A stretch of 63,411 nucleotides of DNA, from the NCBI GenBank assembly GCA_020344055.1, contig CP070813.1:359936-423346 (forward strand), read 5' to 3'. The stretch is from Candidatus Zixiibacteriota bacterium (lineage in GTDB: Bacteria > Zixibacteria > MSB-5A5 > UBA10806). The position numbers and the translations under genes were made by a program. The notes under the pieces are model-generated. The model was not told the origin of the DNA, did no database searches, and was given only the letters and a program-made list of their open reading frames with translations. Below, piece after piece: positions 1-63,411 of the stretch. How positions within the stretch are numbered: position 1 is the stretch's first letter; every line of letters starts with the position of its first letter.

Positions 1-73
1 GCACCAGCACCGTGTCGCCTTCAACGCTGGCATCGATACCCTGCTGGATGGTGGGGTAATCACCCGGTATGTT
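1..73. repeat. 73-bp perfect direct repeat, copy 1
   Basis: Bases 1-73 are identical to 1645-1717. Both copies encode the region just after the signal peptide of the two tandem beta-helix proteins. Since 1 is the window edge, the repeat may extend further left. Identity at wobble positions points to recent duplication or gene conversion. Confidence 0.9.
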
Positions 74-145
74 TATAATGGCGGGCCAGCAAAGGCCGCC
101 GGAGGACACCAAAAATAATGCGATTAGAAGAAAAGTCTTGCACAT
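1..145 (-). CDS. Secreted beta-helix protein, N-terminal fragment (cut by window edge)
   Basis: The start codon is at 143-145 and the gene runs off the left edge, so only 48 codons are visible. It opens with a signal peptide (MCKTFLLIALFLVSSGG) followed by the IINIPGDYPTIQQGIDAS segment that begins many right-handed beta-helix proteins. The visible mature part is identical to the same stretch of the next gene (161..1789), and 73 bases match without a change. A Shine-Dalgarno-like AGGAG lies in the 15-base gap between the two genes, which are co-oriented. The pair is therefore a tandem duplication probably read as one transcript. The function of the complete protein cannot be judged from this fragment. 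Confidence 0.75.
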   Translation of the reverse strand, partial: MCKTFLLIALFLVSSGGLCWPAIINIPGDYPTIQQGIDASVEGDTVLV

Positions 146-160
146 AATTTTCTCCTGCTC

Positions 161-1789
161 TCAGTTTGCGGGTGGACACTCCGGGCATGGAATAGGATCC
201 TGACCGCCTTTAAAGTATGCCACCGCAAACGTAATATCCAATCCATTATAAGAACAGTTGCCGTTGACATCGCCGCCCACGTACCAGGTATTTCCCGGAG
301 TACACTCGCACTCGTACGGCGGAGGCGGCCCGCCTTTAAAATAAGTTACCCCGTAGGTAACATCGAGGCCATTGAAATCTCCACTGTTGTTCGCGTCCCC
401 CACTACATATATACATAAACCCGAGAGGCTTCCTTCACCGCCGTAGGCCCCCATATCGCTACGTAAATCACCAAGGCCCCATGCGCAATTTAACGGGTAG
501 TCCAGGATATTCGGATCGCCGGCATCGATGCAGGGGGAATCCACGGAATCGCCGCAGGCAATTGACATGAGATGGAAATCGCTACTATCAGGATCTCTAA
601 ACAGGGGATCTGCATCGATATTGCCGTCTCCCGGCCATACAATACCCTTAATATCGCAATATGTAATCGTGGGCCAGGAGGCGTCGTCTCCTCCGATCTC
701 ATCACCTCCCAACGCCGCGCTGTCCGCCCAGAATATCGTGTTGGTAACTACAGGGTAAGATGTGTAGAAAGTAAAAATCCCGCCTCCGAACTGCGCCGAG
801 TTTTTATAGACGGTATTATTCAAAATGGTGGCGTCCGAGTGTTCACAGCAGATGGCACCCCCATAGTATCCGGCATTGTTATTGTCAAAGATATTGTTAG
901 ATAGAATTGAGTTTGATAACGCCAGATGAATTCCCCCGCCGTTGGAAGCATTATTCAGGCTAATCCTGTTTCCAAATAGCGCGGCAGAATCGGACTCAAA
1001 TAAATATATTCCCCCGCCTGATTCCCCGGCTATATTATCAATAATCTCATTTGTATTTACCGTAATGCCGGAGTTGAAGCCATAGATCCCGCCTCCCTGG
1101 CTCCCGGCAAAATTGCCGTTGATGGTGTTATTGATAATAGAGAGATCCGAATCTATACAAAAAATGCCACCGCCTGCCCCTCCCCCTATCAGACCGGTAG
1201 CGCTATTTCCAATAATGATATTATCGCTGATAAATGAACTGGAATTACTACAGTAAATTCCTCCTCCCGCACCTACTTCAACGCCGGGCGACCAGTTATC
1301 GGCGATGGTGTTTTTATGTATTCCGGGATCAGAATTATTACAGTATATTCCGCCCCCTGAATCGAGGCCGACGTTTTCGCATATAGCGTTATTTTTTATC
1401 ATCGGATTAGAGTTGAAATCGCATTTTATTCCGCCGCCTTCATTGGCATAACCATTCTGTATTGTAAATCCTGCAATCACGGCGATACTATCTTCCCCAT
1501 TCTCAAATGTCACAACCGAACTCGCCGAATCGCCGTCAATCACCGTCTGCGAGATATAGCTCGTATCTCCTGTAATTAAAAACAATGATCCCAGTACTAT
1601 GTTATGCCCATTGAAATTGATATTCTCGACATAAGTCCCCGGCTGCACCAGCACCGTGTCGCCTTCAACGCTGGCATCGATACCCTGCTGGATGGTGGGG
1701 TAATCACCCGGTATGTTAATTATGGTGGCCCAGCTACTGACAACGGCAAAATATATTAAAATTACCGTAAACGAAAAAATGCAACGCAT
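161..1789 (-). CDS. Secreted right-handed beta-helix protein with C-terminal dockerin-like repeats
   Basis: This 542-residue protein has a signal peptide (about residues 1-21). A long parallel beta-helix region follows (about 25-400), with repeated GGGIYC..N...I.NN rungs of the kind seen in pectate-lyase-fold and PbH1-repeat proteins. The C-terminal 80 residues hold two copies of a dockerin-like module (VGDANNSGDFNGLDVTYGV and VGGDVNGNCSYNGLDITFAV). Each has Asp/Asn-rich loops able to bind calcium and is followed by YFKGG. No catalytic residues of a known polysaccharide lyase could be assigned, so a structural, adhesive or glycan-binding role is equally possible. The start is backed by GGGGAG five bases upstream and a promoter just before it. 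A paralogue follows directly downstream. Confidence 0.85.
   Translation of the reverse strand: MRCIFSFTVILIYFAVVSSWATIINIPGDYPTIQQGIDASVEGDTVLVQPGTYVENINFNGHNIVLGSLFLITGDTSYISQTVIDGDSASSVVTFENGEDSIAVIAGFTIQNGYANEGGGIKCDFNSNPMIKNNAICENVGLDSGGGIYCNNSDPGIHKNTIADNWSPGVEVGAGGGIYCSNSSSFISDNIIIGNSATGLIGGGAGGGIFCIDSDLSIINNTINGNFAGSQGGGIYGFNSGITVNTNEIIDNIAGESGGGIYLFESDSAALFGNRISLNNASNGGGIHLALSNSILSNNIFDNNNAGYYGGAICCEHSDATILNNTVYKNSAQFGGGIFTFYTSYPVVTNTIFWADSAALGGDEIGGDDASWPTITYCDIKGIVWPGDGNIDADPLFRDPDSSDFHLMSIACGDSVDSPCIDAGDPNILDYPLNCAWGLGDLRSDMGAYGGEGSLSGLCIYVVGDANNSGDFNGLDVTYGVTYFKGGPPPPYECECTPGNTWYVGGDVNGNCSYNGLDITFAVAYFKGGQDPIPCPECPPAN
1645..1717. repeat. 73-bp perfect direct repeat, copy 2
   Basis: Identical to bases 1-73. 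It lies inside the 5' part of the beta-helix gene and encodes the start of the mature protein. The bases just outside the repeat differ between the copies, including most of the signal peptide. Confidence 0.9.
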
Positions 1790-1809
1790 GCTTTCTCCCC
1801 GGATATGGA

Positions 1810-1838
1810 TTTTTAAAGATCGCCCCGTTGCAAGTCAA
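1810..1838 (-). promoter_or_regulatory. Promoter of the beta-helix genes
   Basis: On the minus strand TTGACT (1833-1838) is followed after 17 bases by TAAAAA (1810-1815). Transcription would start about 20 bases before the ATG at 1789, leaving room for the GGGGAG ribosome-binding site (1795-1800). The -35 box is good and the -10 box is weak. Confidence 0.45.
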
Positions 1839-1931
1839 TCCTCGATGCAATTTAAATATAATAAATAACGTAAATATAGCAAGGATAATCAGTTATTTGA
1901 AATCGTCGGTATTTAAGTAGGCAATAAAAAG

Positions 1932-2005
1932 TACGCCCAGGAGGAGTTGAACCCCCAACCTTCTGGTCCGTAGCCAGACGCTCTGTCCAATTGAGCTATG
2001 GGCGC
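1932..2005 (-). tRNA. tRNA-Arg (anticodon ACG)
   Basis: The minus strand folds into a full cloverleaf. The acceptor stem is GCGCCCA/TGGGCGT with a G-U first pair, the D arm is AGCTCAATTGGACAGAGC, and the anticodon stem TCTGG/CCAGA encloses the loop CTACGGA. The T arm contains GGTTCAACTCC-like sequence. The three central loop bases are ACG, read as Arg (CGN) after conversion of A34 to inosine. The discriminator is A and CCA is not encoded. A run of T follows at once on the minus strand and may end transcription. Confidence 0.93.
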
Positions 2006-2119
2006 ACAAAAGGGGCCTGAAAAGGCCGAAAATTAAGTTGTCAAAATACCCGGCATCTAAACTATATCTATACTAAATCGGGTCCCGGCGCAAGCATTTT
2101 CACAAGACCTGTTTTTTGT

Positions 2120-2147
2120 TTGATCCCCACTCTCGTTTTATTATCCT
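2120..2147 (+). promoter_or_regulatory. Possible promoter of the MacAB-like operon
   Basis: TTGATC (2120-2125) and TATCCT (2142-2147) are separated by 16 bases. This would give a leader of about 65 bases before the ATG at 2220. Only four of six bases match consensus in each box, so this is a moderate call. Confidence 0.35.
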
Positions 2148-2219
2148 GTAACCTGAAATAAATTTATGCGTAGATATAAGGGGCTGTACTGGAAATATGA
2201 AAGCGGGAGTTGACGAAAA

Positions 2220-3299
2220 ATGAAGAAATTTATATGGATCGCCGTAATCGTGATTGTTCTGGCCGCCGTAATTTTCGTGATCGTGAAATCATCGGGCAAC
2301 AACGACCCCGGTTATAAGCTGGTGGAGGTTACCCGCGACAATATCGTGGAGAAGGCACTGGCTACCGGGCAGATCGAGCCCCTGCAGGAGATTCAGGTCA
2401 AATCCAAGATATCGGGGATAGTAAAAACCCTGCATGTGGAAATCGGCGACGACGTCAGAGCGGGGGAAAGACTGATCACCATCGCTCCCAATCCCACTCC
2501 TCTTGAATTCGCCGAAGCCAAACGCAACTTGGAATTAGCGCAGGTCGATCTGGATAACGCCCAAAGCATTTTCAACCGTAAGAAAGAGCTTTTCAATAAT
2601 AAACTTATAAGCCAGGAACAGTTCGATATCGCCCGGGCGGAGTTCTCCGAATCCAAGCTGCGGCATCAAATGGCAGGCGAAAAATTCGACCTGCTGCAAA
2701 AAGGGGTTACCGTCGATGGAAAAAACGAAAATACCATCATATCTCCCATAACCGGGACGGTTCTGGAAAAACTGGTGAACGAGGGCGATCCCGTTGTCCC
2801 TCTGACTTCATACCAGGCGGGCACTCCATTGCTGAGCCTCGCTCCCATGGAAAAGCTTATCTTTAAAGGTACCGTGGACGAAATCGATGTCGGCAAGCTC
2901 ATCGAGGGCATGACCTGTGATATTAAGGTCGGAGCGCTTCCCGGAGAAGCCTTGAAGGGCAAACTGTCAAAAATATCCCCCAAGGCGAAAAAACAGGATA
3001 ATACCACCCTGTTTGACCTGGAGATACAGATAACCGAGACCGGTGATAAGACGCTCAGAGCCGGGTATTCCGCCAACGCCGATATCATAATCAGCAAAAA
3101 AGACAGTATCCTGGTTATCCCGGAGCGGCTGGTCGAATTCAAAGGCGATACCGCCTTCGTCGAGATCGCCGATTCCGCGGGTGCCATAGAATCCAGGCAA
3201 ATCGAGGTAGGGCTTTCCGATGGACTAAATATCGAGGTGATTGACGGCCTCGCGCTGGGAGACAATGTGGTGGAAAGACCGCCCAAGGAGATCGAATAA
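2220..3299 (+). CDS. Periplasmic adaptor protein of a MacAB-type efflux system (HlyD/RND adaptor family)
   Basis: This 359-residue membrane-fusion protein would link an inner-membrane ABC pump to an outer-membrane channel. A single N-terminal membrane anchor lies at about residues 5-24. It is followed by the first half of a lipoyl/barrel-sandwich domain (IEPLQEIQVKSKISGIVKTL), a coiled-coil hairpin at about 97-165, the second lipoyl half (SPITGTVLEKLVNEGD) and a beta-barrel. This is the usual MacA order. The gene ends one base before the first permease starts, and two permeases and an ATPase follow. No TolC-like outer-membrane partner is present in the window, so it must be supplied from elsewhere. 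The substrate (macrolide, peptide, lipid or other) cannot be told from sequence. Confidence 0.88.
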   Translation: MKKFIWIAVIVIVLAAVIFVIVKSSGNNDPGYKLVEVTRDNIVEKALATGQIEPLQEIQVKSKISGIVKTLHVEIGDDVRAGERLITIAPNPTPLEFAEAKRNLELAQVDLDNAQSIFNRKKELFNNKLISQEQFDIARAEFSESKLRHQMAGEKFDLLQKGVTVDGKNENTIISPITGTVLEKLVNEGDPVVPLTSYQAGTPLLSLAPMEKLIFKGTVDEIDVGKLIEGMTCDIKVGALPGEALKGKLSKISPKAKKQDNTTLFDLEIQITETGDKTLRAGYSANADIIISKKDSILVIPERLVEFKGDTAFVEIADSAGAIESRQIEVGLSDGLNIEVIDGLALGDNVVERPPKEIE

Positions 3300-4532
3300 T
3301 TGAAAACCCTGATAATTTTCAAGCAGTTCTTTCAGGATATCCGTAAGCAAAAGCTCCGTACTTTCCTTACCACCTTCGGAATCCTGTGGGGGACCGCCGC
3401 TATTATCTTCCTGATCGCCTTCGGCGAGGGGATTTACAAGCATAATGTCAAACAGTTTAAGGGATTGGGGGAGAGGCTCGTTATCATCTGGCCCGGCAAA
3501 ACCTCCATTCCATTTAAAGGGCTGCCCAAGGGGCGCCGTATCTGGTTTAACGAGGAAGATATCGCTTCCCTCAAAAAGGATATTTCCGATATCGTTGTGG
3601 CTTCTCCCGAATATTCCGGCCGCGGGCCTCTTACTTATGAAAGAAAGACGCTGGCTCAGAACGTAATAGGTGTCTACCCCGAATTCGCCGTAGTTCGCAA
3701 TGTCATCCCCGAAAAGGGGGGGCGGTTTTTAAATGAAATCGACCTCGAATATCGAAAACGATCGATGTTTATCGGATCTGAAATTCGAAATGATCTTTTC
3801 GGCGAGGGAGCTAATCCGGTCGGAAAATATGTCGTCTTTAACGGCGTTCCCTTTCTGGTAGTGGGTGTAATGAAGGATAAAGATCAGAATTCATCCTATC
3901 GGGGTAGAGACAGGTATAAGGTCTGGGTCCCGGCCTCGACCTTCAAAGCCATGTTTAACCGTCGTTACCCTAATAACATGGTCTACCAGGTTTCCGACGA
4001 GTTCAAATCTAAGGCGGTGGAGAGAAGGGTTTTCGAGATACTGGGCAGAAAGTATAAATTCGATCCCTCTGACGAGCAGGCGTTGTCGGTCTGGGATACC
4101 AATGAGGATATGAGGGAATGGAGACCCTTTTTCCAGGGATTTAAGATATTTCTCGGTATAATAGGCCTTTTTACCCTGATCGTGGGCGGCATCGGAACCG
4201 CTAATATTATGTATGTTGTGGTAAAGGAAAGAACTAAGGAAATAGGGATTAAAATGGCTCTCGGGGCTACGCGCGCTCAGATAATGTCCCAGATTATCGT
4301 GGAATCCCTCCTGATGACCGCCATTGGAGGTTTTTTCGGATTTTTAATAGCGAAATTTCTTGAGATAACCTTCCCGATGCTGAACCTTACCGAGTATATC
4401 GGGGACCCGATTGTCGCCATGGACGCAGTTATCGCCACAATTTCAATTATCGGAACGATCGGTTTCCTGGCGGGATTCTTCCCCGCCAGGAGGGCCGCCA
4501 GCCTAAACCCGGTGGAGGCTTTGAGACTCTGA
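3300..4532 (+). CDS. MacB/FtsX-type ABC transporter permease 1
   Basis: This 410-residue inner-membrane permease has the MacB layout without its ATPase domain. One N-terminal transmembrane helix lies at about 22-42 and a large periplasmic domain at about 50-265. Three C-terminal helices follow (about 283-305, 333-355, 372-395), and the protein ends with PARRAASLNPVEALRL, the typical FtsX-family terminus. The start is a TTG that directly abuts the stop of the adaptor gene, and the KQKLRTFLTTFGILWGT segment matches the usual family N terminus. It probably forms a heterodimer with the next gene product, which it resembles, and works with the ATPase at 5790. MacB normally forms a homodimer with the ATPase fused to it, so a split version with two permeases is a variant. 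Confidence 0.87.
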   Translation: MKTLIIFKQFFQDIRKQKLRTFLTTFGILWGTAAIIFLIAFGEGIYKHNVKQFKGLGERLVIIWPGKTSIPFKGLPKGRRIWFNEEDIASLKKDISDIVVASPEYSGRGPLTYERKTLAQNVIGVYPEFAVVRNVIPEKGGRFLNEIDLEYRKRSMFIGSEIRNDLFGEGANPVGKYVVFNGVPFLVVGVMKDKDQNSSYRGRDRYKVWVPASTFKAMFNRRYPNNMVYQVSDEFKSKAVERRVFEILGRKYKFDPSDEQALSVWDTNEDMREWRPFFQGFKIFLGIIGLFTLIVGGIGTANIMYVVVKERTKEIGIKMALGATRAQIMSQIIVESLLMTAIGGFFGFLIAKFLEITFPMLNLTEYIGDPIVAMDAVIATISIIGTIGFLAGFFPARRAASLNPVEALRL

Positions 4533-4533
4533 T

Positions 4534-5793
4534 ATGAAACTGATAACGTATAAATTCATTCTGTTTTTAAAGCTCATTTTAAGGGAGTTTAGGGCCCAGA
4601 AACTGAGGATGTCTTTAACGGTCGCGGCCATCGCCTGGGGGACTGTCTCGATAACGCTTTTAATGGCCTTTACGGTGGGATTAGAACAGCAAATGCGAAA
4701 AGCCCGGTCCGGGCTGGGAGCCAGAATCATGATCCTCTGGGGTGGTCAAACCTCCAAAGTGTATCAGGGTTTGCCTCCCGGAAGGAGAATCCATCTCCAT
4801 CCCGAGGACGTCGACCTGCTGAAAAATAGAATTCCCGAAATAGAGCAGATCTCTGAAGAGTATCTGCGCTGGGGAGTCACCCTGGATTATAACGGCAAAC
4901 AGGTCAATAAGCTGGTCTCGGGAGTCGCGCCGGAATTCAAAGACATGCGCTCCCATTACGCCCAGATGGGAGGACGGTTTATCAATAAGATAGATTATGA
5001 CGAAAAAAAACGGGTAATGTTTTTGGGAACCAGGGTTGCCGATGAGCTCTTTGGTGAAGAAGACCCGGTGGGTAAGAGAATCCTCGTCAATAACATTCCC
5101 TTTACTGTAATCGGCGTCATGGTAGATAAAATGCAAAACTCCAATTATCATGGTCCTGACGAGAATTACACCATCATTCCGGCCACGACCTTCGTTGCTA
5201 TCTTCGGCGATCCCTGGCTCGATAATATCGTATTCTCCATGAAGGAGGGTGTCGATTCCGACCTCGTGGAACAGGAACTTTTCAGGGTGATGGGCGGTAA
5301 ATACCGGTTTGACCCCACCGATAGCCCCGCTCTCTGGACCTGGGACCTGGTGAAGGACAGTGAGATCACAAGAAAGGTATTCCTGGGGATAGAAATATTC
5401 ATGTGGTTCATTGGAGGGATGACCCTCCTGATCGCGGGTGTCGGGGTGGCCAATATCATGTATGTCGCCGTAAGGGAGAGAACCAGGGAGATAGGTACGA
5501 AAATTGCCCTTGGCGCCAAGAGAAAACATATCATCTGGCAATTTCTGACCGAGGCGCTGAGCATCGCCTTCGTCGGTGGATCGGTCGGGATATCGTTCAG
5601 CCTTCTGGTTTGCAGTCTGCTCAGCGCTTTACCCATGGAAGGCGCGTTAGAGCTAATGAGCAAACCGACGGTCAACATGCCGGTTGCTTTTATTACCGTC
5701 GTTACACTCGCCGTTATTGGACTTTTCGCCGGCTTATTTCCCGCCAGAAAAGCGGCATCCGTAAACCCGGTGGAGGCATTGAGGTACGAATGA
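4534..5793 (+). CDS. MacB/FtsX-type ABC transporter permease 2
   Basis: This 419-residue paralogue of the preceding permease has the same plan. There is one N-terminal helix after AQKLRMSLTVAAIAWGT, a periplasmic MacB-like domain, three C-terminal helices and a PARKAASVNPVEALRYE tail. It starts one base after the stop of permease 1, and its stop overlaps the ATPase start. Shared motifs such as KGLPKGRRI / QGLPPGRRI and EILGRKYKFDP / RVMGGKYRFDP show that the two arose by duplication. The likely role is the second half of a heterodimeric mechanotransmission-type ABC pump. Confidence 0.87.
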   Translation: MKLITYKFILFLKLILREFRAQKLRMSLTVAAIAWGTVSITLLMAFTVGLEQQMRKARSGLGARIMILWGGQTSKVYQGLPPGRRIHLHPEDVDLLKNRIPEIEQISEEYLRWGVTLDYNGKQVNKLVSGVAPEFKDMRSHYAQMGGRFINKIDYDEKKRVMFLGTRVADELFGEEDPVGKRILVNNIPFTVIGVMVDKMQNSNYHGPDENYTIIPATTFVAIFGDPWLDNIVFSMKEGVDSDLVEQELFRVMGGKYRFDPTDSPALWTWDLVKDSEITRKVFLGIEIFMWFIGGMTLLIAGVGVANIMYVAVRERTREIGTKIALGAKRKHIIWQFLTEALSIAFVGGSVGISFSLLVCSLLSALPMEGALELMSKPTVNMPVAFITVVTLAVIGLFAGLFPARKAASVNPVEALRYE

Positions 5794-6494
5794 TGAATAA
5801 CGGAACGTTGATATCGCTTTCGGGAATTACGAAATATTACCATACCGGAAAGGTGGAGGTTCGGGCCCTGCAGGGGATTGATCTTGATATCAAAAGAGGG
5901 GAATTTATAGCCGTTATCGGCCCCTCGGGATCCGGAAAATCAACCCTGATGAATATTATTGGCTGCCTGGATACACCCACGGCCGGAGAATACCTGCTCG
6001 ACGGGAAACCGGTGGCCAATATGGGAATTCATCAACTGGCGTCCATCAGAAATAAAAAGATCGGATTCATTTTTCAAAATTTCAATCTTCTGTCTTATGC
6101 CACCGCGTATGAGAATGTAGAGCTTCCGCTGATTTTCGCCGGCGCGCCCGGACAAATTCGTAAAGAAAAAATTATGCGAAACCTTTCCATGGTCGGTCTT
6201 GCTGAAAGAGCCGATCATAAGCCCACCGAACTGTCCGGCGGAGAGATGCAAAGAGTGGCCATCGCCAGAGCCCTGGCCAATGATCCGGAGGTTATTCTGG
6301 CCGACGAGCCGACCGGGAATCTCGATACCAGATCGGGAAGGGAGATCATCGAGATTTTCGAGAGGCTCAACCGCGAAGGGAGGTCCGTCGTGACAATCAC
6401 GCATGATATGTCCATCGCCGAAAAATGCCATCGAATAGTCCGCCTGAAAGACGGTATAATAGAATCGGACACCCGCAACGGCAATAAAGCATAA
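5790..6494 (+). CDS. ABC transporter ATP-binding protein (MacB/LolD type)
   Basis: This 234-residue ATPase has all the motifs: Walker A GPSGSGKST (about 44-52), a Q-loop glutamine in FIFQNFNLL, signature LSGGEMQRVAIARAL, Walker B VILADEPTGNLD and the H-loop histidine in TITHD. It powers the two permeases encoded just upstream. I chose the ATG at 5790, which overlaps the permease stop in the arrangement ATGA. A second in-frame ATG follows at once. The frame stays open far upstream, but that extension lies inside the permease gene and has no family similarity. Length fits MacB-like and LolD-like stand-alone ATPases (220-240 residues). Confidence 0.9.
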   Translation: MMNNGTLISLSGITKYYHTGKVEVRALQGIDLDIKRGEFIAVIGPSGSGKSTLMNIIGCLDTPTAGEYLLDGKPVANMGIHQLASIRNKKIGFIFQNFNLLSYATAYENVELPLIFAGAPGQIRKEKIMRNLSMVGLAERADHKPTELSGGEMQRVAIARALANDPEVILADEPTGNLDTRSGREIIEIFERLNREGRSVVTITHDMSIAEKCHRIVRLKDGIIESDTRNGNKA

Positions 6495-6759
6495 TTTATA
6501 TTATAGATTTAAGCGAAACGCTTCAACTGCCAATAAAACAATAAGTTAGCAACTGTGGAAAAAAAGAAAAAGGAGCGGGTATGGGGAAATTATCTATATT
6601 GACGGAATAAAATCCCTTATTATATTGTTATTAGAATGGCAATGGAAAATTCTTTGCGTAAGGAAGGTACGCGCATATCAAAAAACGAGATAAAAGGAGA
6701 ATGGGAGAATAAACTGGATTTTTGTAATGAAACATTAAATTTGTACGAAAGGGGTTTTT
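6495..6759 (+). other. Leader region before the T9SS cargo gene
   Basis: These 265 bases are AT-rich and contain the promoter at 6599-6626. A possible 45-codon reading frame (6636-6773) begins almost at the predicted transcription start and overlaps the beginning of the downstream gene. It lacks a ribosome-binding site and resembles nothing I know. A nine-codon frame with a strong Shine-Dalgarno (ATG at 6581) lies across the promoter. No terminator follows the ABC operon. Confidence 0.4.
6599..6626 (+). promoter_or_regulatory. Promoter of the T9SS cargo gene
   Basis: TTGACG (6599-6604) and TATATT (6621-6626) are spaced by 16 bases. The same two hexamers with the same spacing occur at 41503-41530 before the polysaccharide exporter gene. 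Transcription would begin near 6633, giving a leader of about 127 bases. Confidence 0.5.
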
Positions 6760-9201
6760 GTGCTCAGACTTAGGGAAATTTCAACTCTGGCGCTGACTTT
6801 GGGGATTCTACTGGGAGCAAACTCACCATTATCATATGCGGCCGATTCTTCTACCGATCCGCCGCCCGTAATAAATAGTGTCGACACTCTGCTTTTTGAG
6901 GATTTCAGCGGTGTCGAAGGACCATTCGCTATAAACCCGTTGCCCGGTTGGGTTGTTATCGACAGCGGCGTTCCGGAATGGGATGAGACCTCCTGGTCCC
7001 GTTATCAAAACACCTCCTACGGCCAATACTGGAACGGCGATCTCTGCAGGGTGATTTTTTCCGGCACAAACTCTATCGGCGATTGGCTCATCTCACCCAT
7101 GTTCGATTGTTCCAATGAATTAGCGGTATCTTTGTCCTTCAAGCACCGGCATCAGAATAGATCCTCCACCGATACGGATACCGCCTTCGTCTTGGGATCT
7201 ACCGACGGCGGACTTAACTGGGATCATCTAATCTACATGGCAGTCCAGACCGTAGGAACCATGTTTGATCCCGATACTGTGGATGAGGATATCACCTCCT
7301 GGGCTGCCGGCTACGACAGCGTGCGGATCGCCTTCTACCTCAAGGGCGATAATGTCCTGACCTGGTATCTCGATGAGCCGTTTGTCGGCGGAAGCGTAAA
7401 TGATACCCTGCTCTATGAGGATTTTAACGGCCCCTGGGGGCCTTACGGCAATCAACCGCCCGCGGGATGGCATATTATCAACGAGGTGATTCCCGATCCC
7501 GCCAACGATAACGACTGGGGTAGATGGTATTATTCCACCTGGCCCGATATGGTCGCCCGAGCCTACGACAATTTCAACAACGAGACGGCCAATGAATGGC
7601 TGATTACCCCGGTGCTCTCTTTCTCCGAAAACGCTATCTGCAGTCTATCCTACTACAACAGTTATTGGGATGACAATTATGATGATACCGATTCGGCCTT
7701 TGTATTGGGTTCGACAAACGGCGGTCAAACATGGGATCATACCGTAGCGTTGTACACTATCATTGATGATAGAAGTGTTCTCAAGGTCAACAGCTGGCGC
7801 GGTTTCGATATCAGCTCCTGGGCGCAGAATCACGATAATGTCAGGATAGCTTTCCATTATGTCAAGGATGATCCATCCTACCTGGGCTGGTGGTTTTTCG
7901 ATGATCTGCTTATTACTCAGACAACCATTACTTCCGATAACGTAGCCGCGATTTCCATCGATTATCCGTCCGAGTTTGTGGTTGCCGGGCGGGATTATAA
8001 TCCTCAGGCTACCCTGCATAATTTGAGCGTGGAACCTCAAACGGTTGATCTCAATTTGACTGTCCTTGATGCCGGCAATGCCGAGGTATATAATTATACC
8101 GAGATCGGGATTGTGCTCGATTCGGTCGAAATGTCTCAGGTTACGCTGAGCCTTCCCTTTACGCCGCAATCTCCCGGCAATCATACCTTTACCGCAACGG
8201 TTATAAATCCCGGAGATGAAAATCCCGCCGATGACACGGTCAGGACGGTCTTGCCGTCTTACGAGCATGTCGGTTCCGCCGGCCCCGATGCCTTCGGCTA
8301 TTCTTATGTCGACAATACGGAACAATTCGGCCCCACCTTCAGCTGGATCGAAATCTCCAATACCGGAACTCAGATTGAACCGGCTATGCATTATTTCATG
8401 TCTGATGAAATACCGCTGGGATTTTCTATGGATTTTTACGGTTCGACATACTCCTCTATCTGGGTGAATTCCCACGGGGAAATACATTTGGGCTCGCGGG
8501 ATACCTGGCTGAGCACTAATGACTGCCCGCTGCCCGATCCCTCCACGCCGCATGCCCCGCTCCTGGCCGTTTTCTGGGATAGACTGTACATTCATTATGA
8601 AATCGGGGCAGGCGTATACTATCAATACTTCGATAACGGCGACAACGATTACATGGTGGTCGAGTGGCAGGCCAAAATATATGACGCCAGCTCCGATACG
8701 GTTGTGTTCGAAGCGATACTGTATGAAAACGGGGAGATCATATACCAGTATAATTACGTTAACGATGGCGACGGCGGCCAGGGACAGGAGGCTACCATCG
8801 GAATCGAATATGACCAGATCCCGTCCGGCCTGTCGTATAATTGCAATGACGGCAATCCCGCTAACAGACTCGAAAACGGTCTGGCTATCAGGTGGTTTCT
8901 CGGAACGACTTCCGCTGATGAGCCCGTAAATATTCCGTCCAATTATACGCTTCATCAAAACTATCCCAATCCCTTCAATGCCCGGACTACCATATCTTAT
9001 ATTCTCCCGAAAGAATCCGACGTCCGGATTGAAATCGCCGATATCCTGGGCAGAATCGTCGATGTTCCGGTGGAAAAAAGGCAGGCCGCCGGAGAGCATG
9101 AGATAACGTGGGACGCCGGCGATAGATCGTCAGGAGTATATTTCTACAGAATTATTGCCGATGAGTTCAGCCGGGCCAGAAAAATGATCCTGCTTAAGTA
9201 A
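6760..9201 (+). CDS. Secreted multidomain protein with type IX secretion sorting domain
   Basis: This 813-residue protein starts with GTG at 6760, five bases after GAAAGGGG. A signal peptide covers about residues 1-27. Two related domains follow, each starting DTLLFEDFSG or DTLLYEDFNG and containing DWLISP / EWLITP and a later WYLDE / WWFFDD. These are jelly-roll repeats of the choice-of-anchor J / MAM-like kind (about 45-205 and 210-385). A CARDB-like beta-sandwich (about 395-490) and an uncharacterised domain (about 495-715) come next. The end carries LHQNYPNPFN and the beta-rich SSGVYFYRI..D...ARKMILLK tail, which is the T9SS type A sorting signal. The protein is therefore likely exported through the Sec and T9SS pathways and anchored or released at the surface. 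No protease or hydrolase motif was recognised. A strong terminator follows. Confidence 0.88.
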   Translation: MLRLREISTLALTLGILLGANSPLSYAADSSTDPPPVINSVDTLLFEDFSGVEGPFAINPLPGWVVIDSGVPEWDETSWSRYQNTSYGQYWNGDLCRVIFSGTNSIGDWLISPMFDCSNELAVSLSFKHRHQNRSSTDTDTAFVLGSTDGGLNWDHLIYMAVQTVGTMFDPDTVDEDITSWAAGYDSVRIAFYLKGDNVLTWYLDEPFVGGSVNDTLLYEDFNGPWGPYGNQPPAGWHIINEVIPDPANDNDWGRWYYSTWPDMVARAYDNFNNETANEWLITPVLSFSENAICSLSYYNSYWDDNYDDTDSAFVLGSTNGGQTWDHTVALYTIIDDRSVLKVNSWRGFDISSWAQNHDNVRIAFHYVKDDPSYLGWWFFDDLLITQTTITSDNVAAISIDYPSEFVVAGRDYNPQATLHNLSVEPQTVDLNLTVLDAGNAEVYNYTEIGIVLDSVEMSQVTLSLPFTPQSPGNHTFTATVINPGDENPADDTVRTVLPSYEHVGSAGPDAFGYSYVDNTEQFGPTFSWIEISNTGTQIEPAMHYFMSDEIPLGFSMDFYGSTYSSIWVNSHGEIHLGSRDTWLSTNDCPLPDPSTPHAPLLAVFWDRLYIHYEIGAGVYYQYFDNGDNDYMVVEWQAKIYDASSDTVVFEAILYENGEIIYQYNYVNDGDGGQGQEATIGIEYDQIPSGLSYNCNDGNPANRLENGLAIRWFLGTTSADEPVNIPSNYTLHQNYPNPFNARTTISYILPKESDVRIEIADILGRIVDVPVEKRQAAGEHEITWDAGDRSSGVYFYRIIADEFSRARKMILLK

Positions 9202-9219
9202 TCAAACCAAATCCCAAAG

Positions 9220-9251
9220 CCGCCGGGACTGCGAATCCCGGCGGTTTTTTT
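9220..9251 (+). terminator. Rho-independent terminator after the T9SS cargo gene
   Basis: A perfect nine-pair stem CCGCCGGGA/TCCCGGCGG (9220-9228 and 9236-9244) with a seven-base loop is followed by seven T. Confidence 0.93.
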
Positions 9252-9283
9252 ATCTCCGCAATGTTCCTGTTTAATAAAACGTC

Positions 9284-9311
9284 TTGACTTGTAAGGGGTT
9301 ATATTTATCTT
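9284..9311 (+). promoter_or_regulatory. Promoter of the PAS-LuxR regulator gene
   Basis: TTGACT (9284-9289) and TATCTT (9306-9311) are 16 bases apart, between the upstream terminator and the gene start at 9351. The position and the isolated gene make a promoter here expected. Confidence 0.5.
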
Positions 9312-9350
9312 ACCCCAATAAGCCGAAACTGAGATCGAAACCGACGAGGA

Positions 9351-11885
9351 ATGACGAATAACGACAGAGATATGGATCTGGAATCGCTGAAAAAAAGTTA
9401 CGAGCTTTTGAAGGAACGGGAAAGGAAATACCGCGAAATAATAGATACGCTTCCCGAAACCGTCTTCGAAGCCGACTTGGAAGGCAGGGGGACTTTCGTA
9501 AATGATGCCGGCCTAGCGCTTTTCGGTTATTCCCGAGAAGATTTTGGCAAGGGAGTTGAAATCACGAATCTCTTTTGTGATTATGAGAAGGAAAGAATTA
9601 AGGCAAATTATGAAAAAGTCCTGAAAGGCGAAAGAAATCAGAGCACCGAGTATATGGCCCTGAAAAAAGATGGTACTGTTTTTCCGGTATTAGTTCATTC
9701 ATGCCCGATAATAAGTGAAAATCGTCCCGTGGGTATACGGGGGGTGACGATCGACATAACCGAAAATTACAAAATCCGCAAACAGCTCGAGCGCGAAAAG
9801 GATTTCGTTAATTCATTGCTGGATACGGCTAACAGCATGGTGATATGTCTGGATACAGATGAAAATATTATCATGTTCAACAAGGAATGCGAGAAGTTGA
9901 CCGGCTATAAGCTCGAGGAAGTGCGGGGAAAGAACTGGCCGGAGACGTTTATCCCTGAAGAATCCCGGAGAAAAAGCGATCTTCCTTTTTCGGAATGGAT
10001 TAAAATTCATCCCGAGGATAGATACGACGCTCCTTTGATGACCAAATCAGGCGAAATTAAAACCATACTCTGGTCCAACACCGTCTTTTCGCCAAAGGGT
10101 TCGGACGAGGTAATTGCCCTGGCTATCGGGCATGACGTAACAGAGCAGATGAAAGCCGTAAAAGCACTTCAGGAAAGCGAAAAACACTACCGGGCGGTCT
10201 GGGATAATCTTCCCGTAGGCATATGCCTCACGGACAGGGATGGCGTTTATCGCTACGTGAATCCCGCCTATTGCAAAATATATGGATATGAAAAAGAGGA
10301 TTTAATAGGACGGACTCCCGATAGCCTGATATTTCCGTCCTCCGATCCGGAAAAAAGAAAAAAATATCATAATAAAAGGTTTGATGGGCAAATTACTACC
10401 TCTTTGACTGAATATCAATTTTATAAATCCGATGGTATGCCCGTCTGGATCGAGGTCGCCTCCGATTATATCAGGGAAAACGGCAGTCCGAAATTCCTGA
10501 TAAGCATAAATATCGACGTAACGATGAAAAAACTCGCCGAATCGGCTTTGAAGGAAACCGAACAACGTTACAGTATCCTGTTCGAATATGTCGACGTACC
10601 TATTTTTACGGTTGATAAGGATGGCGTGTTTAGAATGATGAATAAAGCGGCGGCTGGTTACCTTGGGGGTATCCCGGATGATTTTATTGGCAAAACAATG
10701 TGGGATCTATTCCCCCGGAAAGTGGCCCTGAGACAGATGGATAATATCATCAAAACTCTCGAAAAATCAAAGCCGATGACAGAGGAGAATTACACCTATG
10801 TCAATAACGAAAAAAAATGGTTTAAAACCGGTATATACCCCATAACAGGCGCAAAAACCAATGCCTCTATGGCCTTATTGATTGCTCGGGATATAACATC
10901 GGAAGTGATTAGAAAGATAAGAATGAACGCCAGATTTCAACTGCTCGACAACCTTCGTCATGCCGAAAGCGTGGATGATTGTCTTGAATCTGGATGCCTG
11001 GCGATTCGGGACGCCCAGCTTTTCAAAAGGGCGGTTCTTACTTTGCACAATGAAAAAAGAGAAATTATCCATCTGGGACAGGTGGGTCTGGATCAAGAAA
11101 CGGTGAACATGGCGAGAACGGCCAGAGCCCCCGATAAACAACTGGCTAGGCAGATTACCCAGCGGAAATTCAAAATAAGCAATTCCTATTTTGTCCCCAC
11201 CGAAGCCGGGTTCGACTTTAAAACTACGGAAAGATATATTGCCGGAAAAAGTAAACCCGGAAAGACAAAAGACTCCTGGAAGAAAAATGACGAGTTTTTC
11301 GTTCCCGTCTTCGGTCATAAGAAGAAAATCGAAGGCTGGCTTTCGGTAGATACCCCCTTAGACGGTAAACGACCCGATTTGGAAACGGCGCGATTTCTTG
11401 AAGAAATATGCGACATGGCAATGCAGCGTTCCAGGCAAATAATAGATAGAGATAAGCTCGCTTCGGAGAGGAAGGCGTTAGAGGAAAAGAACATAGCCTT
11501 AAAAGAGATAATGAGCCTCATCGAGGAGGAGAAAGCCGAAATCAGGCAACGGATCTGGGAGAGTGTAGAGCGATCTCTTCTACCGGTTTTAAACCGTATG
11601 ATCGAAGAACCGGAAAATACAAACAAGTCAAACTTGATTGTCATTAAAAACAGTCTCAAGGACCTGGGTACTCTGTCCGGAGGTTCCGCGCAGTTGTATT
11701 CCAGGCTGTCGACCCGGGAAATTGAGATCTGCAATTTGATAAAAGCCGATTGGACATCCAAAGAAATCGCCAAAAGCCTCAACATATCGATTACCACAGT
11801 ACATAAACATCGTGAGACCATAAGACGTAAACTTGGTTTGACAAATAAGGAGGTCAATCTAAAATCATACATCAAGAGTCTTTAG
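9351..11885 (+). CDS. Multi-PAS sensor with C-terminal LuxR-type DNA-binding domain
   Basis: This 844-residue cytoplasmic one-component regulator has four PAS domains in a row (roughly 18-135, 140-262, 268-388, 395-505). Each is marked by a FEADLEG/ICLDTDE/ICLTDRDG/FTVDKDG-like core and most by a following PAC segment. A divergent GAF-like region (about 515-690) and a coiled coil (about 700-760) follow. The last 60 residues are a LuxR helix-turn-helix (STREIEICNLIKADWTSKEIAKSLNISITTVHKHRETIRRK). No histidine kinase core or receiver domain is present, so the sensed signal must act directly on DNA binding. No transmembrane segment is visible. The ATG at 9351 sits directly against GAGGA, and a second ATG at 9372 is a plausible alternative start. 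The gene stands alone. Confidence 0.87.
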   Translation: MTNNDRDMDLESLKKSYELLKERERKYREIIDTLPETVFEADLEGRGTFVNDAGLALFGYSREDFGKGVEITNLFCDYEKERIKANYEKVLKGERNQSTEYMALKKDGTVFPVLVHSCPIISENRPVGIRGVTIDITENYKIRKQLEREKDFVNSLLDTANSMVICLDTDENIIMFNKECEKLTGYKLEEVRGKNWPETFIPEESRRKSDLPFSEWIKIHPEDRYDAPLMTKSGEIKTILWSNTVFSPKGSDEVIALAIGHDVTEQMKAVKALQESEKHYRAVWDNLPVGICLTDRDGVYRYVNPAYCKIYGYEKEDLIGRTPDSLIFPSSDPEKRKKYHNKRFDGQITTSLTEYQFYKSDGMPVWIEVASDYIRENGSPKFLISINIDVTMKKLAESALKETEQRYSILFEYVDVPIFTVDKDGVFRMMNKAAAGYLGGIPDDFIGKTMWDLFPRKVALRQMDNIIKTLEKSKPMTEENYTYVNNEKKWFKTGIYPITGAKTNASMALLIARDITSEVIRKIRMNARFQLLDNLRHAESVDDCLESGCLAIRDAQLFKRAVLTLHNEKREIIHLGQVGLDQETVNMARTARAPDKQLARQITQRKFKISNSYFVPTEAGFDFKTTERYIAGKSKPGKTKDSWKKNDEFFVPVFGHKKKIEGWLSVDTPLDGKRPDLETARFLEEICDMAMQRSRQIIDRDKLASERKALEEKNIALKEIMSLIEEEKAEIRQRIWESVERSLLPVLNRMIEEPENTNKSNLIVIKNSLKDLGTLSGGSAQLYSRLSTREIEICNLIKADWTSKEIAKSLNISITTVHKHRETIRRKLGLTNKEVNLKSYIKSL

Positions 11886-12088
11886 AATACATGCATTCAA
11901 TATGATTTTGAAATTCTTCTCCGATTTTATATAAGTCCAATTCATTCTGAATCAAAAAATTACAAATCACCTGCATTATTGATAATGACACTCATTATAT
12001 AATAGAAAAGCGTATTTTGCCTAATCCAGAAAAACTACCAGCATATTGCGTATATTTATATACGTATTTTATATGTAATATTTTAGTA
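11886..12088. other. AT-rich intergenic stretch with a palindrome
   Basis: No coding frame was recognised. The notable item is a 16-base inverted repeat CGTATA-TTTA-TATACG (12049-12064), about 25 bases upstream of the -35 box of the promoter at 12089. This is a position where a dimeric regulator could bind. No terminator was found directly after the PAS-LuxR gene. Confidence 0.4.
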
Positions 12089-12117
12089 TTGACTGCCTGC
12101 ACTATATTGAATATTAT
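12089..12117 (+). promoter_or_regulatory. Strong promoter of a candidate small RNA
   Basis: TTGACT (12089-12094) and TATTAT (12112-12117) are separated by exactly 17 bases, close to the sigma-70 consensus. Transcription would start near 12124, just before a structured segment that ends in a terminator-like hairpin. Confidence 0.6.
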
Positions 12118-12123
12118 TTTCGC

Positions 12124-12229
12124 ACCTTTGCTTCTTTCTTAAGGTATTGCCGTACGGGGAGTGTTCCCCGGGGGGGAATACCAAGCCAGACGGGCCGTCT
12201 CTTTAGCCGAGACGGCCTGTTTATTTCGA
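12124..12229 (+). ncRNA. Candidate small RNA or attenuated leader, about 105 nt
   Basis: Three elements line up. The promoter at 12089-12117 comes first. A nested structure follows, with outer stem GGTATT/AATACC (12143-12148 and 12177-12182) enclosing a GGGGA/TCCCC hairpin. A 12-pair hairpin ACGGGCCGTCTC/GAGACGGCCTGT (12190-12201 and 12209-12220, one G-U pair) ends the unit, followed by TTATTT. No reading frame fills the segment. The antiporter gene downstream has its own promoter-like sequence at 12318, so this unit may be an independent small RNA rather than a leader. It matches no riboswitch consensus that I can recall, including the c-di-AMP, c-di-GMP, Mn and fluoride classes. Ends are predicted, not measured. 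Confidence 0.45.
12190..12226 (+). terminator. Terminator-like hairpin upstream of the antiporter gene
   Basis: A 12-pair stem (12190-12201 with 12209-12220) has a seven-base loop and is followed by TTATTT. The stem is strong and the T tract imperfect. It could end the candidate small RNA, act as an attenuator, or terminate read-through from the PAS-LuxR gene. Confidence 0.65.
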
Positions 12230-12317
12230 TCATGATTCTATTTGCTCGCGCCGCGGTATTGATAGTAGGATTTCGGAATGGCTTAAATTTTATTTGGATC
12301 CGGCCTAAAATATTCCC

Positions 12318-12346
12318 TTGATATTGGAGATAAAGTCAGCTATCAT
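12318..12346 (+). promoter_or_regulatory. Promoter of the cation/proton antiporter gene
   Basis: TTGATA (12318-12323) and TATCAT (12341-12346) are spaced by 17 bases. The predicted start near 12353 leaves a leader of about 47 bases before the ATG at 12400. Confidence 0.5.
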
Positions 12347-12399
12347 CACGAAAATTTTTTTATTTGAGGATTTGGGTTCTGACAGCGGAGAGACTCAGG

Positions 12400-13839
12400 A
12401 TGCTAAAAAAGATTGCAGTACCATTAATCGCGGCAAGCGGGTTTTTCTTTTTAATCTCAATTTCATCCGGTCAGGAGATTATCGACACTTTCAAGGTGGA
12501 TCGAACCGAGATCAACGATTCCGGTCGGCAGATGGTCAACTCGGTCCATGTTGAACAAGCCCATGAGCCCGGTCAGGCGGCGGAAGAAGCGGCCGGAGAA
12601 TCCCAGGAAGCGGAGGAACCTCGAGTCGGCCCGATATTATTCGGACTCATAATAATCTTGCTGGCCGCCAAATTCGGAGGCGATATCGTTGAGCGATTTA
12701 AACAGCCAGCCGTCCTGGGCGAATTGATTTTCGGAATGATAATCGGAAACCTGACCTTGCTGGGTATTAATTTTCTGGAGCCTTTGAAGCACCATATCAC
12801 CATAGAAATCCTCGCCGAAATCGGTGTGATAATATTGCTGTTCGAGGTCGGTCTGGAGTCCAATCTGAGGGAGATGCTTTCCGTGGGATTAACCTCATTT
12901 TTCGTGGCTCTAATCGGAGTGGTGGCGCCCTTCTTTTTGGGCTGGGGTGTCTCGGCTCTGTTCTTTCCGGAAGAATCGATTTTTATTCATATATTTATCG
13001 GGGCTACCCTTACCGCCACTTCCGTGGGGATTACAGCCAGGGTGTTGAAGGATATAGGCAAAATCCGCACCCGGGAATCGAAAATAGTCCTGGGGGCCGC
13101 CGTGATAGACGATATTCTCGGTCTGGTTGTTCTGGCGGTGGTAGTGGGAATCATTTCCGCTCACAATTCCGGCGGAACCTTATCCTCGTTGAGTATCCTG
13201 TGGATAATTCTCAAAGCCTTCCTGTTTATTTTCGGTTCCATTTTGATCGGAACGGTGGTGGCCCCGCACCTGTTTAAATTTGTGTCAAAGCTGAGGGCCC
13301 AGAATATTCTAATTACTTTCTCGCTGATGTTTTGTTTCCTTTTCGCCTTACTGGCGGATAAGGTGGGTCTCGCCCCCATAGTCGGAGCCTTCGCCGCCGG
13401 TATGATTCTCACCGATGTTAATTTTAAAGATATATTCGTACACGAGGAGCGAAGACTGGATGAGCTGCTGGGGCCTATATCCGCGTTTCTGGTCCCGATA
13501 TTTTTCGTCTATATGGGAATGAACGTCGACCTGTCGACATTCGGAAATCCCGAGGTGATCGTATTCGCCCTCGTGCTGACCCTGGCCGCCATTGTCGGCA
13601 AACAGGTATGCTCGCTGGCCGGAATTTTTGAAAAGAAAATAAACTCCTGGGTTATAGGAGTTGGGATGATACCCCGGGGAGAGGTGGGCTTGATTTTCGC
13701 CGGTATCGGCGCGAAACTTGTGGTCGATGGCGAGCGGGTTGTCGACCCCAACGCTTACTCGGCCGTGATTATTATGGTAGTGATCACAACTCTGGTAACT
13801 CCTCCAATCCTGAAGAGTATTTTCGGCGGCCAAACCTGA
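12400..13839 (+). CDS. Cation/proton antiporter, CPA2 (Kef/NapA-like) family
   Basis: This 479-residue inner-membrane protein would exchange Na+ or K+ for protons. The chosen ATG at 12400 gives a signal-peptide-like start (MLKKIAVPLIAASGFFFLIS) and has GGAGA upstream. A TTG 36 bases earlier would add 12 unlikely residues. A hydrophilic Glu/Ala-rich segment (about 24-80) separates the signal from about 12 membrane helices. Family marks include GELIFGMIIGN, the LLFEVGLESNL segment and VLGAAVIDDILGLVVLAVV. The two aspartates in that last segment correspond to the ion-binding pair of NapA/NhaS-type exchangers. GMIPRGEVGLIFA near the end is also typical. There is no TrkA/RCK regulatory domain. The presence of a cleaved signal on such a transporter is uncommon. 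Confidence 0.88.
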   Translation: MLKKIAVPLIAASGFFFLISISSGQEIIDTFKVDRTEINDSGRQMVNSVHVEQAHEPGQAAEEAAGESQEAEEPRVGPILFGLIIILLAAKFGGDIVERFKQPAVLGELIFGMIIGNLTLLGINFLEPLKHHITIEILAEIGVIILLFEVGLESNLREMLSVGLTSFFVALIGVVAPFFLGWGVSALFFPEESIFIHIFIGATLTATSVGITARVLKDIGKIRTRESKIVLGAAVIDDILGLVVLAVVVGIISAHNSGGTLSSLSILWIILKAFLFIFGSILIGTVVAPHLFKFVSKLRAQNILITFSLMFCFLFALLADKVGLAPIVGAFAAGMILTDVNFKDIFVHEERRLDELLGPISAFLVPIFFVYMGMNVDLSTFGNPEVIVFALVLTLAAIVGKQVCSLAGIFEKKINSWVIGVGMIPRGEVGLIFAGIGAKLVVDGERVVDPNAYSAVIIMVVITTLVTPPILKSIFGGQT

Positions 13840-13895
13840 AAAAAAGATTATATCCATAATTATACTGTCGATATATGATCTGAAGAGGATTTTAT

Positions 13896-15461
13896 ATGAT
13901 TTTTACAACTAAGGTAAGAAATCTCTACTCTTATCTTCAGAGTCTTATTCTGTGCTCTGGATTTATATGGCATTATGTCTCGCCCGTGAAATATGGACCG
14001 GACGATATAATCCTATATATTTTAATAGCTTACGCGTTCACAATCATGGTATTCCGCTGGACGCGCAGGGCAAATCTATTCAAGACGGATTATCTGATCT
14101 ATGTCGGGCAGCTTTTTGAGGCTTTCGTAATAGCGCTGATAATAAGATATACCGGTGGGATAGCCTCACATTTCTTCCTTATTTATTTTCCCATGATTGT
14201 CTTCATTTCAGTTTATTCCAGCGGGTGGAGAGCGATTTTCGGAATTTTGTGGTATGGATTGTGCTTTGTGTTCGCGGCTTCTTCCGGGAGTTTTACCCCC
14301 GGGTTCTGGAATATCGCGTTGATAAAGCTTGGCTCTATCTGGATAGTCGGCATGGTTTCATTCGCTGTGGCTCATCATATGAAATCCTCTGAAGGAAAGC
14401 TTCTTAAGACCCTCGACGCTCTTAATGAGAGAACCTGGGAGCTGGAATCTTCGCAAGCGCAGCTTTCCAATATTTATGAAACCACCCGGGCGTTGTCGGG
14501 CATTTTGAATCTCGAGGAACTGCTGAAAGAGATCCTTCGTATCGCACGGAATATCTTTAGATATAAACAATGCAAGGTCTATCTGGCCAAATCCGGAGAG
14601 GACCGGTTATATTTATATGCCGGCCTGGAAAACGACAACAGGCATATATATGAAAAGCCGACCCCCTATAATCGTGATATAAGTGGCTTGAAAAACCTGC
14701 AGGATACCGGTTCGATGTTGAAACAACTGTCCGTAGATGGAAATAACGGAAAATATAAAACCGTAGACGTGCCTATGATCTCGCGGGGAAAGGTTATAGG
14801 GATTATGCAGATAATCCCGGAGTCGGGAGGAACGGTAACGGCGAAGGAAAGAAGGCTATTGATGATTTTCGCCAATTCCAGCGCCATCGCCATAGATAAT
14901 TCCATATTGCATAAAAAAACTCAGGAACTTACAATAACCGATGAATTGACCGATCTTTTCAACTTTAGATATTTCAGATCCAGGCTATCCGACGAATTGA
15001 AAAGAGCGGACCGTTACCGGCAGAAACTGTCGATTTTAATGCTTGACATTGATCACTTCAAGAAAGTCAACGATCTCTACGGGCATCAGACCGGAAATAG
15101 CGTTCTGCGCGAGGTTTCCGGTATTATCGAACAATGCGTCCGCGACGTGGACGTGGTTGCCAGGTACGGCGGAGAAGAGTTTACCGTTATTCTCCCCCAG
15201 ACCGACCGCGAGGACGCGGCAATTATCGCCGAAAGGATCAGAGAAACCGTTGCCAAAAACTATTTTCAGAATAATCATGACAGAAGAGAAATACAGATAA
15301 CCATCTCCATCGGTGGATGCACCTATCCCGAAGGATCGCATTCCCTGGAACAGCTTCTGGAGAAAGTCGACAGCGCCCTCTACAGGGCCAAAGCCGAAGG
15401 CAGAAACGTGGTATTCTTCGCCGAATCCGAAAAGAAAAGAAGTACCGAATTTACCGTATGA
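13896..15461 (+). CDS. Membrane diguanylate cyclase (GAF-GGDEF)
   Basis: This 521-residue protein would make cyclic di-GMP from two GTP. About five membrane helices occupy residues 1-165, and a short coiled coil and a GAF domain (about 190-335) follow. The GGDEF domain (about 345-510) has the intact active-site loop GGEEF at 425-429. The inhibitory I-site RxxD (R416-D419) lies the usual five residues before it, so product feedback is expected. The upstream RBS is GAGG. The last codon overlaps the start of the NagZ-like gene (ATGA), so cyclase and peptidoglycan-recycling genes are translationally coupled. The GAF ligand is unknown. Confidence 0.92.
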   Translation: MIFTTKVRNLYSYLQSLILCSGFIWHYVSPVKYGPDDIILYILIAYAFTIMVFRWTRRANLFKTDYLIYVGQLFEAFVIALIIRYTGGIASHFFLIYFPMIVFISVYSSGWRAIFGILWYGLCFVFAASSGSFTPGFWNIALIKLGSIWIVGMVSFAVAHHMKSSEGKLLKTLDALNERTWELESSQAQLSNIYETTRALSGILNLEELLKEILRIARNIFRYKQCKVYLAKSGEDRLYLYAGLENDNRHIYEKPTPYNRDISGLKNLQDTGSMLKQLSVDGNNGKYKTVDVPMISRGKVIGIMQIIPESGGTVTAKERRLLMIFANSSAIAIDNSILHKKTQELTITDELTDLFNFRYFRSRLSDELKRADRYRQKLSILMLDIDHFKKVNDLYGHQTGNSVLREVSGIIEQCVRDVDVVARYGGEEFTVILPQTDREDAAIIAERIRETVAKNYFQNNHDRREIQITISIGGCTYPEGSHSLEQLLEKVDSALYRAKAEGRNVVFFAESEKKRSTEFTV

Positions 15462-16450
15462 CTGAAGATTTAAATCCCGGATTATTTACCATACTCGGTT
15501 TTGACGGAGTAACTCCGGGCAAAGACTTTCTTTATTTAATTAAAAAATATCCTCCTTCGGGATTTCTTTTATTGGAGAAGAATTATCAGTCGCCCGAACA
15601 ACTGACTTTGCTGGTTTCAGATCTAAAAAAAATCGCGGGCGAAACTGTCTTATTGGCCGTAGACCAGGAACCGGGAAGAGTTCAGCGTTTTAAACACCCT
15701 TTTCCGATCTCGGAAAAACCGGCCGTCTATATTGAAGGCAACTTGGCGGAGGAATATCGTTTATGGTGTGCGCAAACGTGCTCAAAACTTGCCGCATCGG
15801 GAATTAATTTGAATCTCGCCCCGGTTCTGGATATCGCGCCCGATTCCGCCGCCAACCCGGTTTTGATTGACAGGATTTTCGGTGACGATCCCCATATCTC
15901 CTCGATTTATGCCGGCATATTGATTGATGAACACAGGAAAAACCGGATTCTCACCTGCGGAAAGCATTTCCCCGGATTGGGCTCCGCCGGGTCCGATCCT
16001 CACAAAGAATTGTCTCTATCCGACGAACCGTTGGGTCGGTTCGAAAATTATTACTGGAAACCGTTTATAGAAGCTGTCAAATCCGGCGTGGATCTGGTTA
16101 TGACGACTCACCTCAAAGCTGTGTCCCTTGATCCCGAAAACGCCGCCACCTATTCTTCAAAGGTAATCGAACATCTAAGAAACCGTATTAATTTTTCCGG
16201 CCCCGTTATTTCGGACGATCTGGTAATGAGGGGAGCGGGAAAGGTCGGTTCTATAGGCGATTCCGCAATCAAGGCGATAGAGGCGGGGCATAACCTGCTT
16301 ATTATTTCCGGCGATATCAAACTTCAGACGGCGGTTCTCGATTCGGTAAAAAACCGCTATGCACGGGATCGATTGTTTGGTAATATAGTCCGTCAGAATG
16401 AAAAAATTATCCGCCGGGTTCAAAACAAGATCCTTCTTTCGAAAACCTGA
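15458..16450 (+). CDS. nagZ: Beta-N-acetylhexosaminidase, NagZ-like (GH3)
   Basis: This 330-residue glycoside hydrolase of family 3 is predicted to remove GlcNAc from anhydro-muropeptides during cell-wall recycling. Characteristic motifs are AVDQEPGRVQRF (DQEGGRVQR in typical NagZ), KHFPGLG...SDPHKELSLSD with the His of the catalytic dyad, and ISDDLVMRGA, whose Asp is the expected nucleophile. I chose the ATG at 15458, which overlaps the stop of the cyclase gene. The frame is open further upstream only because it runs inside that gene. No signal peptide is seen, as expected for a cytoplasmic enzyme. The next gene, an AnmK-like kinase, uses a later intermediate of the same pathway. NagZ normally has KHFPGHG, and here the second His is Leu. 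Confidence 0.85.
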   Translation: MTEDLNPGLFTILGFDGVTPGKDFLYLIKKYPPSGFLLLEKNYQSPEQLTLLVSDLKKIAGETVLLAVDQEPGRVQRFKHPFPISEKPAVYIEGNLAEEYRLWCAQTCSKLAASGINLNLAPVLDIAPDSAANPVLIDRIFGDDPHISSIYAGILIDEHRKNRILTCGKHFPGLGSAGSDPHKELSLSDEPLGRFENYYWKPFIEAVKSGVDLVMTTHLKAVSLDPENAATYSSKVIEHLRNRINFSGPVISDDLVMRGAGKVGSIGDSAIKAIEAGHNLLIISGDIKLQTAVLDSVKNRYARDRLFGNIVRQNEKIIRRVQNKILLSKT

Positions 16451-17579
16451 ATTTAAAACGAAACCGCTTCGAGTTGTGGGAATTAACTCCGGCACCAGCT
16501 GCGATGGTCTGGATTCGGCTCTTGTCGAATTTGTTCCCGGCAACCTTCCCCGCCTGCTTTTTTCGAAAACCTATCCTTATTCGCCAAAGGTCAGGGAAAC
16601 TCTGCTAACCGCGGGCGATCCCGGATTTAAAAATGGCGAGTATTGGATGAAATTTAATTCTAAGCTTGGGAAGCTGATGGGGGAATTCGCGTCCGATTTC
16701 TTATCCATGGCGAAGAAAAAAAGGCTGACGCCGCATTTAATGGCTTCCCACGGTCACACCATCAGGCATCTGCCCGGTAAAAGCGGCGGGTCGTTTACCC
16801 TTCAGATCGGAGAACCGTCTCAGATTGCGTCCCTGACGGGCCTGCCGGTGATCTCCGATTTCAGGAGTTCCGATATAGCCGCCGGGGGGCAGGGCGCTCC
16901 CCTGTCGCCGTTATTGCACGAAAAATTATTCAGAAGTCGTACTCGCTTCAGGGCCGTCGTTAACATAGGGGGAATAGCAAACATTACCGTATTGCCGCCC
17001 GAAAAATCCCGAAAAAGACCCTTCGCCGCCGATTGCGGGCCGGGAAACATGGTTGTTGACAGCGCCATGAAGATTCTATACGGCAGGCGATACGATATGG
17101 ACGGTGAGACGGCCCTCAGGGGAGAGGCGGATAAAAAAACCGTCAACCGGATCATGCGAATGAGCTTCTTTAAATCTCCACCCCCGAAATCCACGGGGCG
17201 GGAACAGTTCGGACATGGTTTTTTGGGAAAAATATTTATTAATTGTAAGGGATACCGCCCGGAGGATATTATCGCCACCATATCGGAAATCACTATACGG
17301 GCTATTGCTGATTTTATTTCACGTTATGCCCCGGGTATCGAAGAGATTTATCTATGCGGCGGGGGCGCCGGAAATAAATATATAGTCGCCGGGCTGAATT
17401 ATATCCTAAGAGGCGCTGACATTCGGTCGACCTCTGAGCTCGGTTATGATCCCGATTATATTGAGGCGATGCTGTGGGCCTACCTCGGCTACTGTTTTGC
17501 CGCAGGGATTAGAGTAGATTCGAACAGGTTTACCGGCGCCAAAAAGACGTATATTCCGGGGAAGTTATGCCTGCCCTGA
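16398..17579 (+). CDS. anmK: Anhydro-N-acetylmuramic acid kinase
   Basis: This 393-residue kinase converts 1,6-anhydro-MurNAc and ATP to MurNAc-6-phosphate in peptidoglycan recycling. The conserved GINSGTSCDGLDSALVEF motif (GLMSGTSLDG in E. coli) begins at about residue 28. ASHGHTIRH, SDFRSSDIAAGGQGAPLSP and a C-terminal LCGGGAGN sugar-kinase motif are also present. The predicted start at 16398 overlaps nagZ by 53 bases and adds about 20 residues before the usual N terminus. No better start lies in between and the RBS is weak, so the true start is uncertain. The end overlaps the SpoIID-like gene by 13 bases. Confidence 0.92.
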   Translation: MKKLSAGFKTRSFFRKPEFKTKPLRVVGINSGTSCDGLDSALVEFVPGNLPRLLFSKTYPYSPKVRETLLTAGDPGFKNGEYWMKFNSKLGKLMGEFASDFLSMAKKKRLTPHLMASHGHTIRHLPGKSGGSFTLQIGEPSQIASLTGLPVISDFRSSDIAAGGQGAPLSPLLHEKLFRSRTRFRAVVNIGGIANITVLPPEKSRKRPFAADCGPGNMVVDSAMKILYGRRYDMDGETALRGEADKKTVNRIMRMSFFKSPPPKSTGREQFGHGFLGKIFINCKGYRPEDIIATISEITIRAIADFISRYAPGIEEIYLCGGGAGNKYIVAGLNYILRGADIRSTSELGYDPDYIEAMLWAYLGYCFAAGIRVDSNRFTGAKKTYIPGKLCLP

Positions 17580-18811
17580 GGCTTGCTTTTTTATTGCTGT
17601 TTGTATGTTCCGGCGGGGCGTTCGGATTTTCAAGTAAGAGACCTGAGGTTTCTCCCATGCCGGATTTCGAACGGCAGATCCCGGTCCAGCTGTTCGCCGG
17701 GGAAAAGGTCGGGATAGCCTTCAGCGATAGGGGCGTGATTGAATGTTTCCGCACCGGAGAATTATCCGAAATCTATTATGTATCCTCCCGCTTGATTCTT
17801 TCGGCGAAAGTCGACGGCGTGACCGTTTATGACGATAACGGTGAAATCACATCCGGACTTTCCGAGATTAAATGTAAACCGCGGGGAAAATCCTCCTGCG
17901 TTGAATTAGACCGCGTAATATACCGGGGCTTTTTCCGGGTGGTTTATGATAGTCTCTCGTGCAGCCTGACCTTATATAATATTATTGATTTAGAGGATTA
18001 TCTGAAGGGAGTATTACCGGCGGAGATCGGCGAGAGATCGAAAGACGAATATGACGCCGCCAAAGCCCAGGCGGTGGCGTCCCGGACCTACGCCGTCTGG
18101 AAACTGATCTCCGACGGCGAAGCCGGAAAACTACATCCCACCGTCGCCGATCAGGTTTATACCGGCAGGAGCTCCGAGCTCGAGATTTTGAATAAGGCTG
18201 TAAGGGATACTGAGGGAGAGATATTAATGTTCAAGGAGGGGCCCATAGCCGCATATTATCACGCGGTCTGCGGCGGCGAAACTATTCCCATAGAAAAAGC
18301 ATGGCCTCAGAAAGACAGGTTACCGTACCTCGTGGGTACGAAAGACCGCGATTATTGCCGCTGGGCTAAAACCTATTCCTGGACTGAATCTTTCGACCTC
18401 GAAACGTTGTCAGCCAATCTCAAACAATATTTTGTCGAAAAGGGACTCGCGTCAAACGTTAATTTTAACGAAATTATCGACATTGAATTTCATAAGGACG
18501 ATAGGACGGACCGCGTTCTCAAAATGGAGGTCTTCACCGAATCAAATATATATATTGTTGAGTGCGACCAGATACGATGGGCGCTGGGTCGACCCTCAAA
18601 TCCCGGCGCCATATTGCCGTCAACCAGGTTTTCGGCGCGAAAAATCATAAATGGAGACCTTCTGCAATCCCTGGAAATTTCGGGGGTGGGTAACGGTCAC
18701 GGCGTGGGCGCATGTCAATGCGGTTTTATCGGCCGCGCCCGCGAACACCAGAAATATGATGATATGCTTGAAGTGTATTACAAAGGCGCGAAACTGGTAA
18801 GAATATATTGA
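17567..18811 (+). CDS. SpoIID/LytB-domain secreted peptidoglycan-associated protein
   Basis: This 414-residue exported protein has a signal peptide (about 1-20, MPALRLAFLLLFVCSGGAFG) and a SpoIID/LytB domain. The core reads DYLKGVLPAEIGERSKDEYDAAKAQAVASRTYA, where the Glu is the residue required in SpoIID lytic transglycosylases. YYHAVCGGET and the GHGVGACQCGFIGRA end motif, whose His and Cys positions bind zinc in SpoIID, are also present. GHGVGMSQYGA is more usual, so two residues are changed. In non-sporulating bacteria such proteins trim denuded glycan strands or stimulate amidases. The RBS GGGGAAG is good, and the gene follows nagZ and anmK, in keeping with a cell-wall role. Confidence 0.86.
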   Translation: MPALRLAFLLLFVCSGGAFGFSSKRPEVSPMPDFERQIPVQLFAGEKVGIAFSDRGVIECFRTGELSEIYYVSSRLILSAKVDGVTVYDDNGEITSGLSEIKCKPRGKSSCVELDRVIYRGFFRVVYDSLSCSLTLYNIIDLEDYLKGVLPAEIGERSKDEYDAAKAQAVASRTYAVWKLISDGEAGKLHPTVADQVYTGRSSELEILNKAVRDTEGEILMFKEGPIAAYYHAVCGGETIPIEKAWPQKDRLPYLVGTKDRDYCRWAKTYSWTESFDLETLSANLKQYFVEKGLASNVNFNEIIDIEFHKDDRTDRVLKMEVFTESNIYIVECDQIRWALGRPSNPGAILPSTRFSARKIINGDLLQSLEISGVGNGHGVGACQCGFIGRAREHQKYDDMLEVYYKGAKLVRIY

Positions 18812-18826
18812 GCTAATTGGAGCACA

Positions 18827-19597
18827 ATGATTAACGGTTCCTTGAAAATCGCCTTAATTCAGGATCAACCCGGCTCCGGAATAAGAGATCCATACCTGGA
18901 AATTCTGCGGGCAAAAAATCCAGATATTATCGCCTTTCCTGAGTACTATTTCGTCAATCCCGAAGATAAGAATATTATTGTTTCAAGTTTCATTCATGAT
19001 GAGTCGCTGGAACGCCTCAGGGAATGGTCGGCTTATCTAAAATGCGCCATAATAGGCGGCACCATCGTAGCCGAATCCCGGGGAAAGCTGTATAATCGTT
19101 CATATTTCGTCAACAGGGGGGAGATCATCGGTTTTTATGATAAGATTCATCCTTATAAGAATGAGGGCCGCGGCCTGATTGAAAAAGGGAGCGAGTATAA
19201 GGTATTTGATTTTACCGGTTTGAAAATCGGTATATTAATATGCGCCGACGTCTTGTATCCAGCTTCGTACTCTAATATAAAAGGCTTAAAGCCGCACCTG
19301 ATCTTTGTCCCCACCACCTCTCCTTACCGTGAGAATGAATCCCCTCATGTCAAGTTCGCCCGCGATGATAGACTTTTCGTCAAAGGAGCCGAGACTACCG
19401 GGTCGCTTATTTTCAAGGTGTGCGCCTCCGGTAGAATAGGCGCCAGACACTTTCAGGCGCGAAGCCTGGTCGCGACTCCACGGGGAATAGCCTGGCGGAA
19501 TCCCCCCGAAAATGAGCACAAATCCGCCCTGATCTACGTTAACCTGGAGAATCCTCTGAAAAATCCCCGGCTTGACATAGAGGTTTCCCGGCCTTAA
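18827..19597 (+). CDS. Carbon-nitrogen hydrolase (nitrilase superfamily)
   Basis: This 256-residue cytoplasmic hydrolase is predicted to act on an amide or nitrile C-N bond. The Glu-Lys-Cys triad is visible: Glu in IAFPEYYF, Lys in YDKIHPYKNE and Cys in GILICADVLYP. The substrate is not evident. The family includes omega-amidase, N-carbamoylputrescine amidase and others, and no subfamily motif was decisive. The start ATG has TTGGAG upstream. It lies in the same run as the cell-wall genes, spaced 15 bases after the SpoIID-like gene. Confidence 0.85.
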   Translation: MINGSLKIALIQDQPGSGIRDPYLEILRAKNPDIIAFPEYYFVNPEDKNIIVSSFIHDESLERLREWSAYLKCAIIGGTIVAESRGKLYNRSYFVNRGEIIGFYDKIHPYKNEGRGLIEKGSEYKVFDFTGLKIGILICADVLYPASYSNIKGLKPHLIFVPTTSPYRENESPHVKFARDDRLFVKGAETTGSLIFKVCASGRIGARHFQARSLVATPRGIAWRNPPENEHKSALIYVNLENPLKNPRLDIEVSRP

Positions 19598-19600
19598 TTT

Positions 19601-20050
19601 GTGCCCATGAGCTTTTTCAAGCCCGCGGAAATACGCGCTATTTTAATCCTGTCCGCCCTCGTGTTTATCGGTTCCGCATTGACGCTTTTGAAAAGGCAGG
19701 GCAGGTTATCTGATCTGGAGCTCGACACATTTTTGAGCGACAATCGTTACAACTACTCATACAATGTCGCCGATTTTGCAGAAGAGAAAAGGAAAACCGA
19801 CGACGAACCGGCAAAGGCTGATCTCGCCGAAACAGCAAACGATTCCTCTGAAAATCGGGTAATTGACATAAACAGCGCCGGTTATTTTGACCTTCAGACC
19901 CTTCCCGGGATTGGTCCGGTTCTGGCCGAAAGAATCATGGCCCATAGAGACAGCGTTGGCGCTTTCCGCTCGACCGATGAGCTTCTGAACGTCCAGGGCA
20001 TCGGAGAAAAGAAGTATGCCCGAATTAAAAACAGGATCGCCCTGAAATGA
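19601..20050 (+). CDS. Membrane-anchored helix-hairpin-helix protein, ComEA-like
   Basis: This 149-residue protein has one N-terminal membrane helix (about 9-27), a charged linker and a C-terminal pair of helix-hairpin-helix motifs (TLPGIGPVLAERIMAHRDSVG and NVQGIGEKKYARIK). The arrangement matches ComEA-type DNA receptors used in DNA uptake, though many short HhH proteins have no proven competence role. The GTG at 19601 and an in-frame ATG at 19607 are both possible starts and neither has a clear RBS. No ComEC is present in the window. Confidence 0.75.
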   Translation: MPMSFFKPAEIRAILILSALVFIGSALTLLKRQGRLSDLELDTFLSDNRYNYSYNVADFAEEKRKTDDEPAKADLAETANDSSENRVIDINSAGYFDLQTLPGIGPVLAERIMAHRDSVGAFRSTDELLNVQGIGEKKYARIKNRIALK

Positions 20051-20102
20051 ATGTCGATTTATCGGAGCCTGATTCAATATATCGTTCTGCGGAGGGCCCA
20101 AT

Positions 20103-20639
20103 ATGCGCGTTACCGGTGGAAATCTGAAGGGCAGGCGCATCGCCGCTCCCGGTGGTAGAGACATCAGACCATCCACTGATAAACTCAGGGAAGCGATATT
20201 TTCGATAATAGGGGATGATATCATAGGAGCCAGAGTGGCCGACCTTTTCTGCGGAAGCGGAGCCCTGGGGATCGAGGCCCTGTCCCGCGGCGCCGATTAC
20301 GCATTGTTCGTCGATTCGTCTCGTCGAAATATCATAAATCTTAAAAAGAACCTGGAGGACCTCGGTATCATGGGGAATTCCGATTTAAAGGTGATGGACG
20401 CCCTGAAAATCCGCCCGAAAATGCTGGAAAATCTATCCCTTGTTCTCGCGGATCCTCCCTACAAACAAGGCCTGGGCGACAGGCTAATTTCCTTATTCTG
20501 CTTGCCAAAATTCGACTGGCATGGAATATTAGTCCTTGAGCACGAGCCCGATTGGGTTTACGCGCGGAAGGAGATGGAAATTCTAAATCGCAAGGTCTAC
20601 GGAGACATGGCTGTAAGCTTTTTGAGAAAAAAGAGTTAA
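20103..20639 (+). CDS. rsmD: 16S rRNA (guanine(966)-N2)-methyltransferase
   Basis: This 178-residue SAM-dependent enzyme methylates G966 of 16S rRNA in the 30S subunit. The family signature is complete: MRVTGGNLKGRRI at the start, RPSTDKLREAIFSII, the SAM-binding DLFCGSGALGIEALSRGA and the catalytic VLADPPY. GGAGGG lies seven bases before the ATG. rsmD directly before coaD is a widespread bacterial gene order, which supports both calls. Confidence 0.95.
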   Translation: MRVTGGNLKGRRIAAPGGRDIRPSTDKLREAIFSIIGDDIIGARVADLFCGSGALGIEALSRGADYALFVDSSRRNIINLKKNLEDLGIMGNSDLKVMDALKIRPKMLENLSLVLADPPYKQGLGDRLISLFCLPKFDWHGILVLEHEPDWVYARKEMEILNRKVYGDMAVSFLRKKS

Positions 20640-20669
20640 ACAGATATTTAAAATAAAGGAGTTGTCAGG

Positions 20670-21158
20670 GTGGCTGGCAGGTTAAAAGCGCTTTATCCGG
20701 GAACATTTGATCCTATTACCTTCGGACATATAGATATTATCAATAGGGCCAGGGGAGTGTTCGATATCGTGGTCGTCGCGGTTGCATCGAATCTCGAAAA
20801 AAAACCGCTTTTCACGGACAAAGAGCGGATTGCTCTGATAAAAAACTCTCTGGATGAACATGACGGCATAGAGGTTACTTCTTTTGACGGATTGACCGTC
20901 CATTTCGCCAAATCCATAGGAGCGACCGCTATTGTCAGGGGAATCAGGGCGGTTTCGGATTTTGAATTTGAGTTTCAGATGGCTTTGACCAACCGCAAAA
21001 TGCAGCCTGATATAGAAACCGTCTTCCTGACCCCGGATGAAAAACACAGTTATATTTCCTCCTCCCTTGTCAAAGATATAGCCCGTCGCGGGGGCGATAT
21101 AACCTGTTTCGTTCCCGAAGCTGTCAAAAAAGAACTGGCGAAAAAATTTTCATCTTGA
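20670..21158 (+). CDS. coaD: Phosphopantetheine adenylyltransferase
   Basis: This 162-residue enzyme catalyses the fourth step of coenzyme A synthesis, joining 4'-phosphopantetheine and ATP to dephospho-CoA and pyrophosphate. The nucleotidyltransferase motif is YPGTFDPITFGHID. VRGIRAVSDFEFEFQMA and HSYISSSLVKDIARRGGD are diagnostic of CoaD. It starts with GTG at 20670 preceded by AAAGGAG. Length is normal for the family. Confidence 0.96.
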   Translation: MAGRLKALYPGTFDPITFGHIDIINRARGVFDIVVVAVASNLEKKPLFTDKERIALIKNSLDEHDGIEVTSFDGLTVHFAKSIGATAIVRGIRAVSDFEFEFQMALTNRKMQPDIETVFLTPDEKHSYISSSLVKDIARRGGDITCFVPEAVKKELAKKFSS

Positions 21159-21195
21159 TCCCATTGATTGTAAACAACAACAACGGAGTATTTTT

Positions 21196-22686
21196 ATGGA
21201 ACGGGAATTGAGCGAGATCCTTAGAGTCAGGCGCGAAAAGCTTCAGAAACTAATAGAAAAAGGCGTCAATCCCTTTCCCTACAGATACAGCCGGACCCAC
21301 CTCTCGTCTGAGATTATCGCCGATTTTGAGAAACTATCCGAATCGGGAAATACAGTCAAAATCGCCGGGCGCATTATCAGCTGGCGCGGTCACGGCAAAA
21401 CCCTGTTCGCTCATATACAGGACGGCTCCGGTAAGATTCAGATATATATCCGCAAGGATGACCTGGGGGAGGAGAAATTCGAATTATTTGATCTTTTTGA
21501 GATAGGCGACATCATCGGCGCCGAGGGTACCGTTTTCCGAACCCGCATGGGGGAAGTAACCATAAAAGTCTCCGATTTCTCTCTACTGGCCAAATCCCTG
21601 AAACCGTTACCCGAAAAGTGGCATGGCCTTAAAGATAAGGAGATCCGTTACAGAAAAAGATACCTCGACCTGATCGTAAATCCCGGGGTCATCGGCACCT
21701 TTGTAACGCGGGCCAGAATAATAAAAAGCATAAGGGATTTCCTGGACGATCGCGGTTTTCTCGAGGTCGAAACCCCCGCCATGCAGGTATTGTACGGAGG
21801 AGCCAACGCCAGGCCCTTCGTGACTCACCTTAAAGCCCTCGACCTCGATCTATACCTTCGCATAGCCGATGAACTCTACCTGAAACGGCTGGTCGTGGGT
21901 GGCATGGAGAAAGTCTATGAGATATGTAAGGATTTCCGCAACGAAGGTATGGATAAAAATCATAATCCTGAATTTACCATGCTCGAATTCTACTGGGCTT
22001 ATGCCGACTACAGGGATCTCATGAATCTCGTGGAAGAGATGATGTTTTCGGTCGTCACCTCGGTGCTGGATACCGATGAGATCAACTATGGAGAAAACCT
22101 GATATCGCTCAAACCTCCTTATAGGAGGATGACTTTCGCCGGGGCCGCCCGGAAATATATCGGCGTCGATATTATCGAGCTGGACGAGAAAAGCCTCATA
22201 GATCTCGCCAAAGAAAGAGGACTGGATACAGATCGCGTGAAGGGTCGCGGAGCAGCCCTGGACCTGCTTTCCAGCGAGCTGGTGGAGCCTCATCTGATCC
22301 AGCCCACTTTCCTGACCGACTATCCGGTCGAACTTTCCCCGCTCGCCAAAATTCACAGGGAAGACCCCAGACTTACGGAAAGATTCGAGCTTTTTATCAA
22401 CGGCTTCGAGTTCGGTAACGGATTTTCTGAGCTTACCGATCCCGACGATCAGAGACGGCGATTTGAGGCGCAGGCCCGGGCCCGCAGTATGGGAGACGAA
22501 GAAGCGCATCCCATCGACGAGGATTTCATTCTCGCCCTCGAGCACGGGATGCCCCCTTCCGCCGGCTACGGCCTGGGCATCGACAGGCTGGTTATGCTCC
22601 TTACGGGGAACAGCTCCATAAGGGACGTTATACTTTTCCCCACCATGAAACCCGAAACTCCGGGCGCCGGAAATCCGGACGGTTGA
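21196..22686 (+). CDS. lysS: Lysyl-tRNA synthetase, class II
   Basis: This 496-residue enzyme charges tRNA-Lys. An OB-fold anticodon-binding domain occupies about 55-150, and the class II catalytic core follows. Motif 2 is visible in FRNEGMDKNHNPEFTMLE and motif 3 in GYGLGIDRLVMLLT. The overall length is typical. GGAGTA precedes the ATG. The stop lies two bases before the LolC/E-like gene, so the two are probably cotranscribed. Confidence 0.96.
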   Translation: MERELSEILRVRREKLQKLIEKGVNPFPYRYSRTHLSSEIIADFEKLSESGNTVKIAGRIISWRGHGKTLFAHIQDGSGKIQIYIRKDDLGEEKFELFDLFEIGDIIGAEGTVFRTRMGEVTIKVSDFSLLAKSLKPLPEKWHGLKDKEIRYRKRYLDLIVNPGVIGTFVTRARIIKSIRDFLDDRGFLEVETPAMQVLYGGANARPFVTHLKALDLDLYLRIADELYLKRLVVGGMEKVYEICKDFRNEGMDKNHNPEFTMLEFYWAYADYRDLMNLVEEMMFSVVTSVLDTDEINYGENLISLKPPYRRMTFAGAARKYIGVDIIELDEKSLIDLAKERGLDTDRVKGRGAALDLLSSELVEPHLIQPTFLTDYPVELSPLAKIHREDPRLTERFELFINGFEFGNGFSELTDPDDQRRRFEAQARARSMGDEEAHPIDEDFILALEHGMPPSAGYGLGIDRLVMLLTGNSSIRDVILFPTMKPETPGAGNPDG

Positions 22687-22688
22687 TA

Positions 22689-23918
22689 ATGTCCCTCGAG
22701 TTTTTCATCGCCAGAAGATATTTCACGTCGCGCCACCGCCAGGGGTTCATCTCCTTTCTGGGATTTTTATCCATCTTCGTGGTTATGCTCTCCACCGCCT
22801 CGCTTCTGATCGTGCTCTCGGTGATGAACGGCTTCGAGATGGAGGTGCGAAGCAGGATAATCGGCACCATGGCTCATATACTGGTGCAGCATCGCGTCGT
22901 CAACGCCATCGAGGATTGGGAAAAGCTGCAGGAACAGATTCAACAGGTTGATGGTGTCGTTGCCACCAGCCCCGTCATAATCGAGAAAGCGGCCATCTCC
23001 TCGAGATCCGGCACCGACGGTATCCTGGTCCGGGGAATAATCCCGCAGGCCGAAAGTGCGGTAACCGAAATTGCCGAGTATCTTCTGACGAAGGATCTCA
23101 CCTTCGAAACCGTTAACGATAAGTACAAAGGTATCTGGATGGGGATTAATCTGGCCTCCAGGCTGAATGTGTCCATAAACGATAAAGTCCGGCTTTATTC
23201 TCTTAAAAACGTCGAGAGCGATCTCACCGCCTTTTCTCCCAAGATAAAACCCTGTATGGTTACCGGTATCGTGGAGACCGGTATGTCGACCTACGATGAT
23301 AATTTCGTCTATTTATCTCTTGAGGAAGCCCAGGATCTTTTCGAGCTGGGCGACGATATAACGACAATCGAGGTGAAGACCTCCAATTTTTATAACGCCT
23401 GGCTGGTGGCGGAGAGAATCCAGGACGCCGTCGGATACCAGTATATGGCCCTCGACTGGAAAGAGCACAACCGCAACCTGTTTTCCTGGATGACGCTGGA
23501 GAAGTGGATGATGTTCATAGTACTGATGCTGTTCGTGATTGTCGCCGCAAGCAATATTATCGCTCTTTTAATTATGATGGTCCTGGCCAAGAGAGGCGAT
23601 ATCGGTATACTCTCCGCCTTCGGGCTTTCCAGATCCAGACTGAAGAAAATATTCGCTTATCAGGGCCTCATTATCGGCGCCTGCGGCGCCGTTATAGGAG
23701 AGACGATCGGACTGATACTGCTTTATATCCAGAAAGAGTTTTCCATAATCTCGCTCCCTTCGGATATCTATTTTATCTCGGCCCTGCCGGTGGAGGTCAG
23801 AGTTCTGGACGTTCTTTTGATTTTTATCCTGGGCTCGCTGATCGGTTTGGTTTTTTCCATATATCCGGCAAAGAGAGCCGCGAGGATGGATCCCGTCGAG
23901 ATTATCCGTTATGAATAA
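22689..23918 (+). CDS. Lipoprotein-releasing system permease (LolC/LolE family)
   Basis: This 409-residue inner-membrane permease is of the FtsX type. It has the family N terminus FFIARRYFTSRHRQGFISFL, one helix at about 22-48, a periplasmic domain, three C-terminal helices (about 270-295, 315-340, 375-400) and the terminal PAKRAARMDPVEIIRYE. With LolD (next gene) it extracts outer-membrane lipoproteins from the inner membrane. Only one LolC/E-type gene is present, suggesting a homodimeric arrangement like the LolF-type systems, though a partner could lie elsewhere. I chose the ATG at 22689. An in-frame TTG at 22683 would overlap lysS. Confidence 0.88.
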   Translation: MSLEFFIARRYFTSRHRQGFISFLGFLSIFVVMLSTASLLIVLSVMNGFEMEVRSRIIGTMAHILVQHRVVNAIEDWEKLQEQIQQVDGVVATSPVIIEKAAISSRSGTDGILVRGIIPQAESAVTEIAEYLLTKDLTFETVNDKYKGIWMGINLASRLNVSINDKVRLYSLKNVESDLTAFSPKIKPCMVTGIVETGMSTYDDNFVYLSLEEAQDLFELGDDITTIEVKTSNFYNAWLVAERIQDAVGYQYMALDWKEHNRNLFSWMTLEKWMMFIVLMLFVIVAASNIIALLIMMVLAKRGDIGILSAFGLSRSRLKKIFAYQGLIIGACGAVIGETIGLILLYIQKEFSIISLPSDIYFISALPVEVRVLDVLLIFILGSLIGLVFSIYPAKRAARMDPVEIIRYE

Positions 23919-23931
23919 CAGGTGATGAATA

Positions 23932-24606
23932 ATGCTTCTGGACGCCGAGAATATTCACAAGAAATTTCAATCCGGTGACGGCTTCGTCGAAGTTTTAAGA
24001 GGCGCCTCTCTCCGGCTGGAAAAAGGGGATCTCTCGATACTCTCGGGGCAATCGGGTTCAGGGAAAAGTACCTTTCTATATATTCTGGCCGGGCTTATTC
24101 GACCGGATACCGGCGACATCAGGTTTAACGGGGAATCAGTAAATGATTTTATGCCCGAAAAACTCGATTACTTCCGGAACAGCGAAATCGGCTTCGTGTT
24201 TCAGATGCATCACCTGATGCCCGATTTCACCGCGGTTGAAAACGTGATGATGCCGGCTTTGATAAAAGGGGTATCGCGCAATCAGAGTTACGAAACGGCC
24301 TGCGAGCTACTTTCCGATCTATCCATATTCCACAGAAAATTCCATTATCCCAACCAGTTATCGGGAGGGGAACAGCAGAGAACGGCGGTGGCCAGGGCGC
24401 TGATAAATTCGCCCGAACTGCTTCTGGCGGACGAACCTACGGGCAATCTCGATGAAGAAAATGCGGTATCGTTGATAAAGTTAATTACTAAACTTGTCGA
24501 CACCAGAGGTGTAGGCGTGTTGATTGCAACACACAATCCGGACCTCGCGAAAGCCGGAAAAAGGCTGTTTCGCCTGTCCGAGGGCCGGATTACGATGCGG
24601 AACTGA
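23932..24606 (+). CDS. lolD: Lipoprotein-releasing system ATP-binding protein
   Basis: This 224-residue ABC ATPase has Walker A GQSGSGKST, Q-loop FVFQMHHLMPDFTAVENV, signature LSGGEQQRTAVARAL, Walker B LLLADEPTGNLD and H-loop ATHN. The MHHLMPDFTAVENVMMP segment is typical of LolD. It lies 13 bases after the permease gene with an AGGTGATG ribosome-binding region. Together they form the Lol extraction complex, which implies a Gram-negative envelope with outer-membrane lipoproteins. Confidence 0.92.
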   Translation: MLLDAENIHKKFQSGDGFVEVLRGASLRLEKGDLSILSGQSGSGKSTFLYILAGLIRPDTGDIRFNGESVNDFMPEKLDYFRNSEIGFVFQMHHLMPDFTAVENVMMPALIKGVSRNQSYETACELLSDLSIFHRKFHYPNQLSGGEQQRTAVARALINSPELLLADEPTGNLDEENAVSLIKLITKLVDTRGVGVLIATHNPDLAKAGKRLFRLSEGRITMRN

Positions 24607-24612
24607 AATGAC

Positions 24613-24642
24613 TTGCGGCAAATCTGTCTTGTGTCCTATATT
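24613..24642 (+). promoter_or_regulatory. Possible promoter of mcsA-mcsB-clpC
   Basis: TTGCGG (24613-24618) and TATATT (24637-24642) are 18 bases apart in the only sizeable gap before mcsA. No inverted repeat resembling a CtsR or HrcA operator was found. Confidence 0.3.
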
Positions 24643-24695
24643 GAAGGGGAACAGAAATATTTGCTGGCGGGTTTAAAATATTGAGGTAAAATAAG

Positions 24696-25208
24696 ATGCT
24701 TTGCCAGGACTGTAAAGAAGCGGAATCTACCGTTCATCTTACGCAGATCGTGAACAATAAGAAAGTGGTCATGAATCTTTGTCGGAACTGCGCGGAAAAA
24801 AGAGGATTTCATTCTCCGTTTGAAAATATCCCGTTCCCCCTTGCGGAATTCGTTACCGGAATGATGGATACCGGCAAATCCCCGGCTGAAAGCAAGAAAG
24901 TCAAATCCCTTCTTTATAAAAAATGCTCTTCATGCGGTTTAACTTTCGAAGCTTTCGGCAAAACCGGACGGTTCGGATGCGGGAAATGCTATTTGACTTT
25001 TGGTGTCGATCTGAACGATCTTTTGAGAAAAATCCACGGTTCAAATGAGCACCGCGGCAAAGTGCCCTCCGCCGCTACCGATTCCATGAAGCCTTTGCGG
25101 GAAGATAGAAGGTTGCGGGAAGAGCTGAGACGCGCCATAGAAAAGGAAGATTTCGAAGCGGCGGCGGTGTTGAGAGATAAAATCCGGGAGTTATCAGACA
25201 AAATCTAG
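24696..25208 (+). CDS. mcsA: McsA-like zinc-finger protein with UVR motif
   Basis: This 170-residue protein has four CxxC pairs (CQDC, CRNC, CSSC, CGKC), expected to bind two zinc ions, and a C-terminal UVR motif (LREELRRAIEKEDFEAAAVLRDKIREL). In Bacillus, McsA activates the arginine kinase McsB and docks to ClpC. The order mcsA-mcsB-clpC seen here is the same as in Firmicutes apart from the absence of ctsR upstream. The RBS is TTGAGGTAA. The zinc fingers and the kinase next door make this call firm. Confidence 0.9.
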   Translation: MLCQDCKEAESTVHLTQIVNNKKVVMNLCRNCAEKRGFHSPFENIPFPLAEFVTGMMDTGKSPAESKKVKSLLYKKCSSCGLTFEAFGKTGRFGCGKCYLTFGVDLNDLLRKIHGSNEHRGKVPSAATDSMKPLREDRRLREELRRAIEKEDFEAAAVLRDKIRELSDKI

Positions 25209-25217
25209 AAGGATTAT

Positions 25218-26288
25218 ATGGAACTTTCCTTTTTGGATAAATTGTGCAGAAAATCCGCCCCCTGGCTGAACGGGGACGGGCCGGATTCCTTCGCGGTTCT
25301 CTCATCCAGAATACGGCTCGCTCGAAATATCTCGGATTTCCCGTTTCCGTCGGCGGCCGATACCGAATCCCGCGAAAAAATCCTGGATTTTCTTTCCCCC
25401 ACCTTCATTAAAGTGCCCGGGTTGAAGAACGGCCAGTTTATTCCTACTTCCGGAATAGATAATCTTACCCAGAAATTCCTCATGGAAAGACATCTGATAT
25501 CGCCCGAATTCGTGCGGGGAGGCTCCGGACGCGGCTTATATATTGACGGTGAAGAGAAAATCTCCATAATGCTTAACGAGGAGGATCATATTCGTCTTCA
25601 GGTGATTTCGTCCGGCATGTCGCTGAATGAATGCTGGGAGATCGCCAATAAGATTGATGATGACCTCTCCGGTCTTATCCAGTATGATTTTAGCGATAAG
25701 TTCGGCTACCTGACCTCATGTCCCACCAATGTCGGAACGGGGCTTCGAGCCTCCGTCCTGATTCATCTGCCAGGACTGGTTCATACCGGCGAGATAGAGG
25801 GCATGATCGGCAATATCTCGAAGATCGGGCTGGTAGTAAGGGGCTTTTACGGAGAGGGTACCGATGTTCTGGGCAACCTGTTCCAGATCTCCAATCAGAC
25901 CACTCTGGGTCGTACCGAAGAGGAGATTATCGATTCTCTGGTAAAGGTTACCAGAAAGATTATTGAAAATGAGCAAAACGCCCAGGAACAGTTAATGACC
26001 AACGCCTCGGATCAAATAGAGGACAAAGTCTGGAGATCCTACGGGATTTTGAGCCACGCGCGGGTCCTGACATCCAGCGAGGTCATGAATATGCTGTCGG
26101 CTTTGAGGTTGGGTTTGTCTCTGGGAATAATAGATAGATTCAGTTACCGGGAATTGAACGAGCTTCTGATTATTACGCAACCCGCGCACCTGCAAAAATA
26201 TGTGGGCAAGGAAATGGATAACGTCGAACGCGATATCATGCGGGCTGACCTGGTCAGGCAGCGGTTTAATAATTCCGACGGGAATTAG
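25218..26288 (+). CDS. mcsB: Protein-arginine kinase
   Basis: This 356-residue phosphagen-kinase-fold enzyme phosphorylates arginine side chains of proteins and so marks them for ClpCP degradation. Hallmarks are VLSSRIRLARNISDFPFP, LNEEDHIRLQ, TNVGTGLRASVLIHLPGL and the C-terminal MRADLVRQRF. The protein has no separate N-terminal domain, unlike creatine kinases, which fits McsB. Nine bases separate it from mcsA. The window contains no arginine phosphatase (YwlE) candidate. Confidence 0.94.
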   Translation: MELSFLDKLCRKSAPWLNGDGPDSFAVLSSRIRLARNISDFPFPSAADTESREKILDFLSPTFIKVPGLKNGQFIPTSGIDNLTQKFLMERHLISPEFVRGGSGRGLYIDGEEKISIMLNEEDHIRLQVISSGMSLNECWEIANKIDDDLSGLIQYDFSDKFGYLTSCPTNVGTGLRASVLIHLPGLVHTGEIEGMIGNISKIGLVVRGFYGEGTDVLGNLFQISNQTTLGRTEEEIIDSLVKVTRKIIENEQNAQEQLMTNASDQIEDKVWRSYGILSHARVLTSSEVMNMLSALRLGLSLGIIDRFSYRELNELLIITQPAHLQKYVGKEMDNVERDIMRADLVRQRFNNSDGN

Positions 26289-26313
26289 CTATACTTTGAA
26301 ATGAGGTGTTTTA

Positions 26314-28785
26314 ATGAACGAGATGTTCACCGAAAAGGCTCGCAAAGCGATTGAGTACGCCCGCGACGAGGCGGCGCGCCTGAAACATGATTATATAGGC
26401 ACGGAACATCTGCTTTTGGGTATTATACGTCTCGGAGATTGTACCGCCATCGAGATTTTAAATAATATTGGTATAGATTCGAACGAACTCAAAAGCTCCA
26501 TCGAGGAGATGGTGCAGCCCTCGGGCGGAACCATGCAGATGGGGCAATTGCCTCTTACGGCCAGGGCCAAAAAGACTCTTGAGGTTTCAGGCAACGAAGC
26601 CCGGGCGTTGAAATCCAAAGACATCGATACCGAGCATATTCTGCTGGCCCTGCTCAAGGACGAGGAAGGGGTCGCGGCCCAGGTGCTGTCCATGTATGAC
26701 GTTGATTATAAAGAAGCCTACGAAGAGCTGCGCAACATCCAGACCGGAAAACCTTCCGCCTTCGGAAAGAAACGGAAAAAAACCAAAACCCCCGCGCTCG
26801 ATCATTTCGGAAGAGATCTGACGGAACTGGCGCGGCGGGATAAGCTCGATCCCATTATCGGCCGCGATGATGAAATCGAGCGAGTCACCCAGATCCTGTC
26901 CAGACGCAAGAAAAATAATCCTGTCTTAATCGGCGAGCCGGGCGTAGGCAAAACCGCCATCGCCGAGGGATTGGCCCAGCGAATAGTGGTCGGCAAAGTT
27001 CCCCAGATACTCGAGGAAAAAAGAATAGTCACGCTGGATATGGCATCCCTTGTAGCCGGGACCAAATATCGTGGCCAGTTCGAGGAACGCTTGAAAGCGG
27101 TCATGAGCGAAATACTGGCGTCCAAAGATGTAATCATATTCATAGACGAGCTTCATACTATCGTCGGGGCCGGCGGAGCCGAGGGTTCCCTTGATGCGTC
27201 GAATATATTTAAACCGTCGTTGTCGCGGGGAGAGCTGCAGTGTATCGGAGCCACCACCTTAAACGAATACCGGAAATATATCGAAAAGGACGGCGCCCTG
27301 GACAGGAGATTCCAGACGGTTATGATCGATCCTCCATCTACCGACGATACAAAAGAGATTTTGAGAGGGCTACGGGAGAAATACGAAGAACATCATAAGG
27401 TGATAATCACCGACGAGGCCATAGAGGCCGCCGTTAACCTGTCAGACCGATATATATCGGGCAAGTTTCAACCCGACAAGGCGATTGACGTGATCGACGA
27501 GGCCGGTTCGAGAGTCCATCTGTCGGCCTTTACAAAACCGGAGTCTTTCAACGAGCTCGAAGACGAGATAATCGAACTGTCAAAGCAAAAAGAGCAGGCG
27601 GTAAAAGCGCAGGAGTTCGAAAAGGCGGCGCAGCTCAGAGATTCTATAAAGCTTAAAAAGGAAGAGCTCGAGAAGCTGAAAAAAGAATGGGAAGATAAGC
27701 GCAATTCGGAAAAGATCGATTTGAAGGAAGAGGATATCGCCACGGTCATTTCCAAAATGACCGGTATTCCTCTGTTTAAGCTGGAAGAAAAGGAATCCAA
27801 AAAACTCCTTCGCATGGAGGATGAGCTGGCCAGAAACGTTGTGGGGCAGAAAGAAGCCATTGCCAAAATCGCCAAGGCTATAAGACGAGCCCGGGCGGGA
27901 TTGAAAGATCCTGTCAGACCCATCGGCTCATTTATTTTCCTGGGACCGACCGGCGTGGGCAAAACCGAGTTGGCCAAGGTGCTTTCGGAATTCCTGTTTG
28001 AAGACCAGGAATCCCTGGTTCGAATCGATATGTCCGAGTATATGGAAAAGTTCGCCGTTTCGCGGCTGATCGGGGCTCCCCCCGGATATGTCGGTTACGA
28101 AGAGGGCGGCCAGTTAACCGAAAAAGTACGCAGAAAGCCATATTCGGTGGTTCTCCTTGACGAAATTGAAAAAGCACATCCTGAAGTCTTCAATATACTC
28201 TTACAGCTTCTCGATGAGGGTCAGTTGACCGATTCGTTCGGCCGCAAAGTCGATTTCAGAAATACCGTGATCATTATGACATCCAATATGGGAACCAGGC
28301 AGGCCACCGTCGGAAAGGGAATCGGTTTCCAGAAGGATGATGCCAAAACCGACTACGACAAAATGAAAGATCGAATTCTCGATGAAATGAAAAAAACCTT
28401 CAATCCCGAACTGGTCAACAGGATTGACGAAACGGTAATATTTCATCCCCTCGAAAAAGAGCATATTTTTGACATTATCGATATCCTTCTGAGAGATCTC
28501 TTAAAGAGAATGACCGATAAAAACATTACTATAAACCTGAATCAAGAAGCCAGGGAATACCTGGTGGATAAAGGATGGGATCCCAATTTCGGCGCCAGGC
28601 CGCTGAAACGCGCATTGCAGAAATATCTCGAAGATCCCATGTCGGAAGAGATCTTAAAGGGTGAATTCATGAGGAATTTCCATGTGGAGGTGACCAGGCA
28701 TCCGGACGAGGATCGATTGAAATTCGATATCAAAAAGGTCGCGGTTGCTGAAATGGAGACCGAGAAATCAAACGCCGGCGATTAA
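26314..28785 (+). CDS. clpC: ClpC, ATP-dependent protease ATPase subunit
   Basis: This 823-residue AAA+ unfoldase feeds proteins into ClpP. Two N-terminal Clp_N repeats occupy about 1-145. The first AAA+ module has Walker A GEPGVGKT and is followed by a middle domain carrying a UVR motif (about 420-455, [17 protein letters not shown]), which marks ClpC rather than ClpA or ClpB. The second AAA+ module has GPTGVGKT and the substrate loop [16 protein letters not shown]. The C-terminal D2-small domain follows. In Bacillus the N domain binds phospho-arginine, so together with mcsA and mcsB this forms a complete tagging and unfolding module. The RBS GAGGTG is good and a strong terminator follows. 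ClpP is not in the window. Confidence 0.95.
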
Positions 28786-28800
28786 ACAAGGCCGCTTTAC

Positions 28801-28833
28801 GCCCGGCGTCGATTGCAGGCGCCGGGCTTTTTT
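28801..28833 (+). terminator. Terminator after clpC
   Basis: A perfect stem GCCCGGCG/CGCCGGGC (28801-28808 and 28820-28827) with an 11-base loop is followed by six T. Confidence 0.94.
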
Positions 28834-28920
28834 AATTAAATGGTAATAGTAAACCCTGCGTTTCGTCAATATCAGGCGGCTTTATTAACCTGCTCGGATC
28901 AAATAAATTAGAAAGAACTC

Positions 28921-28948
28921 TTGACAGATTAAAATGAAAATGTAAATT
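28921..28948 (+). promoter_or_regulatory. Promoter of rpmA
   Basis: The consensus TTGACA (28921-28926) is followed after 16 bases by TAAATT (28943-28948). The leader would be only about 20 bases and contains the GAAAGGGG ribosome-binding site. Confidence 0.65.
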
Positions 28949-28974
28949 ACACTGGTTAAAGAAAGGGGAATTAG

Positions 28975-29226
28975 TTGGCTCACAAAAAAGGGCAAGGATC
29001 GGTAAAAAACGGACGGGATTCCAATCCCCAGAGATTGGGCGTTAAGGTATTCGGGGGCCAGAAAGTTAATGCCGGTTCGATAATTATCCGACAGCGGGGT
29101 ACCCGGATTCATCCCGGCGAAAACGTCGGCCACGCCAAAGACAATACCCTGTATGCGCTTATAGATGGCGTGGTGCGGTTCAGCAGAAAAGGCCGCGACA
29201 GAAAAATAGTCTCGGTTACGCCTTGA
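28975..29226 (+). CDS. rpmA: 50S ribosomal protein L27
   Basis: This 83-residue protein of the large subunit reaches the peptidyl-transferase centre with its N-terminal tail. The sequence [25 protein letters not shown] is unmistakable, but the start codon is TTG, preceded by GAAAGGGGAA. The gene is normally second in a rplU-rpmA operon. Here it stands alone between two terminators with its own consensus promoter, and rplU is not in the window. No N-terminal extension is present. Confidence 0.97.
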
Positions 29227-29227
29227 T

Positions 29228-29260
29228 AAATCCCCGCCCCCGTATGCGGGGATTTATATT
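29228..29260 (+). terminator. Terminator after rpmA
   Basis: A ten-pair stem AAATCCCCGC/GCGGGGATTT (29228-29237 and 29246-29255) with an eight-base loop is followed by ATATTT. The symmetrical A and T flanks could let it work in both directions. Confidence 0.85.
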
Positions 29261-29299
29261 TGGCCCGGATGTGAATTTTATCACATGATCTTTTAAAAA

Positions 29300-29938
29300 A
29301 TGACAAAACCTCCCAGAAAAATCGGGGTCATCGTGACCGGCGGCGCTTTCTGGGAGATAATTTTTTGCTTTCTGCATCTGGAAAATAAGGGATACTTAAG
29401 ATTACCCATAACAATTGATTCCGATGGCGATGACCAGGCGAGATATATCGAAGCCAAATTATCCAGATCGCCGGTCGTACATATCGAAGAAATTAAGGCC
29501 ACCGGTATAAACGCCCTTATCGTTCCCGGCGGCAAAACTCTTTTCAACTCTCTATGCGATTTCGATAAATCGGGAAACGCATTTAAAGTTGACGATATTT
29601 TTAAAAACCTTGTAAAGGGGATCTACAGGCTCGAAAAACCGGTCGGGGCCCTCGGTTCGGCTTCTCTTCTGGTGGTAAAAGCCCTGCAGGGAATAACCTC
29701 TTCGGAAGCGATAGTTACCGTCGGCAACGATCCGAAACTGCAGGCGGGTATCGGCAGCACCGGTGCCCAGGCGGTTGTCACACGGCCCGGAGAGGTCGTT
29801 CTGGACGGCGAAAATAGAATCGCTTCCACCGGAGGGGAACTGGCTACAAAAAGGCCGGCCGAAGTCTATGATGCTTGTGAAAACCTTATAAAGGGACTCG
29901 ATGAATTCATCAAAGGCAGGAAACATGAGAAATATTAG
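29300..29938 (+). CDS. ElbB-like protein of the DJ-1/PfpI superfamily
   Basis: This 212-residue protein has the class I glutamine-amidotransferase-like fold. It resembles ElbB (an isoprenoid-associated glyoxalase) in several places: KIGVIVTGGAFWE at the start, NALIVPGGKTLFNSLCDFDKSGNAFKVDDIFKN in the middle and a late RPAEVYDACENLIKGL. The segment that normally carries the nucleophilic cysteine (GFMCIAPAM in E. coli ElbB) reads GALGSASLLVV here, so the cysteine seems replaced by serine. Activity of the usual kind is therefore doubtful. No clear RBS precedes the ATG. The 3' end overlaps the fumarase alpha gene by 14 bases. Confidence 0.7.
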   Translation: MTKPPRKIGVIVTGGAFWEIIFCFLHLENKGYLRLPITIDSDGDDQARYIEAKLSRSPVVHIEEIKATGINALIVPGGKTLFNSLCDFDKSGNAFKVDDIFKNLVKGIYRLEKPVGALGSASLLVVKALQGITSSEAIVTVGNDPKLQAGIGSTGAQAVVTRPGEVVLDGENRIASTGGELATKRPAEVYDACENLIKGLDEFIKGRKHEKY

Positions 29939-30767
29939 TTCCGAAGAAATTACCTCGGCGGTGAAAAAACTCTGCATGGATGCCAATTATTTTCTTGGTG
30001 ACGACGTTATCAGGTCTATAAAAGAATCGATGGGCAGAGAGGAATCGCCGCTGGGCAAAGAGATTTTGAACCAGATACTCGAAAACGCCGAAATAGCGAA
30101 AAACGATCAGATGCCTTTATGCCAGGACACCGGCCTGACCGCCATATTCGTTGAGCTGGGTTCGGAGGTGCATATTGAAGGTTTAACCCTGGAATCCGCG
30201 ATCCAGGAGGGAATAGGACAGGGTTACGAAGAAGGTTATCTGAGAAAATCGATGGTGGAGGATCCTCTCAGACGCAAAAATACCGGAGACAACACACCCG
30301 GTGTCATATCGACGAGAATTGTCAAGGGCGATAAGATCAAGATCACCATTCTTCCTAAAGGCGGCGGCTCGGAGAATATGAGCGCCATAAAGATGTTAAA
30401 ACCGTCCGACGGCGAAGATGGCGTAAAAGACTTTGTCGTGGAGACCGTAAGAAAGGCCGGGGGAAATCCCTGTCCTCCTGTGATAGTGGGGGTCGGGATC
30501 GGCGGCTCCTTTGATAAATCCGCCTACCTGGCAAAAAAATCTCTCTTAAGAGAAGTCGGGTCCACGCATCCCGATCCGTTCTACGCTGACATGGAGAAGG
30601 AACTCCTGGAGAGAATCAATAATATCGGAATCGGACCTCAGGGATTGGGCGGAAGAATTACCGCTCTCGCCGTTCATATAGAGACTCATCCGTGTCACAT
30701 CGCCAGCCTGCCGGTGGCGGTCAATACTCAATGTCATTCGGCCCGGCATAAAGAGGTCATAATCTGA
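29925..30767 (+). CDS. Class I fumarate hydratase, alpha subunit
   Basis: This 280-residue subunit of an iron-sulfur fumarase interconverts fumarate and malate. The conserved cluster cysteines can be seen in MPLCQDTG, GGNPCPPVIVG and AVNTQCHSARH. GGGSENMSAIKMLKP is also a family motif. I chose the ATG at 29925, which has GGCAGGAAAC before it. An upstream in-frame ATG at 29901 would extend the overlap with the previous gene to 38 bases. The enzyme is split in two genes, as in many anaerobes and archaea, and unlike the single-chain FumA of E. coli. A related L(+)-tartrate dehydratase role is a less likely alternative given the sdh genes that follow. Confidence 0.88.
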   Translation: MRNISSEEITSAVKKLCMDANYFLGDDVIRSIKESMGREESPLGKEILNQILENAEIAKNDQMPLCQDTGLTAIFVELGSEVHIEGLTLESAIQEGIGQGYEEGYLRKSMVEDPLRRKNTGDNTPGVISTRIVKGDKIKITILPKGGGSENMSAIKMLKPSDGEDGVKDFVVETVRKAGGNPCPPVIVGVGIGGSFDKSAYLAKKSLLREVGSTHPDPFYADMEKELLERINNIGIGPQGLGGRITALAVHIETHPCHIASLPVAVNTQCHSARHKEVII

Positions 30768-30777
30768 AAGGAAGAAA

Positions 30778-31332
30778 ATGGAAGCGATAAAGTTAAATAC
30801 TCCGGTATCGGATCAGGATATTGAGAAGCTTCACGCCGGTCAGAAGGCGATACTTAACGGTTATATTTATACGGCCCGGGACGCCGCCCATAAAAAAATG
30901 GTGGAATTGCTCGACAGGGGCGATAAGCTGCCCTTCGATCCCATCGGTCAGATAATATATTTCGTCGGGCCGACTCCCGCCAGACCGGGACAGGTAATCG
31001 GGTCTGCGGGACCTACTACCTCCGGAAGAATGAATAAATATTCCCCGACTATGTTAAAGGCCGGATTGAAAGGCATGATAGGCAAAGGGGAGATGGGCAA
31101 GGAGGTTGCCGACGCTTTAAAACGGCATAAAGGAGCCTATTTCGTGGCCACTGGTGGAGCAGGGGCATTAATGGCCCAGCGCATTAAAGATTCCGAAGTT
31201 GTCGCCTATGAGGAACTGGGTCCGGAAGCGGTCCGCAGACTCAAGGTGGTTGATTTCCCTGTAATCGTCGCCCAGGATTGCCACGGCGGCAATATTTTCG
31301 TCGAGGGGATGGAAAAATACCGCAGGCAATAA
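30778..31332 (+). CDS. Class I fumarate hydratase, beta subunit
   Basis: This 184-residue C-terminal partner of the iron-sulfur fumarase includes the motifs NGYIYTARDAAHKK, IYFVGPTPARPGQVIGSAGPTTSGRM and VIVAQDCHGGNIF. It follows the alpha gene after ten bases with an AAAGGAAG ribosome-binding site. The swivelling beta domain completes the active site on the iron-sulfur cluster bound by the alpha subunit. Confidence 0.9.
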   Translation: MEAIKLNTPVSDQDIEKLHAGQKAILNGYIYTARDAAHKKMVELLDRGDKLPFDPIGQIIYFVGPTPARPGQVIGSAGPTTSGRMNKYSPTMLKAGLKGMIGKGEMGKEVADALKRHKGAYFVATGGAGALMAQRIKDSEVVAYEELGPEAVRRLKVVDFPVIVAQDCHGGNIFVEGMEKYRRQ

Positions 31333-31483
31333 GCCAAATAATTGTTGTTTTTGCCTGGGCCATTGCCTAAAATCTCAAAATGAAAATTCCCGTTTGTTTT
31401 TCAATGATAAATCTCCCGTCGGAGTTCAATAGTGGAAGAAAATCATCCCTGATCTTCGACACGAATAAATCAGGAGGCGTTGC

Positions 31484-31861
31484 ATGAATCAATCCATTGC
31501 CGCCCGCGGCGTTTTTTTCTGGCTGTTTCAAAGAATTACGGGTGTCATTTTAGCGATATTCCTCTTTACTCATGTCAAAGTGCTCCACTGGGATTTCAAT
31601 TTCGCCACCCAGGGATTGCTGGATTTCTCATTTGTGATTGAAAGACTCCAGGGCAATGTCGGATGGCTGGTATTCTATTTTCTCTTTATCATCTCCGCTT
31701 TGTTTCACGGGCTTAACGGATTGTGGGCCATCGTGCTCGATTTCAGACCCGCGAGAGGTGTCCAGCTGGTATGGTTGACCATTCTCTGGGCGATCGGCAT
31801 ACTCACCGCGTACTACTCCTTTACCACGCTCAACTCTTTCTTCAAAGGAGTAGCGGCATGA
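31484..31861 (+). CDS. sdhC: Succinate dehydrogenase membrane subunit (SdhC-like)
   Basis: This 125-residue inner-membrane protein has three helices (about 13-31, 58-80, 92-113). The FQRITGVILAIFLFTHVKVLHW segment holds the RxTG quinone-side motif and a haem-ligand histidine candidate, and LFHGLNGLW carries a second His. AGGAGG six bases upstream of the ATG (31472-31477) is the strongest ribosome-binding site of the window. The stop overlaps the start of the next subunit (ATGA). It anchors the SdhAB dimer and passes electrons to quinone. Confidence 0.85.
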   Translation: MNQSIAARGVFFWLFQRITGVILAIFLFTHVKVLHWDFNFATQGLLDFSFVIERLQGNVGWLVFYFLFIISALFHGLNGLWAIVLDFRPARGVQLVWLTILWAIGILTAYYSFTTLNSFFKGVAA

Positions 31862-32274
31862 GGATAAGATACGTATTTAAAGGCACCAAAGAGGAATTGA
31901 AATTAAATCCGAACGTCGGCACGTTTTCGTGGTTTCTGCATCGGATTACGGGTCTTTTGCTGCTTTTCTATCTCTTCACTCACATGTGGGTGCTGGGTTC
32001 GGCAAATAAAGGCGCCGAGGCCTTTAACCAGAGATTGAGCGCCGTCCAGACGCCTCTTTTCCACTTTCTGGAAATCGGGCTTATCCTGGTCATATTTTAT
32101 CACATGGTTAACGGCCTTTCAATAACCCTCATGGACTTCGCCAATATCTCCAGCAAACACAAATCCCTGGTCGTCGCGGTGGTGCTGGTTTTCGCCATTC
32201 TGGCCATAGTCTCCCTTTCGGTTATGCTTCCTCGGCTTTTCGCCCCCCACATATCCACGGGAGGTCTGGCATGA
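31858..32274 (+). CDS. sdhD: Succinate dehydrogenase membrane subunit (SdhD-like)
   Basis: This 138-residue inner-membrane protein has three helices (about 24-44, 67-90, 106-128). It again shows a [19 protein letters not shown] segment and [13 protein letters not shown], so it is homologous to the preceding subunit. The ATG at 31858 overlaps the sdhC stop. The frame is open further upstream but only inside sdhC. Its end overlaps sdhA by four bases. Which of the two anchors binds haem cannot be settled by eye. Confidence 0.83.
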
Positions 32275-33974
32275 TCTTCCATGATGTTGTAGTGGTGGGA
32301 GGTGGTCTGGCCGGTATGATGGCGGCGGTCGAAGCTTCGGCCAAAGGAGCCGAGGTTGCGGTACTTTCGAAAATTCATCCTCTGAGATCTCATTCCGGCG
32401 CGGCCCAGGGTGGAATCAACGCCGCATTGGCGAATAATCCTGATTCCGCAGACGATACTCCCGAACGCCACGGCTACGATACCATAAAGGGCTCCGATTT
32501 CCTCGCCGACCAGAAGGCCGCCATTACCCTGGCCGATGACGCCCCGCGGGTTATATATCAAATGGAGCACTGGGGTTGCCCGTTCTCGAGAATGGAAAAC
32601 GGCAAAATCGCACAGAGACCGTTCGGAGGCGCCGGCTATCCCCGGACATGTTACGGCGCCGATAGAACCGGCCTCTACCTTCTCCATACGCTTTATGAGC
32701 AGACCATCAGGCTAAATACCAGATACTACGAAGAGTGGATGGTCCTTCAGCTTGCGCTTGACGATTCCGGTGTATGCAAAGGCGTGATCGCCTTGAATAT
32801 CCCGGAGGGCAAACTCGAACTGGTCGCCGCTAACGCAGTCATTTTCGGCACCGGCGGCTCCGGAAGGATATTTGGCAATACCACCAACGCTCTGGTTAAT
32901 TCCGGTTTTGCCAAGGCCATTCCGTACTGGGCCGGTATTCCGCTGAAGGATATGGAGTTCATTCAGTTCCATCCCACCGGCTTATATAGATCGAATATCC
33001 TCATGACCGAGGGTTGTCGGGGTGAGGGGGGAATCCTGACCAATAAGGACGGCGAGAGGTTCATGAGCCGCTATGTCTCCGAAAAGGTGATGGAGCTCGC
33101 CCCCCGCGATATCGTCAGCCGATCTATCGCCACCGAGATCGAGGAGGGCCGGGGGTTTGAGGGCGGCTATGTTCATCTCGATCTCCGTCACCTGGGACGA
33201 GAGAAGATAATGGAACGGCTTCCCGGTATCCGCGAGATCTGCCTCGATTTCGTAGGAATTGATCCCATCGACACGCCGATCCCCATCAATCCCGCCACTC
33301 ATTATACCATGGGCGGGATCGATTGCGATAAAGACGGCATAACCAAAGCCCCCGGATTTTACGCCGCCGGCGAATGCTCCTGCGTCTCCGTGCACGGCGC
33401 CAACCGGCTGGGCGGCAACTCCCTGCTGGAGACCATCGTTTTCGGACGGCGCGCGGGCGAGGCCGCCGCTTCCTATGTAAAAGAGCTGCCCAAGACCGGC
33501 GATGAGGCTACCCTGACCAAAGCCCAGAAAGCTCTCGCCGACAGGATGAACTCCTTTGGAAGACCGGGCGGAACCGAAGACCCTTACCAGCTGAGAACCG
33601 AACTCCAGAATGTCATGACCGAAAGGGTGGGCATATTCAGGACGGGCGAAGAACTCGAGGAAGCCATGAAAGAGATCAAAGATCTTCAGGCTCGATTCAA
33701 AAATATACGTCCTATCAGCCACAGCAGGGTTTTCAATATGGATAAGGTCTGGATCATGGAGCTTTCCGGTAATATGGAGATCTCCGAGGTTATAACCGCC
33801 GGCGCCATTCGTAGAACCGAGAGCCGGGGAGCTCATTTCAGGCGCGATTTCAATAAACGTAACGACGAAGAGTGGCTGCATCACACGCTGGCGACCTGGA
33901 CGCCGGACGGCCCCGATTTCTCCACCAGCGAGGTCGATCTTTCCAAATACCCTCCGGAAGAAAGGAAATACTAA
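32271..33974 (+). CDS. sdhA: Succinate dehydrogenase flavoprotein subunit
   Basis: This 567-residue FAD protein oxidises succinate to fumarate. It has the dinucleotide-binding [17 protein letters not shown], the covalent-FAD histidine motif [16 protein letters not shown], the substrate-site FHPTGLY and [10 protein letters not shown], the conserved C-terminal [12 protein letters not shown] and the [13 protein letters not shown] segment. Length is typical. The gene is embedded in a CDAB operon with four-base overlaps. Fumarate reductase is the main alternative, because sequence alone does not fix direction. Confidence 0.95.
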
Positions 33975-33975
33975 G

Positions 33976-34704
33976 ATGAGCACGACGACTTTTAAGATAT
34001 TCCGGTATGATCCCGATGATGGACGCGATCCGCACTTTCAGACCTTCCAGGTCGAAACCGTCAAGGGAATGACGCTCCTGGAAGCCCTCTATTGGATTAT
34101 GGAACATAAAGATCCGACTTTCGCCTTCAGGTCGAGTTGCCGCGAGGCCAACTGCGGTTCCTGCGCCATGCATATCAACGGTTCCTATGGGCTGGCCTGC
34201 AGGACCCAGGTCGACAATCTGAAGCCTCCCGTTGTCATTCGTCCTCTCGCGCATCTTCAAGTTTTGAAAGACCTGGTGGTCGACATGAAGCCGTTCTTCG
34301 ATAATCTGAAGGCGATCAAGCCCTACCTGATTCCCGGGGACGACCCTCCGGAGAAAGAATATTATCAGTCGGTGGACGACAGGAAAAAGATCGATCATCA
34401 CGTGGACTGCATTTTATGCGGTTCCTGCTACGGTTCCTGCCCGGTGGCTTACGGCGACCCGAAATATCTGGGGCCGCATGCGCTTTTGAAAGCTTTGAGG
34501 TTCGTCGATGATTCCCGCGACGGGGCCACCGACGAGCGCCTTGCCATAGTGGCTTCCGAGTTCGGGGTTTTCAGATGCCATACCATTTTCAACTGCCAGC
34601 TGGTCTGTCCCAAGGATCTCAATCCCACCGGCGCCATAAGCAAACTGAAAAACAAGATAGTGGTAAAGAAATTCCCCTTCATGAAGCCTTTTGTCAGAAC
34701 CTGA
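33976..34704 (+). CDS. sdhB: Succinate dehydrogenase iron-sulfur subunit
   Basis: This 242-residue electron-transfer subunit carries the N-terminal [2Fe-2S] site in SCREANCGSCAMHINGSYGLAC. The C-terminal domain has CILCGSCYGSCP for the [4Fe-4S] cluster and CHTIFNCQLVCP for the [3Fe-4S] cluster. It begins one base after the sdhA stop and is the last gene of the operon, followed by a terminator. Confidence 0.95.
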   Translation: MSTTTFKIFRYDPDDGRDPHFQTFQVETVKGMTLLEALYWIMEHKDPTFAFRSSCREANCGSCAMHINGSYGLACRTQVDNLKPPVVIRPLAHLQVLKDLVVDMKPFFDNLKAIKPYLIPGDDPPEKEYYQSVDDRKKIDHHVDCILCGSCYGSCPVAYGDPKYLGPHALLKALRFVDDSRDGATDERLAIVASEFGVFRCHTIFNCQLVCPKDLNPTGAISKLKNKIVVKKFPFMKPFVRT

Positions 34705-34727
34705 AAAAGAGAAAATAATTTCCGCAG

Positions 34728-34753
34728 GGGCGAGGTTTCCTCGCCCTTTTTTT
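34728..34753 (+). terminator. Terminator after the sdh operon
   Basis: The stem GGGCGAGG/CCTCGCCC (34728-34735 and 34739-34746) with a three-base loop is followed by seven T. Confidence 0.93.
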
Positions 34754-34834
34754 ATCCTCCCGCCTCGCGGATCGTGTCTCGGGAACTATGATTCCCGAAA
34801 CAGTTCGGCATATTAACATCGGCACCCGGTTGTC

Positions 34835-34855
34835 ATCCCGGACTCGATCCGGGAT
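34835..34855. repeat. REP-like palindrome 1
   Basis: The arms ATCCCGGA (34835-34842) and TCCGGGAT (34848-34855) flank CTCGA. Sequences of this kind are common as dispersed intergenic palindromes in bacteria. Copy number in this genome is unknown. Confidence 0.6.
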
Positions 34856-34865
34856 CCATTTGTAG

Positions 34866-34888
34866 GTCGGGTTCCGCAGGAACCCGAC
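34866..34888. repeat. REP-like palindrome 2
   Basis: A perfect ten-base inverted repeat GTCGGGTTCC/GGAACCCGAC with a GCA loop lies 11 bases after palindrome 1. Its right arm overlaps a third palindrome (34884-34906). Confidence 0.65.
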
Positions 34889-35048
34889 GCCCGGCCCTGG
34901 CGTCGGCGCCTCACCCAACGGGCGGGCAAGGCCAATTCCATCCTGAAACAAGCCGTCATTTTCCTGAAACCGTCATAACCGGCGCCGCGCTCCGGGTGAC
35001 GATATAATATTCAGAAATGCGCGTGTAAAACGGCAGGTTTACATAATA

Positions 35049-36701
35049 TTGAAAAAAATAGTCTACAGATCGCTCAATAATCTCGCCAGGTACGGCTGGC
35101 CCATAACCCTGGCGCTCCTGGCCGCCTTCGCCCTCGGTTTTACTTGGTCGTCGTCAGATAAGCTTTACAACAACATCCGGCTTTTCGACCGCGTAACCCT
35201 GATGGTCTCCGAAAATTACGTGGAAGAGGTGGATGATGAAAAGATGGTCAAAGTCGGCATCGATGCCATGCTTTCCAAACTGGATAACTACACCAAATTC
35301 CTCAGGGGCGCTGACTATGTGCGCCTGAGGCAGGAGACCGAGAGCCAGTTCGAGGGTATCGGGGCCAGCATGGAGTTCCACCGGGATACGTTGACCATCG
35401 TCTCCGTGGTGGAGGGCGCTCCCGGGCATCGAATGGGCTTGAAGCCGGGGGACAGGGTATTGAAAATCGATTCGACATCGACCCTGGGCCTGGATGCAAA
35501 GCAGGTCAGAATGCTGATGTGGGGGCCGGCCGACTCCCGGATCGAACTCTCGATTTACCGGCCCGGGGGCAAAGAACGCCTGGTCTCGATAACCAGGGAA
35601 GACGTCGAAATTCAATCGATACCTTACTACTCCATGATTTCCGATAAGATAGGGTATATCAGGGTCACCCGCTTTTCCGAAAATTGTCTTAAAGATTTTA
35701 AGAATGCCGTAAAGGATATGAAGAAAGAGGGTATGAATTCCCTTGTGCTCGATCTTCGCGGCAACCCCGGCGGATTATTGCTGGAGGCCGTGGAGATCGC
35801 CGGGCTGTTTCTGCCGGAGGATTCGAAAATCGTCGAGACCCGGGGGAGAAACGGTACCCTGGTCAATCCTTACCGGGCAGGGGATAATTCGATCTTCTTT
35901 AACGGTGGTCTTGCCGTAATCGTGGACGAGCAAACCGCCAGCGCCGCCGAGATCCTGGCGGGAGCTATTCAGGATTATGACAGGGGGATTATCATCGGAA
36001 CAGATACCTACGGCAAGGGGTTGGTTCAGCAGGTACTGCAGTTTTCCGATAATTCGGCCCTGAAAATAACCACCTCAAAGTATTACCTTCCGTCGGGAAG
36101 ATGCCTGCAAAAACCGGATTGGTCCACTTTCGAACTGCTCGCCGGTGACCCCAAAAATCCCGCCGATTCTTTATATTATACCGGCTCCGGCCGGCCCGTC
36201 TATGGCGGCGGCGGCATTATGCCCGATATTTACCTGGAGAATTCAGAGGAGTCCGATTATGTAACCGCATTGAAGCAGCAAGCCTGCTTTTTCGATTTCG
36301 CCATCGAATATCTCAGAACCCGAAAAATAGGGCGCGATTTCCGGGTCGACGGCCGTATCATGTCGCGGTTCAAGAAGTTTGTGGCCGACAGGGGCTTCGC
36401 ATTCTTGGACGAGGACAGAATCGCCTTTGAAGAATTCAAGGGAAAGATCTCGGTTCTCGACAACGAGACAAAAAACGCCCTCCGGGTCATTGAGGAAAGG
36501 TTAAACTCTAAAGAAACATGGCAGTTCGACAACCACTATTCCGAGATTATGACGGTTTTAAACGAGGAGATTGTGTTGCGATCCGGGGGCGAAAAAGCCC
36601 TTTATGAGAAAATCTGGCTAAAAGATCATGCTGAGATAACGGAGGCCAAGGAAGTTCTATCGGATTCCCGGAGATATCTTTCTATTCTGGCTTCGCGCTG
36701 A
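35049..36701 (+). CDS. C-terminal processing peptidase, S41 family (CtpA/Prc-like)
   Basis: This 550-residue envelope protease starts with TTG and has one N-terminal membrane helix (about 17-35). A PDZ domain (about 100-185) with FEGIGASMEFHRDTLTIVSV and GLKPGDRVLKIDS is followed by the S41 catalytic domain. The Ser of the Ser-Lys dyad lies in QTASAAEILAGA and the Lys in DTYGKGLVQ. A further 150 residues after the catalytic core, rich in charged helices, exceed a minimal CtpA (about 400-450). The most likely role is trimming of periplasmic proteins or peptidoglycan hydrolases. The RBS is weak. Confidence 0.9.
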   Translation: MKKIVYRSLNNLARYGWPITLALLAAFALGFTWSSSDKLYNNIRLFDRVTLMVSENYVEEVDDEKMVKVGIDAMLSKLDNYTKFLRGADYVRLRQETESQFEGIGASMEFHRDTLTIVSVVEGAPGHRMGLKPGDRVLKIDSTSTLGLDAKQVRMLMWGPADSRIELSIYRPGGKERLVSITREDVEIQSIPYYSMISDKIGYIRVTRFSENCLKDFKNAVKDMKKEGMNSLVLDLRGNPGGLLLEAVEIAGLFLPEDSKIVETRGRNGTLVNPYRAGDNSIFFNGGLAVIVDEQTASAAEILAGAIQDYDRGIIIGTDTYGKGLVQQVLQFSDNSALKITTSKYYLPSGRCLQKPDWSTFELLAGDPKNPADSLYYTGSGRPVYGGGGIMPDIYLENSEESDYVTALKQQACFFDFAIEYLRTRKIGRDFRVDGRIMSRFKKFVADRGFAFLDEDRIAFEEFKGKISVLDNETKNALRVIEERLNSKETWQFDNHYSEIMTVLNEEIVLRSGGEKALYEKIWLKDHAEITEAKEVLSDSRRYLSILASR

Positions 36702-36739
36702 TTCTTGCCTTTTTCGATTTATGATTATAAATTCCACGC

Positions 36740-37489
36740 GTGGAACTGGCCTATCTGGTAATTACGGGCCTTCTGGCAGGCTTTGTCGGCTCGCTTTTCG
36801 GCCTCGGCGGGGGCATAATCATCGTTCCCGCTCTTACGCTTATATTCAACGTTCCCGTTACGATTGCCGTAGGGACGTCGCTGGTCAGCATAGTTGCCGT
36901 CTCCACGGTTGCGGCCATAGACTATCTCAAAAGCGGCCGGGCCGACCTCGAGCTCGGCATAACCCTGGCGGCGGCGGCGTCATTGGGGGCGGTCACCGGC
37001 GGCTTGCTGGCTGAGCATATACCCGCCAGAATTATTTATGTATTCTTTTCGATAATTTTGCTGATCGCCGCGGTAAATATGACCCAGCCCAAACGTATAA
37101 TGCTGATTGACCGTAAATACGATTCCGCCTCACATACCGCCGTCGGCTGGGGAATGTCCCTGGTAGCCGGGAATATTTCCGGGATTCTGGGCGTGGGGGG
37201 AGGGATCATTCAGATTCCCATGATGCGAGCCGTCATGAAGGTGCCGTTTAAAATCGCCACCGCCACCTCCAGCTACATGATCGGTATTACCGCGGCTCCG
37301 GCGGCGGTCATCTACATGCTGAGGGGGGATATCGACACCTTTAAGTCGGCCGCCATAATTCTGGGCACCTTTGCCGGAAGCAGAATGGGAGCTGCGCTAT
37401 CCTATAGAATAACCTCGCTTCTGCTGCGGCTCTTGTTTGTCCTGATAATGATCTTTACTGCGTACAAAATGCTTGTTAAAGGATTGTAA
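36740..37489 (+). CDS. TauE/SafE-family membrane permease
   Basis: This 249-residue inner-membrane protein has about seven or eight helices and the two-fold GLLAGFVGSLFGLGGGIIIVPAL / GNISGILGVGGGIIQIPMM repeats that define the family (old DUF81). Family members export sulfite, sulfoacetate or other organosulfur anions, but the substrate here is unknown. The GTG start has no good RBS. The small gene that follows is a DUF1634 protein, a common partner of such permeases. Confidence 0.86.
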   Translation: MELAYLVITGLLAGFVGSLFGLGGGIIIVPALTLIFNVPVTIAVGTSLVSIVAVSTVAAIDYLKSGRADLELGITLAAAASLGAVTGGLLAEHIPARIIYVFFSIILLIAAVNMTQPKRIMLIDRKYDSASHTAVGWGMSLVAGNISGILGVGGGIIQIPMMRAVMKVPFKIATATSSYMIGITAAPAAVIYMLRGDIDTFKSAAIILGTFAGSRMGAALSYRITSLLLRLLFVLIMIFTAYKMLVKGL

Positions 37490-37491
37490 TC

Positions 37492-37773
37492 TTGAAAGAT
37501 AACGACACGGTACACCTTCGAATCGCCCAGACCTTAAGGGTGCTGGAATATTCCGCATTGGGTCTGATCCTGCTTTCTCTTGGATTGTACTTATCGAATA
37601 TCGACAGAGCCGTCATAGGGGCGAAAGCGGGAATCGGACTGGTAGTCTTCACCCCCGTTACCGGCGTTCTGGCCGCAGCGATAATTTCATTTCTCAATAA
37701 GAGATACAGGTATATGGCGCTGTCTCTATTAATATTGCTGATTTTCATTGTAGCGGTGGTGGTAAGCGTATGA
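37492..37773 (+). CDS. DUF1634-family small membrane protein
   Basis: This 93-residue protein has about three hydrophobic helices (about 18-36, 43-62, 72-92) and starts with TTG two bases after the permease stop. DUF1634 proteins are almost always encoded beside TauE/SafE permeases, and the position and topology here fit that pattern. A role as accessory subunit is inferred from context only. The end overlaps the HAD-GNAT gene by four bases (ATGA). Confidence 0.72.
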   Translation: MKDNDTVHLRIAQTLRVLEYSALGLILLSLGLYLSNIDRAVIGAKAGIGLVVFTPVTGVLAAAIISFLNKRYRYMALSLLILLIFIVAVVVSV

Positions 37774-38945
37774 CGAAAGACTACATCGTTTTCATGGATT
37801 TCGACGGTACCATAACCACAAAAGACGTCGGCTACGAAATGTTTAGAAAATTCACCGAAGGCAGAACCCAGCCTGTCGTCGATCTGTACCGGCGCGGGGA
37901 GGTGAATTCGTATACCTGCCTTAAGACCGAGTGCCAAATCTGGAACCGGTTTCCTCCGGCTGAAACAGAGGTTTTAAAATATCTGAATAATCAGGACTTT
38001 ACCGGCGGGTTCGACCGTTTTATCGAGATGATGAATGAAAGCGATATAAGAACATGTATAGTCTCCGAAGGCTTCGATTTCTACATTAACGCGCTTTTGA
38101 ATTCCAACGGCTATCCGGGACTTGAAAGAATAACCAATAAGGCGGTTTATAAAAACGGGAAGATAATTCCCGAATTTCCTTATTTGGGCCAAGGCTGTGG
38201 AGAATGCTCGAATTGCAAGGGATTCCACATAAACAGGCTTACCGACCCGAAAACCTCCGCCGTTTTTGTCGGCGACGGTCACTCCGATTTTCACGGGGCC
38301 CGGGCGGCCGATATCGTTTTCGCCAGGTCGTTCCTGAAAGAAGCGCTTGAAAAAACCGGGCGCAACTATTTTGAATATGGCGACTTTTATGATATAATTG
38401 AAATCTGGAAAAAAATATCTTCCAGAAAGCTGTTCGCCTTTTCCGGACGCCTGTCCTTTTGCAGAGCTTCCGGCGATAGACGCGAGGATTTCGAAAACTT
38501 GTGGCAAAACGGTGAAGTGATGAAAAATGTCGGCTATCCGGCGGGATTGAACTGGAACAGACAACAATATGACGATTTCTGGGAAACATTGAATAATAGA
38601 AATTTCATTTTATTTGCCGTAGAGGACAAAAAGGGCAATTTTCTTGGCGAAGCGAAATTATCTTTTCCCGGTGAAGATAATTGTTGCAGTCATGACGTGA
38701 AGCTTCTGCCGGAATATCAGGGCAAGGGCTATGGCAGGGAATCCTGGCTGCTTCTGCTGGAACTATCCCGCAGACGCTGGCCGGAATCTGTGCTGGAGGT
38801 CACTCCCTCGATCGATAACGAGGCCGCCATAGAACTTTACAGCTCCCTGGGTTTTGAGTTTGACGGTGAACAGGGCGAGTGGAACCCGCCACGGGGAACA
38901 CCTGGCGCCGTTACCGTTCATTATAGAAGGATGATAAAACATTAA
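37770..38945 (+). CDS. HAD phosphatase (MtnX-like) fused to a GNAT acetyltransferase domain
   Basis: This 391-residue two-domain protein starts with a HAD hydrolase (about 1-215). The nucleophile motif is FMDFDGTITTKDVG (Asp10, Asp12), motif II is the Ser in IVSEGFDFYI, and motif III/IV is VFVGDGHSDFHGA. The CGECSNCKGFH insertion resembles MtnX-type phosphatases of methionine salvage. The second part (about 230-391) is a GNAT fold: LPEYQGKGYGRESW is the acetyl-CoA pyrophosphate loop and IDNEAAIELYSSLGFEF the terminal helix-strand. The two domains are in one uninterrupted frame, so this is not a frameshift artefact. Neither substrate is known. The gene is coupled to the TauE/SafE and DUF1634 genes by a four-base overlap. 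Confidence 0.82.
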   Translation: MTKDYIVFMDFDGTITTKDVGYEMFRKFTEGRTQPVVDLYRRGEVNSYTCLKTECQIWNRFPPAETEVLKYLNNQDFTGGFDRFIEMMNESDIRTCIVSEGFDFYINALLNSNGYPGLERITNKAVYKNGKIIPEFPYLGQGCGECSNCKGFHINRLTDPKTSAVFVGDGHSDFHGARAADIVFARSFLKEALEKTGRNYFEYGDFYDIIEIWKKISSRKLFAFSGRLSFCRASGDRREDFENLWQNGEVMKNVGYPAGLNWNRQQYDDFWETLNNRNFILFAVEDKKGNFLGEAKLSFPGEDNCCSHDVKLLPEYQGKGYGRESWLLLLELSRRRWPESVLEVTPSIDNEAAIELYSSLGFEFDGEQGEWNPPRGTPGAVTVHYRRMIKH

Positions 38946-38955
38946 GAGGTAAAAG

Positions 38956-41454
38956 ATGAAAGCCGTAATAATGGCCGGCGGTTTCGGCACCAGATTACGA
39001 CCGCTGACCGCCAATCTGCCCAAACCGATGGTTCCTCTTGTGGGCCGGCCGGTCATGGAGCATATCGTTATCCTGTTGAAAAAGCACGGTATCACCGATA
39101 TCCTGGCTATACTGTACTTTCAATCCGAGCAGATAAGATTGTATTTCGGTAACGGGAAAAAATGGGGAGTCAAATTCGATTATGTTACCGCGGAGGCCGA
39201 TTTCGGAACCGCCGGATCGGTTAAAAACGCGGAGAATTTCCTTGATGACAGGTTCATAATAATATCCGGCGACGTCGTTACCGATTTCGACATTTCTCAG
39301 GCGATTGAGTTCCACGAAGGGAAAAAAGCCGACGCGACAATGGTTTTAACCCCGGTCGAAGACCCGGTCTCCTATGGCATAGTGATTACGTCAAAAAGCG
39401 GCAAGATTACCAGATTCCTCGAAAAGCCGAGCTGGGGCAAAGTCTTTTCGGATACCGTCAATACCGGCATTTATATACTGGAACCCGGCGTTTTAAAAAT
39501 GATACCGCCGAAAACCGAATTCGATTTTTCCAAGAACCTGTTTCCTCTCATGCTGTCGAAGAAAAGGAAGTTGTATGGGTATGTCGCATCGGGTTATTGG
39601 AAAGACATAGGGAATATTGAGGAATATTTCCAGGCGCATCAGGACGTCCTCGAAGGCATAGTGTCTCTCGGCATACCCGGCAAGAAGACCAAGTTGAACG
39701 GCAACACGCTATATCTCGGAAATAACTCCATGATTTCACATTCGGCAAATTTCTCCGGAAATGTAGTTATCGGGGATAATGTCAGAATCGGCCCCCGGGC
39801 TAAGATCTATAACAGCGTCGTCGGTTCCAACTCCGTGATCGGCCGGGACGTAAACATTAACCGGATCGTGGGCTGGGATAAAATCTCGATCGGTCCCCAG
39901 GCCAGGATCTCCGAATCGATTCTTTGTCATGAGAGTTATACCGGCGAAGCGGCCATAATCGACGAGGAATGCATCCTATCGGATGGAGCTCGCGTGGGCG
40001 ATAAAGCCCATATAAAACGCAATGTCAAGATCTGGCCTTATAAGGAGGTGGAAGCCGGCGCAACCCTGTCCTCAAGCCTGATATGGGGTGAACGATGGAG
40101 TCGCGAGCTGTTTTCCGACGCCAAGATTTCAGGTATCGGCAACGCTGAGATTACGCCGGAATTCGCCTCAAAAGTCGGCGCCGCCTATGGCGCCTTAATC
40201 GGTCCCGGGGGCTCGGTTGCCATCTGCCGCGGAGCCTCGAACGCTTCGCGTATGATATACAGAGCCGTCATAAGCGGTATGCTTTCTGCCGGTTTGAATG
40301 TGGCCGACCTGCAGGCCGCTCCCATACCGGTCTTGAGACAGGTATTGAAAAGCGGTCGATTTTCCGGCGGAATTAACGTACGCATGAGTCCCCGCGGAAA
40401 TAATGAAATGGAAATAATATTTTTCGATTTTAACGGGCGCGATCTTCCGATATCAAAAACCAAAAGCATCGAAAGGTTGTTTTTCGGAGAGGACTTTCGT
40501 CGCGCCCCGATTGAAGAAGCCGGAAGCATCGAATACCCCCAGAGGGTCTACGAGTCATACTGGGAATCTTTCCTTTCGCATATCGATAAAAATATTTTCG
40601 AAAATTCCTCGATTAAAGTCGTCATAGATTACGGATTTGCAGGAGCCTCGGAAATACTCCCCAGAATATTGGGTTCTCTGGGAATCGATTCCGTGGCTTT
40701 GAATTCCTTCGTTGATCCCAGGCAACCTTTTTATTTTGTCCAACGGCAGGCAAAAGCCATTGACCAGCTCAGCTCAATCGTGAAATCCCTTAAAGCCGAT
40801 ATAGGAATCCTCCTGAATTCCGCCGCTGAGAAAATCAGGGTGGTGGATGAAAAAGGCGAGGCCGTGAGCGATCAGAAGTTGCTTCTGAAAGTCACCAGGC
40901 TTTATTGCGACGCCTTCAGGCCGAAAAAAGTCGCCTTCCCTATTACATCCTCGGCGGCCGTACAACAAATCGCCTCCGACTACAAGGCCAAATTAATCTG
41001 GATTCCCGGCGATCATCAAGCTATGATGGACGCCGCCTCCTCAAATAGAAATATCTTCGTCGGTGGCACAAAAGGCGGATTTATCTTTCCCGGATTCCAG
41101 CTCGGTGTCGACGCTATGTTCGCGGTGATAAAAATCCTCGAGCTTATGATAAAAAATAAAACCGATATCGGCAAAGTTAAGGGGCCCTGGGATCAGCTTT
41201 TTATGTCCGGCAAAGAGGTCGCATGCTCCTGGAGTCTGAAAGGACAGGTTATGCGCAGGCTTATGGAATTCTCCGAAAATAAAAAAAGACTATTAATCGA
41301 TGGCGTCAGAATAGTTGAGGACGATTACTGGATCCTGGTCAGGCCCGACCGCAAAAAGGCGCTTTTTCATATCCTGGCCGAATCGGAATCCCTCGAAAAA
41401 TCGAAAGAACTGGTCAAGGAATTCAGCAGCCTGATAAAGAAATGGCAGAAATGA
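38956..41454 (+). CDS. Mannose-1-phosphate guanylyltransferase with degenerate phosphomannomutase domain
   Basis: This 832-residue protein has an N-terminal nucleotidyltransferase (1-235) with AGGFGTRLRPLT and KPMVPLVGRPVMEH, expected to make GDP-mannose or a related sugar nucleotide. A left-handed beta-helix of hexapeptide repeats (about 255-380) follows, then a phosphohexomutase-like domain (about 390-832). In the last domain the phosphoserine loop reads VRMSPRGNN around Ser478 instead of TASHNP. The Mg-binding DGDxDR loop is replaced by LNSAAEKIRV (620-629), and the sugar-binding GEQSGH by GTKGGF. Mutase activity is therefore unlikely. Similar three-part proteins occur in other phyla. It stands first in the polysaccharide region. 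Confidence 0.85.
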   Translation: MKAVIMAGGFGTRLRPLTANLPKPMVPLVGRPVMEHIVILLKKHGITDILAILYFQSEQIRLYFGNGKKWGVKFDYVTAEADFGTAGSVKNAENFLDDRFIIISGDVVTDFDISQAIEFHEGKKADATMVLTPVEDPVSYGIVITSKSGKITRFLEKPSWGKVFSDTVNTGIYILEPGVLKMIPPKTEFDFSKNLFPLMLSKKRKLYGYVASGYWKDIGNIEEYFQAHQDVLEGIVSLGIPGKKTKLNGNTLYLGNNSMISHSANFSGNVVIGDNVRIGPRAKIYNSVVGSNSVIGRDVNINRIVGWDKISIGPQARISESILCHESYTGEAAIIDEECILSDGARVGDKAHIKRNVKIWPYKEVEAGATLSSSLIWGERWSRELFSDAKISGIGNAEITPEFASKVGAAYGALIGPGGSVAICRGASNASRMIYRAVISGMLSAGLNVADLQAAPIPVLRQVLKSGRFSGGINVRMSPRGNNEMEIIFFDFNGRDLPISKTKSIERLFFGEDFRRAPIEEAGSIEYPQRVYESYWESFLSHIDKNIFENSSIKVVIDYGFAGASEILPRILGSLGIDSVALNSFVDPRQPFYFVQRQAKAIDQLSSIVKSLKADIGILLNSAAEKIRVVDEKGEAVSDQKLLLKVTRLYCDAFRPKKVAFPITSSAAVQQIASDYKAKLIWIPGDHQAMMDAASSNRNIFVGGTKGGFIFPGFQLGVDAMFAVIKILELMIKNKTDIGKVKGPWDQLFMSGKEVACSWSLKGQVMRRLMEFSENKKRLLIDGVRIVEDDYWILVRPDRKKALFHILAESESLEKSKELVKEFSSLIKKWQK

Positions 41455-41502
41455 TGGAACCGGAAGGAATACCTGGAATATAAAGGTCTATGAATATTTC
41501 GC

Positions 41503-41530
41503 TTGACGTTCCCCGGCGAAAAAGTATATT
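41503..41530 (+). promoter_or_regulatory. Promoter of the polysaccharide export operon
   Basis: TTGACG (41503-41508) and TATATT (41525-41530) are 16 bases apart, identical in hexamers and spacing to the promoter at 6599-6626. Transcription would start near 41537 and give a leader of about 88 bases. Confidence 0.55.
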
Positions 41531-41542
41531 TGACTTCCAGTT

Positions 41543-41622
41543 ATAAGGAGGTACGCCGGGCAAATAGCTAAAGTGTGATAAGTGTAAGTGGTTAATTTTT
41601 AGATGATACGGGCGCTCCTTAT
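41543..41622 (+). promoter_or_regulatory. Leader hairpin pairing a Shine-Dalgarno-like sequence with the translation start region
   Basis: ATAAGGAG (41543-41550) pairs fully with CTCCTTAT (41615-41622), which ends two bases before the ATG at 41625. After a three-base bulge the stem continues with CGCC (41554-41557) and GGCG (41611-41614), giving 12 pairs around a 53-base loop. The upstream strand contains a perfect AAGGAGG that no start codon uses. The exporter gene itself lacks any other purine-rich site before its ATG. This looks like a leader that controls ribosome access, though chance pairing is not excluded. Confidence 0.45.
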
Positions 41623-41624
41623 TT

Positions 41625-43319
41625 ATGAAATTAGATAATTTCGATAATTTAGATTTTATATCCGGATCGGCAAAGGCGATCCTTTCGGTTCTCCTTGTCG
41701 TAATAACGCTGCAATCTTATGCTTTTGCCCAGACAGAGCGGATAAGATCATATAACCTGGAGGATTTGCGAAAACAGCAGGCAGCCCCGACCGCGGTCAT
41801 TCCTGCATCCGAAAAAGTCCTGCTGGATAAAAAAATAGACCCAAAAACCTATGTACTCGGGCCCGGTGATGTCCTTTCCGTTTTTACCTGGGGGTATTAC
41901 CAGGGTCAGTATACCCTGACCGTATCCCCCGAGGGAATGCTTCTGATCCCCGAAGTGGGTCCTATCGAGGTTTCCGGATATACACTGGAAAACGCGGCGG
42001 ATATTATCTCCGCCGGTATACTGGAAAGGTATCGTAACGTAAAGACTATAGTCTCTTTGGTGAATTTGAGAGTCTTCAAAGTTTTTATCGGTGGCGCCGT
42101 TGCGGTTCCCGGAGCATATCCCGCCACGCCGGTCACAAGGGTATCGGAAGTCATCGAAATGGCCGGTGGATTCTTGGGAGAAGAGGAAGGCGTAAACTAT
42201 AAGTCCGATTTTAGAGGTTTGAAATCCGATAAAAGAATCGCGTCCAAAAGAAACATAGAGGTTGTCCGGGAAAATGGTGAAAGGTTAAAAGCCGATATCC
42301 TTAGATTCGAGATAACCGGGCAGACGAAATACAATCCCAGGCTCAATAACGGCGATAAAATATTCGTGCCCCTTCAGGAGCTGGGAATTAACCTTTACGG
42401 GATATTCGGGGCGGTCAAGAATCCCGGATATTTCGAGTATTCAGAAAGAGATTCCCTGGCCGATCTGATAGAGCTGGCGCACGGGTTGGCGTTGAATGCC
42501 GATTCTCATAATGTCGAAATCGTAAGGTTTCATTCGGATAACAGGTCGACCCATAACGTCAACGTAGATCTTATCTCCCATGAATGGAATACCGAATTGC
42601 GACCTGACGACAGGGTTTATATTCAGGAGATACGGAATTTCCATGAGAAATACCAGGTCCGACTGATAGGGGAATTCAAATTCCCGGGATATTATGCCAT
42701 CACGCAGGATTCCACCCACCTTTCTGAAATAGTCACTAAAGCGGGGGGGTTTACAGATCTGGCCTCGTTGCAGGAGGCCGAGATGTACAGGATTTCGGCG
42801 GAGGAAATCGTGGATCCCGAATTCGAACGGTTAAAGAAAATGGAAGTCGCGGATATGTCCGAAAGTGAGTATGAATATTTCAAAGTAAAATCCAGATCCA
42901 AAATGGGAAGGGTTTCGGTTGATTTCACCGGATTGTTTACAGAGGGGGATACGACCAAAGATTTCATATTGAGGGACGGAGACATCATTCGCGTTCCCCG
43001 CAAGAGTAAAGTGGTCAACGTCATAGGGGAAGTGTCCAATCCCGGTATTCTTTCCTATGTGCCCGGAATGGATTATAGATTTTATATCGGACGATCCGGA
43101 GGGTTTTCAGACAGAGCCGACAAAGGCGGCGTTTCGGTAATCGATGGCATTACCGGCGAATGGCAAAAAGCCAAAAGGGGAAAAAACATCGAGCCGGGCG
43201 ATACCATCTGGATTTCCGAAAAGAAAAAGCGCGACTACTGGGGATTCATTAAGGATACTCTGGTATTTGTGGGTAATCTGGCCACCGTCTATCTTGTTAT
43301 CCAGCAGGCGACCAAATGA
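41625..43319 (+). CDS. Polysaccharide export outer-membrane protein (Wza-like, SLBB domains)
   Basis: This 564-residue exported protein has an N-terminal hydrophobic segment (about 15-35) ending in SYAFAQ, a likely signal peptidase I site. No lipobox cysteine is evident, unlike classical Wza. A poly-export domain (about 70-155, YVLGPGDVLSVFTWGYY) is followed by several SLBB domains (KVFIGGAVAVPGAYPATP, NLYGIFGAVKNPGYFEYSE, QVRLIGEFKFPGYYAIT, VVNVIGEVSNPGILSYV). A final hydrophobic stretch lies at about 543-560. The protein would form the outer-membrane or periplasmic channel for the polymer. It overlaps the Wzz-like gene by four bases. Confidence 0.9.
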   Translation: MKLDNFDNLDFISGSAKAILSVLLVVITLQSYAFAQTERIRSYNLEDLRKQQAAPTAVIPASEKVLLDKKIDPKTYVLGPGDVLSVFTWGYYQGQYTLTVSPEGMLLIPEVGPIEVSGYTLENAADIISAGILERYRNVKTIVSLVNLRVFKVFIGGAVAVPGAYPATPVTRVSEVIEMAGGFLGEEEGVNYKSDFRGLKSDKRIASKRNIEVVRENGERLKADILRFEITGQTKYNPRLNNGDKIFVPLQELGINLYGIFGAVKNPGYFEYSERDSLADLIELAHGLALNADSHNVEIVRFHSDNRSTHNVNVDLISHEWNTELRPDDRVYIQEIRNFHEKYQVRLIGEFKFPGYYAITQDSTHLSEIVTKAGGFTDLASLQEAEMYRISAEEIVDPEFERLKKMEVADMSESEYEYFKVKSRSKMGRVSVDFTGLFTEGDTTKDFILRDGDIIRVPRKSKVVNVIGEVSNPGILSYVPGMDYRFYIGRSGGFSDRADKGGVSVIDGITGEWQKAKRGKNIEPGDTIWISEKKKRDYWGFIKDTLVFVGNLATVYLVIQQATK

Positions 43320-44581
43320 ACGAGCGGCAGAACCACACCAAATACGACCTCTTCATTTTCAATTTTTTCGCGGTCATATTTCGCTGGCGACGGCTTCTAA
43401 TCGTAAATACGATTCTGGCGGCCGCCATTACCCTGGCTGTTATGCTGATATTTTTCCCCAACTGGTATATGGCTACAACCTCCATTATGCCCCCCGAGAA
43501 GGATGTCGGCAGTTTCGGCTTTGGCGGTGGCATGTTTCCATCAAACCTGGGAGCCCTGCTCGGCGGTAGCGGTTTGGCCTTGCCCGGGCTCGCCACGCCG
43601 TCCGATCTCTACGCCTCCATATTGCGAAGCCGCGCCGTAGGGCTGGCCGTTATTGAGAAACATAATCTGAAGGGGATTTTTAACACGGATCTTGAAACCA
43701 AGACGCTCGGTGAATTATACGCCAGAACCGGTGTGAACGTCCACGCGGATGGCATAATTTCCTTATCTTATGAAGATACCGATCCGGAAAGGGCCGCCCT
43801 TATCGCCAACAGCTTTATAGAGGAACTCAATCGTGTAAATACCGAGAACCTGGTTTCCAAGGCCCGGGCGACCCGGGAGTTTATCGAACGAAGACTCGAG
43901 GAATCCGTGGAGGATTTGAAGCTCGCCGAGGAGGAGTACGAGGCCTTCCAGAAAAAGCATAAGGCGTTTTCTCTCGAGGAACAGGTCAGGGCGGCTATAA
44001 ATACCATAGCCACATTGAAAGGCGAGCTGGTGCTGGCCGAGATCGAACTGGGAATAATGAAAAAATCGCTGTCTCCCGATCATACCCAGTATAAAAATCA
44101 GCTTTTTAAAATCGAGCAGATTCGCAAACAGATTGAAGAACTGGAATCGGGAGAAACCGCCGCCGGGGACTCGACCTGGCTCGGCATTTCTATGGCCGGG
44201 GCTCCTGAACTCGGTCTTGAGTTCGTGCGCCTGACAAGAGAACTGAAGATCCAGGAGACCATTTTTGAGTTGCTGAAACAGCAGTATGAACATGCCAAAA
44301 TCCAGGAAATGAGGGATACTCCCACCGTTCAGGTTCTTGACTCGGCCAGGATCCCGGAGCTCAAAAGCAGGCCTAAAAGAGTGTTCACCGCTGTTCTGGG
44401 AGGAATCCTGAGTTTCGGGCTCACCCTGTTTTTTGTGCTGGCTTATGAATTCACACAGCGCGAGAAGCAAAAGGGTTCGGAGATATATAGGAAAATCTCT
44501 GAGCTTACCGGAATGCTGAACGAGGACGTTTATTGGCTGAAAAAACTGTTTTCAAAAAAGGAAAAGGGTAATGCCGGTTAG
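43316..44581 (+). CDS. Polysaccharide chain-length determinant / co-polymerase (Wzz family)
   Basis: This 421-residue inner-membrane protein has two membrane helices (about 24-46 and 358-380). Between them lies a periplasmic region with long coiled coils (about 185-265, 300-345). The Wzz signature is visible in ATTSIMPPEKDVGSFGFGGG and in VLDSARIPELKSRPKRVFTAV before the second helix. There is no C-terminal tyrosine kinase domain or tyrosine-rich tail. It would set chain length and connect polymerisation to export through the Wza-like protein encoded just before. Confidence 0.88.
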   Translation: MNERQNHTKYDLFIFNFFAVIFRWRRLLIVNTILAAAITLAVMLIFFPNWYMATTSIMPPEKDVGSFGFGGGMFPSNLGALLGGSGLALPGLATPSDLYASILRSRAVGLAVIEKHNLKGIFNTDLETKTLGELYARTGVNVHADGIISLSYEDTDPERAALIANSFIEELNRVNTENLVSKARATREFIERRLEESVEDLKLAEEEYEAFQKKHKAFSLEEQVRAAINTIATLKGELVLAEIELGIMKKSLSPDHTQYKNQLFKIEQIRKQIEELESGETAAGDSTWLGISMAGAPELGLEFVRLTRELKIQETIFELLKQQYEHAKIQEMRDTPTVQVLDSARIPELKSRPKRVFTAVLGGILSFGLTLFFVLAYEFTQREKQKGSEIYRKISELTGMLNEDVYWLKKLFSKKEKGNAG

Positions 44582-45590
44582 AATCGGGCAGATCGGCCTG
44601 GGCGCCTGGGGTCGAAATCTCTTGCGGACCTTTTATAATCTACCCGAAGCCAGGCTTGTGACGGGATGCGATATAAACACCGGACAACTATCTAAGATAA
44701 GCGGGGTATTCCCCGGAGTCACCTGGACCAAAGATTATTCCGAACTGGTCTCCGATCCCGATCTGGACGCCGTCGTTATCGCTACCCCGCCCGCCGATCA
44801 TTTCAAGCTGGCATCCAGGGCCCTCGAAGCCGGAAAGGATGTTTTTGTCGAGAAACCCCTGGCGCTCGATGTTGATGACGGCCGCAAGCTTATTGAAATC
44901 GCCGGAAAAAACGAGCGCATATTGATGGTCGGGCATATTATGGAATATCATCCCGCCTCATTGAAGCTCAAAGAATACATATCCTCCGGGAAGCTGGGAC
45001 GCGTCTATTACCTTTATTCCAGCCGCGTAAATCTCGGAAAGGTCCGTGATATCGAGAATTCGCTCTGGAGTTTCGCTCCCCATGATATCTCCATGATCAT
45101 GTTTTTACTGGATAAGGCGCCTGTAGGTGTAACCTCTACCGGCGCTTCATATCTCCAGAAGGATATCGAGGACGTGACCTTTCTTACATTGCACTTTGAT
45201 GATAAAACCATGGCGCATATTCACGTCAGCTGGCTCGATCCGCATAAGGAGCGGAAATTAACGGTCGTGGGCTCTAAAATGATGGCGGTATTTGACGATA
45301 CCGAGAGTACTGAAAAAATCAGGCTTTACGATAAAGGCGTCGATACCAAACTCGATTACACCACCTATGGCGAATATCTGAGTCTTAGGGCCGGAGATAT
45401 AGTTATCCCCAGAATCGATTCGACCGAACCCTTGATAGGGGAATGCTCGCATTTCATCGATTGCGTAAAAAGCAGAAAACGGCCCACCTCCGACGGCCGG
45501 GACGGGCTCCGGGTATTGACCGTCCTGACCGCTGCCCAGAATTCCATGGAAAAGGGCGGCGCTCCCGTTGATATTAAATTCGATCTGTAA
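44571..45590 (+). CDS. Gfo/Idh/MocA-family sugar-nucleotide dehydrogenase (WlbA/WbpB-like)
   Basis: This 339-residue NAD(P)-dependent oxidoreductase has an N-terminal Rossmann motif GQIGLGAWGRN, the family motif FVEKPLALDVDDG (the EKP lysine is catalytic) and a C-terminal beta-sheet domain. In WlbA and WbpB this fold oxidises the 3-OH of UDP-GlcNAc uronic acid. The next three genes encode the transferases and epimerase that follow in that pathway, so I assign this role from context. It overlaps the Wzz-like gene by 11 bases. Confidence 0.82.
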   Translation: MPVRIGQIGLGAWGRNLLRTFYNLPEARLVTGCDINTGQLSKISGVFPGVTWTKDYSELVSDPDLDAVVIATPPADHFKLASRALEAGKDVFVEKPLALDVDDGRKLIEIAGKNERILMVGHIMEYHPASLKLKEYISSGKLGRVYYLYSSRVNLGKVRDIENSLWSFAPHDISMIMFLLDKAPVGVTSTGASYLQKDIEDVTFLTLHFDDKTMAHIHVSWLDPHKERKLTVVGSKMMAVFDDTESTEKIRLYDKGVDTKLDYTTYGEYLSLRAGDIVIPRIDSTEPLIGECSHFIDCVKSRKRPTSDGRDGLRVLTVLTAAQNSMEKGGAPVDIKFDL

Positions 45591-45598
45591 GAGGACAT

Positions 45599-46348
45599 AT
45601 GAATTACTTTAAAGATGAATCCGCCCGAACAGGCAAAAATGTTGCAATCGGCTATAATAGTTTTCTGGGCAAAAACGTGGCGGTCGGCGACGGATGCAAA
45701 ATCGGTTGCGGAGTGATTATTCATGATGATACGCGAATCGGCTCCAACGTTCGCATCGACGACAACGCCGTTCTAGGAAAAACTCCCATGAAGGCCGCCA
45801 ATACCGCCGTAACCAAAGATCAACAACTGCCGCCGTTGGAAATAAATGATGATTGTATCATCGGAACCTCGGTGGTGATTTACCGCGGCGCCCGCATTGG
45901 GAAAAAAGTCCTGGTTGCCGATCTTTCGTCTGTAAGGGAGAACGTGGAAATCGGTGATTATACCATTGTCGGTCGCGGAGTATCGATCGAGAACCTGTGC
46001 AAAATCGGGTCCTACTGTAAACTCGAAACCAATGTATATATTACCGCCTATTCCGTTATCGAGGATCGCGTTTTCCTCGCCCCCTGCGTGGTTACCTCAA
46101 ACGATAACTTTATCGGGAGAACCGAAGAGAGGTTCAAGCACTTTAAGGGCGTTACCGTACGAAAAGGGGGACGAGTCGGGGTCGGAGCCGTCATTCTTCC
46201 CGGTAAGGAAATAGGGGAGGATGCCCTGGTTGCGGCCGGCGCCCTTTTGACCGGCGACGCCAAACCGCGAGTGATAGTTGCCGGCGTTCCGGCCAAACCT
46301 TTCAGGGATGTTCCCCCCGAACAGCTGTTGGAAAATCAAAACTGGTAA
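45599..46348 (+). CDS. Left-handed beta-helix acetyltransferase (WlbB/WbpD-like)
   Basis: This 249-residue protein is made almost entirely of hexapeptide repeats (for example IGCGVIIHDDTRIGSNVRIDD and VGVGAVILPGKEIGEDALVAAGA). It ends with VIVAGVPAKPFRDVP, a terminal segment shared by sugar O- and N-acetyltransferases of the trimeric LbH superfamily. WbpD and WlbB transfer acetyl to the 3-amino group of the UDP-sugar acid. The protein is about 60 residues longer than WbpD because of extra N-terminal repeats. AGAGGA precedes the ATG. The role is inferred from its place between the dehydrogenase and the aminotransferase. Confidence 0.84.
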   Translation: MNYFKDESARTGKNVAIGYNSFLGKNVAVGDGCKIGCGVIIHDDTRIGSNVRIDDNAVLGKTPMKAANTAVTKDQQLPPLEINDDCIIGTSVVIYRGARIGKKVLVADLSSVRENVEIGDYTIVGRGVSIENLCKIGSYCKLETNVYITAYSVIEDRVFLAPCVVTSNDNFIGRTEERFKHFKGVTVRKGGRVGVGAVILPGKEIGEDALVAAGALLTGDAKPRVIVAGVPAKPFRDVPPEQLLENQNW

Positions 46349-46358
46349 AGGATATAAA

Positions 46359-47465
46359 ATGAAAATCCCGCCCCTGGATTTAAAAAGGCAATACGCCTCC
46401 ATCAAGGATGAAATCGATTCCGCCATTCAGAATGTCTTAAACCACGGGGGATTCGTTCTCGGCCCCGAGGTAAAAGAGCTCGAAATCAAACTCGCCGAAT
46501 ACTGCGAAACCAAAAACGGTATCGGGGTGGCCTCGGGCACCGACGCTCTTCTTCTGTCTCTCATGGCGGTCGGAATTAAGCCGGGCGATGAGGTAATTAC
46601 ATCAACGTTTACATTTTTTGCCACCGGCGGCGTCATAAGCAGGCTCGGAGCCAGACCGGTTTTCGTGGATATAGATCCCGATACCTTCAACATCGACCCC
46701 GTGTTTGTTGAAAATGCCGTCACTTCAAAAACCAGGGCGATCATACCGGTTCATCTATATGGTCAGATCGCGGAGATGGATGAGATATCCGCCCTCGCCA
46801 AAAAACATGATATCCCCATAATAGAGGACGCGGCCCAGGCCGTCGGATCGACCTATAAAGGGAAAAAGGCGGGAAGCTTCGGCCTCACCGGCTGCTTCTC
46901 ATTTTATCCTACGAAAAATCTCGGCGGCTACGGGGATGGCGGATTCATTACCACCGATGATGACGAAACCGCCGATTTGCTTCGCAGGCTAAGGCTTCAC
47001 GGCGCCCGGCCCAAATATTTTCACGCCCTGGTAGGAATAAACAGCAGGCTCGATTCCATGCAGGCCGCGGCTTTACTTGTCAAATTAAAACATCTCCCCG
47101 AATGGCACGAGGCCAGAAGGGCCAGGGCGCAATATTACGATAAAATGCTATCGGATATCGACCAGGTTAAAACTCCGCTCGTGCGCGATTATAACTATCA
47201 TATTTACCACCAGTACACGATCCTTGCCGAAAAACGGGATGAACTGAGAGAACACCTCAAATCCAGGGATATCGGATGCGAAATATACTATCCCTTGCCG
47301 ATGCACCTGCAGGAGTGTTTTAAAAACCTGGGATATAAAAAGGGCGATATGCCGGCGGCGGAAAAGGCGGCCGGGATGGCGATCTCCATTCCCATATTCC
47401 CGGAGATGTCGGCGGAGGAACAGGATTATGTCGCGGAAACTATAAGGGAGTTTTATAAAACCTGA
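46359..47465 (+). CDS. DegT/DnrJ/EryC1-type sugar aminotransferase (WlbC/WbpE-like)
   Basis: This 368-residue PLP enzyme would aminate the 3-keto sugar nucleotide using glutamate. Motifs include the N-terminal IPPLDLKRQYASIKDEID, GVASGTDALLLSLMA, the PLP-contacting IIEDAAQAVGS and SFYPTKNLGGYGDGG, which has the Schiff-base lysine. I chose the ATG at 46359 with AAAGGA upstream. A longer frame would overlap the acetyltransferase gene by 71 bases. The stop shares one base with the start of the epimerase gene. Confidence 0.9.
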   Translation: MKIPPLDLKRQYASIKDEIDSAIQNVLNHGGFVLGPEVKELEIKLAEYCETKNGIGVASGTDALLLSLMAVGIKPGDEVITSTFTFFATGGVISRLGARPVFVDIDPDTFNIDPVFVENAVTSKTRAIIPVHLYGQIAEMDEISALAKKHDIPIIEDAAQAVGSTYKGKKAGSFGLTGCFSFYPTKNLGGYGDGGFITTDDDETADLLRRLRLHGARPKYFHALVGINSRLDSMQAAALLVKLKHLPEWHEARRARAQYYDKMLSDIDQVKTPLVRDYNYHIYHQYTILAEKRDELREHLKSRDIGCEIYYPLPMHLQECFKNLGYKKGDMPAAEKAAGMAISIPIFPEMSAEEQDYVAETIREFYKT

Positions 47466-48523
47466 TGATTAAGGCCGCCCTGGTCATCGGCGCCAGACCG
47501 CAATTCATAAAGGCCGCCCCGCTGATCGTCGAGATGGGGCGGTTTTTCGAAACCGTGGTGATTCATACCGGGCAGCATTACGATTTTATGATGTCGGAGA
47601 ATTTTTTCGAGGAGTTCGAACTGCCCCAACCCCACTACCATCTGAATCTGGAGCCCCGTAATCCCGGCAGGTTGACCGGCGAAATGATCGCCGGCCTGGA
47701 ATCGATATATAATTTTGAAAAACCCGATATTGTCGTGGTTATAGGCGATACCAACTCCACCCTGGCGGGAGCCGTTTCGGCCGCCCAGCTGCGATTGCGG
47801 ATATGCCACGTGGAAGCCGGCGTCAGATCGAAGGATAAAAAGCTTCCCGAACAGATAAATCGCGTGGTCACCGATTCGATTTCGGATTGTTTCTTCTGTC
47901 CTGCCCCGGCCGCGGTGAAAAACCTGAAAACCGAAGGAAAGATTACCGATGTCTACGATACCGGCGATATAATTTATGACAGCCTTCGCTTGATAGAAAA
48001 CCGGATACCGGATAGACCATCGATATCTATCGGGCTTCCCGATAGTTTCGCCCTTATGACCCTTCACCGGGCCGAGGCCGTCGATAACGTTAAACATTTA
48101 AAAAGCATTTTGTCATCTCTGAGATCTTCGCCTCTGCCGATAATCTTTCCCGCCCATCCCAGGACTGCCAAGATGATAGACTATTTTGACCTGGGCGAAG
48201 AAATCCCCGGAAATGTGCATATGCTCTCTCCGGTTGGCTACGCGGATCTATTGTCGCTGGTAAGGCTGTCCGATTTTATCATTACCGATTCCGGCGGGGT
48301 GCAGAGAGAGGCGGTCTATCTGAATAAACCCGTGTTTATCCCCAGACCGGAAACCGAATGGGTCGATTTCGAGAAGTTGAAAAGAATCGTTGTGGTGGGC
48401 TATGATTTTGATCTTACGGGCCCGGTATCTGAGACTGCGCATTCGGGTGATGAATTGTCGTATCTGTTAAGACCTTCGGCCGACAATATGATCGGGAAAT
48501 TGAAATCTCTTTTCAACGGCTGA
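47465..48523 (+). CDS. UDP-HexNAc 2-epimerase (WecB/WbpI-like)
   Basis: This 352-residue non-hydrolysing epimerase inverts C2 of a UDP-2-acetamido sugar. Family motifs are IGARPQFIKAAPLI, HTGQHYDFMMS, GDTNSTLAGAVSA, HVEAGVRSKDKKLPEQINR and the late TDSGGVQREA. In the present cluster it would convert the gluco sugar acid to the manno form, as WbpI or WlbD does. A plain UDP-GlcNAc to UDP-ManNAc activity (WecB) is the alternative. Confidence 0.9.
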   Translation: MIKAALVIGARPQFIKAAPLIVEMGRFFETVVIHTGQHYDFMMSENFFEEFELPQPHYHLNLEPRNPGRLTGEMIAGLESIYNFEKPDIVVVIGDTNSTLAGAVSAAQLRLRICHVEAGVRSKDKKLPEQINRVVTDSISDCFFCPAPAAVKNLKTEGKITDVYDTGDIIYDSLRLIENRIPDRPSISIGLPDSFALMTLHRAEAVDNVKHLKSILSSLRSSPLPIIFPAHPRTAKMIDYFDLGEEIPGNVHMLSPVGYADLLSLVRLSDFIITDSGGVQREAVYLNKPVFIPRPETEWVDFEKLKRIVVVGYDFDLTGPVSETAHSGDELSYLLRPSADNMIGKLKSLFNG

Positions 48524-48570
48524 TTATCAGTTAAGCTAACTTATCGACGGAACATGAGATCAAAAAGATT

Positions 48571-49626
48571 ATGAGAATTTGCCTTTTTGCCGACGAACGT
48601 AGCGTGCATACCCGCCGCTGGGTGCAAGGCCTGAGATCGCTCGGTATGGACGTTGAACTTATTACTCTGTTAAAAAAAGAAAACTCTGAAATCGATTGTA
48701 TTTCTTTGGGATCTCGCGGTAAGTTTTTATATCTGACGAAGATCGGAAAACTTCGCTCTACGGTAAAGAAACTAAATCCCGATATATTTCATTCCCATCA
48801 TGCTTCCAGCTACGGGTTCCTGGCAAGTTTCGTTGATCACCCTGCCAAGGTGATGTCCGTATGGGGATATGACGTTGTCACGTTTCCTTATAAAAATATG
48901 GTCAATCGGGCGATGATCGGGCGCGCGCTCAGTCGTACCCATTATATTACAACCACAAGCGGTTATCTTAAACAGGCGGTCTTAAAATTAAGCAAAGACA
49001 GTAAAAATATCCGGATCATTCCTTTCGGGGTCGATACCGATCTTTTCAGATATTCCGAAAGAAAGCCCTCCGATAAAATCGTCATTGGAATGGCGAAAAC
49101 CCTGCGGCCCGTATACGGTATAGATATTCTGATCCGGGCCTTCTGCAATCTAAGGGAAAAATATGATGTCACGCTGAAAATAGCCGGCCGGGGGGATTCT
49201 GAATCTCTGTATAAAAATCTCGCGAGGGAATTGAAGGTAGATAACTCCGTGGAGTTTTTAGGCCCTGTGGACCATTCGGAATTACCTGCTCTTTTCTTTA
49301 CCTTTGACATTTTCGCCATGCCCTCCATTGAAGAGAGTTTCGGGGTGGCGGCCATAGAGGCCTCCGCCACCGGATTGCCCGTTGTAGCATCCAGGATAGG
49401 CGGTCTGCCGGAAGTGGTCGAAGATGGCGTAACTGGATTTTTGGTCGAAAGAAGAAACGTCGACGAATTGACCGGGCGGCTCGAAAAGCTTATCACCGAC
49501 CCGCAACTCAGATTCAGTATGGGAAAGGCCGGAAGAAAATTCGTGGAGGAAAAATACAGGTGGAATGATAATCTTAAAGCTATGAAGAAATTATATGAAA
49601 AAATCCTTGCGGAAGGTGTGAAATGA
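48571..49626 (+). CDS. Glycosyltransferase family 4
   Basis: This 351-residue GT-B glycosyltransferase transfers a sugar from an activated donor to the growing polysaccharide. The C-terminal donor-binding half has the typical IIPFGVDTDLF, EFLGPVDHSELPALF and MPSIEESFGVAAIEASATGLPVVAS segment (the EX7E motif). GGLPEVVEDGVTGFLV is also present. Donor and acceptor cannot be told. It is separated from the epimerase gene by 47 bases. It is the only GT-B glycosyltransferase in the locus, so other transferases must be elsewhere. Confidence 0.9.
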   Translation: MRICLFADERSVHTRRWVQGLRSLGMDVELITLLKKENSEIDCISLGSRGKFLYLTKIGKLRSTVKKLNPDIFHSHHASSYGFLASFVDHPAKVMSVWGYDVVTFPYKNMVNRAMIGRALSRTHYITTTSGYLKQAVLKLSKDSKNIRIIPFGVDTDLFRYSERKPSDKIVIGMAKTLRPVYGIDILIRAFCNLREKYDVTLKIAGRGDSESLYKNLARELKVDNSVEFLGPVDHSELPALFFTFDIFAMPSIEESFGVAAIEASATGLPVVASRIGGLPEVVEDGVTGFLVERRNVDELTGRLEKLITDPQLRFSMGKAGRKFVEEKYRWNDNLKAMKKLYEKILAEGVK

Positions 49627-49711
49627 ATAGATATTTGATTTTTAAGTTTTGTTGTAATATCGAGTTAATCAAATTGCGCAGTTCTTGAGGTTATGGGGTT
49701 GAATTTGAATC

Positions 49712-50545
49712 ATGAATAATATTAAATCTGCATTCTCCGTCGATTTTGAGGACTGGTATCAGGGATTTGAGGTTATCCCTGTCGACAAATGGGAGGACTA
49801 CCCACCGAGAATCGAACGTAATTGCCGGAAAATCCTGGAGATTTTGAGCAATCATAATATCAGGGCTACCTTTTTCGTTCTCGGATATCTCGCAGAAATA
49901 TTCCCGCGCCTGATTGAAGCCATACATAATGAAGGCCACGAGATAGGATCTCATGGATATTCTCATACGCAAATATTCAGGTTGACCCCTGAGAAATTCG
50001 GCGATGAAATAAAACGAACCAATGACGCCATTGTGAAAATCACCGGCAAGAGACCGATCGGCTTTCGGGCGCCCATTTTTTCAATAATTGAAGAATCGCT
50101 GTGGGCCATTGACGTGCTGGCGGAAAACGGGTTTTTGTATGATTCCAGTATTTACCCCACCATAAACTACCGCTATGGCATCGTAAAGGCGGAAAGGTTT
50201 TATCATCAAATCGAAACGGAACGCGGAAATAAAATTGCTGAAATTCCGGTCACCACTTCGAAATTCCTGAATCTTAACGTGCCGGTGGGTGGCGGGGCCT
50301 ATTTCCGTATCTGGCCCTACGGCGTTACCCGCTGGGGTTTCCGTCAGGTTTTGAGAGACGGCCAGCCCGGCGTCTTTTATATGCATCCCTGGGAAATTGA
50401 CACCGATCAACCCCGGATTAAACTGCCCCTGAGACTATCTTTTACTCATTACACTAATCTACATTCCACAGAACGTAAACTTGACCGCCTGTTCAATGAT
50501 TTCAGTTTCTCCACCATGGCGGAGGTCTTCGGTTTCGAGTATTAG
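49712..50545 (+). CDS. Polysaccharide deacetylase of the exosortase-locus (DUF3473) type
   Basis: This 277-residue NodB-fold enzyme (carbohydrate esterase family 4-like) would remove acetyl groups from an exopolysaccharide. FSVDFEDWYQ holds the catalytic and metal-binding Asp residues, IRATFFVLGYLAE is typical, and EIGSHGYSHTQIFRLTPEKF holds the metal-binding HxxxH. The RAPIFSI motif and the C-terminal FYMHPWEIDTDQPRI mark the subgroup found near XrtA/EpsH exosortase loci. No exosortase is in the window. No signal peptide is seen. Confidence 0.87.
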   Translation: MNNIKSAFSVDFEDWYQGFEVIPVDKWEDYPPRIERNCRKILEILSNHNIRATFFVLGYLAEIFPRLIEAIHNEGHEIGSHGYSHTQIFRLTPEKFGDEIKRTNDAIVKITGKRPIGFRAPIFSIIEESLWAIDVLAENGFLYDSSIYPTINYRYGIVKAERFYHQIETERGNKIAEIPVTTSKFLNLNVPVGGGAYFRIWPYGVTRWGFRQVLRDGQPGVFYMHPWEIDTDQPRIKLPLRLSFTHYTNLHSTERKLDRLFNDFSFSTMAEVFGFEY

Positions 50546-50553
50546 CGCTGATT

Positions 50554-51102
50554 ATGGAAAAAATTAAAAGACCGGCTATTTTTCTGGATCGCGATGGTGT
50601 GCTGATCGTGGAGCGAGATTTTTTAGTAGATCCCGATGATGTAGAGTTCTATCCCGAAACAATAGAGGCGCTGGCCGCTGTAAAGAACGATTACATGAAA
50701 ATCGTAATTTCCAATCAGTCCGGAATCGCAAGAGGCTATTTTTCATCCGAGGATGTCGAAAGAGTCAATTCTGAAATATCCCGGATGCTCGGCGACAAAG
50801 GGATTTTCATCGATGCCTGGTTTTTTTGCCCTCATGGTCCCGGGGACGGATGTTCCTGCAGGAAACCTCGCCCCGGCATGATATTGGAAGCCGCCGAGAG
50901 ATTAAACATCGATCTGGAAAAAAGCTGGATAATTGGAGATAAATCGTCGGATATCGAAGCCGGTAAAGCCTCCGGTATAAAAACGATAATGGTGAATACG
51001 GGATATGGGGGATCCGAACCGGGGGCTTCAAAGGTCGATCCCCATTACACCGCTTCCAATATCGGCGATGCCATCGAATATATAAACAGGAGCTCGACTT
51101 GA
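50554..51102 (+). CDS. gmhB: D-glycero-D-manno-heptose-1,7-bisphosphate 7-phosphatase (GmhB-like HAD)
   Basis: This 182-residue HAD-family phosphatase has nucleophile motif IFLDRDGVLIVE, the SNQSGIARGYFS motif, a zinc site CPHGPGDGCSCRKP and the metal motif GDKSSDIEAGKASG. The zinc loop is characteristic of GmhB and related histidinol phosphatases. The enzyme makes a heptose-1-phosphate for GDP- or ADP-heptose. Other heptose genes are absent here, so the product may be used in this polysaccharide or in LPS core. The stop overlaps the TTG start of the SDR gene. Confidence 0.86.
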   Translation: MEKIKRPAIFLDRDGVLIVERDFLVDPDDVEFYPETIEALAAVKNDYMKIVISNQSGIARGYFSSEDVERVNSEISRMLGDKGIFIDAWFFCPHGPGDGCSCRKPRPGMILEAAERLNIDLEKSWIIGDKSSDIEAGKASGIKTIMVNTGYGGSEPGASKVDPHYTASNIGDAIEYINRSST

Positions 51103-52064
51103 AAAAGAATATGCTTATAACCGGCGGTGCCGGATTCGTGGGTTCGTTTCTTTCCGAAGAACTCTTGAAAAGAGGATACTCCGTATGCGCAATCGATAAT
51201 CTTTCCACCGGGAAGCTGGAAAATATCGCGCATCTGAGAGAAAATCCTGATTTCGAACTGGTGATCGGCAACATTATGAATACGGACCTGATGGATGATC
51301 TCGTGGCCCGATCGGAAACAGTGTTCCATCTTGCCGCCGCCGTCGGAGTCAGGCTTATAATAGAGAGGCCGGTGGAAACCATCGAAACCAATATCCTGGG
51401 AACGGAGATAATTTATAAGCTCGTTAACAAGCATAAAAAGAAGGTAATCATAACCTCCACCTCCGAAATATACGGGAAGAACAATGAAATTCCCTTCAAA
51501 GAGACCGCCGATTCGGTCTACGGCCCCACCACCAAGTCCCGATGGAGCTACGCCTGCAGCAAGGCCATCGACGAATTCCTGGGATTCGCCTATCATCACG
51601 AGAAAAAGCTGCCCCTGGTTATCGTGCGATTATTCAATACCATCGGACCGCGCCAGACCGGCACCTACGGCATGGTGGTGCCGACCTTCGTACAGCAGGC
51701 CCTTCTGAGACATCCCATCACCGTCTTCGGAGATGGAGAGCAGACCAGATGTTTCGCCAACGTCAAGGACGTAACCTGGGCCGTGGCCGAGCTCGCCGAA
51801 ACGCCCGAAGCCCTGGGCCAGGTCTTCAACATCGGAACCACCGAAATGATATCTATCGGGGACCTGGCGGCTCTGGTCAAAAGACTGTGCAACTCCGAGT
51901 CCGAGATTGTAAATATGGCTTACGATAAAGCCTATGAAACCGGTTTCGAGGATATGCAGCAACGAAAACCGGATATCTCCAAAATACAAAAATTGATCGG
52001 GTACAAGCCGAAGATAAACCTTGAAAAAACAATAGAGGAAATTATAGAATATTTCAAGCAATGA
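51099..52064 (+). CDS. NAD-dependent sugar-nucleotide epimerase/dehydratase (extended SDR)
   Basis: This 321-residue extended short-chain dehydrogenase has the NAD-binding ITGGAGFVGSFLSE, the catalytic Ser in ITSTSEIYG and the YxxxK pair in SYACSKAIDEF. RLFNTIGPRQTGTYGMVVP is typical of UDP-glucuronate decarboxylases and 4-epimerases. The exact reaction is not clear. The start is TTG at 51099, overlapping gmhB by four bases, and the end overlaps the next gene by four bases. Confidence 0.85.
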   Translation: MKKNMLITGGAGFVGSFLSEELLKRGYSVCAIDNLSTGKLENIAHLRENPDFELVIGNIMNTDLMDDLVARSETVFHLAAAVGVRLIIERPVETIETNILGTEIIYKLVNKHKKKVIITSTSEIYGKNNEIPFKETADSVYGPTTKSRWSYACSKAIDEFLGFAYHHEKKLPLVIVRLFNTIGPRQTGTYGMVVPTFVQQALLRHPITVFGDGEQTRCFANVKDVTWAVAELAETPEALGQVFNIGTTEMISIGDLAALVKRLCNSESEIVNMAYDKAYETGFEDMQQRKPDISKIQKLIGYKPKINLEKTIEEIIEYFKQ

Positions 52065-54331
52065 ATATCTATTATGCCGGATCGTTTTTCGTTGCCTTTG
52101 CCTCGGTATTGGCGCTGATACCGTTTGTTAAGAGATGGTCGTTGAAAGTCGGTTTCCTGGATCTGCCGGCCGGGGTAAAGGATCATAAAAATCCTACTCC
52201 TCTGGGAGGAGGCCTGGCCGTATTTATCGGATCGGTGGTTCTGGTAAATATTCTGCTGATCGCGCTCGGTTTTAAATACTCTCCATCCGCAGTCGGGCTG
52301 ATTGCCGGCTCCGTCATAATCTTATTGATAGGCGTATATGATGACTTTAATCAGATGAGCGCTTTCGATAAACTCCTGGGGCAGCTTGTCTGCGTCTTTG
52401 TTTTTTTGTTTTTTGCCGAAAGACACCCGCCCATTCTCTCCCTGCAGGCGTACTATCTGCTGTCGGCGGTATGGATCCTCGGGATAATGAACGCTATAAA
52501 TTATATCGATAACCTGGATGGGCTTTGCGGAGGCGTATCTCTCACGGTCGCGCTCGGTTTCGGTATTCTGTTTATAATTAAGGGGATGCCGATCTTCGCC
52601 ATAATTAGCTTCGCGCTGGCGGGGGGAGCCCTTGGCTTTTTAAAATATAACCTGTCCCCGGCATCGATTTTTCTCGGGGACGGCGGCAGTCTGCTTTTCG
52701 GATTCGCCCTGGCCTGTCTCGGGATCGTCCATTTTAGCACCTCCAAATCAATTACCGTCGCGTTGTCTCCCATTCTGATAATGGCGTTCCCGGTTTTCGA
52801 TATGACCCTGGTCACCATAACCCGTCTGAATAAGGGGCGAAAAGTATACGTGGCCAGCAAGGACCATGCCTGGGATATGATCAGGATTTTGGGATTTTCA
52901 AAGGAAACCACGGTATATATAATTCTGGCAATTAACCTCACTCTCGTAGCGTCGGGAGTGGTTATATTTTTTATGGGAGAATCTCCTCTGCAGGTATTTC
53001 TTGTATTCGCCTTCGGTTTGTTGCTCGCGTTCGTGGGAGTACAACTATACCGGAATTTTCTTTACCTCAGGGAAAGCATAGAGACCGTCTTTGTCGATCT
53101 GGTGGCGGTGAATCTGTCTTTTATAATATATTTCGCCATTAAATATCATAGCGGATTGTTTGGATATTATCCTCCTGTTTCTTTGGAGGCGCTTGTAATT
53201 CCACTGGCCTGGATAAACGTCTTCTGGGTGGTTCTTTGTTCCGCGGTCGGTTTGTACGATATCTATTTCGAGCGCCCTTTCAAACGGCAACTTAGCTCGC
53301 TTCTTAAGGGTGTGGCCGTCGGTCTGGTTATATTTCTGATTGCCAATTACAATCCCCGGCAGGGAATGCAGATTTCTATTACCTCTATCGGTCTGTTCCT
53401 CTTAATCCTGCTGTTGCTCAACGCCCTTTTCAGGCGATTGATTTTCTCGGTTTTTAAGAAAAGATACTTTGCCGCCCGAAAATCTTTAAAGGCCCTTGTC
53501 ATATGCCCCGACGGCGCCACGCCCGATTATTCCTCCATTGAGCCGCTTAAAAGATATTATAATATTACGGGGTATCTCGGCAACGCCGGATATGAAGGCC
53601 TGGATAAAATCGGCGAAATGGATGATCTGACCGAAATCCTTCGCAATAGAAGAATCGCGAGAGTAATTGTCGACTACGGGGATGGAAATTACAGTGACAT
53701 AGCGAATCTCTTTTCCTCGGCCTATTACATGGAGACCTTGTTTCTCGTAAATGATAGATCGGCGGCAAACAAAAGAGGATTCAGGATCTTGCGGACTATT
53801 TTTAATAATAACTACGTCATTTCCATTAAACACAGAGCGTTGTTCTCCGCCATTCTAAAAAGGCTTGCGGATTTTGTGCTTGCCGGCGCGGCTCTTATTT
53901 TAACTTTCCCGTACCCGATTTATAAAATCCTGAAAGCTCGCCTCAAAAAGGTAAAACCGATATCCGAAATCCAGATCGTGACTCTCGGCGAAAAAGAGGG
54001 AAAAATCAAAATAGATCCTTCCCTCTCCCGATCGCCCTTTAATCGTAGCTTCTGGGCTTTGCTCTCGGTAGTAAAGGGGGATCTGTGCCTGTACGGAACT
54101 ACCATAACGACCATGGAGGAATATAAGTCGAATTTAAACAGCATCCCCGGATACTGGAGGAAATTTCTGGCTAAGCCCGGATTATTCGGTCCCGGCTATT
54201 CCGGAAAAACGCCCCTGGAAAGGTTCAAACTCGATCTGGCATACATGGAAAAAACATCAACATGGGGAGATTTCTGGATGATTGTCAAATCGCTGGTCGG
54301 GATTTCTCCTGTCAAAACAGAGGAATTATAG
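52061..54331 (+). CDS. Fusion of WecA/MraY-type phosphoglycosyltransferase with a degenerate WbaP-like domain
   Basis: This 756-residue inner-membrane protein has two parts. Residues 1-330 form a polytopic sugar-1-phosphate transferase of the WecA/MraY group. It has [13 protein letters not shown], the Asp pair in GVYDDFNQ (94-95), NYIDNLDGL (148-155), FLGDGG around Asp207, and [14 protein letters not shown] where a HIHH motif is usual. Residues 345-465 hold about four helices and 470-590 a Rossmann-like segment. Residues 595-750 look like the catalytic region of WbaP/ExoY transferases ([66 protein letters not shown]). However, the usual LDELPQ with the catalytic Asp-Glu is replaced by FNRSFW near 660-665. 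The first half probably starts glycan synthesis on undecaprenyl phosphate, and the second half is probably inactive. Confidence 0.85.
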
Positions 54332-54332
54332 A

Positions 54333-55607
54333 ATGCTCGATTTGAAGTTTATAAGATCGAATCCCGATACCGTCAAACTGGCCGCCAGGAATAAAGGCGA
54401 GAAAGTAGATATCGATAAGATACTGGAGTTGGATAAAAAACGCCGCGACATAATCGGCGAGGTTGAAAAACTCAAATCCGAAAGAAACGTCGCCACGGCC
54501 GAAATCGCCAGGTTGAAAAAGGAAGGCAAGGACGCCTCCGGCCTTATTGCGGAAATGAAAAAGCTGAGCGACAGGATATCCGGGCTCGACGATGAACTGC
54601 GGGAAACCGAAACGGAAATCAATGAAAAGTTACTGTGGGTGCCGAATATTCCGCATGAATCGGTGCCCGTGGGGAAAACCGATGACGATAATGTGGAAAT
54701 AAGAAAATGGGGGGAGTTGAAATCCTTCGATTTCAAGGTCAGGCCTCACTGGGAAATAGGCGAGATGATCGGGGGATTGGATATTCCCCACGGCGCCGGC
54801 GTGAGCGGATCGGGATTTTATTTTTTGGCGGGACCGCTGGCCGGGCTGGAACGGGCCCTTATCAATTTCATGCTGGATCTGCATACCCGGGAACACGGAT
54901 ACTCCGAGGCCTGCATCCCTTACCTGGTGGGGGAGAGCGCCATGCGGGGTACGGGCCAGATACCCAAGCTCAAAGAGGATATGTATCAGATCGAAGGCGA
55001 TGGACTTTATCTCATCCCCACCGCGGAGGTTTCCCTGACCAATATTAATGCCGGGGAGATACTGCCCCCCGGTTCCCTGCCGAAAAAAATCTGCGCCTTC
55101 TCTCCCTGTTTCCGTCGTGAAGCCGGCTCCTACGGCAAAGAAACCCGCGGAATCGTTCGAGTGCACCAGTTTCATAAAGTCGAGATGGTAAAGATAGTCG
55201 AGCCCGAAACCTCTTACAACGAACTCGAATCTCTTCTTGAAAACGCTGAAAGAGTCTTGCAGTCGCTCGATTTGCCGTATAGGGTCCGCGTGTTGTGCAC
55301 CGGAGACCTCTCCTTTGCGGCGGCCAAGTGCTACGATATCGAAGTCTACGCTCCCGGAATGGATTCCTGGCTGGAGGTATCCTCATGCTCCAATTTCGAG
55401 GATTTCCAGGCCCGCCGGATGAACCTCAGGTACCGGCCGGATAAAGGAGCCAAACCCATTTTCCCGCATACCCTGAATGGATCGGGGGTGGCCCTGCCGA
55501 GAACAGTCGCCGCCATCCTCGAAAATTGCCAGACAAAAGACGGGCAGGTTGTAATTCCTGAAACCCTGCGTCCCTATATGGGGGGAATGGATAGAATCGG
55601 GAAATAA
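54333..55607 (+). CDS. serS: Seryl-tRNA synthetase
   Basis: This 424-residue class II enzyme has an N-terminal coiled-coil arm (about 30-100) that binds the long arm of tRNA-Ser. The catalytic core contains [12 protein letters not shown], motif 2 [22 protein letters not shown] and motif 3 [20 protein letters not shown] chose the ATG at 54333, one base after the previous stop, with AGGA before it. The frame is open 51 bases further upstream only inside the previous gene. Length is normal. Confidence 0.97.
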
Positions 55608-55610
55608 ACT

Positions 55611-56849
55611 TTGAATCTATTCAGCCGCAAATATCGGGGATCGTCTTATCTGGGATATTCCGCCTTCTTCAAAGGCTTTCTTATCTTCGGTATGATCGTG
55701 GTGGTCGGGATTTTTATTTATTTCAGTCAGACTATAGTATCCGGCCTGAGGGCCGACGCCGCCCGGGTATCCCAGGCCTCCGCCCGGCTCATTCAATACG
55801 GCGCCAGCGAAGCCACCGATCCGGCAGTGATCGATTTCATTTTCGAAAATATCATCACCAAGGTCAACTTCCCCATCGTCGTCACCGATAGAAACGGCTC
55901 TCCCGTGGCCTGGACGGTGGATATCGATCCGTCCGATACCACCTCGGAATCACGGGAAAAGTTAAATAAATTGGTGCGGGAATACGATAGCCAGAATCAG
56001 CCCATAGAGATAACCTCTGAAAATGAAATTATCAACGTCCTTCATTACGGCGATTCCAATCTCATCCGGCTGCTCCAGTTGATTCCGGTCATCGAAATAT
56101 CGGTGGTCGGATTTTTCATTCTGATCGCCTTTATCGGATTCAGGCATATTCAGCTTTCGGAACAGCGTTCCATCTGGGTCGGAATGGCCAAGGAAACCGC
56201 TCACCAGCTCGGCACCCCGCTTTCTTCCCTGATAGGATGGGTGGAGCTTCTCAGACTCAAATACGAAGAAGGGAAAATGAATTTCCCCTCCGAAAACTCC
56301 GAGACCGATTTTGATGATGTCTCCGCCAGGATGCTGGGAGATCTGAAAAGGCTGGACCGCATCGCTACCCGCTTCGGACAGATCGGTTCTATTCCGGAGC
56401 TCGAGGAAAATAACCTGAATGGTGTTGTCTCGGAGGTGGTATCTTATTTCAAATCCCGGATCCCTTCTCGCGGCATCTCCATTTTTGAAAAATATGGCGA
56501 AATCCCGCCTGTGAAAATAAATACCGAATTGATCGGCTGGGTAATAGAAAATCTCATTAAAAATTCCATGGAATCCACCAGTCCCAGAGCCGGCATAATA
56601 AGTATAAAAACCGAATACGATCCCGGGCACAAAATCGCGCTGATCACGGTTGAGGATAACGGAAAAGGTATCCCTCCTTCCAGGCAGAAGAAGATATTCG
56701 CGCCCGGATTTACCACCAAGAAAAGAGGATGGGGGCTGGGATTAACTCTTGCCAAAAGAATAGTGGAGGAATATCATAAAGGCAAGATTAAATTGAAATA
56801 CTCCGATCCGGGCATCAGGACGGCGTTCGGAATCGAATTGCCGACGTAA
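55611..56849 (+). CDS. Sensor histidine kinase, PorY-like
   Basis: This 412-residue kinase starts with TTG three bases after serS. It has two membrane helices (about 23-40 and 153-176) enclosing a periplasmic sensor of about 110 residues. The dimerisation helix carries phospho-acceptor His198 (WVGMAKETAHQLGTPLSSLIGW). The ATPase domain has the N box ENLIKNSMES, G1 VEDNGKGIPP and GFTTKKRGWGLGLTLAKRI. The response regulator directly downstream is PorX-like, so this is probably its partner. In Porphyromonas PorY and PorX genes are not adjacent. Confidence 0.84.
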   Translation: MNLFSRKYRGSSYLGYSAFFKGFLIFGMIVVVGIFIYFSQTIVSGLRADAARVSQASARLIQYGASEATDPAVIDFIFENIITKVNFPIVVTDRNGSPVAWTVDIDPSDTTSESREKLNKLVREYDSQNQPIEITSENEIINVLHYGDSNLIRLLQLIPVIEISVVGFFILIAFIGFRHIQLSEQRSIWVGMAKETAHQLGTPLSSLIGWVELLRLKYEEGKMNFPSENSETDFDDVSARMLGDLKRLDRIATRFGQIGSIPELEENNLNGVVSEVVSYFKSRIPSRGISIFEKYGEIPPVKINTELIGWVIENLIKNSMESTSPRAGIISIKTEYDPGHKIALITVEDNGKGIPPSRQKKIFAPGFTTKKRGWGLGLTLAKRIVEEYHKGKIKLKYSDPGIRTAFGIELPT

Positions 56850-56851
56850 TT

Positions 56852-58411
56852 ATGCAGAGCGAAACTGAAAAAACGATACTCTGGGTCGATGACGAGATCG
56901 ACCTTCTGTCCGCGCACCTGATTTACTTGCGGGAACGCGGCTACAGGGTGATGGAAGCCGCCAACGGCGATGACGCCATAGAGATGGTTAAAAATGAGAC
57001 CATCGATCTTGTTCTGCTGGATGAAATGATGCCCGGACGCGACGGTCTCTCCACTCTGGAAGGCATCAAAGACCTTAATCCGCTCCTACCCGTGATAATG
57101 GTAACCAAATCCGAGGAAGAGCATCTCATGGATGAGGCCATCGGGAAAAAAATCGACGATTATCTTACCAAACCGGTGAACCTGAGCCAGATCCTCTCCG
57201 CCATTAAGAAGATTCTCGATAAACAGCGTCTGACGGAAAGCGCCCTTACCCGCGAATTTGTAATGGAGTTTTCGAAAATTACTCAGAAATTATCCGCTCC
57301 CCTCGATTGGAAAGACTGGATAGATATTCATGTCAAGCTTTCCACCATCGATCTCGAACTGGAGAGTTTCCGCGACGTGGGGCTCAAACAATCGTTTAAA
57401 GATCTGAAAAAACAGAGCGCCTCCGAATTCGGAAGATATATTATCCGCAGCTATCCGACATGGATCCAGGATCAAACCGGCCCCCCGTTTTCGGTCGATG
57501 TTGTGAACGACCATGTCGTGCCCCTGCTTAAAAAAGGAATCCAGACCTTTTTCATCGTAATCGACTGTATGAGACTCGATCAATGGCTCATGATCGAACC
57601 CGTACTGGCGGAGTATTTTAATATCAGGAAGAATTATTATTATTCCATACTCCCCACCGCTACGCCGTTTTCCAGAAACGCCATTTTCGCGGGCGAATTT
57701 CCCGATGAGGTTTCCAGGCTGAATCCCGATCTCTGGAGCAGATCCAGTAGCGAGGCCAGCAGAAACCGTCATGAAAGACAGCTTCTGGATAGGAATCTGG
57801 CCCTCAAGGGCTTAAAACTCAAATCCGAGCCCAAATATGTCAAGGTCCTTGATATCGAGGAAGGGCAAAATGTCGCCAAAAAGATAAAATCCTACTCGTC
57901 CGTGCCTTTGCTGTCCATTGTATATAACTTCGTCGACAAAATGATTCACGGTCGCAGTGAATCGGAAATTTTGCAGGAGATTGCCCCCAATGAGGCCGCT
58001 TTCAGATCCCTGGTGAAATCCTGGTTTGAATATTCTCATCTGCTCGATATGCTGATTACACTTTCAAGCTGGGATTGCGCGGTCGTCATAACCACCGACC
58101 ACGGATCGGTGATCGGGACTAGGGGCGCCATCGCCCACGGTAAAAGGGATACCTCTACCAACCTGCGCTATAAATACGGGGACAACCTCAACTGCGATCC
58201 CAAACAGGCCTGGCTTGTCAAAGACCCCAAATCCCTGCATCTCCCGGTATGGGGATTGGGAACCACATATATTATCGCGCTCGAGGATTACTACTTCGTA
58301 TACCCCACCAACTATTCGGAATATAAAAGGCATTATCTTAACAGCTTTCAGCATGGGGGCATATCTCCCGACGAGATGATCCTGCCCGTCGCTGTCCTGC
58401 GTCCCAAATAA
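56852..58411 (+). CDS. porX: PorX-like response regulator with PglZ (alkaline-phosphatase-like) domain
   Basis: This 519-residue protein has a receiver domain (about 5-125) with the acidic pair in WVDDE and phospho-acceptor Asp57 in LLDEMMPGRDG. A helical linker follows, then a PglZ domain (about 205-519). In the PglZ domain FIVIDCMRLDQW has metal-binding Asp residues, LPTATPFSRNAIF places a Thr at 271, and ITTDHGSVIG has the Asp-His metal pair. T271 is also the number of the active-site Thr known from Porphyromonas PorX. PorX regulates type IX secretion and hydrolyses short oligonucleotides. The kinase gene ends two bases upstream. The T9SS cargo at 6760 is consistent with the system being active in this organism. 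Confidence 0.9.
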   Translation: MQSETEKTILWVDDEIDLLSAHLIYLRERGYRVMEAANGDDAIEMVKNETIDLVLLDEMMPGRDGLSTLEGIKDLNPLLPVIMVTKSEEEHLMDEAIGKKIDDYLTKPVNLSQILSAIKKILDKQRLTESALTREFVMEFSKITQKLSAPLDWKDWIDIHVKLSTIDLELESFRDVGLKQSFKDLKKQSASEFGRYIIRSYPTWIQDQTGPPFSVDVVNDHVVPLLKKGIQTFFIVIDCMRLDQWLMIEPVLAEYFNIRKNYYYSILPTATPFSRNAIFAGEFPDEVSRLNPDLWSRSSSEASRNRHERQLLDRNLALKGLKLKSEPKYVKVLDIEEGQNVAKKIKSYSSVPLLSIVYNFVDKMIHGRSESEILQEIAPNEAAFRSLVKSWFEYSHLLDMLITLSSWDCAVVITTDHGSVIGTRGAIAHGKRDTSTNLRYKYGDNLNCDPKQAWLVKDPKSLHLPVWGLGTTYIIALEDYYFVYPTNYSEYKRHYLNSFQHGGISPDEMILPVAVLRPK

Positions 58412-58454
58412 AATTATCAAAAACGGCATCTTTTGCAAAATAACCAGAAGCGTT

Positions 58455-58895
58455 ATGTCCAATATCTTATTGACCGAAACAAAATCGACCGGTGAAACCG
58501 AGCGCCTCGGATTTGAACTTGCGAAATCGCTTAATCCCGATGATGTTGTGGCGCTTTACGGTGAGCTGGGCTCCGGGAAAACCTGCTTTGTCAAAGGTGT
58601 CGCGCGGGGATTGAGTCTTTCCAATCCCGTAAAAAGCCCTTCTTTCAGCATTATTAATGAATATCCCGGTAAGATCCCGCTCTTTCATATCGATTTCTAC
58701 AGGCTGGAAAAATCGGCCGAAATCGAGGATATCGGGTGGATGGAATATCTTGATTCGGGGGGGATAGTCATTATAGAATGGGCCGAACGGGTCAAAAATA
58801 TGTTGCCGTCAAAGCGGATCGATGTTTATTTTAAAATTCTTGGCAATGCTACCAGACGAGTGGAGATTATTGCTGTTGATGGTTCTGGGAATTGA
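58455..58895 (+). CDS. tsaE: tRNA threonylcarbamoyladenosine biosynthesis ATPase TsaE
   Basis: This 146-residue P-loop protein has Walker A GELGSGKTCFVKG, SPSFSIINEYPG and FHIDFYRLE, all standard for TsaE. It works with TsaB and TsaD in making t6A37 in ANN-decoding tRNAs. The 3' end overlaps tsaB by 17 bases. tsaD and tsaC are not in the window. Confidence 0.93.
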   Translation: MSNILLTETKSTGETERLGFELAKSLNPDDVVALYGELGSGKTCFVKGVARGLSLSNPVKSPSFSIINEYPGKIPLFHIDFYRLEKSAEIEDIGWMEYLDSGGIVIIEWAERVKNMLPSKRIDVYFKILGNATRRVEIIAVDGSGN

Positions 58896-59538
58896 AACTT
58901 CTGATGATTTCGTCGGAGTCGGTCTGGCCGACGAGACGGGGATACTCACCTCCAGGGCGTCCGCCCCCGAGTTGAGGAATAAAAACCTGTTGCATGAATT
59001 TACCAAAGATACTCTGGAGTCGGCCGGTAAGAACTTTACGGATATCGAAGGCGTCTCCGTTTCCATGGGACCCGGCTCTTTTACCGGGCTGCGCGTGGGG
59101 CTCGCGGCCGCCAAAGGCATATGCTGGTCGCGCAATATCCCCTTCGCCGGGATCCCGTCCACCGAGGTTATTGCGGAATCGGTTCGCAATTTTGCCGGCA
59201 GATTCCTCGCTGTCAAGGATGCCCGTCGGAATGAGTTCTATTATGGCGCTTTTGAGTGCGATGGCTCGAGATGGGCCAGAATCTTGCCCGATAAAACCGG
59301 CGCCGTCGACGATATCCTCATGCTTGTAGCTGAAGGGTTTAAAGTGGCCGGCCGTCGCAGTCAGATGGAAAAATCGGGAATATTACCTGCGGATATGATA
59401 GAATACAGTCCCCATAATCTCGGCGGAATAGTCGCTCTTCTGGGGCGAAAAAGGCTTGTCGACGGTGAAAATCTGGATGTTGCCTCGGCGGCTCCGGAAT
59501 ATCTCCGTTATCCCAGCGCGGGAAGGTCGGGGAGGTAG
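58879..59538 (+). CDS. tsaB: tRNA threonylcarbamoyladenosine biosynthesis protein TsaB
   Basis: This 219-residue ASKHA-fold protein pairs with TsaD in t6A synthesis. The start MVLGIETSDDFVGVGL matches the usual family beginning, and SMGPGSFTGLRVGLAAAKGI is diagnostic. I chose the ATG at 58879. The same frame contains earlier ATGs (58822, 58846), but they would add residues without family counterpart and lengthen the overlap with tsaE. RimI follows after three bases, a common order. Confidence 0.92.
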   Translation: MVLGIETSDDFVGVGLADETGILTSRASAPELRNKNLLHEFTKDTLESAGKNFTDIEGVSVSMGPGSFTGLRVGLAAAKGICWSRNIPFAGIPSTEVIAESVRNFAGRFLAVKDARRNEFYYGAFECDGSRWARILPDKTGAVDDILMLVAEGFKVAGRRSQMEKSGILPADMIEYSPHNLGGIVALLGRKRLVDGENLDVASAAPEYLRYPSAGRSGR

Positions 59539-59541
59539 CCT

Positions 59542-59985
59542 ATGCCCAATATTACTATTAGGCGAATGGCAAAAGGCGATCTCGAAGTGGTATGCACTAT
59601 AGAGAAAGAGGTCTTTCAGGATCCCTGGAGCCTGAATGCTTTCAAGACCGATCTCTCCAATAGCATGGCCTGGCCCATGGTGGCGGAATTTGAAAATAAA
59701 GTCGTCGGCTATTCCAATATCTATATCGTCGCCGGGGAGGTCCAGATCGGCAACTTCGCCGTCGCCCCCGGATTCCGCAATCGGGGTGTGGGTAAAAAAA
59801 TGATGAATGAAATTTTCCGGAAAGCGGAAGAGAATAATTGCCGTTCGATATTTCTAGAGGTAAGGGAATCCAATAAACCGGCAATGGAGCTATACAAAGC
59901 TTTCGGTTTCATCCCCGCCGGTAAAAGAAAAGACTACTACTCCCATCCCAGAGAAAACGCTATAATAATGATTAAAGATTTGTAA
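59542..59985 (+). CDS. rimI: Ribosomal-protein-alanine N-acetyltransferase
   Basis: This 147-residue GNAT protein has EKEVFQDPWSLNAFKTDLS near the start and the acetyl-CoA loop VAPGFRNRGVGKKMM. LEVRESNKPAMELYKAFGF is specific to RimI-type enzymes, which acetylate the N terminus of ribosomal protein S18. Position after tsaB supports the call. The stop and the accD start share one base (TAATG). Confidence 0.92.
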   Translation: MPNITIRRMAKGDLEVVCTIEKEVFQDPWSLNAFKTDLSNSMAWPMVAEFENKVVGYSNIYIVAGEVQIGNFAVAPGFRNRGVGKKMMNEIFRKAEENNCRSIFLEVRESNKPAMELYKAFGFIPAGKRKDYYSHPRENAIIMIKDL

Positions 59986-60854
59986 TGGTTGAATGGTTTA
60001 AAAGATCGAAGAAGGGAATCTCCAGCGATGAAAGGCGGGATATACCCGACGGCGTCTGGACCAAATGCTCCTCGTGCGGTGAAATCCTGACCGTCATTTC
60101 CCTCGAAAAATCGCATTGGGTTTGCCCGAAATGCGACTACCATTTCAGGATATCCGCCGATTCCTATATAAAACTCATTATTGACGAGGGTACCTTCGAG
60201 GAATATGACGCCGCCCTTATCTCCGCCGATCCCTTGAAGTTTAAAGATTTAAAAAAATATCCCGAACGAATCGCCGAGGCTCGCAGGAAAACCGGGAAAA
60301 ACGACGCCGTCATCTCAGGACTGGGGAAAATTAACGGCATAGATACCTCCTTCGCCGTCATGGATTTTAATTTTATCGGCGCCTCCATGGGAAGCGTGGT
60401 GGGCGAGAAGGTCGCCCGGACCATAGAAAGATCCCTGGACCGGGAATTCCCCCTGGTTATCGTCAGCTGCTCCGGGGGGGCGCGTATGATGGAGGGAATA
60501 CTCTCCTTGATGCAGATGGCCAAAACCTCGGCGCTCCTGTCGCTTCTGGACAAACGTAAAATCCCCTTTATCTCCGTCCTGAGCAATCCAACCACGGCCG
60601 GCGTTATGGCATCCTATGCGTCCCTGGGAGACGTGATCATCGCTGAACCCAAAGCCCTGCTCGGTTTCGCGGGACCTCGCGTTATCGCCCAGACCATCGG
60701 CGGCGAACTGCCCCCCGGTTTTCAGTCTTCCGAATTCCTGCTCGAGCACGGATTCCTGGACGCCATTGTCAAACGCGGGAATTTGAAGGAAACAATTTCG
60801 AAACTCCTGAAATATATGCTCCCCGATAACCTCTCCATTTTAGAACAGCAGTAA
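59985..60854 (+). CDS. accD: Acetyl-CoA carboxylase carboxyltransferase beta subunit
   Basis: This 289-residue subunit transfers the carboxyl group from carboxybiotin to acetyl-CoA, the first step of fatty-acid synthesis. The N-terminal zinc ribbon has CSSC and CPKC pairs (about 27-50). The carboxylase core shows AVMDFNFIGASMGSVVGEK, VSCSGGARMMEGILSLMQMAK and FAGPRVIAQT. Length is normal. folC follows after two bases, and accD-folC is a widespread pair. Confidence 0.96.
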   Translation: MVEWFKRSKKGISSDERRDIPDGVWTKCSSCGEILTVISLEKSHWVCPKCDYHFRISADSYIKLIIDEGTFEEYDAALISADPLKFKDLKKYPERIAEARRKTGKNDAVISGLGKINGIDTSFAVMDFNFIGASMGSVVGEKVARTIERSLDREFPLVIVSCSGGARMMEGILSLMQMAKTSALLSLLDKRKIPFISVLSNPTTAGVMASYASLGDVIIAEPKALLGFAGPRVIAQTIGGELPPGFQSSEFLLEHGFLDAIVKRGNLKETISKLLKYMLPDNLSILEQQ

Positions 60855-60856
60855 AA

Positions 60857-62131
60857 ATGAATTATAACGAAGTCCTGGATTATATGTATGCCATGGAGAA
60901 GTTCGGCATCAAGCTGGGACTTGCCAACATTTCAAAATTTCTATCGAAAATCGGCAATCCTCACAACTCTTTTGATTCGGTTCACGTGGCCGGTACCAAC
61001 GGCAAAGGATCGACTGTCGCCATTATGGAATCGATCCTGATGGCGGCAGGTTACAGGGTTGGCGCCTTTACCTCTCCTCATCTGGTCGATTTCAGGGAGA
61101 GAATCAGAATTAACGGCTCCTTCATCGACAAAAAGTACGTTACCGATTTCATAAACGATAATCTCTCAAAAATCGAAAAATATCACATGACCTATTTCGA
61201 GGCCGTCACCGGCCTTGCTTTTTCGTATTTCAAAGACGAAAAAGTGGATATAGCCCTGGTCGAAACCGGCCTGGGCGGCCGTCTCGACGCCACCAACGTG
61301 CTGCACCCCGGAGCCATTGTCATTACCAATGTCGCCACCGAACATACCAAATGGCTGGGCTTTAAAATACGCGAGATAGCCGCCGAGAAAGCCGGCGTGA
61401 TTAAACCCGGCATACCGGTTGTCACCGCCGCCATCAACTTCGATGCCAGAAAAATTATCCGTCAGACGTGCGAAAAGAATAAAAGCAATCTCATCTCCGT
61501 TTTCGATGAGACTCAATGGATAATAAAGGACGTAAAACGCGACTGCACCGAAATGGATATCTTCACCAGGTCGAATAAGTACTACAACCTGAGGCTGCAG
61601 CTCCCCGGGCGGCATCAGCTCGAAAACGCCGTGGCGGCGCTGATCGCCACCGAGCTCCTTGAAGACCGGGTCGGCATCAAAGTCTCTCCGCAGGCCGTCG
61701 CCGCCGGTTTCAGAAATGTTAAATGGGAAGGCAGATTGCAAAGAGTATCCAGCAATCCCGATATTATTCTCGATGTGGCGCACAATCCCGCGGCCCTTTC
61801 CAGAATTCGCGAATACTTCAGCGAGTTTTACGATGGTAGAAAAACCATAACCGTATTCGGAATTCTCTCCGATAAGGATTATAAACAGATGCTCGAAGAG
61901 CTGGAACGTATCGCCGACGTCATAATCCTTACCCGCCCTATGACCGATCGCGCCGCCGATCCCGAAACCCTGGCCAGGGAAATCCCCAAAAACGGCTTCA
62001 ATATAAACGTCATTCCGATGGTTCGTGACGCTTATAAGGCCGCTAAGGAAATCGCGGGAAAGGATGACGTTATCCTTGTAACCGGGTCCCATTTCACCGT
62101 GGGCGAGGTTTTGGCCCACCTTTCGGGATAA
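60857..62131 (+). CDS. folC: Folylpolyglutamate synthase / dihydrofolate synthase
   Basis: This 424-residue Mur-ligase-family enzyme adds glutamate to folate or to dihydropteroate using ATP. Marks are the P-loop VAGTNGKGSTVAIMES, TSPHLVDFRERI, ETGLGGRLDATN and the late DVAHNPAALS. MPGRHQLENA-like PGRHQLENAVAAL is also typical. Whether it has both activities or one cannot be told by eye. Confidence 0.94.
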   Translation: MNYNEVLDYMYAMEKFGIKLGLANISKFLSKIGNPHNSFDSVHVAGTNGKGSTVAIMESILMAAGYRVGAFTSPHLVDFRERIRINGSFIDKKYVTDFINDNLSKIEKYHMTYFEAVTGLAFSYFKDEKVDIALVETGLGGRLDATNVLHPGAIVITNVATEHTKWLGFKIREIAAEKAGVIKPGIPVVTAAINFDARKIIRQTCEKNKSNLISVFDETQWIIKDVKRDCTEMDIFTRSNKYYNLRLQLPGRHQLENAVAALIATELLEDRVGIKVSPQAVAAGFRNVKWEGRLQRVSSNPDIILDVAHNPAALSRIREYFSEFYDGRKTITVFGILSDKDYKQMLEELERIADVIILTRPMTDRAADPETLAREIPKNGFNINVIPMVRDAYKAAKEIAGKDDVILVTGSHFTVGEVLAHLSG

Positions 62132-62202
62132 TTTCCAACGTTTTTACGGCCTGATGGAATATTTGTTGATATCTTTTGTAATTACTGAAATGAGCAGCCG
62201 TT

Positions 62203-63411
62203 ATGTCCGAATTTGAATTGACATCAAGCTACAAGCCCACCGGCGACCAGCCCGAAGCCATAAAGCAGTTGCTCGACGGTCTTCAAAGGGGAGATAAATA
62301 CCAGACCCTTCTGGGCGTCACCGGTTCTGGAAAAACATTTACCATGGCTAACGTTATAGAGGGATATGGCAAACCTGCGCTGATAATTTCGCATAATAAA
62401 ACTCTGGCGGCGCAGCTATACGGAGAGCTTATGGGATTTTTCCCGAAAAACGCCGTGGAATTTTTTATAAGCTATTATGATTACTATCAGCCGGAAGCTT
62501 ATATTCCCACTACTGACACCTATATTGAAAAAGACACCTCCATAAACGACGATATCGATAGGTTGAGACTCAGAGCCACCTCCTCGCTCCTTGAGAGGGA
62601 TGACGTTATAATCGTGGCTTCGGTCTCATGTATTTACGGGCTGGGTTCACCGTCCGACTACAAAGATATGCTGGTTTTCCTGGAGGTCGGGCAGCAAATC
62701 GACCGCGATTACCTTTTACGCGCTCTTATCAATATTCATTACCAGAGGAACGATATCGAATTCGGCCGTGGACACTTCAGGGTCAGGGGAGACGTCGTCG
62801 AAATTCATCCCGCCTACGAGGAGGAGGCGGTCAGAATTCAGTTCTTCGGCGACGAAATAGAAAAAATAACCCTGGTCAATCTCATTGACGGGACAGTCAT
62901 CGCTGAAAAACCGAAGCACGCCATCTACCCCGCCCGGCATTTCGTGACCGAACGCGAAAACCTGCTGAGAGCCGTCGAGGAGATCGAGGTCGAGCTCGAG
63001 CAAAGGCTGGCGTTTTTTCGCGAAAACGGTAAACTCCTGGAGGCTCAGAGGCTCGAATCCCGGACGCGTTACGATATCGAGATGATGAAGGAGATCGGCT
63101 ATTGTACCGGAATCGAAAATTACTCCCGTCATCTCGCCGATCGCAAAGAGGGCGAACCTCCCTATACCCTTTTCGATTTTTTCCCACCGGAATTTCTTAC
63201 CATTATCGACGAATCTCATCAGACCATACCTCAGATCAGGGGGATGTATCGCGGCGACAGGTCCCGGAAAGAGACCCTGGTCGAACACGGATTCAGGCTG
63301 CCCTCCGCCCTCGATAACAGGCCCCTTTTTTTCGAGGAGTTCGAGAATCGATTGCATAGCGCAGTTTTCGTATCCGCGACGCCTGCGGAGTTCGAGCTGG
63401 AGAAATCCGGC
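62203..63411 (+). CDS. uvrB: UvrABC excinuclease subunit B, 5' part (runs off the window)
   Basis: The start ATG is at 62203 and the frame is open to the window edge, giving 403 codons of about 660. The visible part carries the N-terminal [14 protein letters not shown], the Walker [15 protein letters not shown], the damage-probing beta-hairpin [21 protein letters not shown] and [18 protein letters not shown] (helicase motif II). It is the DNA-loading subunit of nucleotide excision repair. The gap after folC is 71 bases and has no terminator. Confidence 0.96.

Follow-up and report, generated by a model that had tools for sequence, protein, structure and literature searches.

A WecA-type initiating transferase fused to a degenerate large monotopic transferase in Zixibacteria, and its relatives in other phyla

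Known initiating transferases

Two classes of initiating phosphoglycosyl transferase (PGT), polytopic and monotopic, are treated as alternative and unrelated routes to the first committed step of bacterial glycan assembly. Both classes draw on a limited pool of undecaprenyl phosphate (Und-P). The polytopic class includes WecA and MraY (PF00953, TIGR02380). In the monotopic class, the large enzymes WbaP, WcaJ and EPS_sugtrans (TIGR03025, PF13727 plus PF02397) are built in the order four transmembrane (TM) helices, Rossmann domain, hairpin and PGT domain.

WbaP forms a dimer, for which its Rossmann domain and hairpin are mainly responsible. The enzyme is potently inhibited by UMP, and uridine nucleotides bind to its DUF (PMC10942596). 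A large PGT of Myxococcus is activated by a regulator that has been proposed to promote the PGT dimer (PMC12802240). An Asp-Glu dyad and Mg are described as belonging to the active site in all members of the monotopic superfamily (PMC10519829). In the bifunctional Bi-PGTs, a monotopic PGT domain is joined to another functional domain (PMC10942596), and FlaA1/PglF/WbpM-like dehydratases carry the same type of N-terminal module, with four TM helices and a Rossmann domain.

The protein described here is a variant of these known PGT families. It is encoded in the window, that is, the whole stretch of 63,411 nucleotides from a Candidatus Zixiibacteriota bacterium that was analysed. It shares the domain order of WbaP, WcaJ and EPS_sugtrans but lacks the Asp-Glu dyad and the PRP arginine, and is preceded by a whole WecA-type enzyme. 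This N-terminal half has the fold and catalytic Asp motifs of WecA and MraY, from which the fusion differs in having HAWD for HxHH and about 420 additional residues. Unlike in the Bi-PGTs, the fusion partner is the unrelated other class of initiating transferase, and the monotopic site of the window protein is dead. The FlaA1-like enzymes have a dehydratase domain where the fusion has a PGT domain. No WecA-monotopic PGT fusion is described in the literature found, mostly in titles and abstracts, and a prior description is possible.

Architecture of the fusion protein

The fusion gene, its parts and its two neighbours are as follows.

51099-52064, + strand: SDR (NAD epimerase/dehydratase), upstream, overlapping the fusion by 4 nt; a neighbour in most relatives
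52061-54331, + strand: whole fusion gene, 756 aa, WecA-type polytopic PGT plus degenerate large monotopic PGT
52061-53056, + strand: polytopic (WecA/MraY-like) half, residues 1-332; PF00953, MraY fold match
52340-52345, + strand: D94-D95 (DD motif)
52508-52519, + strand: D150-N-L-D153 (NxxNxxDNxDG motif)
52679-52681, + strand: D207 (LGD motif)
52865-52876, + strand: H269-A-W-D272, at the WecA HxHH position; variable across the fusion family
53057-53476, + strand: four-helix TM bundle of large monotopic PGTs, residues 333-472; TIGR03025 match from 345, model helices
53477-53836, + strand: Rossmann-like domain (PF13727, the DUF of WbaP) plus beta-hairpin, residues 473-592; AlphaFold2 model
53837-54328, + strand: degenerate WbaP/PglC-like catalytic domain, residues 593-756; PF02397, PglC fold match
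54044-54049, + strand: Arg662-Ser663 at the catalytic Asp-Glu position, aligned on the GDMS/GPRP stretch
54333-55607, + strand: serS, next gene downstream; adjoins the fusion in nearly all relatives

The reading frame is open from 52061 to 54331. Pfam assigns Glycos_transf_4 (PF00953) to the window protein with an E value of 3.9e-30 (105.4 bits against a cut-off of 27) and Bac_transf (PF02397) to its C-terminal part only (E 7.7e-8), while PF13727 scores 13.2 bits, below its cut-off of 25. The NCBIfam models EPS_sugtrans/WcaJ match residues 344-624 and the C-terminus.

An AlphaFold2 model built from a 19-row alignment (pLDDT 81.6, pTM 0.77) places the TM bundle helices at residues 336-363, 375-396, 407-428 and 440-470. 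In this monomer model, the Rossmann domain is followed by hairpin-like strands (575-578 and 585-588) positioned as in WbaP. When the full-length model is compared with the PDB by Foldseek, it matches MraY (E 1.6e-9, TM 0.76), WbaP 8t53 (E 5.1e-9) and PglC 8g1n (E 1.6e-4, TM 0.66); the C-terminal half alone matches WbaP 8t53 at 1.2e-13 and PglC at 8.0e-7. TM-scores are 0.66-0.69 for PglC and low, 0.38, for whole WbaP, presumably owing to domain orientation in the model. A phmmer search with the C-terminal half against PDB sequences gave no meaningful match, and the likeness to WbaP and PglC comes from fold comparison only.

Residues 333-756 are a complete large monotopic PGT, with four-TM bundle, Rossmann domain and WbaP/PglC-like domain. 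The initial annotation had placed a WecA/MraY-type half and a WbaP-like half in one 756-residue chain, and on this Pfam, NCBIfam and AlphaFold2/Foldseek agree. The superposition it proposed gave the expected outcome: the C-terminal domain aligns structurally with PglC, and WbaP is a match as well.

Active-site motifs

The polytopic half was said to keep its Asp motifs, and D94, D95, D150, D153 and D207 are indeed present and invariant in 19 relatives. It was also said to read HAWD where HIHH is expected. This is true of the window protein, but HAWD is confined to that protein and L005; other relatives have HSSH, HTSH, DSSPY or NNSPR at this position.

In the monotopic half, the canonical Asp-Glu pair aligns with Arg662-Ser663, which bears out the claim that the catalytic pair is lost, and the Arg of the PRP motif is gone as well (GTTIT for GPRPE). 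Column conservation across 19 relatives reveals no conserved Asp-Glu pair elsewhere in the domain, so that a relocated pair, which had been named as grounds for rejecting the idea, was not found. The invariant columns are K600, R601, D604, P617, G673, G679, P706, G707, Y728 and S733. The reentrant-helix motif KRxxD is thus invariant, in keeping with the retained membrane-entry helix that had been proposed, and so is the PG of the KPG motif.

The Asp-Glu pair is missing in all 19 aligned Zixibacteria fusions. Glu-Lys/Arg stands at this position in several families, and the fusions of families f14-f17 read IEKLP, LEKIP, LERLP, LEYIP, VERFP and similar, while in f1 and f2 the motif is no longer recognisable. 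PF00953, PF02397 and TIGR03025 each match 19 of the 19 fusions, and PF13727 matches 13 (best 1.1e-17). The distant members are far nearer the family models than the window protein, with PF02397 values down to 7e-37. Loss of the upstream GPxFFxQxRxG stretch, another feature of the initial annotation, does not hold for the family as a whole, since distant members, L014 among them (PLVRRRCLGKGG), still have remnants of it. The monotopic domain is degenerate rather than missing.

Distribution in Zixibacteria and other phyla

Recurrence in related genomes had been set beforehand as decisive, and it was found: 20 of the 133 genomes of the Zixibacteria phylum, in families f1, f2, f14, f15, f16 and f17, contain the full-length fusion, the Asp-Glu pair being present in no aligned member. 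Two further fusions in these genomes run off contig ends. The nearest named relative is in Candidatus Zixiibacteriota isolate Ww191, with 53% identity over the full length.

When 387 relatives, the additional ones among them belonging to other phyla, were searched with a profile, the four-part fusion turned up in G327, G185, G346 and G205; counts for the other phyla are samples from the matches listed. Further searches within those phyla, with the proteins read by sequence, place the fusion in three phyla beyond Zixibacteria, where it appears in three states. In the first, both sites are intact, with LDEIPQ-type, GPRPE-type, DGLDG and HIHH-type motifs; this state is seen in at least 14 proteins from two phyla (at least 12 in the phylum of G185 and at least 2 in that of G327).

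In the second state, found in the phylum of G205, the monotopic dyad is replaced. Among the matches listed, the fusion is full-length in 33 of 40 genomes of this phylum, an in-frame stop being present in two of them, and Tyr-Lys takes the place of Asp-Glu in 31 of 32 proteins, the other having Asn-Arg. This Tyr-Lys group (L167-L196, L149 and L150) nearly always keeps GPRP (GPRPE) and RPGxTG. Adjoining the Tyr-Lys fusion in family f92 are genes (L149:1042-3180:- and L150:2002-4131:-) for a GT2 glycosyltransferase that is joined to a PF13727 module and also to a second degenerate PGT domain.

The third state is the mirror image of the window protein, with an intact monotopic site (IDEIPQ/GPRPE) and a degenerate WecA half. 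It comprises at least four proteins (L207-L210, from G406, G419, G427 and G458), in which DD has become NSK or is missing, DGLDG has become DNIKG or EEVKG, GD is lost, and PF00953 matches at 1e-3 to 1e-5, below the cut-off. In the WecA tree, the four WecA halves nest within the doubly intact clade of their phylum (SH-aLRT 99), and for this reason the mirror-image proteins probably descend from a bifunctional ancestor that lost its polytopic head.

At least six proteins of about 600 aa from other phyla combine WecA with PF13727 and have no PGT domain by Pfam, and a seventh was recognised by a profile built for this analysis; these WecA plus four-TM/PF13727 proteins are L152, L154, L155, L156, L158, L159 and L160. 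No record in the plasmid collection has 80% of the L198 fusion covered at a single location.

Selection, exchange of halves and origin

The dead halves are under purifying selection where this can be estimated, with dN/dS of about 0.06-0.34. For the pseudo-PGT domain of the window protein against L004 the value is about 0.09-0.16, with an NG86 estimate of about 0.09; NG86 gives 0.06-0.16 for the dead domain in the Tyr-Lys group, and other Zixibacteria pairs have 0.10-0.34, the highest values being based on few substitutions and several pairs with saturated dS being left unused. Together with the recurrent loss of Asp-Glu, this supports the initial view of the domain as a pseudo-enzyme.

The two halves have different nearest relatives. 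Compared with L004, the window protein is 73% identical in the pseudo-PGT domain and 66-73% outside the WecA half, but only 45% within it; compared with L005, it is 64% identical in the WecA half and 41-48% in the rest. The comparison with L004 therefore shows stronger conservation in the pseudo-half than in the WecA half, and so does that of L014 with L017. The nearest relative switches from L005 to L004 near residue 375; relatives thus appear to have swapped WecA halves and to have kept the monotopic half in place, which would explain why HAWD is common to the window protein and L005 only.

A single fusion event, as judged from the WecA halves, was rejected, since one clade is not accepted by the AU test (p 0.00024). 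For the monotopic halves one clade is not rejected, and they split from stand-alone enzymes with a support of 83 in trees that are quick searches, in which degenerate sequences may attract each other. The sequences are compatible either with several fusions or with one fusion whose WecA half was later replaced, and the latter is plausible because exchange is seen in family f1.

Proposed function

The reading that is preferred here, at a probability of roughly 0.55, is that the WecA half initiates a glycan and that the dead half is a non-catalytic scaffold for dimerisation, regulation or docking. The WecA-type half would transfer HexNAc-1-phosphate, probably from a UDP-sugar, to Und-P, and the glycan would serve the neighbouring exopolysaccharide or O-antigen-type locus. 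Initiation is supported by the invariant Asp residues and the MraY fold, and by the locus itself, which contains Wza/Wzz-like, WlbA/B-like, DegT, WecB-like and GT4 genes; other Zixibacteria fusions also adjoin glycan genes. In this locus the Wza/Wzz-like genes are for export, and those of WlbA/B-like, DegT and WecB-like type concern aminosugars. Apart from the fusion, the genome encodes a stand-alone WecA and a stand-alone monotopic PGT with its site intact, which is counted as further support. The monotopic enzyme (IDEIPQ; L033:1486-2382:-) contains an arginine-rich insert (~GGRRQMNLDVNDRRQFSDRRK) that splits its Pfam match.

The C-terminal half would be a whole large monotopic PGT that lost its active site and was kept for non-catalytic reasons, as a membrane-anchored platform for dimerisation or regulation or as a dock for the next glycan enzyme. 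Its four-TM bundle, Rossmann domain and hairpin would work as they do in WbaP and might sense UMP or UDP-sugar. Since UMP is a product of both PGT classes, we infer that a UMP-responsive module on WecA would be chemically sensible. A non-catalytic job is probable because relatives in other phyla are intact in both halves or have the opposite half dead. A scaffold is further supported by the absence of the dyad, with no replacement pair, in 19 of 19 fusions, by purifying selection, by the conservation of Tyr-Lys itself across a phylum and by the exchange of the WecA half while the pseudo-half stays. The occurrence of WecA with PF13727 and no PGT domain suggests that WecA benefits from the accessory module alone. 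Several points count against this reading, among them the saturated dS of several pairs and the few substitutions behind the highest dN/dS values. Activity or donor of the WecA half may be altered, because HAWD lacks the last His of HxHH, and nucleotide sensing may be lost in the window protein, in which PF13727 is sub-threshold.

A new ligand-binding or catalytic role is a possible but rather unlikely alternative, in which the C-terminal domain would bind Und-P, Und-PP-sugar or UDP-sugar and pass the ligand on to, or receive it from, the WecA half or the glycosyltransferase that follows, instead of serving as a dimer scaffold only. The invariance of KRxxD and of the PG of KPG would suit such a role, as would the conservation of the replacement residues, which are Tyr-Lys in 31 of the 32 proteins of that group and Glu-Lys/Arg across several families of Zixibacteria, and the GPRPE of nearly all the Tyr-Lys group; however, the window's own family has GTTIT for GPRP, which leaves little of a nucleotide-sugar pocket. 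It is very improbable that the domain is still a monotopic PGT acting through other residues. Distant relatives do keep a Glu at the nucleophile position (LEKLP type), but both positions are Arg-Ser in the window protein, the PRP Arg is lost and no Asp-Glu is conserved elsewhere, and the dyad is described as part of every active site in the superfamily (PMC10519829).

Graded degeneration, from distant members near the family model to the worn sequences of f1 and f2, is what would be expected if the C-terminal half were a decaying, functionless relic of a bifunctional ancestor. This is improbable and largely refuted by the evidence for selection, and the reading frame that stays open in 20 genomes from six families, the fold conserved in the AlphaFold2 model and the greater conservation of the pseudo-half in two comparisons also argue against it. 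An assembly or frameshift artefact, for which no supporting evidence was found, is refuted by the single-contig genome and by independent genomes in which the ORF is likewise full-length and the gene order is the same; its probability is negligible.

Returning to the scaffold, the odds are about even that these proteins, from several phyla, make up a family of two-headed initiating transferases that was not described before, with both PGT classes in one chain, either head open to inactivation, and a dead head conserved to regulate or scaffold the live one. With doubly active, monotopic-dead and polytopic-dead states in one family, a natural experiment is available. It allows one to ask whether the four-TM/Rossmann module regulates PGTs generally, what a pseudo-PGT does and how a cell shares out Und-P when one complex serves two donors. 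That an entire phylum has the Tyr-Lys replacement in common speaks for a non-catalytic function under selection.

Gene order around serS

In most relatives the fusion is preceded by the SDR gene and followed by serS, a histidine kinase, a response regulator with an alkaline-phosphatase-like domain, and then tsaE, tsaB, rimI, accD and folC. The response regulator, PorX-like and encoded at 56852-58411 in the window, lies downstream of serS in most genomes examined and has a match in 133 of 133 genomes of the phylum, in some to the receiver domain only. In several fusion-free Zixibacteria families, the slot before serS is occupied by FlaA1/WbpM-like dehydratases with an additional N-terminal four-TM bundle (L122, L124-L127, L130, L131 and L133). 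The proteins of about 800 aa in this slot in f12, f18 and f19 were considered as fusions and rejected, as they are FlaA1-like dehydratases with the extra four-TM bundle.
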